This document shows positions 1 through 64,000 of a stretch of 64,000 nucleotides of DNA, piece by piece (positions within the stretch are counted from its first letter, which is position 1; every line of letters begins with the position of its first letter). The DNA lies in assembly GCA_017506865.1 (NCBI GenBank), contig JAFCMP010000158.1, forward strand, positions 1-64,000, written 5' to 3'. Made by a program: the position numbers and the translations under genes. Source of the stretch: Tribonema minus. Its lineage: Eukaryota; Sar; Xanthophyceae; Tribonematales; Tribonemataceae. The notes beneath the pieces were generated by a model. The model was not told the origin of the DNA and made no database searches. It was given only the letters and a program-made list of their open reading frames with translations.

Positions 1-290
1 CACCAGCTTATTGCCAAACCGCAGTGTGAGGTATACCACACCCTGTATCTTCACCAGAGTGTGATTGTCTGCTAGTTCAATAACTGAATGGTCCCCCTTC
101 TCTAGGGGGCAAATTCCCCCAGGAGAAAGCTTCCGGGCCTCTTCTTCTGACATCATGCCAGCTTCAGCACCAGGGTCCAGCAAGGCAATAAAGTCTTGCT
201 CTTTGAACCTGCGCTGACGCTGTACTCGTGCTACCATCCGGCCAAAGCATTCTTTGCTAGGGGCGCCGGTTGGTTGCACTACCGTCTCAC
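1..290 (-). other. Retropepsin-like aspartic protease region of the left element
   Basis: On the minus strand the translation contains QRRFKEQDFIALLDPGAEAG followed by MMSEEEARKLSP. LDPGAE occupies the place of the retropepsin catalytic D-[ST]-G-A loop, preceded by the usual hydrophobic strand. Such proteases cut the retroelement polyprotein. The domain runs off the left edge of the window. It is the best evidence that the neighbouring methyltransferase is part of a retroelement. Confidence 0.6.
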
Positions 291-676
291 CAGGTCTAAC
301 CAAGGCAGGGTCCACGATTGAGTGTAGTGGCTTCCCAATCTCCTCATTAAGCCTAGCTGCGACCGCGCTGGCACGTGGGTTGCCACGCCCTTGTCTGCGC
401 AGAACTTCATGGGGGTCATTGTCAAACGAGGGCTCATCATTGTCATCACTGCCTGTAGGGTGGCAGTGTGACGAATCACCGTCACTGACTGAGCTCTGCA
501 TGAGCGGTGCTTCTTCATCACTGTCACCTTCAAGTTCAACTGTCTCATCTTCAACTGTCTCATCCTGGTACGCGTCAATGGAGGACCAAGGGCCAGTGTT
601 GAGGCCCTCGGCACTAATCATGTCAGGTGTAATACGGTGCTGCCAACTGCAGTGAGCAGCAGTAATGGCAGCAACC

Positions 677-1744
677 CTACCTAACCTGCGCACGAGCTTG
701 CTCTTCACGGGTCTCTGCCACATGCACAATGCCTTCCAAATCCGACTGCATCCATTCAGGGCGGGGTGCAGACGGATCGTGGTCCAAGCGAACGCCTCGA
801 GAGCACGAGACGCTAGCGGGAAGGTCCAGTATGCCAGAGCCTGCAAGGGCAACTGCTAGGTGAAACGCCATGCGGGGCATGACAAGATTCACTAGCCATA
901 ACTTCACGTCTTCGATGGTGGCACTTGTTGGCAGGTCACGTGTAAATGTGAGCAACACAGCCATCTCGCGCAATGACAGCACTCTAGCTTCATGCACAGT
1001 ACCAGCATCGTTGACTGCATCAGGCACATAGTCAGCAAGGTCCACCGGCGGTTTGCCAGGGTTCCTCCGAACAGGGCTTGGCATGCAATCAGTGGCAGCA
1101 TACACGCTTTTGCAACCCTTGGTGCGTGATTTCCAAAAGAAACAACGCTCAGGGCAGCGAAGAACACGGCGGACCGAGACTGGTAATGATGAACGCTGAG
1201 TAGCATTAAGCAAAGCCCCAAACCGCGCCGCAGCGGCGGTAACCCCCGGTCCTGCCTTGACGGCGAGTATGTAAACTCGGCGCCTGTGGCAGGCAATGCT
1301 AAACTCCGAGCCCTTGAGCTTGCTCACGTACAGCAAGTAGCCCGCCTCCAGCAGTATAGCCTCCGCCCGTGCCCAAGCCCTCGAGCTCAGCATGGATACC
1401 ACGTTCTCAATCAAACAGCAACGCAGCCCCGCCCTCACGATGAGCTGCACGGCCTTCTCTGTCACTTCGGCGGCCTCGTCCTCGATGCCCAGTCCATTGG
1501 CATAGTCTGTGCACGGGGGGGAGATCGTGGTGAGATCAGGGTCAAGTTCAACCAGTGCTTTGGTAACTTCAACGCTGCTCAAACATGCATTCAGCACTTG
1601 TGGGGTGCGAGGGTGCAATTCACGGTAGGCCTTACACACGCGGGGACACATGTCAACGGCAGTTGAGTGTTCACCGCAAAGCCAACCACGCTTGCCTGGG
1701 CAAGCCCCTCGTCCCACTCTCCAATGCCACAGCAAACGAGGCAT
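677..1744 (-). CDS. Cytosine-5 DNA methyltransferase domain carried by a retroelement
   Basis: A 355-residue open stretch shows the ordered C5-methyltransferase motifs. ISPPCTDYANGLG is motif IV with the catalytic Pro-Pro-Cys, CLIENVVSM is motif VI (ENV), CHRRRVYILAV is motif VIII, and the C-terminal LREMAVLL with VNLVMPRMAFHLAVAL corresponds to motifs IX-X. The enzyme family transfers methyl from S-adenosylmethionine to carbon 5 of cytosine in DNA. A typical motif I glycine loop is not obvious at the N-terminus of this stretch. The domain sits between gag-like and protease-like sequence on the same strand, so it belongs to the element rather than being a free host gene. Capture of DNMTs by retrotransposons is known from dinoflagellates and a charophyte alga; that this is another case is inference. 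It is treated here as part of a fossil. Confidence 0.75.
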   Translation of the reverse strand: MPRLLWHWRVGRGACPGKRGWLCGEHSTAVDMCPRVCKAYRELHPRTPQVLNACLSSVEVTKALVELDPDLTTISPPCTDYANGLGIEDEAAEVTEKAVQLIVRAGLRCCLIENVVSMLSSRAWARAEAILLEAGYLLYVSKLKGSEFSIACHRRRVYILAVKAGPGVTAAAARFGALLNATQRSSLPVSVRRVLRCPERCFFWKSRTKGCKSVYAATDCMPSPVRRNPGKPPVDLADYVPDAVNDAGTVHEARVLSLREMAVLLTFTRDLPTSATIEDVKLWLVNLVMPRMAFHLAVALAGSGILDLPASVSCSRGVRLDHDPSAPRPEWMQSDLEGIVHVAETREEQARAQVR

Positions 1745-2949
1745 GAGTGATGCGCTGCGCTGCCCCTGTCACTGTTCTGTCAGTGTCAAGGTCCTATGTG
1801 GCAGCAGCAGCAGCACACACAGATGTAGAGTTGCCGTCAGGTGCTGAACCTGACGGCAACGGCTCTGAACGTGGTGTACATCTATCATTGTCAACTTCAA
1901 CTTCAACGTCAACTGCAGCCACGGGTGCCACCTGCATGGGGGCACCGGTGAGCAGTGACGGTGCGAGCAGTGCACACAGCAACCCAGCGGCGCTGACCGC
2001 GCACTGCGTTACGCATGAGCGCGTCAAATAGGTGCCGCACGTCTGTCAGTGCCAGCAAGCGTTCGACGCGGCTCAGAGGCAGCAGCATCTTGGCTGGGTA
2101 CGCGCGCACGCGAGCGTGACTCACCAATGTGCGCGACTCCGTAGTCCGCAAGCTGCTCCATGATTGCACTCCGCTGCGCGACGCTGGCGCTGGGCGCGCG
2201 CGTCATGGCGGCAGCAACGGCCAGCAAGCCATCATAGCTTTCCCTGCCCTGCTCCAAGCCATGCTCAGCCTGGTGCAGCGCGGTAGCCTGCAAGGCGCCG
2301 CAAACATAGCACGAGGGGGGCACGCCCGGCGCGCCAGCAGGGGCGGCGTAATTGACGCCGGGGCTGCGCGGCTGACGCGACCGCAGTGGCGGCGGCGACC
2401 TGCAACTGGAGCGCGGTGACTGCGGCAGCATGTGTGCTCGACTCTCTCTGTTCATACTTCTGGTCACGTGTCGAGCGCGACAGCGACTTAACGCTACAGG
2501 TCTTTGTATCCTGCGACACGCTCGATCCAGCACCACCGCCGTCCTCCAAGGAGGGTTCGTCGTGGACACCGCTGCCTGCCTCTTTCGAGGGTGAAGCAGA
2601 CGACACCGAGCGGGTGGCAGCGACTGCAAATTGCACAGTCACCGCACAGCCCGCTGCAGATGGCTCAACATCTCTCTCTCTCTCTTCGTGCCAATCAGGG
2701 CGCGCAGTCGCTCGGCGTCAGTGACCTGGATATCCATCATGGAATCCAGTTCATCGTCAACCGTGACCGCGCTGTCAGCCCTGACCCGTGTGCGCGGAGG
2801 ACAGTGTCAGACTGCTTCACAGCTGCTGAAAGCCGCGTGAAGTTGAGTCTGACCCCGTGCACCTCCTCAACACATGCGGTATGCACCGTGCGCCGCACGT
2901 GGCTTCGATGCAGGCTGCATTCTCTTCTAAAATTCTGAGTCTGTCCATG

Positions 2950-4479
2950 ACAAGGAACATGTGTTAGACCCCGTTCACACCACGCTATTCCTCTTCTTTC
3001 AGTCAACATCTTTGATCATGCGCTGTGAGCATGGTAATGCAATTGCCAGACATCCCCCTGCTCACAGCACATCAGCAACTGGAATCCGTGTGTATTCTGC
3101 CCATACATATGCCAGCATGGGTCAGCACATCATGACAAGTAACACTTCCACAAGATGTTAAATGCCTGCTTATCTCGCCTCTACCATTTGTGCTGCGCGC
3201 AGTGCTCGAATCTGCAGGTAGCACCGGTTAGAGCGCGCATGAAACAAGCGAGCCTGCCCGCGCCGAGCAGCAAGCTTGATCAAATTCTATCTTTAACGTC
3301 ATGAGTTAGCGCTGCTGTCTTTGCTGAAATGTGGTTTTCTCTCTCGCATGTACGCATGTACGCATCATGCATCCATCTGACAAATAGCTACTGCATTGGA
3401 CGTGCAGTATTACCGGCAGGCCGCGACAGAACCTGGCGGACGAATTGCGGCCGCAAGTCGGTTACACACAACGGTACTAGGAAACAAAGGGTGGGGGGTC
3501 TGTAATCTGTTAACCTCTGATCCCACTTAGGCGTATGCAAGGCAGTGCGCTACACTGTGCATTGATGGCCATCAACCTCATCATCCCGTATTTCAGCGCT
3601 AACAACAGACGTCGTACACAGCGGGTGTGCACCGCCGCGCACGAGCAAACTTATGCGGGCACTCAGGCGGAGGGCTGCCTACACAGACAAAGCACGGCTG
3701 TTGAGTGTTCGCGACTGCGATGACAGCTAACATCGTGTAGCAAAGTGGCGGCAGAGCGTGTCTCGAAGCTGCTACTGCCAGCCATTTCCCCAAGTTTCCT
3801 GAACTTTCTCTGGCCTTCCATGAACGACAATTAGTACGAATAGCTACCAACCACGCCGCGCGTCCGCTAGCGCGAAGGTGCCTACTATTTAATGGAGTGT
3901 TAAGAGCCTAACGTGACGAGATAAGCTTTAATGCGCGTAAGAAGAATTAGCCTCCGCAGCGGTCAGGACGAGCTAGAATGGTTAGCTAGTCGGCTAACGA
4001 GTACGGTGCGTTAGCACGAGTAGCCTACTGAACTATCTGCGGAGCGGAGGGGAGGTAAAGCCTGTCTGTAGGGTGCCATTCTAACAAGCAACTATGTAGG
4101 TGTGTGGTTGTAAAGATCTGTGGCATGCATGGCTTACTTGTCTCTGCAGCCTGGGCTGCTGCTGATGCTGATGATGATGCTGCTGCTGGGGGAGCCATAG
4201 TGGATGTTGTTGGGTGGCTTTAGTCACTGTGCCTCTACTTGGTCTTGTTGCTCCAGCTCTCAGGTTGTGTGCTTATGCAGAGATCTCATAGCCATCAATA
4301 CTTGCAGACCCCCAAACAAGGGGCAAGTCTTAATAGTCATGAAGATCCACTACAGTGCAGCAGTCTCACTTCCTATGCTCTGAGTGTATGTACACAAGAC
4401 TGAACATGAGGGCACTGACACATCATAAGCCTATTAATAATAAGTACTTCAATTATATACATCAAACCGTGTCATCAAC
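2950..4479. other. No recognisable gene
   Basis: About 1.5 kb between the gag-like segment and the copia integrase fragment. Short ORFs only, none with family motifs. It probably contains the leader and LTR of the left element, but I see no convincing TG...CA boundary or primer-binding site. A small repeat CGCATGTA occurs near 3348-3364. A tract of GCTGCTGATGATG type lies near 4150-4190. Confidence 0.3.
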
Positions 4480-4757
4480 ACATCTTGCTACCTCTACAAC
4501 AGGTCCCCCCACTCATCGCTGGACGGACAAACCCCCATCGAAGCACTCTTGGGGACCAAGCCCCGCATCGATCATCTGCGGGTATTCGGCGCAAAGTGTT
4601 TCCTGCACGTCCCCAAGCCACTGCGCACGAAGCTGGACCTTCGCGCCATCGAGTGCGTCTTCGTCGGATACGCCCTCAACAAACCGCAGGGCACCTGTGC
4701 GCCCAGGTGGTCAATGCAACGCATTTCGACCTGTACGACAATTTTACTGGAAGCAAA

Positions 4758-6224
4758 ATGGTGGGGGGGAAACGTGCTGTTGCGAGTCGGGCTGAAGCGT
4801 TTAGCATGTATACCTGGCTGCTCCAGAAGGGACGTTGGGGCTCAGCCTCGGAATGGTTTTACAGCACCGGAGACAGGGACGTGGGGGAAAAGCTTGGTGA
4901 GGTGCTCAGCGCAATGACCTATTTTGTCTCTGCGGAGGTCAAACTGCAGGAGGAGCGACGCCGGGTCAGCACGTGCCTTGCAGAAGCCACACAGGGAGTC
5001 GCTGAGGAGCAGCAGAGAGTCAGCATCCTGCAAGAGCGGCTACAGCAAAGCAAGGAGGCTGAGGCAGCAGCGCAGCAGGAGCTGGAGCGGCAATGCGCTG
5101 CAGATTCAGCAGCGCTTTTGCAGCTGCGGAGTCGGGTGTTGGAGCTGGAGGAGGATGCTGCGAGAATGGCTACAGTGCTGGCGTCGGCGCGCGCAGGCAA
5201 TGGCAACGCGGGCAACAACAGCTGCGCCAACAACAGCGGCGGCGTATGTGCCGCACGCTCAGCGCCGACGGAGGCGCTTCCAACATCGCAAGCATGCAGC
5301 AGTGGCGCGCTTGGCAGCAGCGGCACTGCAGTCGTGCTCTCAGCGCCGACAACGGCAGCGCATGCAGCTGTGCCTGCATGCGACATCGGCGGGCACAACA
5401 GCGGCGGCACCGCAGCTGCGCTTTTGGCCCCGGCGACAGCGGCGCTTTCACCGCTGCGCGCACGCAGTGGCGCGTGTGACAGTGGCGACACTGCGGCCCC
5501 GCTCCCAGCGCGCGGCAGTGGCGGCGGCGACAGTAGCGGCGGCGCGCGCGGCGGCGGCAGCGGCGGCGGCTGCAGCGGCGCACGCGACGGCGGTAGCGGC
5601 GGAGCACGGGGTGGCAGCGGCGGCGCGCGAGGCGGCGCGCTTGGCAGCAGCGGCGGCTCGCGCGGCGGCGGCAGCAGCGGCGGCAGCAGCGGCGCACGCC
5701 GCGGCGGTAGCGGCGGCGCGCGGGGCGGCAGCGGCGGCGCGCGAGGCGGCGGCAGCGGCGCACGCCACCAAGGCGGCGGCGGCGGCGCACGCCACCAGGG
5801 TGGCGACACGGGTGCGGCGAGCTCGGTGACGGCGACGGTGCCGATGCAACAGCGCGCCAGCATCAGCGCTGCGCGGCGCAGCATGCGCGCCACAGGCAGG
5901 AGCTTGGGACGGTTGCTCTCGCGGCGGCAGCAGAAGCGGCGGGAGTACTGGTCGGCGCATACGCCTGAGGAGCAGCAGCGCCTCCGCGACTGGCAGGCGC
6001 GGCATAAGGCGCTGCACAGGCGGCATGCAAGCAAGAAGAGGCGTGGCGATGGCGCGCAGCCGCCAGATGCAGCAGCAGCGGGGAGGCGCGGCGGTGCTTA
6101 CACTAGCACAACATTGTCTCCCACCAGCAATCAGGCTGTGCTTAGCGCATATTGCGCTGACATTTGCGAGACACAGACGGCAGCAGCTCTTTTGTGCGCC
6201 ATGTGTCTTACCAGTGCATCTTGA
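4758..6224 (+). CDS. Unrecognised coiled-coil / Gly-Ser-rich ORF in the terminal module
   Basis: From the ATG at 4758 the ORF is 488 residues. The first 70 residues are mixed alpha-helical (MVGGKRAVASRAEAF...). Residues of about 70-150 form a glutamate/glutamine-rich heptad-like coiled coil (QEERRR, EEQQRVSILQERLQQSKEAE, LRSRVLELEEDAARM). The middle is a long Ala/Ser/Gly low-complexity segment made of GGC/GCG triplets (about 5510-5810). The C-terminus is basic (SRRQQKRREYW, KALHRRHASKKRRGDG). The start of the same ORF recurs twice in the palindrome (start codons at 11956 plus and near 12625 minus). A capsid or nucleic-acid-binding role is conceivable from the coiled coil and basic tail, but I recognise no family. 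It is treated as part of a retroelement fossil. Confidence 0.4.
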   Translation: MVGGKRAVASRAEAFSMYTWLLQKGRWGSASEWFYSTGDRDVGEKLGEVLSAMTYFVSAEVKLQEERRRVSTCLAEATQGVAEEQQRVSILQERLQQSKEAEAAAQQELERQCAADSAALLQLRSRVLELEEDAARMATVLASARAGNGNAGNNSCANNSGGVCAARSAPTEALPTSQACSSGALGSSGTAVVLSAPTTAAHAAVPACDIGGHNSGGTAAALLAPATAALSPLRARSGACDSGDTAAPLPARGSGGGDSSGGARGGGSGGGCSGARDGGSGGARGGSGGARGGALGSSGGSRGGGSSGGSSGARRGGSGGARGGSGGARGGGSGARHQGGGGGARHQGGDTGAASSVTATVPMQQRASISAARRSMRATGRSLGRLLSRRQQKRREYWSAHTPEEQQRLRDWQARHKALHRRHASKKRRGDGAQPPDAAAAGRRGGAYTSTTLSPTSNQAVLSAYCADICETQTAAALLCAMCLTSAS

Positions 6225-6877
6225 GCGGTTTGGCTCATGGGGGCGCTTGTTTGCAGGTTCACTGTTGAGCCTGCACGTTTAGACACCACACCGCTTGCAT
6301 ACCATCAGCAGTGTAGTGTCTGGGGGCGATTGTCGTACAGGTCGAAATGCGTTGCATTGACCACCTGGGCGCACAAACCCACCCGCCCACTGGCACCCTT
6401 TAGTTTTGTTTCAGCTGTACATGCGCACTTCTTTTGCGTGTGTTACACAAACGCTGGGGGGGGGGGATAAGTGCGCAGAGCCAACATGTCGGGGGCGTAT
6501 ATACTATAGTAGTTGTAGAATGGTGGTGCACTTGCTTGCGTTGGTTGCGCAGTGCCAACATGTCGGGGGCGCATATAGCAGCAGAGCCAGTTGCTTGCTC
6601 GTTAGTTTGTCTGTTGCAGCGTTAGGTCATGTGTTGTTTTGCAACAACGTAGTTGCCACTCCAGCCAGACGCGCCACAGTCTTGCTGAGACTTGTTGGTG
6701 GCAGAGGGTTGCTGGTATATGCCATATGCCCGTGTTATTTGAGAGTTTCGTCGGTCATGGATGACAGCCGTGCTTGCATTGCATCTTGTAGCAGTATTGC
6801 ATGTGTAGTGTCTAGGGCGCCTCACATGAGTGCATGGCTTCCGACTTGTGGAGTGAAAGAGCCATGCAGGGGGCGAT
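6225..6877 (+). other. Non-coding part of the terminal module and short internal stretch
   Basis: At 6331-6375 is an exact inverted match to 4696-4742, ending GGGCGCACA, which I take as the end of the LTR-like module. At 6878 the module start TGTAGTGAGGCAACC begins again. The 500 bp between them carry repeated GGGGGCG boxes next to TATATA-like sequence (for example 6493-6508 and 6566-6578) and a G run near 6457-6468. No gene seen. Confidence 0.4.
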
Positions 6878-7020
6878 TGTAGTGAGGCAACCCTAGGCGG
6901 AGCAGTAGTTGAAGTAGGGCTTGCATTGCGAATGCCTTTTGTGCAGTAATCAGACACGACTTTAACCTTCAACATGGCACAGCTTCTTCTGCTTCTACCT
7001 GTTTAGCCACGCTTGCATAT

Positions 7021-7346
7021 CAGGGTGATATTGCACTTGGGGAGGGCGCTCCGGTCCACCTCCCACGGCACCAGGCAGTGGGCATTTCCGGCTGTTTCAA
7101 GTCAAGGTTGAAACTGGGTCTCGCACACTTTCACCCTCTGTGGTTGGCAAACCACCACAATGGCCCTTAAAAAAAAAAAAAAGAAAAAAAAAAAAAAAAA
7201 AAACATTGTGGTGGTGTGCCAACCACAGAGGGTGAAAGTGTGTGAGACCCAGTCTCAACCTTGACTTGAAACAGCCGGAAATGCCCACTGCCTGGTGCCG
7301 TGGGAGGTGGACCGGAGCGCCCTCCCCAAGTGCAATATCACCCTGG
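7021..7346. repeat. Foldback repeat around an A-rich tract
   Basis: About 130 bp at 7021-7150 (GGGTGATATTGCACTTGG onward) is repeated in inverted orientation at 7205-7346. Between them is a run of about 34 A interrupted by a single G (7168-7203). The same 130-bp unit also occurs at 11392-11530 and 13050-13185, so it is part of the terminal module. Confidence 0.85.
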
Positions 7347-10171
7347 CATAGCGGCATGGAGTGCGTGGCAGCGTTGAGGCTGCTGGCGTTACTGGCTTGT
7401 CAGCTGCGTCACGGGTGGAGGTAACTCGCTTTTCCTGCGGAACGTTTGTAAAAGGGGGTGTTTCCACCACTGCATGCCTCTCTTTCACAAGCTTCAGTCT
7501 ACTGCAGTGGATGTACTTCAACATCACCTGACCCTGATGCGTTGCACGCAAGACATAAGTGTCTAAGCCCGGTATACGCCTCTCTACTACAAAGGGGCCC
7601 AGCCACCGATCTGCCTTCAACTTGCGGCTTAGACCTTTGCGCACAGGCGGATAATGGACTAGTACTGTATCACCGGGTTGGAAGCGCCGCGCATAGCCCT
7701 GCTCCTTTGCTGCTTCTTCGCGCAGCCTCTCCTCCTGCTCTTGAAGCGATGATTGGACCAGGCGGTAGCCCTCCCGTATAGCGTCATGGGAAGCCTCCAG
7801 GTGCTCCGCGGCAGTACGCCACCTGTTGGACAACTTAGACACACGTATATCTCCTAGCATAGCCTCAAACGGCAACAACGGCTCGCGACCGTACAACATG
7901 CGGAAAGGTGACATGCCATAGGTGGTGTTAGTGCAAGCGCGGTGATTGAAGAGGGCCTGCGGGAGCACACGATCCCAGTTGCGTTGATTGTCTTCTACAA
8001 GCATGGACAAAATGTTCACAAGTGAGCCATTGGTGCGCTCAGTGAGACCGTTGCATGCGGGGTGGTAGGGTGAAGTGAAACGTTGCTCAACGCCCAGCAA
8101 TCTGGTCAGCTCTTTCATCAACGCTCCCCTGAATTCTTTCGCATTATCACACAGGAACATCTGCGGGCACCCATGCCTAGGTACTATTTCACTAACGATG
8201 ATGCGCGCTACCGTCTGGGCTGACTTATCAGGGATTGCAAAGGCCTCCGGCCACCTAGTGAGGTAGTCCGTGAAAACCAAAATAAAACGGTTGCCATCGT
8301 CTGATGTTGGCAGAGGACCTACTATATCAAACCCTACCAACTGGAATGCATGTTGCAAATCAATATCTCCAAAGCCATGTACCCTAATTCGTGCATCACG
8401 CCTTGACTTGCGCTTCTGACACGCCATGCAAGAAAGCACCCAATGAAAAACATCCGCATACATGCCTGGCCAAAAGTACCTGCGCCTAACCTTGTAATAG
8501 GTGCGAGCAAAACCACTGTGGCCTCCCCCGATTGCACCGTCATGACACTCAAGCAACACGCGCTCGCGCAGAGCTTTTGGTATAACCAACAAGTCTGTCC
8601 CTGCCCTGTGTGACCTTCCCCCTGCAGCAATATACATCTTTCCTTCGCGCATATAATAACCTGCACGTTCAAAAGCACGCGCATCTTCAACTTCAACTGG
8701 GGTTAGACCATGAGCCCTACTACTGGCTTTTGCTTGGAGGTATTTCACAACCTTGCCAAGCACTGGATCGCTGCCCAAAGAATCTGCTAAGTCACTCGAC
8801 TGAAAAACTGGACGCTGCCGCTTCTTAAACTTTAATGAACCACCTGTTTCTTCGTCACTGACTCGTCTCCATCGTCCAGCGTTGGTTCTCCCAGGTGATC
8901 ATCTTCGCCCTCTGGCCACAATTGCGCCACCGCTGTCATGCTGACCTGCACTCTCGAGCACTGCACTCCACCTGTCTTCTCAACGTCGCTAAAAGCAAGA
9001 ACAGGCACTGCAATTCTTTCTTTGGTGTCAGGTGTGGGCCTCTGCACGCCCCCATGCAGCGAGGTCTGCGCTGCATTCACAGAGAGGTCAACACCTGCAG
9101 ACATCATGACATAAGCACCGTCCCTGATACGAGAGAGAGCATCTGCATTACCATTCTCTTTACCAGGCCTATGTATTATATCCATGTTGTATTCTTGCAG
9201 TTCTGATATGTAACGTTCTTGCCGCTTAGTTCGCGGTTCTGAGCCACCCATGAGATGCGCTAGCGCAGAGTGATCAGTTTGTAGAGTGAACGTGTTGCCA
9301 TTATGCAAAAACTGCCTGAAGTAGTGAACCCCTTCCACGGCCGCTAGCGCTTCCCTATCATAGGTGCCGTAGTTGCGCTCGGCATTTTTTAAAGTCCTAC
9401 TATAATATCCTATGGGATGCTCACCATTGACAGGACAAATTTGCGTCACCACTGCTCCACTTCCATAGTCTGAAGCATCTGTTTGCAATACCAGCTTGAC
9501 TGTACCATTAAGGATCCCTTTCAAGTCTGGATGAGCTAGCACAGGGGACGTTTTAGCGCCTCCTTCAAAACCTGCCAAGTTGCTACACAATCATCAGAAA
9601 GCTCAAACGGCACACCTTTGCGCGTGAGGTTTACCAGGGGCTCCGTGATTGTAGAAAAATTGGAAATGTACTGCCTATAATATGCTGCCATACACAAAAA
9701 GGAACGCACATCGTGGAGGTCAGTGGGAAGTGGTATCTTGTCGATGGCTGCCACTTTTGATGGGTCCACACGTTTACCTCGCGCATCCACTATGTGGCCC
9801 AGAAACTTGACCTCTTTCATTGCGAAATGACACTTTGATGGCTTCAGCTTGATACCAACTGAGAGCAAGCGGCTCAGCACTACCTTCAAATGCTTCATGT
9901 GTTCCTCGAAAGTCTTGCTGAAAACCAAAATATCGTCCACATACACTAATGCATACACCCACAACGCATCATGTCCCATGGCCAACTGCATCAGACGCTG
10001 AAAAGTAGATGGCATATTCATGAGCCCCATGGGTCCAACCTTCCATTGGTAGCACCCCCATTTGGTCTGAAATGCTGTTAGCGGCCTGGATTCTCTATCA
10101 AGTTCAACATGCCAGAATCCAGCTACCGCGTCCATAGAGCTGAACGATGGGCATACCCGGGAGGAGGGCAA
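7255..10171 (-). mobile_element. Ty3/gypsy pol: reverse transcriptase, RNase H, integrase
   Basis: Minus-strand order is RT (10171-9540), RNase H (about 9560-8832), then integrase (8778-7347). The RT shows MDAVAGFWHVELD, TAFQTKWGCYQW, the catalytic YALVYVDDILVFS and PSKCHFAMKEVKFLGHIV. RNase H shows LQTDASDYGSGAVV, YGTYDREALAAVEGV and LQTDHSALAHLM. Integrase has the HHCC finger (HDGAIGGGH...CMACQKRK) and D-D-E residues in FDIVGPL, FLCDNAKEF and GLTERTNGSL. RT-RH-IN order defines Ty3/gypsy. Gag and protease are not visible upstream. Its 3' side runs into an inverted copy of the terminal module near 7346. Confidence 0.9.
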
Positions 10172-11316
10172 GCATACTGGGAGTACCGCGTGCCCGCTGC
10201 GGCAGCTGGTGAGGCCATCAGGCCCTGGACGTGCGTATAGGCGCTAGCACAGTACACGCGAAGTTGAAGTGTCGCGTTGCCTGCAAACGTAATCAGGCCA
10301 TCGCGGTATAGTAGAATTTCCGCAGTGTTCCCCTATTGATTTTGCTGCTGATCACATCAATGACGTAGCAGTAACGATGTGGATGTGTAGCAGGCCACCT
10401 GGGTTCAAGTCCAGTCCTGTGAGGCGATACCTCTGCGTGGTAGGTGGGTCACATGTGGACATACTATCATAGATGAACTGCCAGCCCCATACATAGACCA
10501 AAATGATTCAAGGTCGTCATGGTGCCACCCACTTGAAGTTCAAAAAATTCCCTACCTACTCCAAACTACTCCAACCAAAATTACTGCAGCAGCGAGCAAC
10601 CGTGATTGGGTTCATGGGCGCCTCCCGTCTGCCTGTCATCATCTCCAGTCAGCCAAAAAAATAAAATAAAAAAATAAGGCAGGCTCAGGTGACAGTCCGT
10701 CGTGCCTGAAATTGTTCTCATGGCCAGCTGTGCCGTGGGTCCTCGGAATGGCATTACGGTGGTATTAGATATATATATGCTCCCGTGTGATGCGGCAGTG
10801 GCACCTTAATGTGTGACCCCGTCCGCCTGGTAGTGGCGCTCAGGTGCTCCCATTTTCGGGAGTGATGTTGTGAGGAGGCGCTACCAGATCGGTCGCGAGT
10901 GCCCTGGAGAGGGACTGCTCGTTACGTTGATCACACACCCCTTTAGAGAATAATATCAGTCCCCGAGCAGACAGTGGCGTGGCACGCCTGACTTCCTGGT
11001 TTCTAACAGCGTCTTAAAGAGGGGCCAGCTAACCTGAAATGTGCTGATTGTTGCCTGTTTATCATGTGATAACCTCAACTCCAGGAACTTTATGCCTGTG
11101 AAATCTGCTAAGAAGCTGTTGCGAAATTATGTGACTTGCATGCACGGCGCACAGTGTTGTTATTTGACTGGCCGCTTTTCTTTGATCCATGCGCCTGGGA
11201 GTCGATGGATGGGGGCGTATGTCGTAAAGCGGCCCCCTTATCTTGCTAGTTCAACCTAAAAAGAGGGTTTCCCCTTGGGTCGTACTTCAACTGTGTGCGG
11301 GAACGCTGTAGGGCTT
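10172..11316. other. Non-coding stretch within the gypsy insertion
   Basis: No ORF with recognisable motifs. A tRNA B-box-like word GGGTTCAAGTCC lies at 10401-10412, but there is no cloverleaf around it. A GGGGGCGTATGTCG box near 11212 resembles boxes in the terminal module, so this may be leader or module-related sequence. Confidence 0.3.
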
Positions 11317-13264
11317 AGTAATCAGACACGACTTTAACCTTCAACATGGCACAGCTTCTTCTGCTTCTACCTGTTTAGCCACGCTTGCATATCAGGGTGA
11401 TATTGCACTTGGGGAGGGCGCTCCGGTCCACCTCCCACGGCACCAGGCAGTGGGCATTTCCGGCTGTTTCAAGTCAAGGTTGAGACTGGGTCTCTCACAC
11501 TTTCACCCTCTGTGGTTGGCACACCACCACAATGGCTGATCTCGGCAGGTGCTGACCTGTCCAGTACTATTTCGGATAGTGCTCCAACACACAGCTTTCG
11601 CTGTTTCCGTCGGCACCTCTGCTGCACGCAACCTGAGGTGGCTGGGGTTCAAACTTCTGCACCATTAGCTGTGCCGTCTACTGGCGTCCTTAAGGGGGCA
11701 CTTACAGCACTCGGTGGATCCAGGGGCTTCAGAACCAGCCACACACGGAGTTCCGGTCAGCAGCAGCAGCTGTAAACGGCGACAGCAGAGTTTTCGGGAT
11801 TTCTATAGCTGGGGGCGTGCTCGTCGTAAGGCGCCCTTCGGCTCTCCACTACTTAACAGCAGCAGCAGCTGCTGCTTCAGCATACTGCCACCTTCCTGGC
11901 AGCACGTGCTCATCTACTATTCAGCAGCACCTTGACACCTTTTACTGGAAGCAAAATGGTGGGGGGGAAACGTGCTGTTGCGAGTCGGGCTGAAGCGTTT
12001 AGCATGTATACCTGGCTGCTCCAGAAGGGACGTTGGGGCTCAGCCTCGGAATGGTTTTACAGCACCGGAGACAGGGACGTGGGGGAAAAGCTTGGTGAGG
12101 TGCTCAGCGCAATGACCTATTTTGTCTCTGCGGAGGTCAAACTGCAGGAGGAGCGACGCCGGCTCAGCACGTGCCTTGCAGAAGCCACACAGGGAGTCGC
12201 TGAGGAGCAGCAGAGAGTCAGCATCCTGCAAGAGCGGCTACAGCAAAGCAAGGAGGCTGAGGCAGCAGCGCTGCTGAATCTGCAGCGCATTGCCGCTCCA
12301 GCTCCTGCTGCGCTGCTGCCTCAGCCTCCTTGCTTTGCTGTAGCCGCTCTTGCAGGATGCTGACTCTCTGCTGCTCCTCAGCGACTCCCTGTGTGGCTTC
12401 TGCAAGGCACGTGCTGAGCCGGCGTCGCTCCTCCTGCAGTTTGACCTCCGCAGAGACAAAATAGGTCATTGCGCTGAGCACCTCACCAAGCTTTTCCCCC
12501 ACGTCCCTGTCTCCGGTGCTGTAAAACCATTCCGAGGCTGAGCCCCAACGTCCCTTCTGGAGCAGCCAGGTATACATGCTAAACGCTTCAGCCCGACTCG
12601 CAACAGCACGTTTCCCCCCCACCATTTTGCTTCCAGTAAAAGGTGTTAAGGTGCTGCTGAATAGTAGATGAGCACGTGCTGCCAGGAAGGTGGCAGTATG
12701 CTGAAGCAGCAGCTGCTGCTGCTGTTAAGTAGTGGAGAGCCGAAGGGCGCCTTAGGACGAGCACGCCCCCAGCTATAGAAATCCCGAAAACTCTGCTGTC
12801 GCCGTTTACAGCTGCTGCTGCTGACCGGAGCTCCGTGTGTGGCTGGTTCTGAAGCCCCTGGATCCACCGAGTGCTGTAAGTGGCCCCTTAAGGACGCCAG
12901 TAGACGGCACAGCTAATGGTGCAGAAGTTTGAACCCCAGCCACCTCAGGTTGCGTGCAGCAGAGGTGCCGACGGAAACAGCGAAAGCTGTGTGTTGGAGC
13001 ACTATCCGAAATAGTACTGGACAGGTCAGCACCTGCCGAGATCAGCCATTGTGGTGGTGTGCCAACCACAGAGGGTGAAAGTGTGAGAGACCCAGTCTCA
13101 ACCTTGACTTGAAACAGCCGGAAATGCCCACTGCCTGGTGCCGTGGGAGGTGGACCGGAGCGCCCTCCCCAAGTGCAATATCACCCTGATATGCAAGCGT
13201 GGCTAAACAGGTAGAAGCAGAAGAAGCTGTGCCATGTTGAAGGTTAAAGTCGTGTCTGATTACT
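11317..13264. repeat. Near-perfect 1.95-kb palindrome
   Basis: The left arm 11317-12272 and right arm 12310-13264 are inverted copies of about 955 bp with only a few differences seen (for example around 11699 against 12886). The spacer of about 37 bp is itself derived from the same ORF (around GCTGAATCTGCAGCGC). Each arm carries the terminal-module leader plus the start of the coiled-coil ORF. It is predicted to form a hairpin or cruciform and to be hard to clone or assemble. Confidence 0.9.
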
Positions 13265-13804
13265 GCACAAAAGGCATTCGCAATGCAAGCCCTACTTCAA
13301 CTACTGCTCCGCCTAGGGTTGCCTCACTACACACCTACCGCCTCTACAATCCAACGACTCACCAAATTGTTGAGTCATTCCACATGGCTTTCCACGAGGG
13401 ATCATTGGAGATCGCTCAGCCCGCTCAGCCTGAGCGCGCGGACACTGAGCAGCAATGGGCAGACCCGCTGGACAGCACACCAGCCGCCGGTCCACTGGCA
13501 TCAGCCGCCCCCGCACCAGCGGCACCTGCACCCGAGACGGATGCCCTCCCACTCAGACTGGGCGCTACCCTACCCGCACAAGCAGCAGCCTGACCTCTAC
13601 GTCGCGGGGGCTGCCTCAGGCCGCATCATGCCGACCAGACAGGGAGCAAACCTGGCGGTGCATTGCCCCGATTCGGACATGGGCAACCAAATGGAGGCAG
13701 CCTACCTAGGCGCCCATATTGGTGAGTCAGACCCTGCCTCTCAGTAGTACGAGGCGATCGACTCACCCCACAGCGAGCAGTGGAAACAGGCAGTCCACGA
13801 GGAG

Positions 13805-14480
13805 ATGGCTGCCCTTGTCAACAACAACACCTGGGACATCGTTCAGCTCCCACCTGGCCGCAAAGCCATCGGCACCAAGTGGCTCTTCAAGACCAAGCTC
13901 AACGCCGCTGGTGAGGTCACGCGCTACAAGGCGCGCCTAGTCGTCCAGGGCTTCACTCAGCAAGAGGGGGTCGACTACTTCGACACCTATGCGCCAGTCG
14001 CCTCCATGACAACCGTCCGCACCCTGGTCGCTGCTGCAGCATACCACGACTGGGAGTTGGAACAGCTCGACGTCGACACAGCATTTCTCAACGCACCAGT
14101 GGACGAAGAGGTCTACGCGACCATTCCGCCGGGCTACGAGGAACCTTCGACGACCGGCGTGAAACTGGTGTACAAGCTCCGCCGCAGCCTCTATGGCCTC
14201 AAACAGGCGCCTCGAAACTGGAACTCCCACCTCAACACGTGGCTTGAGCACACGGGCTTCACCCAATCAATGGTCGACACCTGCCTCTACGTCAACACCA
14301 ACTCCGACAGCAGCGTCATCGCCATTGTTGTCTATGTGGATGACCTGCTGGCAGTTTCAACTCAGAGAAGCTCGTCAACGCTTTCAAAGCCAGCATTCGC
14401 GCTGATTTCAACGTCAAAGACCTTGGTCACCTCGAGTACTTCCTCGGCATCCGCGTCCGCCGCGATCGCGCCAACAGAAA
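13805..14480 (+). other. Copia reverse transcriptase region
   Basis: The translation shows the standard copia RT start (NNNTWDIVQLPPGRKAIGTK, then W-L-F-K), then RYKARLVVQGFTQ, DVDTAFLNAP, RRSLYGLKQAPRNW and the catalytic VVYVDDLLAV. These are in the order and spacing of Ty1/copia RT. The family copies element RNA into DNA. RNase H follows downstream, as expected for copia. Confidence 0.9.
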
Positions 14481-14939
14481 GCTCACCATGGACCAGCAAC
14501 ACTACGTCACGGCCATGCTCAACAATTTTAACTTCGACACCAGCAATGCAGTTGCGTCTCCCTCAGCTGACGCTCCCCTCACAAAGACGCTCGACTCTGT
14601 GTCATCGGCAGACGCCAGCTTCATGGCATCGGTTCCCTACCGCAGCGCTGTTGGATCTCTCCTCTACCTAGCAGTTGCCACGCGGCCCGACATCAGCAAC
14701 TCTGTGCGAGAGACATCCCGATTCATGCACAACCCAAGCCGGAGCCACTGGGACGCGTGCTCTCGCATCTTCCGTTACCTCAACGGCACTCGCGATTTCT
14801 CCCTCAGCTATGATTTCTCGGAGACGAAGACCTCCATCTCGCCGGCTACTGCGACGCCGACCACGCCAGCGATATCGTAACGCGCCGCTCCACGACAGGC
14901 TACATCTTCTTCCTCGGCAGTGCCGCCATCTCATAGCGC

Positions 14940-15344
14940 TCTCGCCTACAGACAACTGTGGCCCAGTCTTCCACAGAGGCCGAGTACATGGCACTGACAG
15001 AGGCTGCCAACGAGGCCATCTACCTGCGTGCGCTGCTGAATGACATCCACATGCCGCAGCTCACAGCGACCACAATCTACGAAGACAACCAGGGCGCAAT
15101 CAACCTCGCCAACAACCCGATGCACCATCGCCGCACCAAGCACATCGATGTGAAGTATCATCACATTCGCCACCACGTGAGCGAGAGGGCGATTGCCCTT
15201 CAGTATGTCAGGACGACCGAGCAGCTCGCCGACAGCCTCACCAAAGGAGCGGGAGGCACCACGCTGCGCGGACTCACCAACATCATCTTCACACAGGGTT
15301 ACACCCGCTGTCAGAACAACCCCCCTGTCGTTTCGCCGAAATGA
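14940..15344 (+). other. Copia RNase H region
   Basis: The motifs QSSTEAEYMALTEAANEA, EDNQGAINLANNP and RRTKHIDVKYHHIRH, then EQLADSLTKG, are the classical C-terminal RNase H signature of Ty1/copia Pol. The catalytic acidic residues of STEAEY and EDNQ are visible. It is followed by about 590 bp of non-coding sequence and then the LTR. Confidence 0.9.
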
Positions 15345-15934
15345 AACGGCAACTCCGTTACGGCAACATCAACTTTTCCTTTGGAGGCCTTCACTCCCAC
15401 CGTCCTACAGCAGCCATGGCGCAGCACATGGGCACCTGAGGCGGCTACACGCAGCGCGGCAAGGGACAATTTCCTCGCTACCACTGCAGTAGTTCTTTCG
15501 CACCCCTTTCAAGGGGAACCCTTAGCTATAGACCCATCCGTCGTTTGGGTGATCGAACCTGAGGACCGACCACCATGCCATCTGCATCAGCGGCGTAATG
15601 GGGGCTGTCTCTTGCCCATCGGGGCATTCTACGACCCGACATTCACCTTCAACGGAACGCTGTGGCCCTGGCTACGCCGACTTCACCAACGTACTTCCAA
15701 TGGACGAAGACATATGTTGGCGGACGCCCTGGCGGACCATGAGGACTTCATGGTTTGCGCCGGAGCCCTTGCAAACATGCCGGACGCATGGCTTTCGTAA
15801 CCAGAGGGGGCGACTCAGGCCGCATCTTGGCCTGAGAGGGGGTACATTGGTGTCTTCAAAAGAAGTTACTTTCACACAGCCACAAGGTATAGTCAGACAC
15901 TTAGATGCAGCCCTCAATTCAGCCTGAGAGGGGG

Positions 15935-16612
15935 TGTTGGAAACTGCAGGCTTCGTATGTCTGCACCAGTAGGTTAAGCCGGGGAGCTTCAGTCCCCTGG
16001 TGAGGAGCTTTAGTCTCCTCGGGACTGACTGGCTCTACTGCCAGGAGTTCGACCATGCCTTGTCTGAACCTGTGCTTAATATTCACTTCGCGGTTTACAG
16101 CATTATGATATCAGTCTGCACTCTGTCTTCTGAAAAGGATCCGCTCCGCTCATCCGCGACCCTGAAACCCAAAAAGCAACCGAGCACTTATGCTATAGTG
16201 AAGTCAGTCAAGACACTCAAACTGTTGAAGTTTGACAATGGTAGATTCTTGGCCTCACTTAGACGCACCAGAAGAGCTGTTGGTTGTTGAAGTTGAGACG
16301 GGTGGAGCCGTGCTATTGCACGCTGAGCAGTGATATGACAGTTGAAGTTGGCATGAAGTTGAAGTATTAATATCACCGTTGAAGTACACTATCACATCAG
16401 GAACAACATCAACTTCAACAAGTGAGTAGTCAGCAGATGCCCCTGACATAGGGCTACAGCATGCCATTACCCAACTTCAACACCTGTTCTGCCCTGGAGA
16501 CTTTACTATAGCATAAGTGCTCGGTTGCTTTTTGAGTTTCAGGGTCGCGGATGAGCGGAGCGGATCCTCGAAGTTCTCTTCGGACTTGTTCCAAGCATCC
16601 TACTTTCCAACA
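15935..16612 (+). repeat. Copia 3' LTR containing an inserted TIR element
   Basis: It begins TGTTGGAAA and ends TTTCCAACA, a perfect 9-bp inverted terminal repeat with the expected TG...CA. It is preceded directly by a purine tract (CTGAGAGGGGG), as expected for the plus-strand primer. A very similar purine tract also occurs near 15832-15841. The apparent length of 678 bp includes a 421-bp insertion (16142-16562), so the original LTR was about 250 bp. Confidence 0.8.
16142..16562. mobile_element. 421-bp nonautonomous TIR element (MITE) inside the copia LTR
   Basis: The ends form inverted repeats of about 65 bp, beginning CGCTCCGCTCATCCGCGACC, with about two mismatches between the arms. Each end is flanked by GATC (16138-16141 and 16563-16566), a likely 4-bp target duplication, although GATC is itself palindromic. 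No ORF is present. The interior is rich in the short motif ACTTCAAC and its complement. The superfamily is uncertain. Confidence 0.75.
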
Positions 16613-17950
16613 TGATTGCCTATGACATCTCGAGGCTGCCCTTGCAATTGCAGAAATTTCAAGACCTGATAGTATTTTTGCAAGAGTTCTCCTGAATCAG
16701 AATTGGGTGCACAACTCTGCACTGAAGGTTCTGGTGTCTCCATGCAATACTATGCTGCCTTGTGTGATGATGATCTCTACACATCGGACCTGGCAGTTGA
16801 CGAGTCCATTTTCCACGGTTTTGTTTATCGTTGTCAGTGTACGGAACTGCCATCTCATCTGTATGTGCCCTCGTGTCGCTCTGAATGTTTCCTCATTGTT
16901 TCTTGGCATGAGAGTGTGTTTGGAAACATACCTTGCGAGTGCTGCAACTATCATGCCCAAGAACGGCATTGTCCTACCGTATTTTCATGATCAAGCCATG
17001 AGGCAAGCATTTTTACAAAATTAATTCGCTGCGCTCACAGCATGCCCCGCTGTTTTCCGGTGCCCCCCCCCCCCCCCCCAATGCCCCTTCTTCGCAAGCG
17101 CATGTCCTCCTGTACTTGCGCTGTCTACTTGCGTTCTCAAATGTCACCCACGGAAGATTGTAGAAATAACTGCAACATAGCCTTGGTTAACCACACACAC
17201 TTGCACAATCAGCTGCAGCAGCTGCCGGTGCTGCTGAACTGTCCCTTACAGGCATCTATGCTGCGCCATTTGTCTTGCGGCACCTTGCACAAGCTTACAC
17301 AAGTGCCTCTGATGCCACCAGAGTAGAGGATGGCGCAGCATGCTAATTAGGCCTCAGCACTAATGCATCCCAAGTTCTCTGGCTCCCAAGAGGGGTACAC
17401 CCCTTCCTCCTTTTGCCTGTGCAAAAGAGCGCACCCCATGGGCTTAATCATCGACGGTTCAGTACTGCAGCAGATAATTGGACACATACACCACAAATGT
17501 CTTCCAGGTGATACAAATACAGCAGCCAGAAATCTTTGACATGAAGCCCTATTCACACATCCCGCCAGGGCCATAAAAGGCAGAGCATGACCAACACTTC
17601 TATGTCAAAAATTGTCACCAGACATTTAACGTTTCAAGAGTCGCCTGCACTTCAAGAACAAGCATTGGGTGACTGCTCTCATGGGCCCAAGGAAAAGTAG
17701 TTCAAGTAGCATCATTGGCAATGCCCAAACAGGCACGTCATTCTGGCCGATTTGTTTAGAATCGCAACTGTAGTAACTCGCCAATCTGGCGATCAGGTCA
17801 TTTTGCAGCAGTGAGCGCTGATGCGGAACTTGAAGCTGCTGGAAATCGTCGCTACGAAATACATAAATAGATGTTCTACTAGTAACTTGATTCCTGTAAC
17901 AACCGTCCTCTGGACTCAAAAGCCGTAGCACGGACGCGCAAACACTCAGC
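16613..17950. other. No recognisable gene
   Basis: Only short ORFs without family motifs. A poly-C run lies at 17064-17080. A region near 16690-17000 has an open plus frame of about 95 codons rich in Cys and His, but with no start context or homology that I recognise. Confidence 0.3.
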
Positions 17951-17954
17951 TCTT

Positions 17955-18205
17955 TTGATTGCTGGCGCTCCACGTGGCCAAATCTCATGTGATCATGATG
18001 ACACATATGGCGGAGTCCAAAGGAGGGGGACGCATGGGCGAGGATGTGGTGGTGGTGGCGGTTGGGGGGGGGGGGCATTTGGCAATGTCGTTCAGAAGCA
18101 ATCGCAGGTGCACATTCAGACACTCTGTTACAAGGAATATAGATATACTTCTAGATATATATCCATCTGGGCTTTCTGCGCCTCATCGAGAAGCAATAAG
18201 AAGTA
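17955..18205 (+). mobile_element. LINE 3'-end fragment
   Basis: The sequence ATGACACATATGGC with a G-rich stretch (18001-18080), then CATTTGGCAATG, then ACACTCTGTTAC and CCATCTGGGCTTTCTGCGC, parallels the 3' end of the LINE at 43765-43985 (ATGACACACATGGC, G-run, CCATTTGGCGGC, ACACTTTAAACTGTCACACG, TCATCTGGGC). It is short, 5'-truncated and more diverged than the other copies. Host insertion boundaries are not clear. Confidence 0.5.
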
Positions 18206-18395
18206 GAAGTATGCATTATGCCTTGTTGTCTAGGATGGCAGGGCTCAGACCCAGCAGTTTCATCAGCACGTAAATTAGACGTTCCTGGCGGAAGCTTCAT
18301 CACGATGATTACAATCTGCTCCGTACTGATAATATCCACTTTTCGTAAGCCTAGCACCTACGGGGTGGCTTCCTCTCAGCTTCCTCTGCTGTCAC

Positions 18396-18639
18396 TGCTA
18401 GCATGGAGTGGTGACGGCACCGCATATCAGTTTGCATGCATGTAAGTTTACATCAGCAGCTTTGTGTCAACATTGTTGTAGCCCTCGGCACAGTCAGTAC
18501 TGTTCAACCTGGGAAGGTGCTAGTATGGAGTGGTGACGGCACCGCATATCAGTTTGCATGTATGTAAGTTTACATCAGCAGCTTTGTGTCAACATTGTCG
18601 TAGCCCTCGGCACAGTCAGTACTGTTCAACCTGGGAAGG
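18396..18639. repeat. Tandem duplication, 122-bp unit x 2
   Basis: Two adjacent copies (18396-18517 and 18518-18639) start TGCTAG and share GGTGACGGCACCGCATATCA, differing at only a few positions. They lie just beyond the 3' end of the minus-strand methyltransferase exon and are non-coding as far as I can see. Confidence 0.9.
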
Positions 18640-18706
18640 GTGAACCTGCAATGGTTTTTACAATGGACCATTACTGATACAACTCTCAATCAGCTCTACT
18701 GCCAAG

Positions 18707-19267
18707 CTATGCGAAGTTCCAGTCATCAATGACGACGATGGACACATCCGAGTCGGCCAGGTATGGTTCGAAACGTGTGATGGCTTTGCGGTGGGCTTCG
18801 TACTCGTGTCCGCCATCGTACATGTAGATGTCATACACAGCATTGCCTAGCAGGCCTTCCATGAAGGCATTGGCGTCGTGAAACACAACTTTCGCACCCC
18901 CCTCCACATCATCACCCAAGAAGCGCTCTACGTTGCCCCAGAAATAATCACGCGGCCCCCCATATTCGCTCCAGTTGTCTATTGCTGTGCCATGTACATG
19001 GCTGTTGCCAAAGCGAGCTGACACAAGGCTGGAGCCCTTCCATGTTCCCACTTCCAAATAGCGTACGTTCGTCAGTGTACTGCTGGCCAGCTGTGGCTTG
19101 ATTTTCATAGAGAGCAGGCAATTGTAGAAGTGGCGTGTCATGGCACTAGTCAGGCCGTCCATGGCCAGGATGTCCATGGTAAGCGCAGACCAGCCTGCCT
19201 CGGCATCCTCCACACACCTGTCTATGTGGCGCTTGTACTGCTGCACTTTACGGTTCACAGCAAGGAC
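18707..19267 (-). CDS. SAM-dependent methyltransferase, 3' exon
   Basis: A 186-residue open exon follows a good acceptor (CTGTGCAG at 19275-19268). It contains the class I methyltransferase core: YLEVGTWKGSSLVSARF (motif I, the SAM-binding glycine loop), GTAIDNWSEYG (the acidic residue after strand 2), DIYMYDGGHEYEAH and VVIDDWNF (motif IV-VI region). This resembles Methyltransf_24-type enzymes, often encoded with sugar- and glycan-modifying genes. The reading frame stops three residues after DDW, earlier than is usual for the family, and no donor site is obvious there. Either the C-terminus is short or the copy is truncated; the 122-bp tandem duplication begins 70 bp further on. Upstream exons are not identified, though a minus-strand ORF with a hydrophobic start near 20446-20290 is a candidate. 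Confidence 0.7.
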   Translation of the reverse strand, partial: VLAVNRKVQQYKRHIDRCVEDAEAGWSALTMDILAMDGLTSAMTRHFYNCLLSMKIKPQLASSTLTNVRYLEVGTWKGSSLVSARFGNSHVHGTAIDNWSEYGGPRDYFWGNVERFLGDDVEGGAKVVFHDANAFMEGLLGNAVYDIYMYDGGHEYEAHRKAITRFEPYLADSDVSIVVIDDWNFA

Positions 19268-19547
19268 CTGCACAGCGGGGGCATCGGCGGGAATATCAGA
19301 CCCAATTCAGGTATGAATGCCATCGCTAAGCTTTGTGAGGACACTGACCGCTAGATGCCGTTCATGTTGACTTTCACTATTGTGTTGTATGTTGATCAGA
19401 CCCAGTCTGTCAAGCAGGCTGGCATGCGTGTAGAAATGTACTGTACATCAGATCCGCCTGTCTCACAGTTCTGAGACGCATATGAGAGGTAAAATGTAGG
19501 TTGCGTCCAGTCTCAGACTGTCTGCTAGTGGACGCGACTCCTTGATC

Positions 19548-19652
19548 GCAATACTCCCAACATGTGCATTTGCCACAGCATGCAGCATGCTAGAGTATCG
19601 CAATACTCCCAGCATGTGCGTTTGGCACAGCATGCAGCATGCTACAGGAGTG
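19548..19652. repeat. Tandem duplication, about 53-bp unit x 2
   Basis: GCAATACTCCCAACATGTGC with CACAGCATGCAGCATGCT is repeated directly after itself as GCAATACTCCCAGCATGTGC with the same tail. The CATGCAGCATGC word makes each unit partly palindromic. It lies in the stretch upstream of the minus-strand methyltransferase. Nothing else recognisable was seen from 19268 to 20400. Confidence 0.85.
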
Positions 19653-20401
19653 CCATGGTTTTCTGGTGGTACCGAGATATGCAGCTCTGTCATCGCTGCT
19701 CAAACTCATCATTGTCATCAACGTGCACAGGCTGAGCAACGTTCGGTGCTGGCGGACTATAACCATGATACACCACAGTCTCATCAGCTTCTGATGGCTA
19801 GTGCTGGCTGTGGTGGCACACTACGGATGACAGTAGCGTCAGGAAAGATGGGGCCAGCGATGTCTGTGTGCTTCACCAAAACTTGTGGGCATCCGCATGC
19901 ATTGAGTAGCACCACGTCCGCACCATATGTCGTGTATATGGTGTCATGTCATTGATAAGAGGCGAATCGCGAGACTTTGATTGATCCATGAAGAGTGACA
20001 TGATCTGAAACGTGAGTGGACCAATTTTTGTAACTTGAAGGGGGCAGTGGTTGCACCTTGATGCGGGACAACACACTTTGCTTTCGACGTCATTTGACAA
20101 AAGGCAGGAGCTAGAACAGTGACAATGCTCCCGAATTGAAGCTTGTTGCTTCACTCACCCGCTCGGCGTGCTCGTCAGATCCTATGTACAACTGGTAAGC
20201 TTCTTGCCGCTTGTATCAACACGTCGAAAAGCATGGGCTGGGCCCAGCCCTGCCACAGCCATCCCAGCACCACCACATAGAGGGTCCTCATGCCTCATGT
20301 GAATGCACAAAACTGCCTCGCGCCTCTGTTTTTCGCAAGCTTTTTTGGCAGTTCAAATGTGAACTTCCCTGATACAACTTCACTGAGTTTCAGAGCATGA
20401 G

Positions 20402-20551
20402 ATGAGGAAGCGAATGCGAATGCGAATGCGAATGCCGCACATAGCATGCATGGCATGCTGTGTGTGCGCGCTGACGTTGTGCTGCTGGTCGTTAGGCGCA
20501 CAAGGCACAGATGCACCTGGAGCAAGGAGTGAGGATGGGACTGACGCGCAG
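20402..20551 (+). CDS. Possible first exon with signal peptide (plus-strand gene)
   Basis: The ATG at 20402 starts MRKRMRMRMRM followed by a hydrophobic stretch (PHIACMACCVCALTLCCWSL), then AQG, a plausible signal-peptidase site. The frame meets a donor, CGCAG|GTATGC, at 20551/20552 in phase 0, which would suit the phase-0 acceptor of the glycosyltransferase exon at 22432. A hexamer repeat GCGAAT x4 creates the Arg-Met run. The opposite strand also encodes a hydrophobic start here, so the strand is uncertain. Confidence 0.3.
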
Positions 20552-22431
20552 GTATGCACAGACAGGGAACTTGGGGAGGGTCAGTTGCATCTTTTCTTGT
20601 GTCACTGTAATTGCGGCGTCTCAAGATTTTTGCTGTACTTTATATGTATGCCTACTTTGAATCCTCGTGTGGTAAGAAAGTTAGGCGGTCCGGTACTGCG
20701 CGCCCTGTGGTATGCCATACTTGTAATACTTTTCGATAGCGCGCCGCCTTCCGCATGCTCGCTTGCATATATGCAACACAAGATGCCATACCGTTTTTTG
20801 AATGCTCAGCACTTTCCCTGGGTGTCTTGTCCTGCTAGCTGGCAGGTGGAACCGTGCGTTTAGCACAACTGACTGCGCTCGGGCTGCAAGGCATTGGAGG
20901 GGGTCACTTGCTGGGAGACACGGCGTCCTTTGTTGACCACCCGTCATGCAGGTGTGCCATGGCTCAATACCTTGAATACGGTGCTTTCACTTGAGCATAC
21001 TCATCACTTCGACTCTGATGGTTGACTGAGGAGACGGTGTCTGCACAGTTAGCCGATGTAGCAACTCAAGCCGTTTTCTTATGCCTGCTTGGTGGTGCCA
21101 GTAGAGCACTGGTGTCAAGCTGGCTGGGCATAATGTACGTACATACTACATACACCAAGGTCCGCAAGTCAAATGCCATCTTGCTGGCCGCGTTTCGGTT
21201 CGCAGACTGATCACATACGGAACAGATGCGTTGTCTGTATCAAATCAACGATCAGCAGCACACTCTCATAGCCTTCAACATGAGGGTGCACTGCGGTCAG
21301 TCATCCTTTTCAGAGCGCGTCTCGGTAATACAGAAGCATGATGATGTGCCATATGCTGCTGCTGTCAGTAATTGCCGGTAAATATGCAATGCCGAGCGAG
21401 ATTGCCTCCTCAGTTGAGCTGCCATGTGGTCAAGCAGAAGACGCTAAACTTCGTTTCTTTCTTGTGCCCTCTCCTGCTAGGCTTTGGAGTGAATCTGGAG
21501 TTGATTTGGCGATACCAGGGTGCAACTCGCCAGAATTTCTGAACAATGCCAACTTCACCGAACTATTGTTCTCACATGGCGTGCGGCATATCACGGCAAG
21601 TCCACATGCACCTTGTTGTGTACTGTTACGTATGCATTTTCAGACAACGCCGTTTTGGTGTGTCAAGTGCTAGACGAGAAATGTTTCATCGCATTCATTG
21701 GGTAGAGAATATGTGGCGGATCCTTCTGTTGCAGCTGGGAATTATGTTTACAGCACGGCATGGTTGGTCTTTGCTTTCTCAATGTAAGAGCAGAAGTTGC
21801 CAGATGACATCCACATTGACATATCTTTCGGTGGCAGCACGCCATCGCTATATACGGGGAATCACCTGCAAGAGTGCTTACTGTGTGCAATGAGTTGGTG
21901 CCAATTTTGTGCCGGTGGCTCGCACTTCTTGTGAAACCGGGGGCATACATGGTATGGCGGCATCCCTTTGAACTCGAAGACACAATAAGCGACGCTGCTG
22001 TCCACGGGAGTATGAATCGCCATCATGTATGGTATGTAGTGATGATTCTTAAGCAGTCAAGGGGTTGTTCGGTGTATGTCAAGCATAGCGCTGCTGCACA
22101 TGCGGCGAGTCTTCAGGAACGTGTACAGGAGTGATCCCTCTCCCTCTTTCTTACTTAAGAATGCTTCACCAGTGTTCCTTTGAAAGCGCGTCACTACAGA
22201 GTCTCAGCCTGGCGTAGTGATCTTCGGGGAAGGACAGCCATCATGCAGTCTATGCTGCCATGTTTACACGTAGTTGTGCATGCCAGATTTAGTAGGCGAA
22301 GTGCACTCGTTCTTCGGAGAAAAAAAATCAGCAGCTTCATGTCAGCACGTAGAATATCAGTGAACTGCTATGCATACTTCAGTACTGAAAGCTGCATCTC
22401 ACAAACCCTACTTTTCTTCGCTTTCAAGCAG
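20552..22431 (+). other. Unresolved stretch, possible exons
   Basis: One plus-strand reading frame at about 21390-21600 looks protein-like (LWSESGVDLAIPGCNSPEFL, then NNANFTELLFSHGVRHI) and another at 21874-22010 reads NELVPILCRWLALLVKPGAY. I recognise no family and could not place reliable splice sites. They may be exons of the glycosyltransferase gene or of a separate gene. Confidence 0.25.
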
Positions 22432-23292
22432 ATTGTCTACCGTGCTGCCCACGTTTTTGAGGAGACTGCTTTGGGACTGCAGCGAGCTATGGCCAGGTTT
22501 GGAGTTCATGGCGATGCACACCTCCTGGCAGATGACCAGGAGCTCATAGATCAGCCTCTTGCTGCTGAGTTTCAAGACCCAACACACCTATTTGTTGTTA
22601 TTTGCGATCATTACTTTGCGCTGATGCCCCATACATACATTTTACTGCAGCTAGAGCAGTTGGCAGCTTTTCAGTACTTACAGAAACACCTGCCTGATGC
22701 CCTGGTGATATGGGAGTTCAGCTCATTTGGGCTGTCGTTTCTGAGGCATGTGCTTCACATGCCAGCATCGTATATGCCAGCGTACACAAATTTTGAAAAG
22801 CCTGCAGAGGCGACATCTGATGGCAGCATTGCAGTACTGTTTTTTGGCTGGATACACTTGCGGCGGCTGCCAGTTCTGCAAGCTCTGCTGAATGCGGGGG
22901 TACCACTGACCATTAAGGAACTGGTGTATGGCAGCGAGCTGGATGAGGCAGTTCGTGAAGCACAAATTGTAGTCAATATACACCGGGTGGACAGCGCTTC
23001 CCTCGAGGTGCACAGGCTGAATCGGCTCCTGCTGCAGGGGAAGTGCATTGTGTCAGAGCCATCTAGCGATCCAATCCTTGATGCCATATACTCTAGGGGT
23101 GTCGTATTCGCACATGTAGGCGATATTGTAGAGGTGTTACATGAGTTGCTTGCAGACCCTGGTCAACGCCGAATATGGGAAGTGAATGCTTTAAGGCTTG
23201 GTAACGATCTCCAGGACAATTTGAGTCCATTGAAGCAGGGGTTAATGTTGGCCATTGATGCGCTGTCCCAAATTGCGACACCAGCTACATGA
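22432..23292 (+). CDS. Glycosyltransferase (CgeB / GT1-like), 3' exon
   Basis: The exon begins after a pyrimidine-rich acceptor (CTTTCAAGCAG) in phase 0 and encodes 286 residues to a TGA. The N-terminal half (IVYRAAHVFEETALGL ... HLFVVICDHYFALMP ... PDALVIWEFSSF) looks like an N-terminal Rossmann half. The C-terminal half carries GSIAVLFFGWIHLRRLPVL, AQIVVNIHRVDSASLEVHRL, then GKCIVSEPSSD and RGVVFAHVGDIVEVLHELLADP. These resemble the nucleotide-sugar-binding domain of CgeB-type and other GT-B glycosyltransferases, with the conserved N-I-H ... E ... R-x-N pattern. Substrate cannot be told. It lies 640 bp upstream of a secreted methyltransferase on the same strand, which suggests a shared glycan pathway. 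The 5' exons are not resolved. Confidence 0.7.
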   Translation: MVYRAAHVFEETALGLQRAMARFGVHGDAHLLADDQELIDQPLAAEFQDPTHLFVVICDHYFALMPHTYILLQLEQLAAFQYLQKHLPDALVIWEFSSFGLSFLRHVLHMPASYMPAYTNFEKPAEATSDGSIAVLFFGWIHLRRLPVLQALLNAGVPLTIKELVYGSELDEAVREAQIVVNIHRVDSASLEVHRLNRLLLQGKCIVSEPSSDPILDAIYSRGVVFAHVGDIVEVLHELLADPGQRRIWEVNALRLGNDLQDNLSPLKQGLMLAIDALSQIATPAT

Positions 23293-23932
23293 CCAAATTG
23301 TCCACGGGCTTTTTCTTTTTGACCTGCTGCTGTGCTTGGATGAGGTAGCGCATGTGCTTGGGTAATGGCTCAAGCTTGAGCATATTGTTGGCAAAACACA
23401 CACCGATTCAAATTGTGCATGGTGCAGCGAGGTCAAGGATTGCGCAGCTGTACTGTGCCGAAGTGTCTCCAATTCATTTCGATCGCGCTGGTCATAAGGG
23501 GCCTTTGTTCCTCTGTTCTGGCAACAGCTGTAAACATTATGGGGTTAACCATTATCTGCCATCAAGTGCAATTAGTTGAACATGCTGCAAAATATGCATG
23601 TCATGCTGCAGCTTCAAGTTGACTAGAATTGGTGTGTCAGTCTTGACAAACCCTTATGCCATTGGGAGGGGGCAATCATGTTATTACCTCTCATCTGCCT
23701 GCATGGTCTGTCTGGTTCAAGTGCGGGCGGGGCGGGGCGGGGCCTTTGTTTTGGGTTGAAGCTGAAGTTCGCGATTTGGAAAATGAGCTGGCGATGCCGC
23801 CAGCTTCATTCCCGTACAACTTCCCGCGTTAGTCAAGCACCCAAGTGAGCGTCAGTGAGCACAGCTCGCTCAGACTTGGCCCCAGCGGTGGTTCAGGTGC
23901 CTTCGAACCGCACAACACCCAGGTGTGCAAAG

Positions 23933-26900
23933 ATGAGATTTCTTTCGTTGTGCGGACGGATGCTGCTAGCACTGGGTGCGGCATATGTAGACTGCGACGG
24001 CGCTTCCGTCGTCATTGAAAGCCTTCTCGTGCCGATACACCAGCTACCTATGTACCAAACGGCGGGCAGACAGCTGCGGCTTGAAGCACCAGCTGGAGAC
24101 GGGAGAACTTACAGAATTGAGGGCACTGTACCGGCGCATCAGCTGCTGGAGCCGGCGTTGAGGGCCGCACTGAAGGTGAGGCTTTGTTGCTTTGCGGCTG
24201 ACGAGTGCCTGACATGCAGACAGTTCTTGCCCTTGCGCTTTGTGATCGAACGAGTCGGACAAAAACTTGCAGCTCTGCCGTTATTGTTTTGAACAGGATT
24301 TGCCTGAGGACCTGTTATCCGAAGCGCAGAAGGATGGGCTTATGGAGCGTGCATATGCCAGTGTCCTGGGATATGAGCCTCGCATGCCGTCAAAACGGTA
24401 TGACGCACGCATCAGCAGGACCCATTTCCTGGCCGTGTTGGCAGCGCACCGTGGCTACAAGGACTACCTGGAAATAGGTCAGTTGGAGCTAGTACATTCG
24501 TTTGAGTGGCTGTCATTGTGACACTTTCAGACTGTCACACGACATTCAGATTCTGTACAGCAAGCTTAGATACCATTCATCTGGGCTTTTTCGCGCCCTG
24601 AGCGGGAGGTAATAAAAACTACATTGTCATTAAGACACTTTCAGACGTGTCACACGACATGTAGATTCCGTTCAGCAAGCTTAGATACCATCCATCTGGG
24701 CTTTTTCGCGCCCTGAGCGGGAATTCATAAAAAGTACATAGGTGATCATTGTATCTATTGTGAATGAGCTGCGCAACGCAAATAATACAGACACAGGTTG
24801 AGCCCAGCCATGATGCTCAGAATCGCAAATAGTTGTCCTGGCAGTGTCATCACTGCCGCTTTGTCCACACTGCTGCACATACAGCATGGCATTAGTTACA
24901 TCATACTTCTAGATATATGTTATGCCATGGCATACGGAGCACTTGGAGTGCCTCAGCATGTCTATCACTTTCGTTCTGCTGAAAACTTGAAACTGGTCGT
25001 GTGCTCAACAGCCGTGTCTGATAGAGCATGTTACAACTGAGACAATGAATGATATAGAAAGGTTGCGCATTCAAGCTTTGAGTAGAGACGACAGCTGCCA
25101 TGCGTACACACGCGTATGATACACGTGTGGGATCTGATTGTCGATTTGGCGATATCTCATAGACTGGCTTTCAGAGTCTGCCTGTGTGATCTGCCGTGGC
25201 GACGCAGCACGACAGTCCTGCCATGTGTGCAGATCAGTGTTCAGGAGGTGCGTCATGATTTTCTACAGCACTGAGGCTGGCAGGACTGGAAGACTTGAGA
25301 TCTGAGCACACCACAACCTCACAGCCTCCGAGGAGGCACAGGATGGCCCGACTCAGATCCTCAAATTGAAAGTTTGGGCCATGCATGCCACTATTACTCT
25401 TCTGCAGGGTGTGACAACGGATTCAACTTTTGTGCTGTGACAACATCAGCAGCCCTGCGGGGTACATACGTGGATCCGCTGCCAGGAGGGACTCAAGTAA
25501 TGACCAGTGATGAATTTTTCTCTCAATACCAGGTGAGGGTAACAACATGACCACGTTTGTGCGTGTTGCTTCTCAAAGCAGCCTGTCTTCAAGTTGAACA
25601 TAAAGCGTGATCACCCTGACTTTACCACTCTCAGTGAGCTCGAAAGGTTGTGCACACTTGACGGGGTAGCCGTCACCTTCTGGGGTGCAAGTATACCACA
25701 GCCCCCCCCCCCCCCCCATTTTCTTGACTTATCTGGAATCTTCAATTTTGTCAGGCGATGTCCTATAGGCCTGCAATTCATTGTGTCAATCACGACGGTA
25801 CAAAAGCAAGACAGATCGGGCCATCGGTTGGTGGGGGATGGCGCAAAGTTTGCTTGGAGTTGTTGCATGACGAATGTGTCTGATAGTGCCACAGTGTTGA
25901 CGCCGCCAGCATCGCATGGTTGTTAAGTACCTTCAACTTATTCTTTTGTACTTCGTGCATTGATAGATTGTGATCCTGTCCATCCATTGTTTTAGGATTG
26001 CTTTGTGGTTACTTTTGTGTGGCACACACCGCAACATTCATCGAAGTCGTGCACGCCAAGCAACGAAAGTGACATGTTAATGATATCACTATGCTAAGCG
26101 TTCTGATCTGTGACATCTTCATGCCTTCGCTGTGGCTGATCTGGTTCATTGCAGGGTGCTGGCTTTGACCTGGTCTTCATTGATGGCATGCACGAGAAGC
26201 ATCAAGTCCTGCGAGATGTCAACAACGCTCTCAAATGGCTCAAACAAGGTGAGGAACTTGAAGTGCAGTCCCTTGCGCTTTGTTGCAACGCACACTGCAT
26301 GTTGATGGTCAGCCTGGACGCTAAATTTGTTTGTAAAAGTAGACTAATTGTTTTGAAATGCACGGTGTATGATGGCATTTGTATGAGGCGCATAGCGGTC
26401 CAGCTTGAACTGTGTTCCATGCATACCGTTTGGAGCTGAGGCGGTGGCTGCAGCTGCACTGGTGGCCGCTGCTGATTTTGAAGCATCATATGAGCGCGTT
26501 TGTTTTTGCATGGCCTCACTGCGCCCTTGGGATGTGCAGGTGGGACCATAGTGCTGCATGACTGTGCCCCCAGAAACCGTTCAATGGCGCAAAGGCTGGG
26601 GGTGGAGGAGAGGCGCAGCCATCTGTGGAATGGGGATGTGTACCGAGCAGTCATTGAGGTACGTCGTCCCTGACAGCTTGACCTTTGCAGGTACAACAAT
26701 CAACTGCAGGTGATGTGGCTGCTTGCTGCCCAGCAGGGCACAACGCTCAGAAACAATTTCAGTAGGCCTCACATTTCTGGGCACTGCTGTACAGCGACGG
26801 CTTCGATATAAGAGCGCTCGATATAAGAGCGGTCACAGTATAAGAGCGGTCTGACGGCTGCACACGGATCTGGTCGATATAAGAGCGATTTGGTGCTGCT

Positions 26901-27996
26901 CGAGGCACACCGCTCTTATATCGTGTCCACCTACTACTAGCCGCCTCAAGTACGATGCCTGGAAGCAGCGTTTGCGTAGCATTCAACAACGCTCAAGCGC
27001 GTATCAAGCAGTCACAGCGTATAGCGTACGGTGCGGTTGCGTTCCGGCTCGTAGCCAACTTCAACTGTTGGCACCTAACCCTACTAATTTACTTCAAATC
27101 CTAGGGGTAGGGTTAGGGTTAGACGAGGGTTTACCCTAACCCTAGTTAAGCCCAAGGATGATATAAGAGCGGTCACGGTATAAGAGCGGTGAAGTTGGCG
27201 GGACGGACCCGCTCTTATATCGTAGCCCTCGCTGTATGTAGTTGCATTGAGGCGATGTGCTGACTGCCAAGAAGTGCCTTGTTGGTCCATGTGACCGCAG
27301 CAGGACTTGCATTGCAGAGGTTGGGGTTAGGATTATAGCAGTTGCCGCCAGCTGCATGCGAGTATACTGTGTGAGGTCTGCAACATACACCTGCAGCATA
27401 CTTCGTACGTATGATATGCTGTGTCTAAAGTGCCTCATTATTGCGAGAGGGCCCCGTGTTTGCCTGCCCTGCCTTGCTTGCTTGTTGCCTGCCTGCCTTT
27501 GCCCGCCTTTGCCTTTGCCTTTGCCTGCCTTTGCCCTTGAGCCCTTTCCTTTTCTTTCTTTTCCTTTTCTTTTTCTTTTCTTCTTCTTCCTTCCTTTCCT
27601 TCCTCCTTTCTTACTTTCTTTCTTTCTATGCTTATTCCTGTTCCTTGTGCTCTCCTCTTTCAACGGCCATCATTCCTGCAGCTGCGCGCAAGGCTAGACC
27701 TGGAGGTATTTGTTGGCGACTTCGATTTTGGCGTGGGCATTGTCAGGCGCGCGCGCAACATATGCCCATTGCCCATTGCCGGCAGCTTGCCTGGCTGGCA
27801 GCAAGCTCAGGGGTGGGGGGAAGGCGACGTGACGGCTGCAAAATTTGCGTACTTCAAACAGCATGAGGTGTACCTCTCAGACCTCACGCCAGTGGAAGAG
27901 TTCTTTCCTCGGGCAATGTGTTTGCAGCCTCTTGATCAATCACTGTCACCTGGTGCTTCGTGCCCCACGAGTGCAGCCTGGTCCCCCACATCTTGA
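23933..27996 (+). CDS. Secreted SAM-dependent methyltransferase, complete six-exon gene
   Basis: Exons 23933-24175, 24297-24477, 25408-25532, 26155-26248, 26540-26658 and 27682-27996 join in frame with GT-AG introns and give about 358 residues. Residues 1-21 are a signal peptide (MRFLSLCGRMLLALGAAYVD). Residues of about 22-81 form a small N-terminal domain (VVIESLLVPIHQ ... YRIEGTVPAHQLLEPALRAA) that resembles the start of the GT17 protein at 37.9 kb. The catalytic class I core then shows DYLEIGCDNGFNF (SAM loop), RGTYVDPLPGGT, FDLVFIDGMHEKHQVLRDVN and GGTIVLHDCAPRN, a typical Methyltransf_24 pattern. The C-terminal part (DLEVFVGDFDFGVGIVRR) also fits the family. It probably acts in the secretory pathway on a glycan or small molecule; the substrate is unknown. 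Introns carry LINE-tail repeats and a pogo-like MITE. Confidence 0.85.
24500..24745. repeat. Two tandem copies of a LINE-tail-like short repeat
   Basis: In intron 2 of the methyltransferase, units at about 24521-24634 and 24635-24745 (period 114 bp) each read ACACTTTCAG...GTCACACGAC, CAGCAAGCTTAGATACCAT, CATCTGGGCTTTTTCGCGCC, CTGAGCGGGA and end in an A-rich tail. The same sequence forms the 3' end of the LINE at 43875-43985. They could be SINEs that share the LINE tail, or very short LINE insertions. Confidence 0.8.
26792..27234. mobile_element. Pogo-like (Tc1/mariner) MITE in an intron
   Basis: 443 bp bounded by TA on both sides (26790-26791 and 27235-27236). The ends are CAGCGACGGCTTCGATATAA and the complement of CAGCGAGGGCTACGATATAA. 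The termini then contain repeated GATATAAGAGCGGTC words in both orientations. A CAG start, TA target and repeated TATAA-containing subterminal words are typical of pogo/Fot-like elements. There is no ORF. It sits in the last intron of the methyltransferase gene. Confidence 0.8.
27103..27146. repeat. Short interstitial telomere-like repeat
   Basis: GGTAGGGTTAGGGTTAGA followed 10 bp later by TTTACCCTAACCCTAG gives two to three TTAGGG units in each orientation, arranged head to head inside the pogo-like MITE. It may be a repair scar or a component of the MITE. Confidence 0.6.
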
Positions 27997-28330
27997 CTTT
28001 GCTACTCAGGTAGTGTAGTTACAAATGCAAAGAGCTTGCCACAATACACAGACGCTTCATGACCATGGTATAATTGCATTTGCGCTGCCAAACGCTGACG
28101 CATATTCTGCCTGTCTGCTGGGTATGCATGCGTAAGATGGCATTAGTACGTAATGTACATCCCAGGTTCCTTGAATACTGCTAAAACTTCTCTCGTATGA
28201 ATGGCTGGGACATCATGGCATGTGCAAGGCACCTGCATCCCCGATATCCCGCACCCTGCCGCCCCTTCCCCCCTCTACATCGGCGATACGTCATAGCCCC
28301 CTACTAGGCTATTGATTTGAACGGCCCTTG
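27997..28330. other. No recognisable gene
   Basis: Intergenic sequence between the end of the methyltransferase gene and the LINE. It probably includes the 3' UTR of the methyltransferase. No clear polyadenylation signal was picked out. Confidence 0.3.
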
Positions 28331-30560
28331 TGCAGTCAAGACAACAACATTCGACCGCGTCGATGCTGCGGTTGTCGTATTTGCTGCCCACCGTAGCAGT
28401 GATGCTTGGCCACAGCTGTTCGTGACTTTTCGCCACCGTCAGCCGTCAGTGCTCGCGTAGAGCGCCGCATGGCCTCAATGACTGGCGGCAGTCCCTGCGG
28501 CAGTCCCTGGGCCTTGCATATTGTGCATGAGTGCTGCGCGAACCAGGTGACTGCGCCGTGTTCGTCAGCGTCGAGCCTCCGGGCCCCAACTGCCACACTG
28601 GCATGAATTATTGCTGGCCGCAGTATTGTGCATGCCTAGGCCATGTATGCGGCTGGTGCCAGTAGCCCCAGGAGCGGCATGCCTAGACCGCCTCGTCGCT
28701 CCGGCAACCGTGATGCCCGCAGCGGCACTGCGATGTCCGTGAGTTCTGGCGGGCTCAAGCGTGGCAGTATCAGCACGCTGCCACTTCTTGCTGCCTCATT
28801 GTCACCAGCAGTGCAGGCGGCCAGCAGGTGTGACTTCATGGCTTTCGCGGTAGCACGGCCGTGCAGGTGCAGCATGCGTTCGAGCGTTTATGCACAGAAC
28901 CCGTCAAATGCGTGCAGCCATGTCTCACTCAAAGCCGTCAACGACCCGAGCTAAGAAGGACTTGCGCTTTGTCAGTGACCTGCGTAGAATGAACTGTGCT
29001 GCCTGTACTAGTAGGTGATGCCGCGCCATCAGTGATGCCAGCCAGCTGCCACGATAATCGCCAGGTCCCTGCGTGAACAAGGTGCTTGCTCATGGCAGCA
29101 TGCACATACTATGCCGAGTGCCCTACCGGTACCCCGACCGATGAAAAGCCCTGACTGGACTCTCAGACTGGCATGGTGGCATCCACAAACGATATGTCAA
29201 GGGCGCGCAGGCATGCTCTGGCCTCTTCATCAACTTGAAACTCCGTGCCGCGCATGGCGATGGCCAGCGACTTGTCCGACAGAGTCTGATCGGACGCGTA
29301 GGCCAGCCGGCGGATCACCTCTGCCACCCCAGCGGCCGCTGCGTCGTCGAAATAGGCAGCTTGCAGCACGTTGAGGTCGTCCAGATATTTCAAAGCGCAG
29401 TGCGGGGCTAGCGGTTCCGCTGTACTGTGGCCGCGGGCCGGCATACTGCCGGGCCTCGCATTTGCTCTGTCAGGGTATACTAAAGAAGAGCAGAAAGGCC
29501 GCTCGCTGCCACTGCAAATTCAATTAAGTTGTAGCGGCCCTAGAGGGTTTTCTTGCTGGCACCCTACTACTACTAGTAGGTGGGAGCAGATAGTGCGGGC
29601 TTCGCCGTTCACTTCCACTCGCATCTCTGGGGCACTGGCAGTGTCGCCACAGTATACGGACTCATTGACAAAATGCAGGAGCAGCACCGGGCAGAAGAGC
29701 ACAAGCCCCCGCACAATGGCGGCACCATCCACACTCTTAAATGCATTCATTCTCACAGTCCAGCTGAATTGTCACAGTGGTGCCACAGAGCTCGTGCCAC
29801 ACGTGTGCGCGCGCTGCCGCATGCTCCACGCCAGACCGGTATCCTACAACAAATTGCGACATGGAGGCCAGCAGCCCCGATATCTCGCCCTTGACGCTCT
29901 GTGCCGCTGTGGACCCGAGGAGCCTGCACCAGACACTGGAGCAGGCGATCGGACGCCGCTGCTGTCCTATGCCTGAGAGGGCCGCGGCGCGGAGAAGTCG
30001 TTGCGATTGCTCCAGCAGCAGTTCAGGCTCAACAAGCAGCGTCGTGAACACCTTGGCCAGGTGATGGGCGAATGCCGGTTCCATCACATCTGATTCTGAA
30101 TCACCAGCTAGTCCTGGCGAGGCACTGTCCACGGGGCGGGTAGCTGCTTTCACTGGTGCACCAGGCCCAGCGGCCATCAAGAGTGTTCCTCAGCGCAGGC
30201 CGTCCAGCCCTCCTGCCTTCCCCGCCCCTGCTGCAGACAAGGTCGACAGTATGTCTGCTGTCTCCACCTCAAGGCATCGTCCGCCTGCGCTGGCAACATC
30301 CCCGGGCCTATCGCTGTGATCATGCGCCTGGCCCGATTCGAAGGCAGGACTGCCGCTGCCAGTGGGCCCGGCGGGCGCTGCCACCTCTGCACTGTGCAGG
30401 CAGTGCCACCGGGCGTCGCGTACCAGGCCGCGCACTTGCTCCATTGGCGTATCGAGTACCCCCGGCCGTGTGCCAGTTTCAGGGTGCTTTGCTGCGAGCA
30501 CCTGTGCAGTGACCTCGTCTGCTGGGGCGCATGCTTCACGAGCCTCTAGTCGTGCGGCAG
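28330..30560 (-). mobile_element. LINE (non-LTR retrotransposon) reverse transcriptase remnant
   Basis: On the minus strand, pieces in family order are ILSTLSAAGAGKAGGLDGLR (start of RT), RRPIACSSVWCRLLGSTAAQ, SQFVVGYRSGVEHAAARAHV (RT palm), KYLDDLNVLQ (the acidic catalytic motif in altered form), then RASRLPERRGGLGMPLLGLL with APAAYMA after the RT. The last block is the conserved G-G-L-G segment of algal and plant LINE ORF2. The copy is broken by frame changes and in-frame stops, for example a TAG at the APAAYMA block where the plus-strand copy at 32.4 kb reads CAG. The two copies are about 97% alike over 370 bp, so both are fairly recent. Confidence 0.75.
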
Positions 30561-32440
30561 CCAGGCCTACACCCCGTCGCTTGCCTGAGAGGGCAGCGCA
30601 CGCAGTTTGCTGCCTGGAGTCAGCCTCCGTCCAGTCAGCATCGAAGATTCAAGTTGTTTGTGCCGACACCGAAGCTACGTTGTCTGGTTTGGGAGCCCGC
30701 AGCGCTGCTGCTGCTGATAGCGTCTTTCTCAGTAACTGCGCAAAGTTGCCAGACAGCAACGCTGCCATCATGATGGCAGCCGGGCGGCAGGCGGCATACC
30801 GGTTTCGTCCGGTTGCCTACCAAAGGCCATTGCAGCTAGCAGATGAAGCAGTCTGTAGCCGCGCTGCACTAGAGTCTGAGAGACCTAATGGGCAAACATC
30901 CCGGCACCATGATGGAGGCGCACCCATGCTGCTTCACGTGCGCTGTCTGTGGCATCCACCAGTAGTCGTGTAGCGTACTCCACTAGCCTTGCCCACTGGG
31001 TGCATTGCAGCTGGGTGCGGAAGGGGTTGGCAGTCGTGCACCATGGTGAACAGCAGCAGCAGTAGACCCGCCTCAGTCCTTGTCCACCCAGTGCACAGTG
31101 TGATCACCGCTGCTCATAATGATGTGTTTAGGGACCAATCCCCAGATGCGCACTCTGCGGTTAAAGACCTAACCAGAGTCAGCACTACTGGCCCAAGTTT
31201 AAATGCAGAAAACAGTCTCTGATCAACCACCGCAAGCACAGATGGGTGCGCGCACGCTTGTGTTTAGCACAATGCCCCTATTGCAGTTGTCACTGCTGAA
31301 GCGCAGAGTGCAGGCCTGAAACTATAAACTTTACCTTGTACTCCAAACTATGAGACACATATAGGGTTGCACGAAAACGTATTTGGCCACACAAATACGG
31401 CGCATTTGTGGCGTATTTGCTAACCACGGATACGTCTTGAGCAAACCTCAACATGATAGTATGCTGCGCAAATGGCGTATTTGTGGGGCATGTGGTGAGT
31501 CTACTCAATTCCAAGCATACAGTCCACCACAAAAAGTGCACTTGAACTCAGAAATAAACTTCAAAACACGCATTTTTGCAACCCTAGACACATATAACAT
31601 GTTCAAGCACGGGCGTCCCTTTTTCAATGGCGAGTTGCCGTGTTGACATGTAGTGAATGTGCGGCGCGTTGACACCACACTTTCAAGGTATATGGCACAG
31701 TCTACAATACACCATCAGCAATCAAGTTGGTCCATATGGATGTGAAGCGGCAGATGCAAATAAACTCATTCGCTTGGTAGGAAAAAGCCTTGTCACCATG
31801 GCATATGCCAGCAGACATGCCATGGCGCTTTTGAACTTGCATCACTGGGCTGTTCTCTGCCTGGCGGATGCAGAAGCTTTCAGGTGCCTTGCATCTTTAC
31901 ATCCTGCAGTCACTTTTCCAGTGTCACTGGCAGTACCAGAAGTGAATGACATGCCCCGACATCAAACATCCATTTTTACCTGCTTTGGCTTGCTTAGGTC
32001 TAGTGGCAGAAGAAACATATGTGTTGTGCCAGTGGCAGCGGCAGGAAGTGCGACATGCCTGCAGCCCCGCTTTGCAGCAGTCGCCTTGGTAGTGGGAGGG
32101 CTTGCACCGCCATGTCGCTTGTTGGGCGCATGCGTTCCAAATGTAAACCAAATATAATGGCAGCAGCTGCAGCTCTTCTTGAATATCTTAGAGGTCACCT
32201 ACGCCCCTTGCCCCCATGCGGAACTTGTGGACTACAGTCGAAAGCTCGTGTGTGCTTTGTTTAATTCTGCTTGAGGGGCGCAAACCCTATGAAAAGTGCG
32301 AGATGCTAGATGTGCTTCTGTGCTGACGTCAAGCGTGTGCTCACACTCATTTGTGAACGCAGCTGAACACGATCGCTACAGACGATATTCAAATGGTCTT
32401 CCAGGAGGGCTTCGTCCGCCTCAAAACCTTTGCTCGTGTG
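30560..32440. other. No recognisable gene
   Basis: The first 400 bp may be further 5' sequence of the minus-strand LINE (Ala/Arg-rich, GC-rich). From 30980 on only short unrecognised ORFs occur. A plus-strand open frame at 31657-32157 (166 codons) has no motif that I know. Around 31375-31500 the word GCGTATTTG recurs several times. Confidence 0.3.
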
Positions 32441-33255
32441 TACTAAGAGGCAGCGAGCAGTGGCAGCGTGCTGATACTGCCACGCTTGGGCCCGCCAGAA
32501 CTCACGGACATCGCAGTGACGCTGCGGGCATCACGGTTGCCGGAACGACGAGGCGGTCTAGGCATGCCGCTCCTGGGGCTACTGGCACCAGCCGCATACA
32601 TGGCCCAGGCATGCACAATACTGCGGCCAGCAATAATTCATGCCAGTGTGGCAGTTGGGGCCCTGAGGCTCGACGCTGACGAACACGGCGCAGTCACCTG
32701 GTTCGCGCAGCACTCATGCACAATACGCAAGGCCCAGGGACTGCCGCAGGGACTGCCGCCAGTCATCGAGGCCATGCGGCGCTCTACGCGAGCACTGACG
32801 GCTGACGGTGGCGAAAAGCCACGAAGCTGTGGCCGAGCAGCTCACAGCATCACTGCTACGATGGGCGGCTGATACGACAGCCGCAGCGTCGACGCTCCCC
32901 GCTGCGGTGCAAGCGATTTACGCCGCAACTGCTATCACGGAGACGGTGACCACTGAGCCAGCCCCGCACACACCTAGTATTGCGCCTGACGCCGTGGCGG
33001 GGTGCTGCGGCGGCGACCGTACCTGGCCCTCAAGCCGCTGCCGCAGCTGCCTCTTCCACGCGCTCAAACACAAAATAGCGCGGAAAAAAGCAACGGCAGC
33101 GGCGGACAGGAGGACGACGACAACGACGACTGGGAGGCCTATGCTGACGTGATCTGCAGGAAGGTAGTGCCCCGCCGCCGGCGCGTCACTTCATGCACAA
33201 GCTACAGGCCGGCCTTTCAAATGTTCTCCGACGTCAATACGAGGATTGCCTGATG
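32440..33255 (+). mobile_element. LINE fragment, second copy of the 28.3-kb family
   Basis: The plus-strand translation at 32468-32830 reads LILPRLGPPELTDIAVTLRA, then SRLPERRGGLGMPLLGLLAP and ALRLDADEHGAVTWFAQHSC, nearly identical to the minus-strand copy at 28330-28800. It is truncated at both ends relative to a full LINE and continues with an Ala/Thr-rich and then basic segment to about 33255. It lies in the opposite orientation to its sister copy 3.5 kb away, giving an inverted pair. Confidence 0.8.
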
Positions 33256-33629
33256 AAGGACCTAGAGGCTGCCTCCGAGTCGGCTGGTGCCGTGGGCAAG
33301 CCAACTCAGGCTGCCCCCATTCGGTGACTCGTGCGACACCAGCCGCTGCCGCCAACAGGCTAGCGTGCGGGTCATGGTGCAGCTGCACAGTCAGCGTGCG
33401 TCCGGGACCATGGCGTTGATGAGCGTGCCGCCCACTGCCAATGACCGCCCATGGTAGCAGCCATAATGATTTTGGTTGCAATTTTCATAGACTCTGGATG
33501 GGGCATACACGGCAAGGCGTGCCCATGGCAGTGCAGTGATGTGAGCCCCACCTCCAAGCATGCGATCAGCTCCAGCCAGCACATACGGGGACACAACCGA
33601 CACACACTGCCGAAAAAAGGTGCCTCCAA

Positions 33630-34209
33630 CACATCTTGAGACAGCACCATGTCTCTATTGTCCGCAATGAGGACGCCAGCGTCTTCAAGGTACCGGGGTG
33701 TCGAGCGGACACAGTCATCGACTCAGGGTGTCTGCACTTGAGCAGTGCACACCATAAGAAGGGAGTAGTGCTAGACACAAGTGCGCGCACCCACGGCAAA
33801 CTCGTACCTGACAAGCACAACGAATGCCGCGAACACCGATAGCTATCATCATGATGCTGCTGCCAGTGGGGTGGGGGAGGATGCGAAGGTCACTGACAAG
33901 CACCACACCGGCACCTTGACGTCATCTTGGGCCTTTGTGCCATTCGTGCAGGAGTCGTGCGGACGGCTGGGCAAGCAGACAAGACTTTTTGTCAAGGAGT
34001 TGGCAATGCACTCAGCACTGTGCTCAGGCGGGGGGAAGGCATATGTGTTGCGCAAGTCCGGGCTTGCTAAGCGCCAGATCCTCATTGAGCTGAGCATGTC
34101 GTTGGCGCGGGAGTTGGTGGAGCGCATCATGGCGTACACACGCGGAGCGCGAATGCTGGGCTGTGTTGCAGTGCCGGTATCCAAGCTCCTAGGGCGCAGT
34201 GCAGACTAG
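33630..34209 (+). mobile_element. LINE ORF2 C-terminal fragment, different family
   Basis: Plus-strand pieces CRADTVIDSGCLHLSSAHHK, then KGVVLDTSARTHGKL, then FVQESCGRLGKQTRLFVKEL and KRQILIELSMSLARELVERI with MAYTRGARML fit the end of algal LINE ORF2 (the D-I/V-I/V-D ... D-V/T segment, then ES-x-GRLG ... LS-x-x-L). At least one frame change separates the two parts (33842 and 33781 are in different frames). It is followed by 1.2 kb with nothing recognisable. Confidence 0.6.
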
Positions 34210-35489
34210 GCTGCTGCGTTGAAGCAAAATTTTCGATTGCATAGGCAACCCGGCCTGCCTTGGGCCCTGTAAATAAATACAAGTCCACAAATACACATGT
34301 GGGTTTGTTTGTACTGTACGATGTGGAGCGCTGTATTTGGTGTGGCACACACCAGCAACCATCATTGGTCATTCATGGCCCAATGCACAATGTCTTGCTC
34401 TGATACATGCGCTGCGTTACTGGTGCAATCGTCTTGTGACCTGATGTGGCAGTGACACAATAATCAATGAAAGTGCACACCCTGAGCAGACAACACTTGA
34501 AGAAACAAGATGCGAAAGAAAGGGTAGTCTTGCAAACCACATTGCATTGACAAACGCATTCTCAAACTCACGCCAATAAGTCGCATACAGACACACAAGA
34601 GATCAAATTCAGCCTTGCTCCCAAGTCCCGGACTCCAACATAAAGTTGAGCCATTTGCCAAGTGCACTGCATACCAATCAACAACATAAGGTGGTCCCTC
34701 CATTCCACGTTACATTGCCCTCACTCATTACTCGATACTCCTCACTGCTGCAGCACTCAGCATTGTGGATAGGTGTTCCAGGAATATGGTGCACATGGAG
34801 GCCATTTGCACGGCAAACGCAACACAAAGTCTTCATGATGGCTCATTGGTTATCATGTGAGCAAAGCACAATCTTGTGCCTTCATCCAAGCTCGATGCTG
34901 GTCACAAGGGCAGAGCTCACGCTGCACACAACAAGCGGGACATCACCAGACAACATCACGTTAAGTTATGCAAAGGTTATGGACAACTATCAGAACATCA
35001 GGGAGCATCATATTTTGGTGACCAATCTGCTGGCGCGCCAGTAAATGCCCCCTTCGTGCACAAGCCATCAGCTTTCAGGGGAAACGATAAGCCACAAATG
35101 GATGTGATGCGCCTATTCAGCATGTACTACTGGCGCCTGTGCACAACCACTTGCATAGCTTCAATTCCAGATTGCATCAAATTATACTTGCCATCAGTAC
35201 ATTCATGTAGTGCAGGAACTGGCAGAGTGCATCATAGTGTGCGTTGGTAATGGCAGTGCTGGCTGGTCCAGCTTTTCTGGGCTGCTGAGATAGACGTAGT
35301 GCACCTGCTGCTGAATATTTTCTGTGCGTGTAAGAGAAACCTGTCTGCCTTCGGAGGTTGTGATTGCTTCTTAATGACATGTAGTCTAAAGATGGGATCA
35401 TTCAATTTTCAGCTGTTACAATCAGTGCATAAATTTCAGCTGTTGCACTCAGTACATGAATGAGTGTGAATTATGTCGAAGGAACTCAC
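34210..35489. other. No recognisable gene
   Basis: AT-richer non-coding stretch between the LINE fragment and the decayed exon block. Only short ORFs. It could hold the 3' end of a transcript from the 35.5-kb exon block, but I see no supported exon. Confidence 0.3.
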
Positions 35490-35669
35490 CGCATGCCGTA
35501 GCGGATATGGCGGCCGTGCTTGAAGATGTCAGCCCAGCGGTGCACGCCACGCAAGTAGCAGTGGGACCACTGCTAGAACTAGTAGTCACAGAAGTCTTGA
35601 AGGTTCCCTTCGCACATGCGCTGCATGAGTTGGTGGTCGGATCGTAGTTGTAGTAGCCAGCAGCACAGG
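35490..35669 (-). pseudogene. Duplicated cysteine-rich exon (copy of the exon at 47447-47605)
   Basis: Bounded by an acceptor (GGTACAG) and a donor (GTGAGT), both phase 1, with 60 codons. It encodes ACAAGYYNYDPTTNSCSACA, then KGTFKTSV and TATCVACTAGLTSSSTAAIS with ATACG, close to the exon at 47447 (DCAAGYTSYSGSTKSCTPCA, KGTFKASV, GACTPCTDPLTTSA, VTACG). The exon itself is open, so it could still be used. It is listed as a pseudogene because two of its three partner exons in the block are damaged. Confidence 0.7.
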
Positions 35670-35971
35670 CTGTACCAACAGGGGGATGCAAAAGGATATA
35701 ATCAGCCATGTTTGTTTTTTAACAATGCAGAGAGTTTGAAGTATGAAAATGTGATGCACTCAACCAGAACTCCTGCAACCGCATGTAGTCAGATGAGTGC
35801 AAGTAAACATTAAAGAAAGAAATTATTTGTGAATGCTCCAAAGTGCAGGGTATGACAGCAATTGAGCCTATTCTGAACAGGAAACAGCACCTCTGTGAGC
35901 AGAACATGGGATCGCGTAAATGCGAACTAAGAGTGTTCCAACAGATGCGCTCTTCGCATAATGATGCTCAC

Positions 35972-36193
35972 CGGTGCAATCACCGATGCTAGCATTTCCA
36001 ACGCTGTCGGGTGTTGAGGTCCCAATCCTAGGGCACTTGATGCAGGCAGTTGCACCAGTGGGGGCAACGTTGGCATAGACGCCCTGTGCACACGCCTTGC
36101 AGTCTGCAAAGACGCCGCCAGCTGAGTACGTCCCAGTGGGGCAAGTGGTGCACGTGCCGTCGCCGTCAATGCCACCATAGCCAGCAGCACACA
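35972..36193 (-). pseudogene. Duplicated cysteine-rich exon (copy of the exon at 47950-48192)
   Basis: 74 open codons with a phase-1 acceptor (CTGTACAG) and donor (GTGAGC). It encodes VCAAGYGGIDGDGTCTTCPT, GTYSAGGVFADCKACAQGVY and GATACIKCPRIGTSTPD, matching the exon at 47950 (VCPAGKGGVEGNGACDSCSA, GYYSAGGTLTDCKPCTQGSY, GATACLKCPGTGTTT). Still splice-competent in appearance. Confidence 0.75.
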
Positions 36194-36289
36194 CTGTACA
36201 GACACAAAGCGGCCAGCGCACAGGTGGTGGCAGTGATGAGTCTTGCAATTGGAGCCAGAGCTGCGCGTATTCTACGCGCATCAGTCGCT

Positions 36290-37000
36290 TTCACAACCCG
36301 GATTCCTGCCACTGCGGTAGCGCCCCTGCCGCTGCGGCAATGCTCTGAGTCAGGAGCACCCGTTGCGGTGGCGCGCGGGCGGCGCCGCAAGCGCATCACT
36401 GGCGGTGTTGCCTGCCACCACAGCGGCACCGACCGCTGCGCACCGCCACAGCACCGCATGCAGCAGCGCTGCCCTGTTCAAGGACAAGACCGCAGCAGCG
36501 GGCGGCATCGGCGGCAATGCTGCCGCTGACACTGCCGCCGCCGCCACCACCGCAGCCAGCAGCAGCAGTGGTGATGGGCTATGGGTAGGGCTAGGGCGGC
36601 GGCAGCAAGCTGAGGGGCCCTGCAACGCGGCACGCAACCTCCTGCTCTACAAGAGAATCGCATCAGCGGCGGGCGCATTTCAAGACACTGCACGTCCCCC
36701 CGAGAACGGTCGCCATCACCCGACCGCGGCGCATGTCGCCGCCGCCGCACGGCAGCCAGGTCACCGAAACGGCAACGCACAGCAGCTGCTGCAGCAGCGG
36801 CGGCGGCAGGGCATCAGCTTATGTGCGGCGGACCGGCGGCGGCAGCGGCCACGGCGCAGCGCGTTTGCTGGCCGAGCACATGCTGCTGGTGGGCGTGCCA
36901 TAGCCGCGCAGGGAGTCAGTGGCGGCGTGGGAGCAGCTGAATATTGCAGCTACGATGAGGCTCAGAATTCAAATCATGCAGTCTGCCAAGAGCAGCACTG
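36290..37000. other. GC-rich Ala/Gly/Arg low-complexity block
   Basis: About 700 bp of GCG/GCA/GGC-rich sequence that is open in several frames on both strands, lying between duplicated exons where an intron would be. The original block (47.4-50.1 kb) has no such insert at the equivalent place, so it looks inserted. Similar GC-rich blocks occur at 5510-5810, 41930-42850, 44590-44780 and 46020-46300. Confidence 0.4.
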
Positions 37001-37274
37001 AGTAGAATAAGTTTGTTTGTATTCACCACAGGCTGCCTTAGGCGTGGATGCTGTGTTGGCGCACGCTTTCTGCAGCAGTTTTTTTGTTGTTGACCAAGCA
37101 CCTATGAGCTTGGATCACCGAGATACTTGCACTCCCCATAGCGCTTCAGTGCTGCATCATGTTGAGCAACCCTCTCCTAGCCACATGTTGTGATGCAGCG
37201 TTACTGCCCACGTCAGGCTCTTTCATACAGCCGGTTGACCTGGTTTTCTCTCTTCTTCGCACCTCTTGCTGCAG

Positions 37275-37450
37275 TATGCCTGGCGGGTTACTACTATTCG
37301 GCCCCTGGTACCACCTATGACAGCGCTTGCTGCCGTGCCCTATTGGCTACTTCAAAGACATTGTGGGCATACAAAGCACCACATGCACATCTTGCACTTC
37401 CTACCTGGCTGGGACTACCACCATGGCATTGATAGGGTGCAGTGCAGCTT
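37275..37450 (+). pseudogene. Inverted, frameshifted copy of the cysteine-rich exon at 49038-49208
   Basis: It starts after TTGCTGCAG, like the other exons, with VCLAGYYYSAPGTTYDSAC, matching VCMPGYYYSSSGPACLPC of the exon at 49038. It then shifts frame and continues YFKDIVGIQSTTCTSCTSYL, matching TYKDIVGSQSTTCATCTSYV. It lies on the plus strand while its neighbours and source are on the minus strand, so this exon was inverted after or during duplication. The donor end is lost. Confidence 0.8.
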
Positions 37451-37550
37451 GAGCAGCAGCATGAGCTTGAGTGAAGTGCAGTTCACCACACCATGTACCA
37501 ACTGGTGCCGCTTGCAGCAGTCGTTTGCAACTGTTTTTGCAACAAAGCCC

Positions 37551-37665
37551 CGCTGCAGTCCGCGGGTGCAGATGCGCCGGCAGTCAAGGTGGTAGAGCCG
37601 ATAGGGCAGGCGGTGCACATCTTGTTGCCAGTGCCATTTGCATACGTGCCCTGGGGCACAGACAG
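37551..37665 (-). pseudogene. Partial copy of the cysteine-rich exon at 49817-50080
   Basis: The minus strand encodes QGTYANGTGNKMCTACPIGS, then TTLTAGASAPADCSG, matching the last third of the exon at 49817 (KGTYATGTGNTACTSCDINF, TTADVGMKALADCNG). The donor position reads GGGC instead of GTAAGC, and the first two thirds of the exon are absent. A (GA)n tract starts 30 bp upstream. Confidence 0.75.
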
Positions 37666-37694
37666 TGGCACCAGTTGAAGTAACGGTTGAAGTA

Positions 37695-37696
<2 letters not shown>

Positions 37697-37774
<78 letters not shown>

Positions 37775-37782
37775 AGAGAAAA

Positions 37783-37824
<42 letters not shown>
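37697..37824. repeat. (GA)n microsatellite
   Basis: About 128 bp of nearly pure AG repeats with a few interruptions. It lies between the end of the decayed exon block and the start codon of the GT17 gene (37851), so it falls in the 5' leader or promoter of that gene. It is preceded by two copies of GTTGAAGTAACGG (37674-37698). Confidence 0.95.
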
Positions 37825-37850
37825 TTGAGTTGAGTTGGTGATCAATCGCC

Positions 37851-40800
37851 ATGGGACTAGGCCGGAGTCATTTGTTGCTGGTGTGCTGGATATGTTGGCG
37901 GTGCACTGTCGCAGTACCGCACCTCGAGCTGCCACAAGGCTTCGATGCTGATGCAGTAATGGATGCGGATTTCTCGCTCATCATCAACATCGTCGACGCC
38001 AGCAGCGCTGTGCGTAGCCAGCAGCTGACCATCAGCCAGGGACAGTCTCCTTATCAGGTGATATGCCAAGCGTTACATAACATTTGGACAAATCATCACT
38101 CACTCCATGTACCAAAAACAGATGCTGATTTTGCCCATCAGCACGAGCACAACAGTGTTGCAACCACGCTCCTGCACTGGCAGGGACTCCGAATCACCGA
38201 ATCATCGGCCAGTCCGCTCACAACCTTGGCCAGCACTGCCAGCCGATCTCTCGGTGATCCTCACAGCTCAAGTTCGTGCTGCAAATCCTTGCTTTCAGGC
38301 AGCGCTGGATCACTTCACGGCTATGGGCCTGGTGGGAGCGGAGCTTGCGCAAGCTGTGTCGGCGCTGGTGGAGAGGGTTAGGAAGCATGCTGCAGATTCT
38401 GAGCAGGTGGGCAGTGAATATTGACGTCAACTTGCATTAAAATCGGGAGGCGCAATCACTCGTTTCTGAACGCAAGGGGGTGAGGTGTGAGCAACTGTTG
38501 TGAATGGTACAAAGTACGATACACATGAAACACGTGCTGCGCCGCACGTAGTGGTGCGTACAGCTGCGAAGCGCTGGTGCAGGTCCGCTTAAGGGCTGCT
38601 GCCATAACAAGCCGGTGCCATACATTCAGTGCCGCCTCCGCTGACAGCGGTGCAACAGCCTGCGGCAAGCCTTAGCTTCGAAGGCAGCATGATGCTGCAG
38701 CCTGAACTGATGCAATGCAAGCTGATTGGTCAAGTATGCCCAGAAACGCTGCCGAGGTGTTTCTGAACAAGAGTGCTTTGAGATGGTGTAGTCCGCTCAA
38801 TGATTTGTTGAAATGCGCAATGGAGATTCATGTGCACCACTGGCAGATGTTGCTGACGCAATTGCATGCATCTTTGAGTGGTACCTGTATGACCCTCAGG
38901 ATGTTACAGACTGAGTTCGACACGATGTACAGGTACCGAGATGCATGCGATTGCATCGACAACACTGAGCTTGCATTCACAAGAGTTTGTGGTGCAGCTG
39001 CCTGGTCGCCTCTGAGCACTCGGCCAGGCGACCTTTCAACGAAAGCCAGAGCACTTCAACAGAGTTCAACTTGGTGATTTCATCGCTGTCTCGGTATTGA
39101 GCCTCTTCACAGACAGCAGGAAATGATCACTTAGATCACAGTTGTGTAGCATGAACTTGACCCTTCCCCTCCCAAAGAAGCTGTTACCACCGGCACCTGC
39201 CCTCATGGACTGCCATGTAAAAGGGTCTGTACTACTTAACGGTACTTCAAGCGGTGCTTCGTGACCACGGGTGTCGTGCAGCGTATACAGCATCACTGAG
39301 CGGGTTTATGAGAGTATTGCAACCACGTGCTTGTTACACGGGTTGTTAACCTCCAGGCATGGCATAATCTAGACCACAGCTTGTGCTACGGACTTTTGAT
39401 GTCACTAGTAGCAGCAGTGTCACGGTCTTGCAAGGCGTTGACGCTTGCTGCGGCATGCCTGCGCTGCACAGAGCGTTGACAGAGGCAAGCCTGTAGCTCG
39501 CTATGTTGACCACAGCACCTTCATTGAAGCTCGAACGCGTACAAGCGCGCCCCTTGAGTTTTGCTGCTTTAAACTTCAACCGGTACTCCGGCCCAGTCAC
39601 CCACACAACTTGAACGCTGTGCAATACCTCAAGAGTCTACCTTCGCGCAGTGGGCTGCATGCTTATGTTACATATAACGCCAGAGTATTATGGTAGCCAA
39701 CCCCTTGGGCCCAGCTCAACAACCCCCTTGGAGTTGCCGTTGTTTCTGTGTCCAGGCGACCAACTTCACAATCAAGTAGATGCACAAAGTGATTTACGGA
39801 TATGCCATTGTGCGGCTGCAGGATCAGGGCTCCATATTGCGGTCACATGTGTTCTCTTCAAGTCCTACTTCTACAATATGGGCTGCTGTTGTTCGCTGTA
39901 GAGCATGCATTCTTATCAACTATAGCAAGCTATCATGTAACTTGCAGAAACGCACAAACGCTCCACAAGAGCCAGGCAATGGCGTAGTTTTGCCTAGTGT
40001 TGGCTACATTGAGCTTACTCTCAAAAGTCTACAGCTGATACTGCATGAGCTGCTTGACTGTGGTACTGCTCACTTGGTGTCTGTCCTTGCTTTCGCACTC
40101 ACCTATGGTGCGCAACAATACTAAAACTGCAAAATTACATTTCCATCATGTTCTGCCAAGTCAGCCCTGCAAGGTTGATTAGACTGAGTATGCGTCCTAT
40201 AGTATGGGCTGGATTTGGCAGTTATTGTACCATCATCCCATTTTTTTCCGACATGTCCCATGAGAGCAGTGATTGTGAGCTGATGGCATCATTCCAACCC
40301 TGCTGCATCATTGGTCTTTGCCCGCCATGCAGCCCAAGATCATAGACACAATCTTGTACAATGGCGAGCCGGCGCTGCAGCTGCGACTGGAGATGTTGAA
40401 GCACGTCGTCGACGAGTTTGTCTTAGTGGAGGCAGCAACGACATTTTCTGGTGTCCCCAAACCCTTCCTATTCACAGACCAGCACGCCGCCCTGCTGGAG
40501 CCCTACCGCCACAAAGTTACGATAATAATTGTTAAGTCCTTTCCGGAACCATCAGATGATGACCTGAGAGACCTTCGGTCGAGGTCCTACATCAATGAGC
40601 AGAGTGCGCCATCGTGGTTCAGAGAGCAGCACCAGCGCGATTTGATAGCGCCCTACGTGGCTGAGAGGTACAAGGGTCAGCGATACGTTATCCTTGTCTG
40701 TGACGCAGACGAGATTCCAAACCCCGACATTGTGCACCGCATGCGCAGCTCTGTAGATCTGTATCACGCACTTGATGTACCCACCGCTATGTTTATGAGG

Positions 40801-41193
40801 ATGTTCTATTACAACTTCTCGTGGCTGCGATTCCAACGTTGGCCAATGGCATTTGCAGTGAACGATCACGGGCTGCAAGCAATCCAGGGGAAGCTGGCCG
40901 AAACGCGGCTGCTCCAAATGCAGCATATTGATGCAGCAGGCTGGCACTTGTGCTACTTTTTCAATGCGGAAGGCGTGGCGCGGAAACTCAGGTCGTATTC
41001 ACACACAGAGTACAGTGGCGAAAAATTCACGGATGTAGCAATGATCCGCCGCTGCCTCAGGGAAGGGTGCGATATTCTGAATGCTGGGTCAGATACTGAG
41101 GATGAAACGCGTCCTTTTGATGACATCTCAAGCCTTCCCATTGAACTGCAGAACTTCCAGAAGCAGATCATGTTCTTGCAAGAGTACTCCTGA
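37851..41193 (+). CDS. Secreted GT17-type N-acetylglucosaminyltransferase-like protein, three exons
   Basis: Exons 37851-38057, 38299-38406 and 40333-41193 join in phase 0 with GT-AG introns to give about 391 residues. Residues 1-22 are a signal peptide (MGLGRSHLLLVCWICWRCTV). Residues of about 23-105 form an N-terminal domain (DADFSLIINIVDASSAV ... AALDHFTAMGLVGAELAQAV then ERVRKHA) like that of the secreted methyltransferase at 24 kb. The catalytic part shows KIIDTILYNGEPALQLRLEM, VDEFVLVEAATTFSGVPKPF, VILVCDADEIPNPDIVHRMR (DxD-containing) and FYYNFSWLRFQRW, typical of GT17, whose animal member adds bisecting GlcNAc to N-glycans. The exon-3 start at 40333 is inferred; an ATG at 40327 is an alternative start without exons 1-2. 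The donor substrate here is not known. Confidence 0.8.
38407..40332. other. Long intron 2 of the GT17 gene
   Basis: 1.9 kb with only short unrecognised ORFs on both strands. I found no mobile element with clear ends. If the GT17 gene instead starts at ATG 40327, this is intergenic. Confidence 0.35.
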
Positions 41194-42760
41194 CTCGCAA
41201 CCTGCAATGTACTGCGTGTGCATGACACAACTGCCCTCAACTCTATGGCTTCCTGTGCTTGGTTGCCATGCAATTGGTTTTTTCCTACTCATGCATGGGC
41301 CGATGTGCTAAATTCAACTCTGTTTTTGTGCAGCCATGTGCAAGCATCGTCGCCCTAGCATGTCATAGAAGTACACCATTTGCGGCGAGGTCCTGCAGCG
41401 ACTATGCACTTCGGTGTATGTGGCAGACCGCAAAGACTTTCTGGCGGAGCTCCTTGAGCCAGATAAGGTCCTGGAGTGGAGAAAGCGGCCATGGCCGGCA
41501 AAATCGCGTATGAGCTTGGTCACTGGCAGCTCATGCTGGACCTCATGCTGCGCGCCATTTCCCGCTACTCAGACAGCGCCAGCCGCCAAGGAGTGGGATC
41601 GGGACACGCAGTGGGTGCTTGAACACTCAATGGGCCTGCAGCCACCAGCCCAGACTGACTGTGAGCAAAGGGGTGCCCACTTTCATCTGGCAGCGATCGG
41701 CCAGCCTTACAAGTTGAACAAACGCGAGTTCCAACACGGCATGGCGGCCTTGGCATTTGATTGCCAGCGCCTGCGACATCTCTGATGTTGCATAATATAA
41801 TATGTGGCGGGCATGCTGCAAGCGCTGCAATCAGCACTCTCTGGATGGGCGGGGGTCACGGTGCTGCAGCAGGCGACTCCTCAATTTGAAGCCCCAGGCA
41901 ACGGTGCTGAGGATGTGGCAACACAAGCGGCGCCGGCTGCAGCGGCAGCAGCACTAGCACCACTGGCTGCCGCAGCAGCAGCAGCAGCGGCAACAAAGGC
42001 AGTGGCAGGTAGAGGCGCCGCCGCCGCGGCTCCGGCAGTGGCAACTGCATCAGCGGCAGGCCGCACTGCCGCCCCGGCGGCGGCGACCGTTGCAGAACTA
42101 GCGGCAGTGGCTGCAGGCGGCACAGCCGCTCCAGTACCGGCCGCCAAGGGCGCAGCCATTCTGGCGACACATGGCGCACTGGCAGCTGCCGCTGGACCAG
42201 TGGCCGCGGCGGCAGCACAGGTGGCACCAGCGGCAGCAGCATTGGTAGCACACGGCGCAACCACTCCGGTGGCAGCAGCAGCAGCACATGTTGCACCTCA
42301 CTGACAGGCTGCCTCTGCGGCGGCACTAGCAGCAGCATCAATGGCAGCTGCTGCGGGCACAGGCAACACTGTGACAGCTGCCACTGCTCCTGCAACAGGG
42401 GCAGCGGCAGCAGGCGGCACCGCGGCCGTGCCGACGGCGACAGCGGCAATGGCAATAGCAGTGGCCAATGTGGCAGGTGCGGTGCCGCACCTGCACCTCA
42501 GCGGCTGTGGCCGCCGCAGCAACATTAGCAGCAACAACGGCGGGAGGCGCAGCTGCTCCAGCGCACGCAGCAGCGGCAGTCGCCGATGCAGGCGCTGCGC
42601 GTTCCACGTGGTGTACACCAGCAATGTCATAAGGCGCAGCCGCTGCGGCAGCAGCAGAGGTGGCGCGCCTGCCCCTTATGCAGACAATCGCCACAGCTGC
42701 CGCATCCCTTCCTGCGGCATTAGGTGACAAGCTAGAAAATCTGCCACCACCAGCAGCGCT
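41194..42760 (+). other. Ala-rich GC block upstream of a LINE
   Basis: From 41804 a plus-strand ORF to 42304 encodes mostly Ala (AAAAALAPLAAAAAAAAATK and similar), and low-complexity sequence continues to about 42850. Runs of CAG/GCA/GCC triplets are open in several frames, so the ORFs are weak evidence for a protein. It may be the upstream part of the LINE at 42.8 kb or a simple triplet expansion. Confidence 0.3.
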
Positions 42761-42839
42761 GTTGCCACTGCAGCAGCAGCAGTCACCTATGCAGCAGCCA
42801 CTGCCACCAGCAGGTGGTGGCACCGGAGCTGCTGATGCT

Positions 42840-43985
42840 GCTGTACTTGATTCAATGCTCAGCAACTGCAATGTAGCCTGAGGCGCCTCTATCAGAGCGC
42901 GCTTGTAGATGCCGTCGCAATTGAGCTTGCAGATAAAGTGCCAATGGAGGCAGACCTGCAACAGTTGCCGCAGGGCACGCAGCGCACGCAAGCACTTGCT
43001 CGAATCCGGTCGCAGCGCCACATGCACTCAATTGGCATGGCATTCCTCTACGAGCCGATGTACTCCACAACGGCTTCGTTCGATGGCCTTTCCCGGCAGT
43101 TGGCCGTTGAACGCGCCATCGGAGTAGAGCAGACAACAGGCTGCAAGCTGTGCGGAAAGTCTCCGGGCGGCACTCTGCATGCATGGCTGTGTCATGCGCC
43201 ACGCGTCAAGGCGCACGAAACCATCGTCCACAATAACGTCAAGAGGGTCACGCAACGCATCCTGCGGCAATACTTCAAAACGGGACTGGTGGACGAGGAC
43301 TACATGCCGTTTCTGGGATCCGCCGGGCCGCCAGGGAGTTGCAGGATGGACATTGTGCTGCCTGCCGACGCCTTCCCGGTGACCGGCTACGACGACCCGA
43401 CACGTCACCTACCGCTCATGGTGGACGTCACCTGCTTCGAGGCACAGGTGGCGTTGCGGGCGCAGAAGACTGCAGCAGATCCCGAGCGTTGCTGCCGCGA
43501 CCAAGAGGCCGCCAAAACTACCCACTATTCTGGCCATGGCGCGTGCATTATGATCGGAATTGCTACAAACTCGCCACTGAGGCAATCAGGTCATTTGGCA
43601 GCATCGGGGAGCAGGGGCGGAAGCTGCTGGAGGCTGTGGCGACGGAGTATGCCAGCAGGATGTCAGTGCCCGGAGGAGCGCGCCCTAAGCTCTCAAGGGC
43701 ATCGCCCTGGCGCGCTTACGCTCGGCACTGTCGGCAGCGCTCCACATGGCGTACTCTGGCCGTGTCATGACACACATGGCAGAATCCAGGGGGGGGGGGC
43801 ACATGGAGGAGGACGAAGGGGAGGATCCCGAGATGCCATTTGGCGGCGGCGGCGTTTGAGTGGTTGGCGTTGAGACACTTTAAACTGTCACACGACATGT
43901 AGATTCCGTACAGCAAGCTGCAACTTAGATGCCGTTCATCTGGGCTTTTTTGGGGCCCTGAGCGAGAATTAATCAAAAGTACACA
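42840..43985 (+). mobile_element. LINE 3' end: ORF2 C-terminus plus 3' UTR
   Basis: The plus frame runs through LRRLYQSALVDAVAIELADK, PMEADLQQLPQGTQRTQALA and IGMAFLYEPMYS, then a zinc-binding segment GCKLCGKSPGGTLHAWLCHA (C-x2-C ... H-x3-C-H) and LPLMVDVTCFEAQV. After a frame change near 43500 the tail reads NCYKLATEAIRSFGSIGEQG, then RKLLEAVATEYASRM. This fits the C-terminal region of algal LINE ORF2. The 3' UTR (43855-43985) contains ACACTTTAAACTGTCACACG and CATCTGGGC and ends AATTAATCAAAAG. The 5' part is missing. Confidence 0.75.
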
Positions 43986-44115
43986 TCGGTTCCACGCCAT
44001 GCGTCGCTGGTTCAAATCCCCCCATGCTTTTATGGTGCTGTTTTTTTTTGCGAGTGATCCCCCGCCCAGGGGAGAGGTTCGCAAGTAATCACCCAAACTC
44101 CAGTATGTGGAGTGC

Positions 44116-44271
44116 TGTATGCACATACCGCTTTGAGAGCAGCTCATCTTTGGACTGACGATGATGAATATAGGTATAATACCTACATGTACATCATATC
44201 TTTGCAGTTGCCTTTATATTCATCATCGTCAGTCCAAAGATGAGCTGCTCTCAAAGCGGTATGTGCATACA
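44116..44271. repeat. Perfect 57-bp inverted repeat with 42-bp loop
   Basis: The left arm 44116-44172 (TGTATGCACATACCGCTTTG...) and right arm 44215-44271 (...CAAAGCGGTATGTGCATACA) are exact reverse complements as far as I can read. The loop contains the small palindrome GGTATAATACC. No ORF. It could be a foldback element or the source of a hairpin RNA. Confidence 0.9.
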
Positions 44272-47200
44272 AATATAAAACGTATGTCACATGATATGCG
44301 TTGTACAGGTATGTACCGAGATGATGTAACATCACGGTTGCATTGACAATTGCAAAGATGGGCACCTGCGATGCGCTAATGGTCCCGAGCCCACCCCACT
44401 CTGGGCGGTCCTGCTGGTATTCCACCCCCCCGGCGTGTGGTCTTACCGCGGGCACGCCAATAGACGGGCGCGCTGTGCACCGCGCATCCCCCTCGTACAC
44501 AACGGTGCACGCCCTGTCTTTGACATGGCGCGGGGCACTCCAACTCCTTGCTTTCACAGTGAAGTACAACTCTAAATGGAAGTTTGAAAAGTGAATGGAA
44601 TCCCGGTGGCCATGGTGCACCGGTCGCGACGGCGGTGGCCACGGAGGCGGCAGCGGCGACAGCGGCGGCGGCGGCGCGAGCTGCAACGGCGGCACATGTG
44701 GAGGCGGCGGCCGCGGGCTTGGAGACGGATGTGGCAATGGACGTCACGAGCACGACGAACGGACAGTGACGACAGGCGTGCAGATGCGCCGCCATCAATG
44801 CTGCGCAGTGACGCCCAATTTCAATTGCCATGGTGCCAGCCGGGGCATTGAAGAGCGCGCCGCACAGCTCGTGAAAACGGCCGCCGTACAGGTAGGCAGA
44901 CGATGAAGTAGCAGTATGTGGCACGACGACGCGTGCGGCGCACGCAGTGATGCGCTTCGACCTGGTGCTGCATACCCGCGCGGTAGTCGACGACGCCGTC
45001 AGTGGCATTGACACCGGCTCAAGCGCAGCATGGATCCGCGAGGACGTTGCTCGCCAGCATCGACATGACTGACTATTCCGTGCCAGTGCTTGACAAGGTG
45101 ACGCGTCAATGGCATGTCATTATTGTGGCTCCGCGTCAAACATGTTCAAGTTGTCCTAGGACACTGCTGCGCACCATGCTGCAGCGGGAGACACGGTGGA
45201 AGGAAAGCCGGCGGAGGCCACGTATCTGGTGCACGCATGCATTACACATGTGTAGGCAATTCCTTGAATTGAACATGATCGCCAGGCCCTTCCGTACTGC
45301 TTGGCGGCGCGGCACTCAGCCGGCCACTTGGTACGTACGTGTACTTTGATTACTTCTGCTTAACAAGGGCCTAGGCTAGTAGCTGGCGAAAAACCTATGC
45401 CGCACGTTGTATACCAAGGCTGAACCACATGAAGGCCCTTTGGTGGCGGCGAACGCGCCGTTGCTCAGCGGCGGAACAGGCGATGTCTATGTGCGCGCAG
45501 TCATGTGCCTGCCAGTGAGTGACACTGCGGCGGCCCGAGTACAGGACGGCATCCCCTCCCGGCCGGGGCAATTGCGTAAAAGGGACAATGTTTTCCTTTT
45601 TAAAGCATTTGCACTTGACGGAGGACACAACGCTCCACCCCTGTGCATTACCCATACTGTGGCTGCAAGAGTTCTAGTACACGCCAACTTCAAGTTGAAG
45701 GGAACACCTGTAAACGCGAACAAGCAGGAGCTGGCACGCAGAGGCATCAGGCTGGTACCGCAGCAGCAGCAAGTCGTACAACAGGATGAGGCGGAATACA
45801 ATCTTGTGAGCATGCTACAGGCGGACGGGAACACGCATAAGTCGGAAGCTGCTCGCTGGCGCAAAGCTCCTCAAAAATGCTCACACGGCACCATTCCACC
45901 GGACAGCATCAGCCATACATGTGCAGCGACTGCGGCTCAGCAATATTTTCAGCACGCTGCAGTGTGCGCCGATGCTGTCCATCCACCCGGCAGTCACCAT
46001 ACTACCTGGAGGCAAAGCGCGCGTGCCACATGCCCGGCGGCGCCGCAGCTCAGCGAGGGCGGTTGTGCACGCAGGGCGCACACTGGCAGCGTAGGCGCGG
46101 CACGCGGTGCCACCAGTGGTAGCGCCGCAGCGGCGCCGCAGCTTGGCGAGGGCAGTGACACATGCGCGGCGCGTTACTGTTGCAGCGGCGCCGCAACTTT
46201 TAAAAGCCAATTGGCGATGACGGCGACACTCACGCAGCGCTCGACGCCGATGGCAGTGGGCGCGCAGCGCGGCGCCGCAGCTTGGCCGCAGCAATGACGA
46301 AGCGGCGGGGAGTTTGTAAGCACACTATTGTATATACTGCACGTTGTCTTCAGCATGTCACCGCAGCAGCTACAGGAGAGGCAGCAGCTGCCTAGGCCCA
46401 CAAGTTTGCGGGCTGCATCACGATCATCCGTTGCCTGCCAGTGCTCCGCACTAGTGCTAGTAGTAGCTACTAATGAGCTTGATGAGGGCATCGGCAGCTG
46501 CATCGAACCAGAAGAGCTGGCCATGGCAAGTACAACTTCAACAGTGACGGCGTGCTTACGCGCCGAAGCAGCAGAGGCCACGCATTTGACGGCAGGCGGT
46601 CGCAAAGAGACAGTGCAGAAGGAAATTCTACTTCTAATAGATTAAATTTTCTGGCGACAGGCACAAAACGGCTCATGCTGCACCATGATACCAATGGACA
46701 AGTAAGGATGATCATTGTTGGCGATGTTGCAAAGCAAACACATCAGAGAAACAAAGTGGAGGGTATTGAAACATGCAACATTGTCATTTTCACCATTCGC
46801 ACATCTTAGGCCCTTGTCCGTAACTTTGGGCTCCGCAGCGCAAAAGGATGCATCTGCCACCTCAATCAACAAAGAAAACATAGATGCTTTTTGCCAAGCT
46901 TTGCCGTCGTGCAAAGTCTGTGCCGCTGTGCACAAGCTACATATTGCCTCCCGGCTGCGTCCCATGGCAGGACTCCACCACAATCACCACCTGGAGTGTT
47001 GGTTGTCTCCCTCCAGATATCAAGAGACTACAGGCGAAATGGGTCGTCCTCAGACTGCGACAGAAGCAAACCGACAGTGCAGCACAAGGGGCAAAGATGA
47101 AATGAACATGGTATCAGCATCTGTATGCTACATCGTTTTTCAACCATAGTATTTACCAGTTCTGAGTGCTTGTAGATGATGGCCAGCAGCAAATGGAAGC

Positions 47201-47446
47201 AACCAAGTGCTGCACGATTCGCTGCGTGGTAATGCCATCAGTGTGGCGGGAACAATCTGCGATAAACAGCCACTGAACATCACTTCGTCTCTCTCTCTAG
47301 TAGTGTGCTCGCTGTGAGATGCAATGGCCGCTGATCATTAACCTTCTTGAGTGCTCAGCTGCTGTGACTGATGCAAAGTCCATGTCTGGTGCTATGTAAG
47401 CAGCTGTTCAGCAACAATCAACTTCATCAAGAGGATCATGACTTAC
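44272..47446. other. No confident gene; GC-rich low-complexity and unrecognised ORFs
   Basis: It holds a Gly/Arg/Ala triplet block at 44590-44780, an open plus frame at 45407-46297 described separately, and Ala-rich repeats near 46020-46300 in which CGCCGCAGCT and GGCGAGGGC recur. The last exon or exons and the 3' UTR of the minus-strand cysteine-rich gene should lie here or further left, but none could be identified. Confidence 0.3.
45407..46297 (+). CDS. Hypothetical ORF, unrecognised
   Basis: A 296-codon open frame without ATG at its upstream end; the first internal ATG is at 45503. The first 130 residues are of normal composition (NVFLFKAFALDGGHNAPPLC, VLVHANFKLKGTPVNANKQE); the last 100 are Ala-rich repeats. 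I recognise no domain. It may be part of a degraded mobile element, given the LINE and GC-rich blocks nearby. Confidence 0.2.
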   Translation: MYTKAEPHEGPLVAANAPLLSGGTGDVYVRAVMCLPVSDTAAARVQDGIPSRPGQLRKRDNVFLFKAFALDGGHNAPPLCITHTVAARVLVHANFKLKGTPVNANKQELARRGIRLVPQQQQVVQQDEAEYNLVSMLQADGNTHKSEAARWRKAPQKCSHGTIPPDSISHTCAATAAQQYFQHAAVCADAVHPPGSHHTTWRQSARATCPAAPQLSEGGCARRAHTGSVGAARGATSGSAAAAPQLGEGSDTCAARYCCSGAATFKSQLAMTATLTQRSTPMAVGAQRGAAAWPQQ

Positions 47447-50400
47447 CGCATGCCGTGACGGCTGAAGATCCTGTGGCCGACGTGGTCAACGGATCCGTGC
47501 AGGGCGTGCATGCCCCATTGCCCACACTAGCTTTGAAGGTTCCCTTAGCGCACGGAGTGCATGACTTGGTGGATCCTGAGTAACTGGTGTAGCCAGCAGC
47601 GCAGTCTGTGTGATGGCAGTGCACCAGTGACGCAACATTGCATTTCTGTCAGTGGAATGGTGCATGCTGATTGAAGGGAAAGATGAACGGTGTTTAAAAA
47701 AATGACAGCATCAAGTCCTGGGTGGTGGTCAAAGTGTGCCATGGGATTTGTTCAGTTATTCGAGCCGTAAATACAGTAGCTTGCAACTTTTGACATGTCA
47801 GCACCACAGGTGCATGCCCAATCAGTCGTACAATTGAGCAGATGCGGTGGAAGCTTTCTATGTATTGACGCATCTCTTTTAAGATCAAAAATTGCATGAC
47901 TAATGCATTGGGAGCGCGCACTGGCTGATATGGGGCCCATTGCACTTACAGATGCAGGCGCCCACGGCCGCGTTTGTGACCGAATTGGCGCTGACAATGT
48001 TGTAGGTCATCATTGTTGTGGTTCCTGTTCCTGGGCACTTGAGGCAGGCAGTTGCGCCAGTGCCTGCATTCGGATAGGACCCCTGGGTGCATGGTTTACA
48101 GTCTGTTAAGGTGCCCCCGGCTGAGTAGTATCCCGCGCTGCATGAATCGCAGGCGCCATTGCCTTCAACACCTCCCTTGCCGGCAGGGCAAACTGCATAG
48201 GCATACAGACAACCATGAGGGCAAAACGAGGGGTGTTCATGACCAGAAATGGTTACAGGCACTCCAGAAGGCGCTCTTCAGATGTACTTGAGTGTCTAAA
48301 ACTACAGTGGAAGCAGTGACTAGGGGGATGAGGGTTGATATAGGATAACTTCTGGTGGTGAGGATGTTGGCATCTAGTATTTGAAGGACCAGAATTTCTA
48401 CATTGAGGTGTAGGATAGTTGACAGCATGGCCGACTCTAGCTGACTTGAGTCACAACAAATCGCAAAATTCAAAGTTTTCGGCTATTTTGGCACAAAATG
48501 GAGCAAAAACCCAGGAACCAGCAGGGGGCGCAGAGGAGGGGGAAGGTGAGGGTTCGGGCGTATAGGTCACACGCAGCACAGTCTCAGCCGGAGGCAGACA
48601 TGCAGCATTCAGCAGACCAACGTGGCCCCAAGGTCACCACGGTGGCATGTGGGGCTTGCAGCTGCTGACCCAGGCAGCAGATATCGATTTGCAAATATAG
48701 TTAGGTTATAATAACCGGCTGTTTGTCGACTGACGCCGACAACAATTGGCTATGACCACCCAAATCCACAAAAACGACCCTGAAACTTGCTGAGGTGATC
48801 AGCAGGCTTCTAAGCAAGGGCCTCCTGCACATGTGCACCTGTCACTACCACGCTGCTGGTCATGAATGGGGTTGCTCATTCCCCAAGTCACTGCTTCCAC
48901 TGTAGCACTGACTGCATCGGTGACAAAATTGAGAAACTCAAGGCATTTTGGAATGCAAGTACAACATCAGTAACTGCAACTCATGCAGCTCGAAGCAGCT
49001 GGAAATGCAAAGCAATTGATCATATTGCAGGCCTCACCGCAAGCTGCCCTGGACGCGGATGCTGTCCCCACAGTTGTAGAACCCGACACATAGCTAGTGC
49101 AGGTTGCGCAGGTTGTGCTTTGAGAACCAACAATGTCTTTGTAGGTGCCCACGAGGCATGGAAGGCATGCTGGTCCTGATGAGCTGTAGTAGTAGCCTGG
49201 CATACACACTGGAGCAAAGCAATGCACAAATCAACTGCAGCGTCAGCGCATGGACAGAAAGTTCAGTACAGTGTGTTGTTGTGCCAGCTGCATGCAGCTA
49301 AGTTGTGTCAACACAGGGGCCAGCATGGTACCATTTGCCATGTGACGGCATTACGTGTTTCGCGGTACAAGCCCGTAATATAAGTTGCCATGGCTAGTTG
49401 TGCACAACATCTGGCCGTCTGCATAGTGTACTGCATTTGTTTCGCTGATTGCAGTTGCATACACAGCATAGTGAGCGAGCCAGGGTAGCATGCCATGTCA
49501 GCTATTGCACATCCGGCCCTGCCACGCTAGCAGAACGCTCTGCTGCGGCACTTGCTCACCCGTGCCACCAGGGTCCTGCAAAGCTTCAACGTGAAATTCA
49601 CGAGCTGGAATTGGCTGCTTGATGACCTACATCAAAAGCCCTGTTTATGCCCTGCAGCCTTTATGGCCGTGTTGTATTTAGATTACACCTGTCCTACAGC
49701 AAGGCTTGTGGCTTAGAGTGCTACAGGTACACGACAAGAATTTTGATTGAAGTGTATGCAGGTTAGTAGAAGTATTCTTCGGAGTATGAGGTTTTGGTAC
49801 TGATACAATAGCTTACCATTGCAGTCGGCAAGAGCCTTCATGCCGACGTCAGCCGTTGTGAAGTTGATGTCACAGCTGGTGCATGCGGTGTTGCCCGTTC
49901 CCGTTGCATACGTGCCCTTCGGGCATGACGTGCAGGCGGTCACACCACCAGCTGCTGAGTAAGTGCCCTCAGGACAGGGTTCGCATGTGTACAACCCCAC
50001 ATTACTGACAGCACCGTAGGTACCAGCTGCACAGGTAATGCATGCTGATCCCACACTCCCCCCTGTCCCTGTTGCACACACTGCAACAATTAAGGAATGG
50101 TTGCAGGCACGGTTCACATGGTTTAGGTAATGCCGTCACGTTGAACAATGCAACTAGCCAGCAGCGTGAAGATGTTGCATGCATGTGTGTACTTGGCATC
50201 GCATGCAGGCAGGAAAAGGGGGGGGGGGGGGGGGGCAAATAGGCAAATTGAGGTCCAACGTCAGCACACTTCACTTGTTTTCAGGCTTGTACGTGTGCGT
50301 CAATGCCAAGGATCAGCCATCTGCTGAGGTTGCAAGGGCCAGTCTGAATGCAGGTGAGTGTGCCCTCACTGCTGAGCATCATGTCAAACGCTTACCGCAT

Positions 50401-53400
50401 GTCGGGGAACCAGTGCTTGCAGTCGTTTGGTTGGATGCGCACGCCGTGCAAGAGGCTGCTTTGTTTGCGGCCGAGGTAGTGTAGCCCTTGGCACAAGCAG
50501 TGCATGTTGGAGGCACACCGCCGTCATTGCCGTAGTAGCCAGCAGCACAAACTGCGAAGATGGCAAACACGGTAGTGTAAGTAGGGGAGGGGTATGGAAA
50601 TAGCATCACTCAAGAGTTGCAATTGGGCCATAGAGTGCATCAATTTCCCTAATCACAATGGCCAGCAGAATGCAGCAGTCAATCACTCTGCCTTGCTCAG
50701 CTCTCGGCCTGCCTAAGGCTCTCAAACACATGATCGTCGTCATCACCACAGACATCTCGCAAGAGTGCTCACACACAAGGTCACGCAACACAACTTCATT
50801 TCGCCTTCGCGCGATGCACAGCAGCAGCAGCAAAAGCAAAAGCTGGGTTTACGGCATTCAATCATGAGTTCATGGCCATTGAGCAACTTTATGGCAGCGC
50901 AACTGATGGTCTTTGCAAAGGCCTCTAGTCTTACGACATAGATTACGGCGGTCAAATTCACCTGTAACTTGATGATTTCAATTCTGGCAATTCTATCTGT
51001 GGCAGAACTCACCAGTGCAACTAGCATTAGTGGTCTTGGCTTTCCAGGGGAGCGTGCTGATTTCATCCAGGTTGGATGTATTGGATGGGCACAGATTGCA
51101 AGCAGGAGCTGAGGCCGATCCGTTGTGAGCATAGTAGCCCGAAGCGCATCCTGCACAGACAAATTCCCATAGGCGTAGAGTCAAAGAAATGTGTTTGCAG
51201 GCACTGTTACGGGTACTGCAGATGTATGCATGCACAAGTGTTTCAGATGCTGTTCACTAGATTCAATCTCTTTCTAAACTTCCAGTATGCTGTCGGTATC
51301 ATTGTAAAAAAAATGTCAAACATACACTGCAAGCATTATTGGACGCCCCCAAGAGTCCTCTGCTAATTACTTCAAAAGCGGATATTACAGCTACGACTGT
51401 GCTACGGACACAGCATGAATGCATGCTGGTTGATGCTGCAAGCTATACGCTGCAGACTGCGACAACACCCAAAATGCCCAGCCCATCATATAACGCTGTA
51501 TTGCTGTTGATACGTGCAAATACATTTGCCTGCGTGGATGGACGCCAGCAGAATAGGAAGCATGGGATTATTGATGGTTTTACTTGTAGCAGACAGATGC
51601 TGCATTGGAGCGGCTACCCATGTCGGTTTCAGTACTTCAAAAGCAATCAGGGTCAAGACAGTGTTGTTGTCAAGTAGGCAAGTCAATCAGTATTGTCAAT
51701 GATTACTGCCTGCACATATTCAAATCGAGGGAAGCAAGAAAACCTCATCGTCTGTGTGTTTAGCGCTGAAGAGCATCCTGGCACTCCCATGTGAGCACAT
51801 AGGCTTGAGGTGCATGACAAGCAAGGAAGCTATACTGTGACTCATGGCCATCTGCATTTTGCCACAGCAGTACACCCACACTTCCATTATGTTTTTGCTG
51901 CTCTGCTCATCTGCTATAGGTGGTCTTACTTACCATCACAGTCGCCCACGCTAGTTGTGGCACGGCCTGAGGTGTTGATGGTACCAGTGGGACATGCAGA
52001 AGTGCATGTGGTGCCATACCAGCCCGCAGAACATCCTGCAGTAGCACGCAAACGTGGAACAACGGCCAGCCTTAATGTGAGATTGCTGCATCATCAGGGA
52101 GTGTTGGTATGGTCACATTTATTGATCAGGCCCTATGACATTTGATGATACGCCACAGTGTTGCCAGAGCAGTGGTCCTTTCTTGAAGTGCCCAGTCCGC
52201 ATGCAGGAATGCCAGCCTTCTGAGTCACATTTGGCAGACCTAGCACCAAATGTTCAACAGCCAGCATTGGCGACTACTGTAGTACTCAAGGCAATATCTG
52301 TCCGATTGTGTTCAGCAAGCACGCGACACATTGCTATCACTCACCTTAGCCTATGCTGATGCATGCGCACAATTCATATGCCAGATATACAGCTGCATGC
52401 ATCCACTGGCTGGCGTGACATCGGATATGGCGCTTGGCTTGCAAGGATCATCAGGGTAATCGGATCTTACCGTTACAGTCACTAACGTTGGCTGATTTGA
52501 CGCCCAAGAGGTTGATCTTCTTAGCGTCGCACGCGGTGCCACACGTGGTACCATAAAAGCCAGGAGCACATCCTGTCAACACAAAGCAAATCAAACGAGT
52601 AGGCGTCAGTGCAGCAGTATGCGCCCATAGTTGAGAGCAAAGTCGTCACGTGATCCACTCATGCTGTGCACAGCAATATCTGTGGTCATTGTGTTGCCAT
52701 TGTTCATGATGAATAGAAGGTGCCCCGGAAACACACTGAGACTGAGCTGCGAATCAAATTGCGCACAGTCACATGTTTGCATCTACATTGTTGCGAGAAA
52801 GCTGTTTGCATGAGTTGTCAGGATGCCAACAAACTCAACTTATTGAAGCCATGCAGAAAATGAAACTACTTTTGTGCTCGTTGCCATCTGTTTCGTTATC
52901 TGTCACACAACCAGCCCCTTGCAGTACGGAATGGTGCATTGTGGCAAAAGGAGGTGCAACTCAGGTTTTAAGTTTGCCGATGCAAACACGCGCGACGCCT
53001 GCAGCACAAAACCACAAGACTTACTGTATTCAGAAGTAATACACAATAGCAACAAAAGTGATACACAACAACAACAGTGGAAACAGTCGCTGTTGACAAC
53101 TAGTGGTGCCAGACGTACCGGTACAAGCGCTGCTGTCTGTAGCGGCAGCATCGGCGCCGCCAGAAACATTGATTTTTCCTGCGCCGCACTGAAAGGTACA
53201 GGTGCCACCATAGTAGCCCGCCGCGCACGCTGTACAAGAAACGGAAATGCAAACGTTTAGATGGAGGTAACTTGACAGAACACATCTGGCAACGTATAGA
53301 TGAAGGTGCCTCAACGTAGTGTGCGGACAATAACATCTGCCAGACTGCGCACGTGCGTACGGTCCAAACATGTCATGCTCAAGGTCAGGTCACCATCTAA

Positions 53401-56400
53401 TCATTCACCCACATCAATCACATTTCCCAATGCAATAGACGCCTGAGCTTTTCTGAGCTTTACTACAGATGGGCACAGTGTTGTGAATTGTTGCTCATGA
53501 GGTATGTATGCTCCAGTGTGCCGAGCCTCAACACAATTGTTGACCTGGAAGAAAAAGCACACCTCGAGTGTGTTGTAGACATGGCAAGATGCTTCACGAC
53601 ACATCACAATGGCAGGCAGTCGTGATGTTGCTGCACAGGTGACAATGCTACAACATCTAGATGCTGCTGCTGCGTAGAAGTCAAGCTTGCCTTATTGTTT
53701 CGAACTCAGCTTACATGTACAAGCAGCACTTGTCGCGTCGCCAGAAAGATTGGTGGTGCCGCCAGGGCAGGCAGCGCATGAGGGCGTAGTTCCAGACACA
53801 GTACGAGAGTAGTATCCCTTTGCACATCCTGTAAGGCACCAAAGCAGAAAAGAAATGCGTTAAGAGCCTTCAGGCGTTTCAACCCAGGAACCTCCGTATG
53901 GCAGCTGTTGACGGAGCATTTTGATGTTCAATCAAAATATTTACCGTGAATGCATATGCTCTGCAACCCAGCAAGGCAGCAAGACAGGACTCACAGGCAC
54001 ATAACGTGACATCCATGACAGTGCAACGAGAGCAATGTAGCACATGACCGTAGATCACAGGAGATGCATCACCCCTCTCGCGATGCCAGCCAGATTAACA
54101 TGGGGCCTTGATTATGTGAGGGGGGGGGGTAAACCTGTGGTTGCATGTGCATGGCTGGCTGTGGTCACAAGTGAGCAGCCAGGTTCAACATGGCGCATGA
54201 CGTCAACTGAAGCTACAGCAGCCGCGCACTAGTACGCTAGTTACAGACACCTTCAAACCACTGCTGTTTATGCCTGTGTATGATTCCAATTTGCCATCAT
54301 GTGCTGCAGCACCCGCTTTTGTACCTCATGACAGAGTCTGCCAAAACTCAAGGTGCGGCTGAGATTGCGGCCGCAATGTGTACGCAACCCTGGTCTTACT
54401 AAATTTATTGTAGCCGCCAAACTCAGTGCCAGCACAGTCACTCCTGCACTCATTGGCTGGCACTGCAAAAGTGGTGAGAAATACCGAATTGCACTGAATG
54501 CAAGGTCATGCTCCCACTGACAAGTTTGGTTCGCGTTGTTACCTGTGCAGGCCGTTGAAGCAACGCTTGACGTGAGGTGGCCAGGGTTGGTAGTGTAGTT
54601 GGGGCATGTCGACGTGCATGCAGGGACCCCGCCACTGACACCAAGATTGTAGTATCCGTCCGCACATGCTATGCAAGGCAGACAAGAGAGAAAAGTGCAA
54701 TGAAAGACGTTTCAATGGGTCAGACCGGCGGTAGCACATGCTGCTTTCCTCTTCTAATGCACTGAACAACATTGAATGCTTGGTCGATCTGGGCACATGC
54801 TGCGTTGGCAAAACCCAAATGGCAGATAACCCATGCATGTGTGCAACAGCCAGTGTTTGTGCTCACTTGATAACATTCAGGCGGTAATGCATGACACAAG
54901 ACCGTGTATAGCCTCTGATTGGATCAAAATTAATGGTCCCGCACTAGTACGCTAGGCGCAGACACCTTCAAACCACTGCAGTCAAAGCAAAACAAGTGCA
55001 CATTAGAGAGAGCCTTATTCATGCCTGCCTTCTGTCCTTGATTGAGCTCTTTAGCCACGATCACTGCTCAATTCACTGCCAGTGCAGGTGATTCACGTTG
55101 TCAGACCGGCAGCCTGCCAGGTTTTTTTGGCAAACATCAGTTCAAAACGTCAAGAACGTGCTGAGCTTCTAGTGACACTGTGTCGGTCCACTCTTACCGT
55201 TACAGGCAGTAGTAACAGAGCTTGACGTGGAAAATCCCGTATTGCTGGTCGAAGTCGGACACGTCAATGTGCATGCAGGCGCCGCTGTGTTCCCATTGTG
55301 TGCATAGTAGCCGGGGGCACATCCTGTGGCATCAAAGAAGGCACATGCACACAACATAAAATGTCTGCAATAATGTAGACAGCTCTCTGCATAAGCCATG
55401 AATACATCATGTTTGGCAACCCAGCCCAATAGAATAGGTCCCTGACTGGCTAAGTAGTCCAATTTGAAGCATGACGCAGCTGCAAATTCAGGCCAGCATA
55501 CCCACTGATCAGCATATAGCGGCACAGAAGTTCAATCATGCGCACAGCCAGTACAACGGTCAGCCATAATATCCTGTCAGTGAAATGCTATTCATGTGCT
55601 CAGCCATTTGCCTTGTTCACCAAGAGGAGCAAGTGCATGCTCCTACCAATGTTTTGCGAACACACCACGCAACACCATTCTCTGGGTGCAGTCACAAGTC
55701 TGTAAACGTTCATCACAATCAATTCACTAGTATCCGAACAGAGTCAATAGAAGTACATATTTTTTTATATAGGTGTTATAGTATACGGGCATGCGTTACA
55801 TTAAGCAGCTTCATCGATATGGCTGCAGGCCATTCTGACTCCAATAAATGATGCTGGAGGTACCGACTCCCTTGCAATGCCCGGCCCTCAAAATTCACAA
55901 CCTACAAAGGTCATTTGCGTTCTTCCCACGCATAATTCAAAGGGCAGCCTGTTTGCGTTGATGCTATCACAAACTCAATATGGCGTTGTTGTTTGATCCA
56001 TCATAGTGCGCCGTCAGTTTGTGCCCAGTCGCAACAAAACTGCAGGCAGGCCAGAAGAAAACTCTTTGCAATGATCCATTGCCCGCATTTAACAAAAGCA
56101 GACAAAATCGCAGGCAGGCCGGAACAAAAGTCGTTGCAATGGTCCATTGCCGACTTCAACAAAAGCAACCAAATTGTCAAGTACTTCAGAAGTATCAATC
56201 TTCATTCATGCAAGGTTGTTGCGATGCTACCATGTAGCTGCAGATGCAGAAACTACAGTGTACTTGTTGACAGCGACATTCGTACCGTCACAGTCCGCAA
56301 GTGTGGTCCCCACCCCGGTGATGTATGTTCCCGAAGGGCAGTTGCCACCGCTCCATGTATATCCCTGCAGAATACACACCATACAAAAACACGTGTTGAT

Positions 56401-58050
56401 CAATAAAGCTGTACGCATCTGAACTACTTAGCGCCAAGTTGCTGCTGCTCACCCCCAAGCAAGGCAAGCTAGTGTTTGTGTACTACATTTGCTCCTGCTG
56501 AAGGGGTATACTTCCTAATCTAGTATGCAAGCTATGTAGCTCTGATGCCTGTGCAATGCCTGTTGTCACATTGCAGCAGGTGAAAAGGCCTGCTTGCACT
56601 CAGGCAGGCCAGCGTGTGTACCAATAGCCGATATGAATTTACTACTGTCTAGCAGGGGCTGAAATGTGAGTGGAGGCAGAGATGAGCATTTCCTCAGAAA
56701 ACTATCAGTACAGGCAGCCAGTGCATCATGATTCATTGCCGAGTTTCAAAGTACTCAATCACACTTGTTGTAAGCATGCATCATAGCCCAGCAGTATCCA
56801 TTGTCTGAGGTGCTTGCAAGGATCTCGCAATTCTTGTTTGAAAATGCGAGTGCGATAATGTACTGGCTCGATCCACATAATACAAACATGATGGTTCATG
56901 GCACTCACCGCCAGCCTTCTGCTGAGATGACCATCATTAGCCGTAGCATCTGCAGGCGGCGACGCGTCATCAAGTGGCACGATGGCGGCGTCAGCTGCTT
57001 GATCAAATGACGTGTTGACGACGATGGCTTCAGCTGCTTGCTCATCTAGAGTAGGCGTGGTGTCGTTGTCATCAGCGAATTGCACTGCTTCATCCTCGAC
57101 GAAGTTGTCATCAGCATACTGGTGTGCGTCCTCGTGAAGAAAGTGGTCGTCATCATACTGGTCGTGATCTTCAAGTAGATAGCGGTCGTCATCGTACTGC
57201 AGTGATTCGTCCTCGATCCACGTGTTATCTGCACCAGGTGACACGTGTGGTGGTGAATCAGTCACCCTGGTGCATACTGATACTTTTGTTTGCTTATGAG
57301 AGCAACTATAGTCAGTGCGCGACATACTATAATTCCATAGCGACTGTCTATGTACTGCAGACTGCTGTGTGACGAGCGTGCCGCAAAGTCATCTGAAGCA
57401 TATTGTCTCCTGTGTGTACATCACAGCTTCACAAGAAGTCGTGTTTGGGATGTTGGGTAAGTCGATACTATACTCACTGCACACGGTTATACCTGCGCAG
57501 CACGTTCGCGAGTTGAAGGTAACACGTGCTGTTCGCAACACCAGCAAGCGCAGTACCTCATTGGCTATGCAGCGGTGCAGGAGTGGTGCAACCATATGAA
57601 GTGTTGCAGTCATATGCGGACCTACGCTACCATGCGAGAGAATCGATGATCTGTAATTACGACAACCCGTCATCTTGTGTACCAAACGACGCGGGCACAT
57701 ACAAGATCGAAATGGTTCAGATAACGTTGCTGGACACGAGCTTAGGCAACAAATATTGCTATGCTTACACATGCCTGCTACGCAGATGCACAGTGTTACT
57801 GCTGCTAAGCTTACATCATCTTAGCTAAAGTTATGCACGCCCGACCAATAACATGAGGTGCAGGCATTCATTGATGGGGACTGCATCGTTGTGCTCGTAA
57901 GCACCACGCCCTCACGGGGACTGCATCGCCTTGCTAACAGCAGATCTAGACAGTTCGAGACAACTCACCGCTTGCCGCCGTATACTTGGATATGCTGATT
58001 GCGAGGAGAATCACCAGCAGTGCTGCCGGCCTCCTCCAACAGAACGGCAT
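47447..58050 (-). CDS. Large secreted cysteine-rich repeat protein, at least 15 exons
   Basis: Exons on the minus strand, 5' to 3': 58050-57969, 57228-56909, 56364-56286, 55323-55198, 54668-54543, 53828-53715, 53229-53119, 52572-52471, 52035-51934, 51150-51013, 50551-50396, 50080-49817, 49208-49038, 48192-47950 and 47605-47447. All have AG and GT borders and compatible phases, giving about 764 codons so far. Exon 1 encodes a signal peptide (MPFCWRRPAALLVILLAISI). Exon 2 is acidic. From exon 4 on, each exon is one or more cysteine-rich modules starting C-x2-G-Y-Y and continuing C-x2-C-x-x-G-T, as in GCC2/GCC3 and ephrin-receptor-like repeats of extracellular proteins. From exon 3 on, every donor seen is phase 1, so whole exons can be duplicated without breaking frame. 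No membrane anchor or stop was found; the 3' end is unresolved. A cell-surface or wall protein is likely; the function is unknown. Confidence 0.85.
48193..49037 (-). other. Intron of the cysteine-rich gene
   Basis: 845 bp with GT-AG borders on the minus strand. No ORF of interest. The other introns of the gene (about 340-1,030 bp) likewise hold only short ORFs and a few homopolymer runs (poly-G at 50218-50236 and 54119-54130). Confidence 0.5.
56909..57228 (-). CDS. Exon 2 of the cysteine-rich gene: acidic tandem repeat
   Basis: It encodes three and a half copies of a 13-residue acidic unit: YDDDRYLLEDHDQ, YDDDHFLHEDAHQ, YADDNFVEDEAVQ, FADDND. These are followed by a Ala/Asp-rich linker and end ...HLSRRLA just before the donor GTGAGT. 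The unit could bind calcium or basic partners; RR near the end could be a processing site, both by inference. Phase 1 at the start and phase 0 at the end, matching exons 1 and 3. Confidence 0.75.
57229..57968 (-). other. First intron of the cysteine-rich gene
   Basis: 740 bp between the signal-peptide exon and the acidic exon. Two short direct repeats of GGGGACTGCATCG occur at 57876 and 57917. No other feature was seen. Confidence 0.5.
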
Positions 58051-58198
58051 GTCGCACACTTCGCACCGGTGCCAGATCAATCACTAGCCTTTGCGCTGTC
58101 TCCTTGTGTCCTGCTGTGGGCTGTGTGGTGTGTTGCCATCTGCACGCCGTTGCACTCCTGCCGTTTCACCCGCCAGAAAAACCCGTTGTAGTGGACTG

Positions 58199-58261
58199 GC
58201 AGTTACAGAACGTTGGAAAAAAAAAAAAAGAAGGACACTAACCACACACACACACACACAC
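58199..58261. repeat. A-run and (AC)n microsatellite upstream of the cysteine-rich gene
   Basis: An A13-type run at 58216-58229 is followed by (CA)10-type repeats at 58243-58261. They lie 150-210 bp upstream of the start codon on the minus strand, within the likely promoter. The next 700 bp to 59022 hold nothing recognisable. Confidence 0.9.
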
Positions 58262-59030
58262 CAGCACACCAGATCCAGCAAGAGTGCATTCAGTTCATGC
58301 TAACAGGCCCTGCTCGGCAAGCCCAAGTTTACAGTACACTGTAAGGCAACGATTGATGCCCAATGCCAGTTCATTGGATGGACTCCCAGTTTTTATGGGA
58401 TGGACTTCAAGTTGAACTCATGGCGTACAGTTGGCCTCGACCTTTCACCTGCTTGTGCTCTGTGGAGCGCCCGCATCTATGTACGTGGTACACTAGTGTG
58501 CACTGTGCATGCTCAAAACTTGCTGCGCGTCCCTCACAGCAGTCAACAACAACGGCACAGTTGATGAAGGCCAGATGCTTGATTCCTGCTCAAGAGAAGT
58601 CATGCAGTGAGCCCCAAAGCACTCATGGACTTCTAGTCATAAAGGCCGCATGAGAGGCCAGTAGCTGTTTGACGCGTCTATGCAGCCAGACTGCATGCAT
58701 GCAAACGCTTCAGCTGCACCCCCGTACTTGTGGACTTGCATGTATGATGCATCCAAGGAAGGCCGGGTGTCCTATGCAATCGTGAAGCTTGCTTCTACAC
58801 AGCAGCCTAGTCTGCACTGCGCCCTATACAACCTCCTGTAGCACCACATACTTGGCATCACTGATCTCAAAATCATGCCCCATGATGCATTCCATTATGC
58901 ACGCAATTTCTTGGCAGCAATACTGAGCCAACTATTGAAAAGATTATAGTTATAAGCGCGCACTTCTATAGATTTGCGTGCTCAGCAAAACCTGAGTGCA
59001 GGTCACTCATAGATGCCCTACTGATATGTC

Positions 59031-59435
59031 CAGGGTTGACATATACGGTCTACGCCGTATGAACCGTATATACCGTATGAGAGTACGTATGAATCCCGCC
59101 AGGACGAATATACGGACCGGTGCAGGCAACGCAGTACCCGCTAGGGCAGCACAGCCGGGATACAGAGCACAGATGGTGGTACAATGCCTGCATTGAGCAT
59201 TCATATACGACATGAAGCGCGCAGCTAGTGCTCGACAAGCAAAACCATTGCTCAGCAACCACACACAGCCCTCACGCACCGCGGCAAAATAAATGAGGAA
59301 GTTCAACATGAAGTTAAATGTGAAGTTCAAGTTCAAGTTTGCGACAACCGTATATACCGTACGTATAGGCTTCTCAGGGCAGTATACATATATACCGTAT
59401 GTATGACGTAGAACCGACCGTATATGTCAACCCTG
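59031..59435. mobile_element. hAT-type MITE, 405 bp
   Basis: The terminal inverted repeat CAGGGTTGACATATACGGTC is at both ends, and an exact 8-bp target duplication GATATGTC flanks it (59023-59030 and 59436-59443). An 8-bp duplication and CAGGG start are the hAT signature. Subterminal CCGTATATACCGTA words repeat in both orientations. There is no transposase ORF. The intact ends and duplication argue for a recent insertion. Confidence 0.9.
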
Positions 59436-59939
59436 GATATGTCAGGCACAGTTTGCGTTGAAGAGCAGCGTACACATCAGCAGGCGCGCGGGACACATGC
59501 ATGCATTCACATGCTGCATCAGAAGTACAGTTGGGAACGTTGTTGTTGAGCCATCTGCAGTGCAACAATTGTGGGCAATCTCGTGGGTGGTTTGTGGTGA
59601 GCAGGCGCTACTTCTGACTCATCCTGCGACAACCGATCGCAGCGCCAACGCTCCTGCTGCTGCCGCCCCGCTGCCTGTCGCTGCCGCTGCTGCCGTGTCT
59701 GTGTTGCACGCACAATTCAACTTTGCACCTCCTCCCATGCTGCACAGTGCAGCATCAGCAGCTCTGCACGGGCCAGGCAGGTGTGCATGTAGGTTGCACC
59801 GTGGCAAATCTCATGAATTTCAAAATGTTGAGCTTGCACCAAGGCAGCCGCCACGTTGCGCCAGCGAGCAGGCGTGTGGTCGCATACCGCGAGCACGACC
59901 GCGTACATCGTACAAGCATGCGATGTCGGCAGTCTAATG

Positions 59940-61450
59940 GCGGCTCATCTTGTATAGTGCAGATGATCAGCCAGCTACAGGAATCGTCGACCGCCTCTGG
60001 GGGAGGCATTGGCAAGAGGTCTGGGATGTTTGTCCACGTTGTCCCCCCTCAGCCCAATTGCCGTGGGTGCTCGGAATCCACCGGCGCGCGAGTTCGGCAG
60101 CGACAGCAGGCTGCAGCTGCGGCTGCTGAAGGTAGCACAAACTTGAAGGGCTCAACTAAACTAGTCGGCGGCTGTCAGTTTTGCGGCAGTCGCGGCTGCG
60201 CTTCCAGGCAAATGCGTCCCTCTGCAGTGCATATCACAGTCATGGTGAGGTTTGTGCGCCATGCGCGTCCGCCGCAGCGGCTGCAGATGTGAGCTGCGTG
60301 ACTGTTGCTCGTTGTTGCCGTGAACATAGTGGTGTCGTTGTGCTTGATGGTCGTCGTTGCGCTTTCAACTTTGTGCAGCGTCGTGACGGTTGTGCTGCGC
60401 AGACACACGACTGCTGCCGCAAGGAGTAATGCACCTCGTTCCGCAAACTGTTGCGTGTGCGCACGCAGTCGAGGGCCCCGTGTCGAGGTTCTACCGTGCC
60501 ATATTTGGCCACGGAATGGACCAAGGCCGCCGCTGGGACGATGTCGCAGACATCGCCTTTGAGAGGCTGCTTGAGCACACAAAGAAGGCTAAGGGCCTTA
60601 GCGGGGAGGAGGTGGATGCGTAGTTCAAAACGTATCGCGAACTGGTGAAGGAGGCAGTGGTGGGGGCAGAGGTGGGCCGGGCCCTGGCTGCATATGCCCT
60701 CCGCGAAAGCGGGCGCGGCTGAAGGCAAGTGCACCTCGCGCCGCAGACGTGCACGTACTTCACCTCACATCTTGCTACCACCTATACTGCAGATGCATCA
60801 TCAAGTCAGCACTGTCGTCAAGCGTGCTGATTTCATGCTTGTACCGGCGTGTTTGTGCAGGTGAAACTGCCGCAGCGTCGTCCACCTGAAGACAAATGCA
60901 CAAACGTGCTTCAGCACGGTGGCGTCCAAGACGGTGCAGTGATGACAACCTCAACTTCGGCTGCAGGCCGGGGTTCGACTCCAAGAACAGCACAGGCGCA
61001 TGTGAGGCAACACAGAGCAATGGCGTGGCGAAGGGTCACTTGCAGGGCGAGCGCGCGGCGTTCAACGCAGGCGCCTACCTTGCAGCCACCGCACTAGCCG
61101 CGCAGCTCGCCACGCTGACCCTGTTCTGAAGACTCTGAAATGCTCACCGATTGTTGGGGATGAGCAGGTGTGGGGGGGGGGGGGGGGGGGCGGGGGGGGG
61201 GGGGGGGTGCTCGATCTACTTCAGCTGCAGCAATCACTTGATCTGGACAAATAGCGCGCGGCATTCAGCGCGAGGGGGGGGGGGTGCTTGATGGACTTTG
61301 GCTGCAGCATGCGCTTGATCTGGACGAATAGCGCGCGGCGTTCAGCGCAGGCGCCAAACCTGTGGCCACGGCGCTTGCCGCGCTGCTCGCCGCGCTGAGT
61401 CAGACCATGTTCTGCATCTGAAGTGTTCACCAGTTGTTGGGAATTGCGGT
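59940..61450 (+). other. Unrecognised coding-like segment with repeated tail
   Basis: Plus-strand frames contain a cysteine pair region GGCQFCGSRGCASRQ (60165-60210) and FYRAIFGHGMDQGRRWDDVA, then DIAFERLLEHTKKAKGLSG (60490-60610), which after a TAG at 60620 continue KTYRELVKEAVVGAEVGRAL. The downstream tail ERAAFNAGAYLAATALAAQL (61050-61120) is repeated in diverged form at about 61330-61410 (RAAFSAGAKPVATALAALLA) and partly at 61250-61270, separated by G-runs. I recognise no family. The reiterated tail suggests a mobile or tandemly duplicated element. Confidence 0.35.
61172..61207. repeat. Long poly-G tract
   Basis: About 36 bases of G broken by a single C; a second G-run lies at 61274-61283. 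Both separate repeated copies of the ERAAF-type tail. Expect sequencing-length errors here and possible G-quadruplex formation. Confidence 0.9.
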
Positions 61451-63039
61451 GCCAGCTGCCGTTGTGAACCCCCATCGTGTCTAGCTCCGAATGTACATTC
61501 CGCGGTGATTCCACAGTGTGTACCACAAGTCATGGCTGTCTTCGCCTTTGTGTTTGGCTGGCCATGGCAGCTGCTGATCGCGCGAATGCATGACTGATGT
61601 GTGTGCTGCTGTTTGCTGTCATGAACTGCTCTAATAGCGCTTCGGCCATCACAATGTGATGGTGATTGTTTCTGTCTGGTGTCTTGCAGCAGGTGCTGCC
61701 TGAGGCAATCATGAGGGTGATGCTCATTGACATGAATGTGTGTCTCACGTGTTTAGTGGTTACAGAGGTTGGTGCATGCTTAGGCTGGGCTGGCCCTCCG
61801 CACTGCTGTGCAGATGAGTGCAAAGCAAACCTGAGACAAGTCGTGCAATCTACAGTAGCAGCAGCAGCGGGCCGCACAAGGACATGTATAAATCAGGTGC
61901 GTCATCAGATTTGTGCTGCTGCAGCTGTCAAGCAGGACACCTGCACCCATCACGCAGCTCCTGTGGCACGCTTAACCCATAACAGTGCAGCATGCTGCAG
62001 CACATGCGAAATGCCTGGCACTGGCACTAGCTAGCGGCATGTGGCGGAGGCCCATGCGCTGATCGACCAAAAAGCAGCAGCGACGCTGCTGTTGTCTGGT
62101 CGCTGCCACACGTCCATACCATGAGATGGCAAGACATTGAGGTTGCACCCAGCTAGTGGACCCCAGCACCTGCTGCCGTTGTGAGTCTCAACATGACAAC
62201 CCCGTACCTCTCCAGTGCTGAAAACAGTCAAGTGAAGCAGATGGGGCAGTTGTGAGCTGTGTGTGTGCGTGACTACACAGGCCAGTGTGTGCTACGGTGG
62301 TTATCTGGCAACAAAGCATTTGAGAATCACAAGTCCAGTGGATTTTGGTAGAGGAGAAGCCGTCATCATGCAACAGATGCCAGTATGTAGTACTTCAACA
62401 CGTGTCATACGCATACACGTGGCACAAGGTCCTTGTGAGAAGCAAATACCGCCAGCAAAACGTAGCACAATTGCAATCCTCAAGATATCTCAACACTGCT
62501 TTGCAGTGCCAAACAGGAAGTGCAAAAACACAAACGCACATGCGCTGCCTAGGATTACAACTTGGCGCACATGGTGGTCATGAACCATGGATGGGTGAAG
62601 TAGTACACATGTCAATTGGCACTGATGGTAGATGTCAATGAAGTGAAGCCTTGGGGTCGCAGAAAATTGATGAATGACATAAGTGTGGGCATGTGCATGG
62701 GCTGATGGGCTTACGCGATGCACAAGAAGCGGTTTGCGTTGCACAGCGCTCTTACCTGCACGCCACGGATGCCTGCTACCTCCTCTGGCAGGTGTGCAGT
62801 GACAACCCCGGATGCTGCTCACTGGCCTGCAGATAATGTCATCTGCCTGTGGCCAAGGGACTGACAGTCGCGCTGCCAGTGGTGGGGTCATCGTCATCGG
62901 GTTCCTCGTCTTCTATCCGATGGTGTATCGCTGCTCGAAAGCTGGTGGGCCGTGATAAACTGACTCCACCATCGTCCTCATCCGTGGCTACAAGGGCACC
63001 CCTGTCGCCCACGATGCACCTGTAAGGGTCCCAACATGG

Positions 63040-63047
63040 TATATAAG
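63040..63047 (+). promoter_or_regulatory. Possible TATA box
   Basis: TATATAAG stands alone in otherwise mixed sequence on the plus strand. I could not find a convincing gene start downstream; the first ATG (63101) opens only a very short frame. A weak call. Confidence 0.2.
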
Positions 63048-63091
63048 GATCGAAGGATAGTCAGGCCCAGCACATTGCACATCAAGCCTGG

Positions 63092-63583
63092 TCATTGAGA
63101 ACATGATGAGACGCCTGTGCCATGACTTGAATATTGATGTGTTGTGATCAGTGGACCGTGCCCCTGTGTCGGCATGTGTGTTTTTGAGACAATATACTTT
63201 AAAGTACTTCTATATCGTCTTGAGCGTGTTGTGTCAGGATCATTTAAGTCGTCACGACAGCAATCATGATTCTGCATGCTGATCCCTGATTGAGCAAAGC
63301 CCAAGCATCTGTTTCGACGTGCTTGTAAGCTGTTTAGGCGCGTTGTCAACGGTAGCATGCACAGGGAGCCTGGTATGCCTCCCACTTGCCTGTTGACAAT
63401 TCTCTTGATGAACCTGCCTAACCGCAGTAGGTCCTCCCACATCAGATACAGGCAGAAGCTCAGGTACAGCGTTCCAACTGTGAAGATCATGATGCGGCTG
63501 GAAATTGTAGTGCTTTCCTTTGGCTGCACATGGACCAATAGAAAGCAGCAAAACGATAAGAAGTGCACAGTCAACAGGCGCAT
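63092..63583 (-). CDS. Possible exon of a small membrane protein
   Basis: A 163-codon ORF starts with ATG and has two hydrophobic segments: residues of about 3-19 (LLTVHFLSFCCFLLVHV) and 31-48 (IMIFTVGTLYLSFCLYLM), then WEDLLRLGRFIKRIVNRQ, a basic amphipathic segment. The first 85 residues look protein-like; the rest does not, so the true exon may end near 63390, where CAACAG|GCAAGT could be a GC donor. I recognise no family. The remaining sequence to 64000 shows nothing. Confidence 0.3.
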   Translation of the reverse strand: MRLLTVHFLSFCCFLLVHVQPKESTTISSRIMIFTVGTLYLSFCLYLMWEDLLRLGRFIKRIVNRQVGGIPGSLCMLPLTTRLNSLQARRNRCLGFAQSGISMQNHDCCRDDLNDPDTTRSRRYRSTLKYIVSKTHMPTQGHGPLITTHQYSSHGTGVSSCSQ

Positions 63584-64000
63584 AATATTACGCCTTCGGC
63601 AAGTGACAAAGCACTGACAAAAAGGCGCAGTCAGAGGAAAAGGGGGGCGTTGTCATGCCCAAGGCGCGGATGCTGCATCAGATATCATTACCTCAACATG
63701 TGAGTTCTAGTGTGTCTCATCGTGGGAGGATCCAATGGAATCCATTGGTTGAGAAGGTGTGTTGTCACAAAATGTGAACCCAAGAGGAAGTACCGGAGAT
63801 CAGCCGATGCCCTTGTCATCTGAGATGTCCGATAAAGCAAGGCATGCCATTTTCCATATATTTGAGGATCTGCTCAAATAAAGCGCAGGAACAATGATCC
63901 TGTGTGTACTTGAAAGGATTGACTATCAGCAGGTGATCGTGCAAGTGGCACATTCCGTCATCAAGCAAAACATAGTCCATGCTGTCGCAGAAAAGCGCGC

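Follow-up and report, generated by a model that had tools for sequence, protein, structure and literature searches.

Introduction

Why would a genomic parasite carry a silencing enzyme? The question is raised by the beginning of a 64,000-nucleotide stretch of the genome of Tribonema minus (contig JAFCMP010000158.1, here C158, positions 1 to 64,000 of the forward strand; hereafter the window), where a C5 cytosine methyltransferase (DNMT) sequence lies among the remains of what is very probably a Ty3/gypsy retrotransposon. A preliminary description of the locus placed the DNMT between gag-like and retropepsin-like sequence of an LTR element, and suggested that it would provide the element with a silencing or self-marking enzyme of its own.

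Results

A dead DNMT-bearing element at the start of the contig

On the minus strand of the window, an open reading frame of 363 amino acids (680-1768) matches the Pfam model PF00145 over residues 33-173 (E 1.9e-8; 34.6 bits, with a cut-off of 22). Sequence reading and alignment locate motif IV with the catalytic cysteine (PPC, 1511-1519), motif VI (ENV, 1400-1408) and motif VIII (RRR, 1277-1285), and reading of the sequence adds a motif X-like stretch, VNLVMPRMAFHLA, at about 841-899, all of them on the minus strand. The profile match and the motifs together bear out the earlier reading of a C5-methyltransferase encoded on one strand. The frame is 95-96% identical to copies on contigs C68, C201, C239, C72, C146 and C4. 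Open copies, however, align only with its residues 32-363; the ~31 residues ahead of these do not share the reading frame of the DNMT. Motifs IV, VI, VIII and X are all contained in that frame. Motif I, by contrast, falls in a stretch at about 1670-1740 (minus strand), recognised by its match to open copies, that is read in another frame, and the window copy should therefore not make an active enzyme. As far as its sequence tells, this particular DNMT should be inactive and exert no silencing or self-marking activity of its own. An AlphaFold model of it was unusable (mean pLDDT 35).

What remains of the element around this frame is likewise on the minus strand. A frame cut by the contig start (1-855) comprises a linker and a retropepsin-like part with the motif LLDPGAEAG at about 157-183, for which Pfam gave no match; the stretch from 2180 to 1, covering the DNMT and the protease region, is 94.6% identical to an element on C201. 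Alignment to the same element identifies remnants of the gag region at 2270-2881, in three pieces (2270-2372, 2436-2489 and 2520-2881; 73.5-81.5% identity to the C201 gag region), and an untranslated leader at 3007-4079. The 5' LTR at 4080-4474 is 94.5% identical to the 3' LTR of C201 over 401 columns, and 4284-3007 is 96.6% identical to the LTR end plus leader of C201. Since motif I lies outside the DNMT frame, gag has been reduced to three pieces and the contig begins inside the element, we conclude that the window holds a dead, gag-deleted copy of a DNMT-carrying Ty3/gypsy LTR element, cut by the contig start. The proposed placement of the DNMT between gag-like and retropepsin-like sequence is supported by open relatives, which have kept this order; in the window itself most of gag is lost.

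Window positions 1-6397 recur at C84:303843-310225, with 99.94% identity over 1-3268 and 98.9% over 3269-6397, and the two contigs may overlap or represent two haplotypes. Beyond the left edge of the window, C84 continues into a reverse transcriptase (RT) of the same type (C84:301622-302659), which is 98% identical to that of C201 and has one in-frame stop.

Other retroelement sequence is found nearby. At 4419-6224 on the plus strand, abutting the LTR of the DNMT element at 4474, Gly/Ala/Ser-rich repeats follow a Copia-like integrase fragment; the minus strand has a similar piece at 12221-12724. A second truncated Ty3 fragment, of the type called S below, lies at 7258-10243 (minus strand) and includes RT, RNase H and integrase. 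Over 195 columns, its RT piece does not differ from that of a DNMT-carrying element on C462 (100% identity).

Open relatives encode the DNMT within a single polyprotein

The open relatives of the window copy, type A, encode a gag-like region, DNMT, a protease-like region, RT, RNase H and integrase in this order, in one open reading frame of about 3,100 amino acids between LTRs. Single frames with both DNMT and RT measure 3,087 amino acids on C201 (L034, L036, L161) and 3,104 on C345 (L035, L037). Pfam recognises DNMT, RVT_1, RNase H, H2C2 and rve in the C201 polyprotein, and the pol order RT, RNase H, integrase in C201, C23 and C84. The gag and retropepsin models of Pfam gave no match to the C201 polyprotein at E <= 0.05, and the labels 'gag-like' and 'retropepsin-like' therefore rest on position and short motifs; a Cys/His motif upstream and the motifs D-x-G-A and ILGSDFF were found by eye. 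At the C-terminus of the C201 frame (L036:1-564) there is a weak match to PTM_DIR17_Tudor (E 8.3e-4), below the Pfam cut-off.

The two LTRs of C345 are identical over their 370 bp, and those of C201 differ at a single site of 6 bp, which separates two identical stretches of 203 and 194 bp. Inspection of both elements by eye revealed target duplications of 4 bp (CTTG and TTGC), a common purine tract and a primer site starting with TGG. The DNMT domains of C201, C23, C84, C462, C312, C204, C64 and C507 exceed the PF00145 cut-off, and 15 of 15 aligned element DNMTs retain the motif IV cysteine, ENV and RxR, with motif IV not strictly PPC in all. On these grounds, we have little doubt that the feature in the window derives from a DNMT-bearing Ty3/gypsy element.

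DNMT1 combines BAH domains with a catalytic domain. Pfam found no BAH domain in the C201, C23 and C84 polyproteins, and none of the four BAH matches in the genome coincides with any DNMT place among those listed. In two host frames (L069 on C190, L070 on C24), a BAH domain precedes a series of Cys/His motifs, possible EsV-1-7 repeats.

DNMT copies are numerous and linked to RT

The window DNMT has at least 112 scored matches in the T. minus genome, its own included, and is not single-copy; the order that the preliminary description proposed to look for in other copies recurs in the open relatives. Merging all listed matches yields at least 279 DNMT places, T-type places among them, of which four are apparently not element-borne (C223 twice, C181 and C523). 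At least 72 further DNMT places, at 50% identity or more, are of type S. Some copies sit on contigs under 20 kb (e.g., C345 and C340), and haplotype or assembly duplicates among them are therefore possible.

We scored linkage where a DNMT lay 0.8-7 kb upstream of an RT on the same strand. Among the matches listed, a linked DNMT was found for 75 of 100 type-A RT copies, 43 of 44 of type B, 58 of 62 of type E/F and all 16 of type S, for which DNMT matches listed at 50% identity or more were used. The type-B count draws on 44 of 101 listed rows, the rest being type-A copies or a split piece, and the type-E/F count on 62 of 107; of the rows set aside, 16 are type S, and most of the remainder are fragmentary or broken. 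Among the 25 listed type-A RT copies that lack a linked DNMT, four lie within 3 kb of the first base of their contig, and one, on C117, does have a DNMT on reading, which is absent from the matches listed. Seen from the other side, RT lies downstream at 173 of 272 DNMT places and at 99 of 272 does not, among the RT matches listed. The 16 type-S RT copies, with 36-37% identity, had been considered as a DNMT-free sister group; this was rejected, as a type-S DNMT lies upstream in all of them.

Three positions in the polyprotein

The DNMT is found at three positions: between gag and protease in types A/B (gag-DNMT-protease-RT), between protease and RT in types E/F (protease-DNMT-RT) and S/T (protease-like-DNMT-RT), and between RNase H and integrase in type U (RT-RNase H-DNMT-integrase). 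Both E copies scanned (L040, L044) have a chromodomain above cut-off at the C-terminus. In the T copy L066, the DNMT lies ahead of RT in broken frames. Type U is known from one copy read (L162, C224:913000-919500), and at least nine of the matches listed share its match pattern. Its RT is very distant from the RTs of all other types, and yet its DNMT is no further from those of A/B than are the DNMTs of E/F or S/T.

Phylogeny and relatives outside the genome

Types A/B, E/F and S/T each form a group in the RT tree (14 rows) as well as in the DNMT tree (19 rows), and both trees join A1 with A2 and then A3, with the environmental sequence P0003 beside A1 in the DNMT tree. The agreement implies that the DNMT is old and has been co-inherited within each element lineage. 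A 36-row tree unites the 14 element DNMTs at 94/87, and a 37-row tree, to which U and S3 were added, unites 16 of them at 85/68, neither value being starred. Besides the element DNMTs, these larger trees comprise the stand-alone frames described below, some database proteins, and loci of bacteria and archaea that the E/F profile had picked up; the trees contain no eukaryotic DNMT1, 3, 4, 5 or 6 rows and neither the host DNMT5 nor the DNMT4-like protein, and S, T and U form long branches. An alternative in which E/F were captured separately, together with a rhizobial-type bacterial group, was not rejected (p-AU 0.0995). We favour a single common origin of the element DNMTs, which these alignments suggest and do not prove. 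The median ratio of DNMT to RT distance is 2.85 within A/B, and 1.19, 1.29 and 0.78 between A/B and E/F, S/T and U, respectively; falling ratios could reflect saturation, or exchange of the DNMT between element lineages.

Beside the element DNMTs, the genome contains a DNMT2-type exon on C523 and three stand-alone DNMT frames of 367-390 amino acids (L001 and L002 on C223, L003 on C181). The stand-alone frames are unlike the element DNMTs and group with bacterial-type DNMTs. Among the element, prokaryotic and database rows, the window-type DNMT groups with element DNMTs, away from the DNMT2-type exon and the stand-alone frames, and among these rows it does not fall with a single-copy host gene, the placement that the preliminary description had named as a refutation. 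Profile searches of the PDB matched the element DNMT to DNMT2, bacterial methyltransferases and DNMT1, and no chain named DNMT3 appeared among 48 at E <= 1, or among 53 at E <= 0.01.

With the DNMT region of one type-A and one type-E copy, polyprotein-length searches of the protein database found no match at E <= 1e-5. A type-A profile matched 14 proteins, of which nine are generic DNMTs with 21-26% identity. Four others stem from JGI metagenome contigs (P0001, P0002, P0003 and P0013) and are 58-91% identical to A1 over 11-71% of the query, and one, P0004, is a T. minus protein with 96% identity (416/435) to the gag-DNMT portion of the element on C201. Judged by this similarity, relatives of type-A elements occur in environmental samples. 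A viral origin was considered and rejected: scans of IMG/VR found no relative for type A (alignment and single sequence), E/F or U, and for type T one weak match of 63 residues. The stand-alone frame of C181 had no match in IMG/VR.

Constraint on the DNMT and loss of the catalytic cysteine in S2

Between subfamilies, the dN/dS of the DNMT is 0.13-0.23 in seven of seven pairs, a rough estimate since dS (0.94-1.77) is near saturation. In the two pairs for which they were computable, the values for RT plus RNase H were 0.03 and 0.11, and the DNMT codons are less constrained there. Motif IV reads PPC in most types and APC, SSC, TPC, TLC or TRC elsewhere; most types, whose identity to A1 ranges from 21 to 79%, retain the catalytic cysteine, ENV and RxR.

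Subfamily S2 departs from this pattern. At at least 29 places, a common in-frame junction omits the stretch with the catalytic cysteine of motif IV, and despite this loss S2 frames reach up to 3,455 amino acids. One S2 copy (L160, on C33) scores 16.1 bits against PF00145, below the cut-off of 22. Compared with S1 and S3, the remaining domain has a dN/dS of 0.15-0.16, which partly dates from before the loss. Since S2 was amplified without the motif IV cysteine stretch, catalysis was not needed in this lineage. No other result speaks as strongly as S2 against the view that the DNMT acts purely by catalysis in all lineages.

The window has a CpG observed/expected ratio of 0.74, with TG and CA in excess. 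In four target copies, the window's included, transitions affected 7 of 676 CpG sites versus 18 of 3,021 other C/G sites, and no clear CpG decay emerged from the mutation spectrum of element copies.

Discussion

A circulating module?

From an evolutionary perspective, the DNMT may be a module that has circulated among distant Ty3/gypsy lineages of one alga and settled at three sites, and which in S2 would be non-catalytic and probably nucleic-acid-binding. The three positions, the single group formed by element DNMTs in the best trees, the common loss in S2 and the distances of type U, which could also stem from saturation, speak for this scenario, which we regard as slightly short of an even bet.

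How might the DNMT serve the element?

Because the DNMT is part of a single Gag-Pol, it should enter the particle together with RT, and the substrate at hand would therefore be the new cDNA. We envision that the DNMT would be translated and packaged with RT and integrase, and would methylate the newly made double-stranded cDNA ahead of integration or at that step, such that the insertion would arrive methylated. The host DNMT5 could then maintain the mark made by the element, and new copies might thus resemble resident silent DNA. For T. minus, DNMT5, HELLS, CDCA7-like and DNMT4-like proteins have been reported and, in the accessible part of the report, no DNMT1 (PMC10538959). DNMTs of SymbioDIRS elements methylate CG de novo in yeast, and methylation of cDNA was proposed for DIRS elements by the authors of that study (PMC5890265). 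Methylation of new cDNA by the element's own DNMT is the explanation that we prefer, albeit tentatively and with somewhat more doubt than conviction. The identity of the element and the constraint on its DNMT are supported by LTR pairs, polyproteins in one frame, RT linkage, dN/dS and the agreeing DNMT and RT trees. Weighing against cDNA methylation are the amplification of S2, the departures from the motif IV consensus, the lower constraint on the DNMT than on RT and the lack of clear CpG decay; further points are the missing Pfam gag and protease matches and the sizeable fraction of DNMT places at which no RT follows among those listed.

Alternatively, the DNMT may have been selected not for DNA methylation but for work on element RNA, or for binding nucleic acids as a component of the particle. 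Such a role would readily accommodate S2, with its in-frame loss of motif IV at many places, its long frames and the low dN/dS of the remaining domain, part of which predates the loss, and an RNA role has been suggested for the DNMTs of SymbioLINE elements in the accessible text of PMC5890265. The preservation of the catalytic cysteine, ENV and RxR in most types, even at low identity to A1, argues against it, and we consider a binding or RNA role unlikely as a general explanation, while taking it seriously.

Two further scenarios fare less well. The DNMT might work in trans on host DNA or on competing elements, silencing rivals or disturbing host control. High copy number and the presence of several DNMT-bearing lineages in one genome would suit such an activity, and the depletion of CpG and excess of TG and CA in the window fit past 5-methylcytosine, as they fit other causes; however, the location within Gag-Pol suggests particle-bound action, and action in trans thus appears improbable to us. 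Slightly more doubtful still is that the DNMT is a passenger, retained only since its loss would break the reading frame. While many copies are near-identical and motif IV has decayed in some groups, the dN/dS between subfamilies, the catalytic motifs retained in most types and the presence of the DNMT in lineages that otherwise differ in anatomy are at odds with mere carriage. Finally, a host DNMT gene beside an unrelated retroelement, a reading that the preliminary description had reserved for copies without flanks or a single-copy gene, is rejected with near certainty: a DNMT2-type exon and three stand-alone frames in the genome would speak for it, but the copies number in the hundreds, are fused in frame to pol, are linked to RT and group with element DNMTs.

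Comparison with known DNMT-bearing elements

In T. minus, cytosine methylation of new cDNA, our preferred explanation, can be weighed against RNA work and against mere binding. Three DNMT positions and a cysteine-less subfamily within one genome make the use of a DNMT to a retrotransposon testable, and since the alga is reported to have DNMT5 and, in the accessible part of PMC10538959, to be without DNMT1, maintenance of methylation made by the element can be examined as well. With hundreds of related copies in several kinds of elements, the T. minus genome lends itself well as a natural test for what a silencing enzyme brings to a genomic parasite.

DNMT-bearing retrotransposons have been described in dinoflagellates (Symbiodinium) and in a charophyte (Klebsormidium) (PMC5890265), and stramenopiles have been named, in general terms, as one of several groups in which Ty3/Gypsy and DIRS elements encode Dam or Dcm (PMC6338049). 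Among open-licence PMC papers, with subscription journals and preprints outside the scope, we found no report of such elements in Tribonema. A C-terminal Tudor-type domain, comparable to the weak match in C201, is reported for Gypsy-10_Ec32 of Ectocarpus and for a homolog of it in T. minus, and the accessible part of PMC12477816 mentions no DNMT in either. Dam-bearing DIRS elements likewise encode a DNA methylase within a retroelement polyprotein (PMC5890265, PMC6338049), but Dam is an adenine methylase that is structurally unrelated to cytosine DNMTs (PMC5890265).

The traits put forward by de Mendoza et al. (2018), namely an intronless DNMT in frame with RT, a repeated element and purifying selection, are all found in the T. 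minus elements. The closest parallels come from the accessible part of PMC5890265. KnitGypsy-Dnmt3 of Klebsormidium nitens is likewise an intronless DNMT under purifying selection in the Gypsy polyprotein of an alga; it is, however, a DNMT3 member located in Pol, and its repeats are DIRS-like, whereas the T. minus elements have a plain direct LTR pair, reside in a stramenopile, use three polyprotein positions and yield PDB matches without a DNMT3-named chain. SymbioDIRS-Dnmt3 and SymbioLINE-Dnmt of Symbiodinium resemble the T. minus DNMTs in their hundreds of intronless copies, several lineages and conserved catalytic motifs, but there the carriers are DIRS and LINE elements, and here they are Ty3/gypsy elements with integrase. 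To these known cases T. minus adds a xanthophyte stramenopile host, plain-LTR Ty3 carriers, and hundreds of DNMT copies spread over several element lineages and positions.
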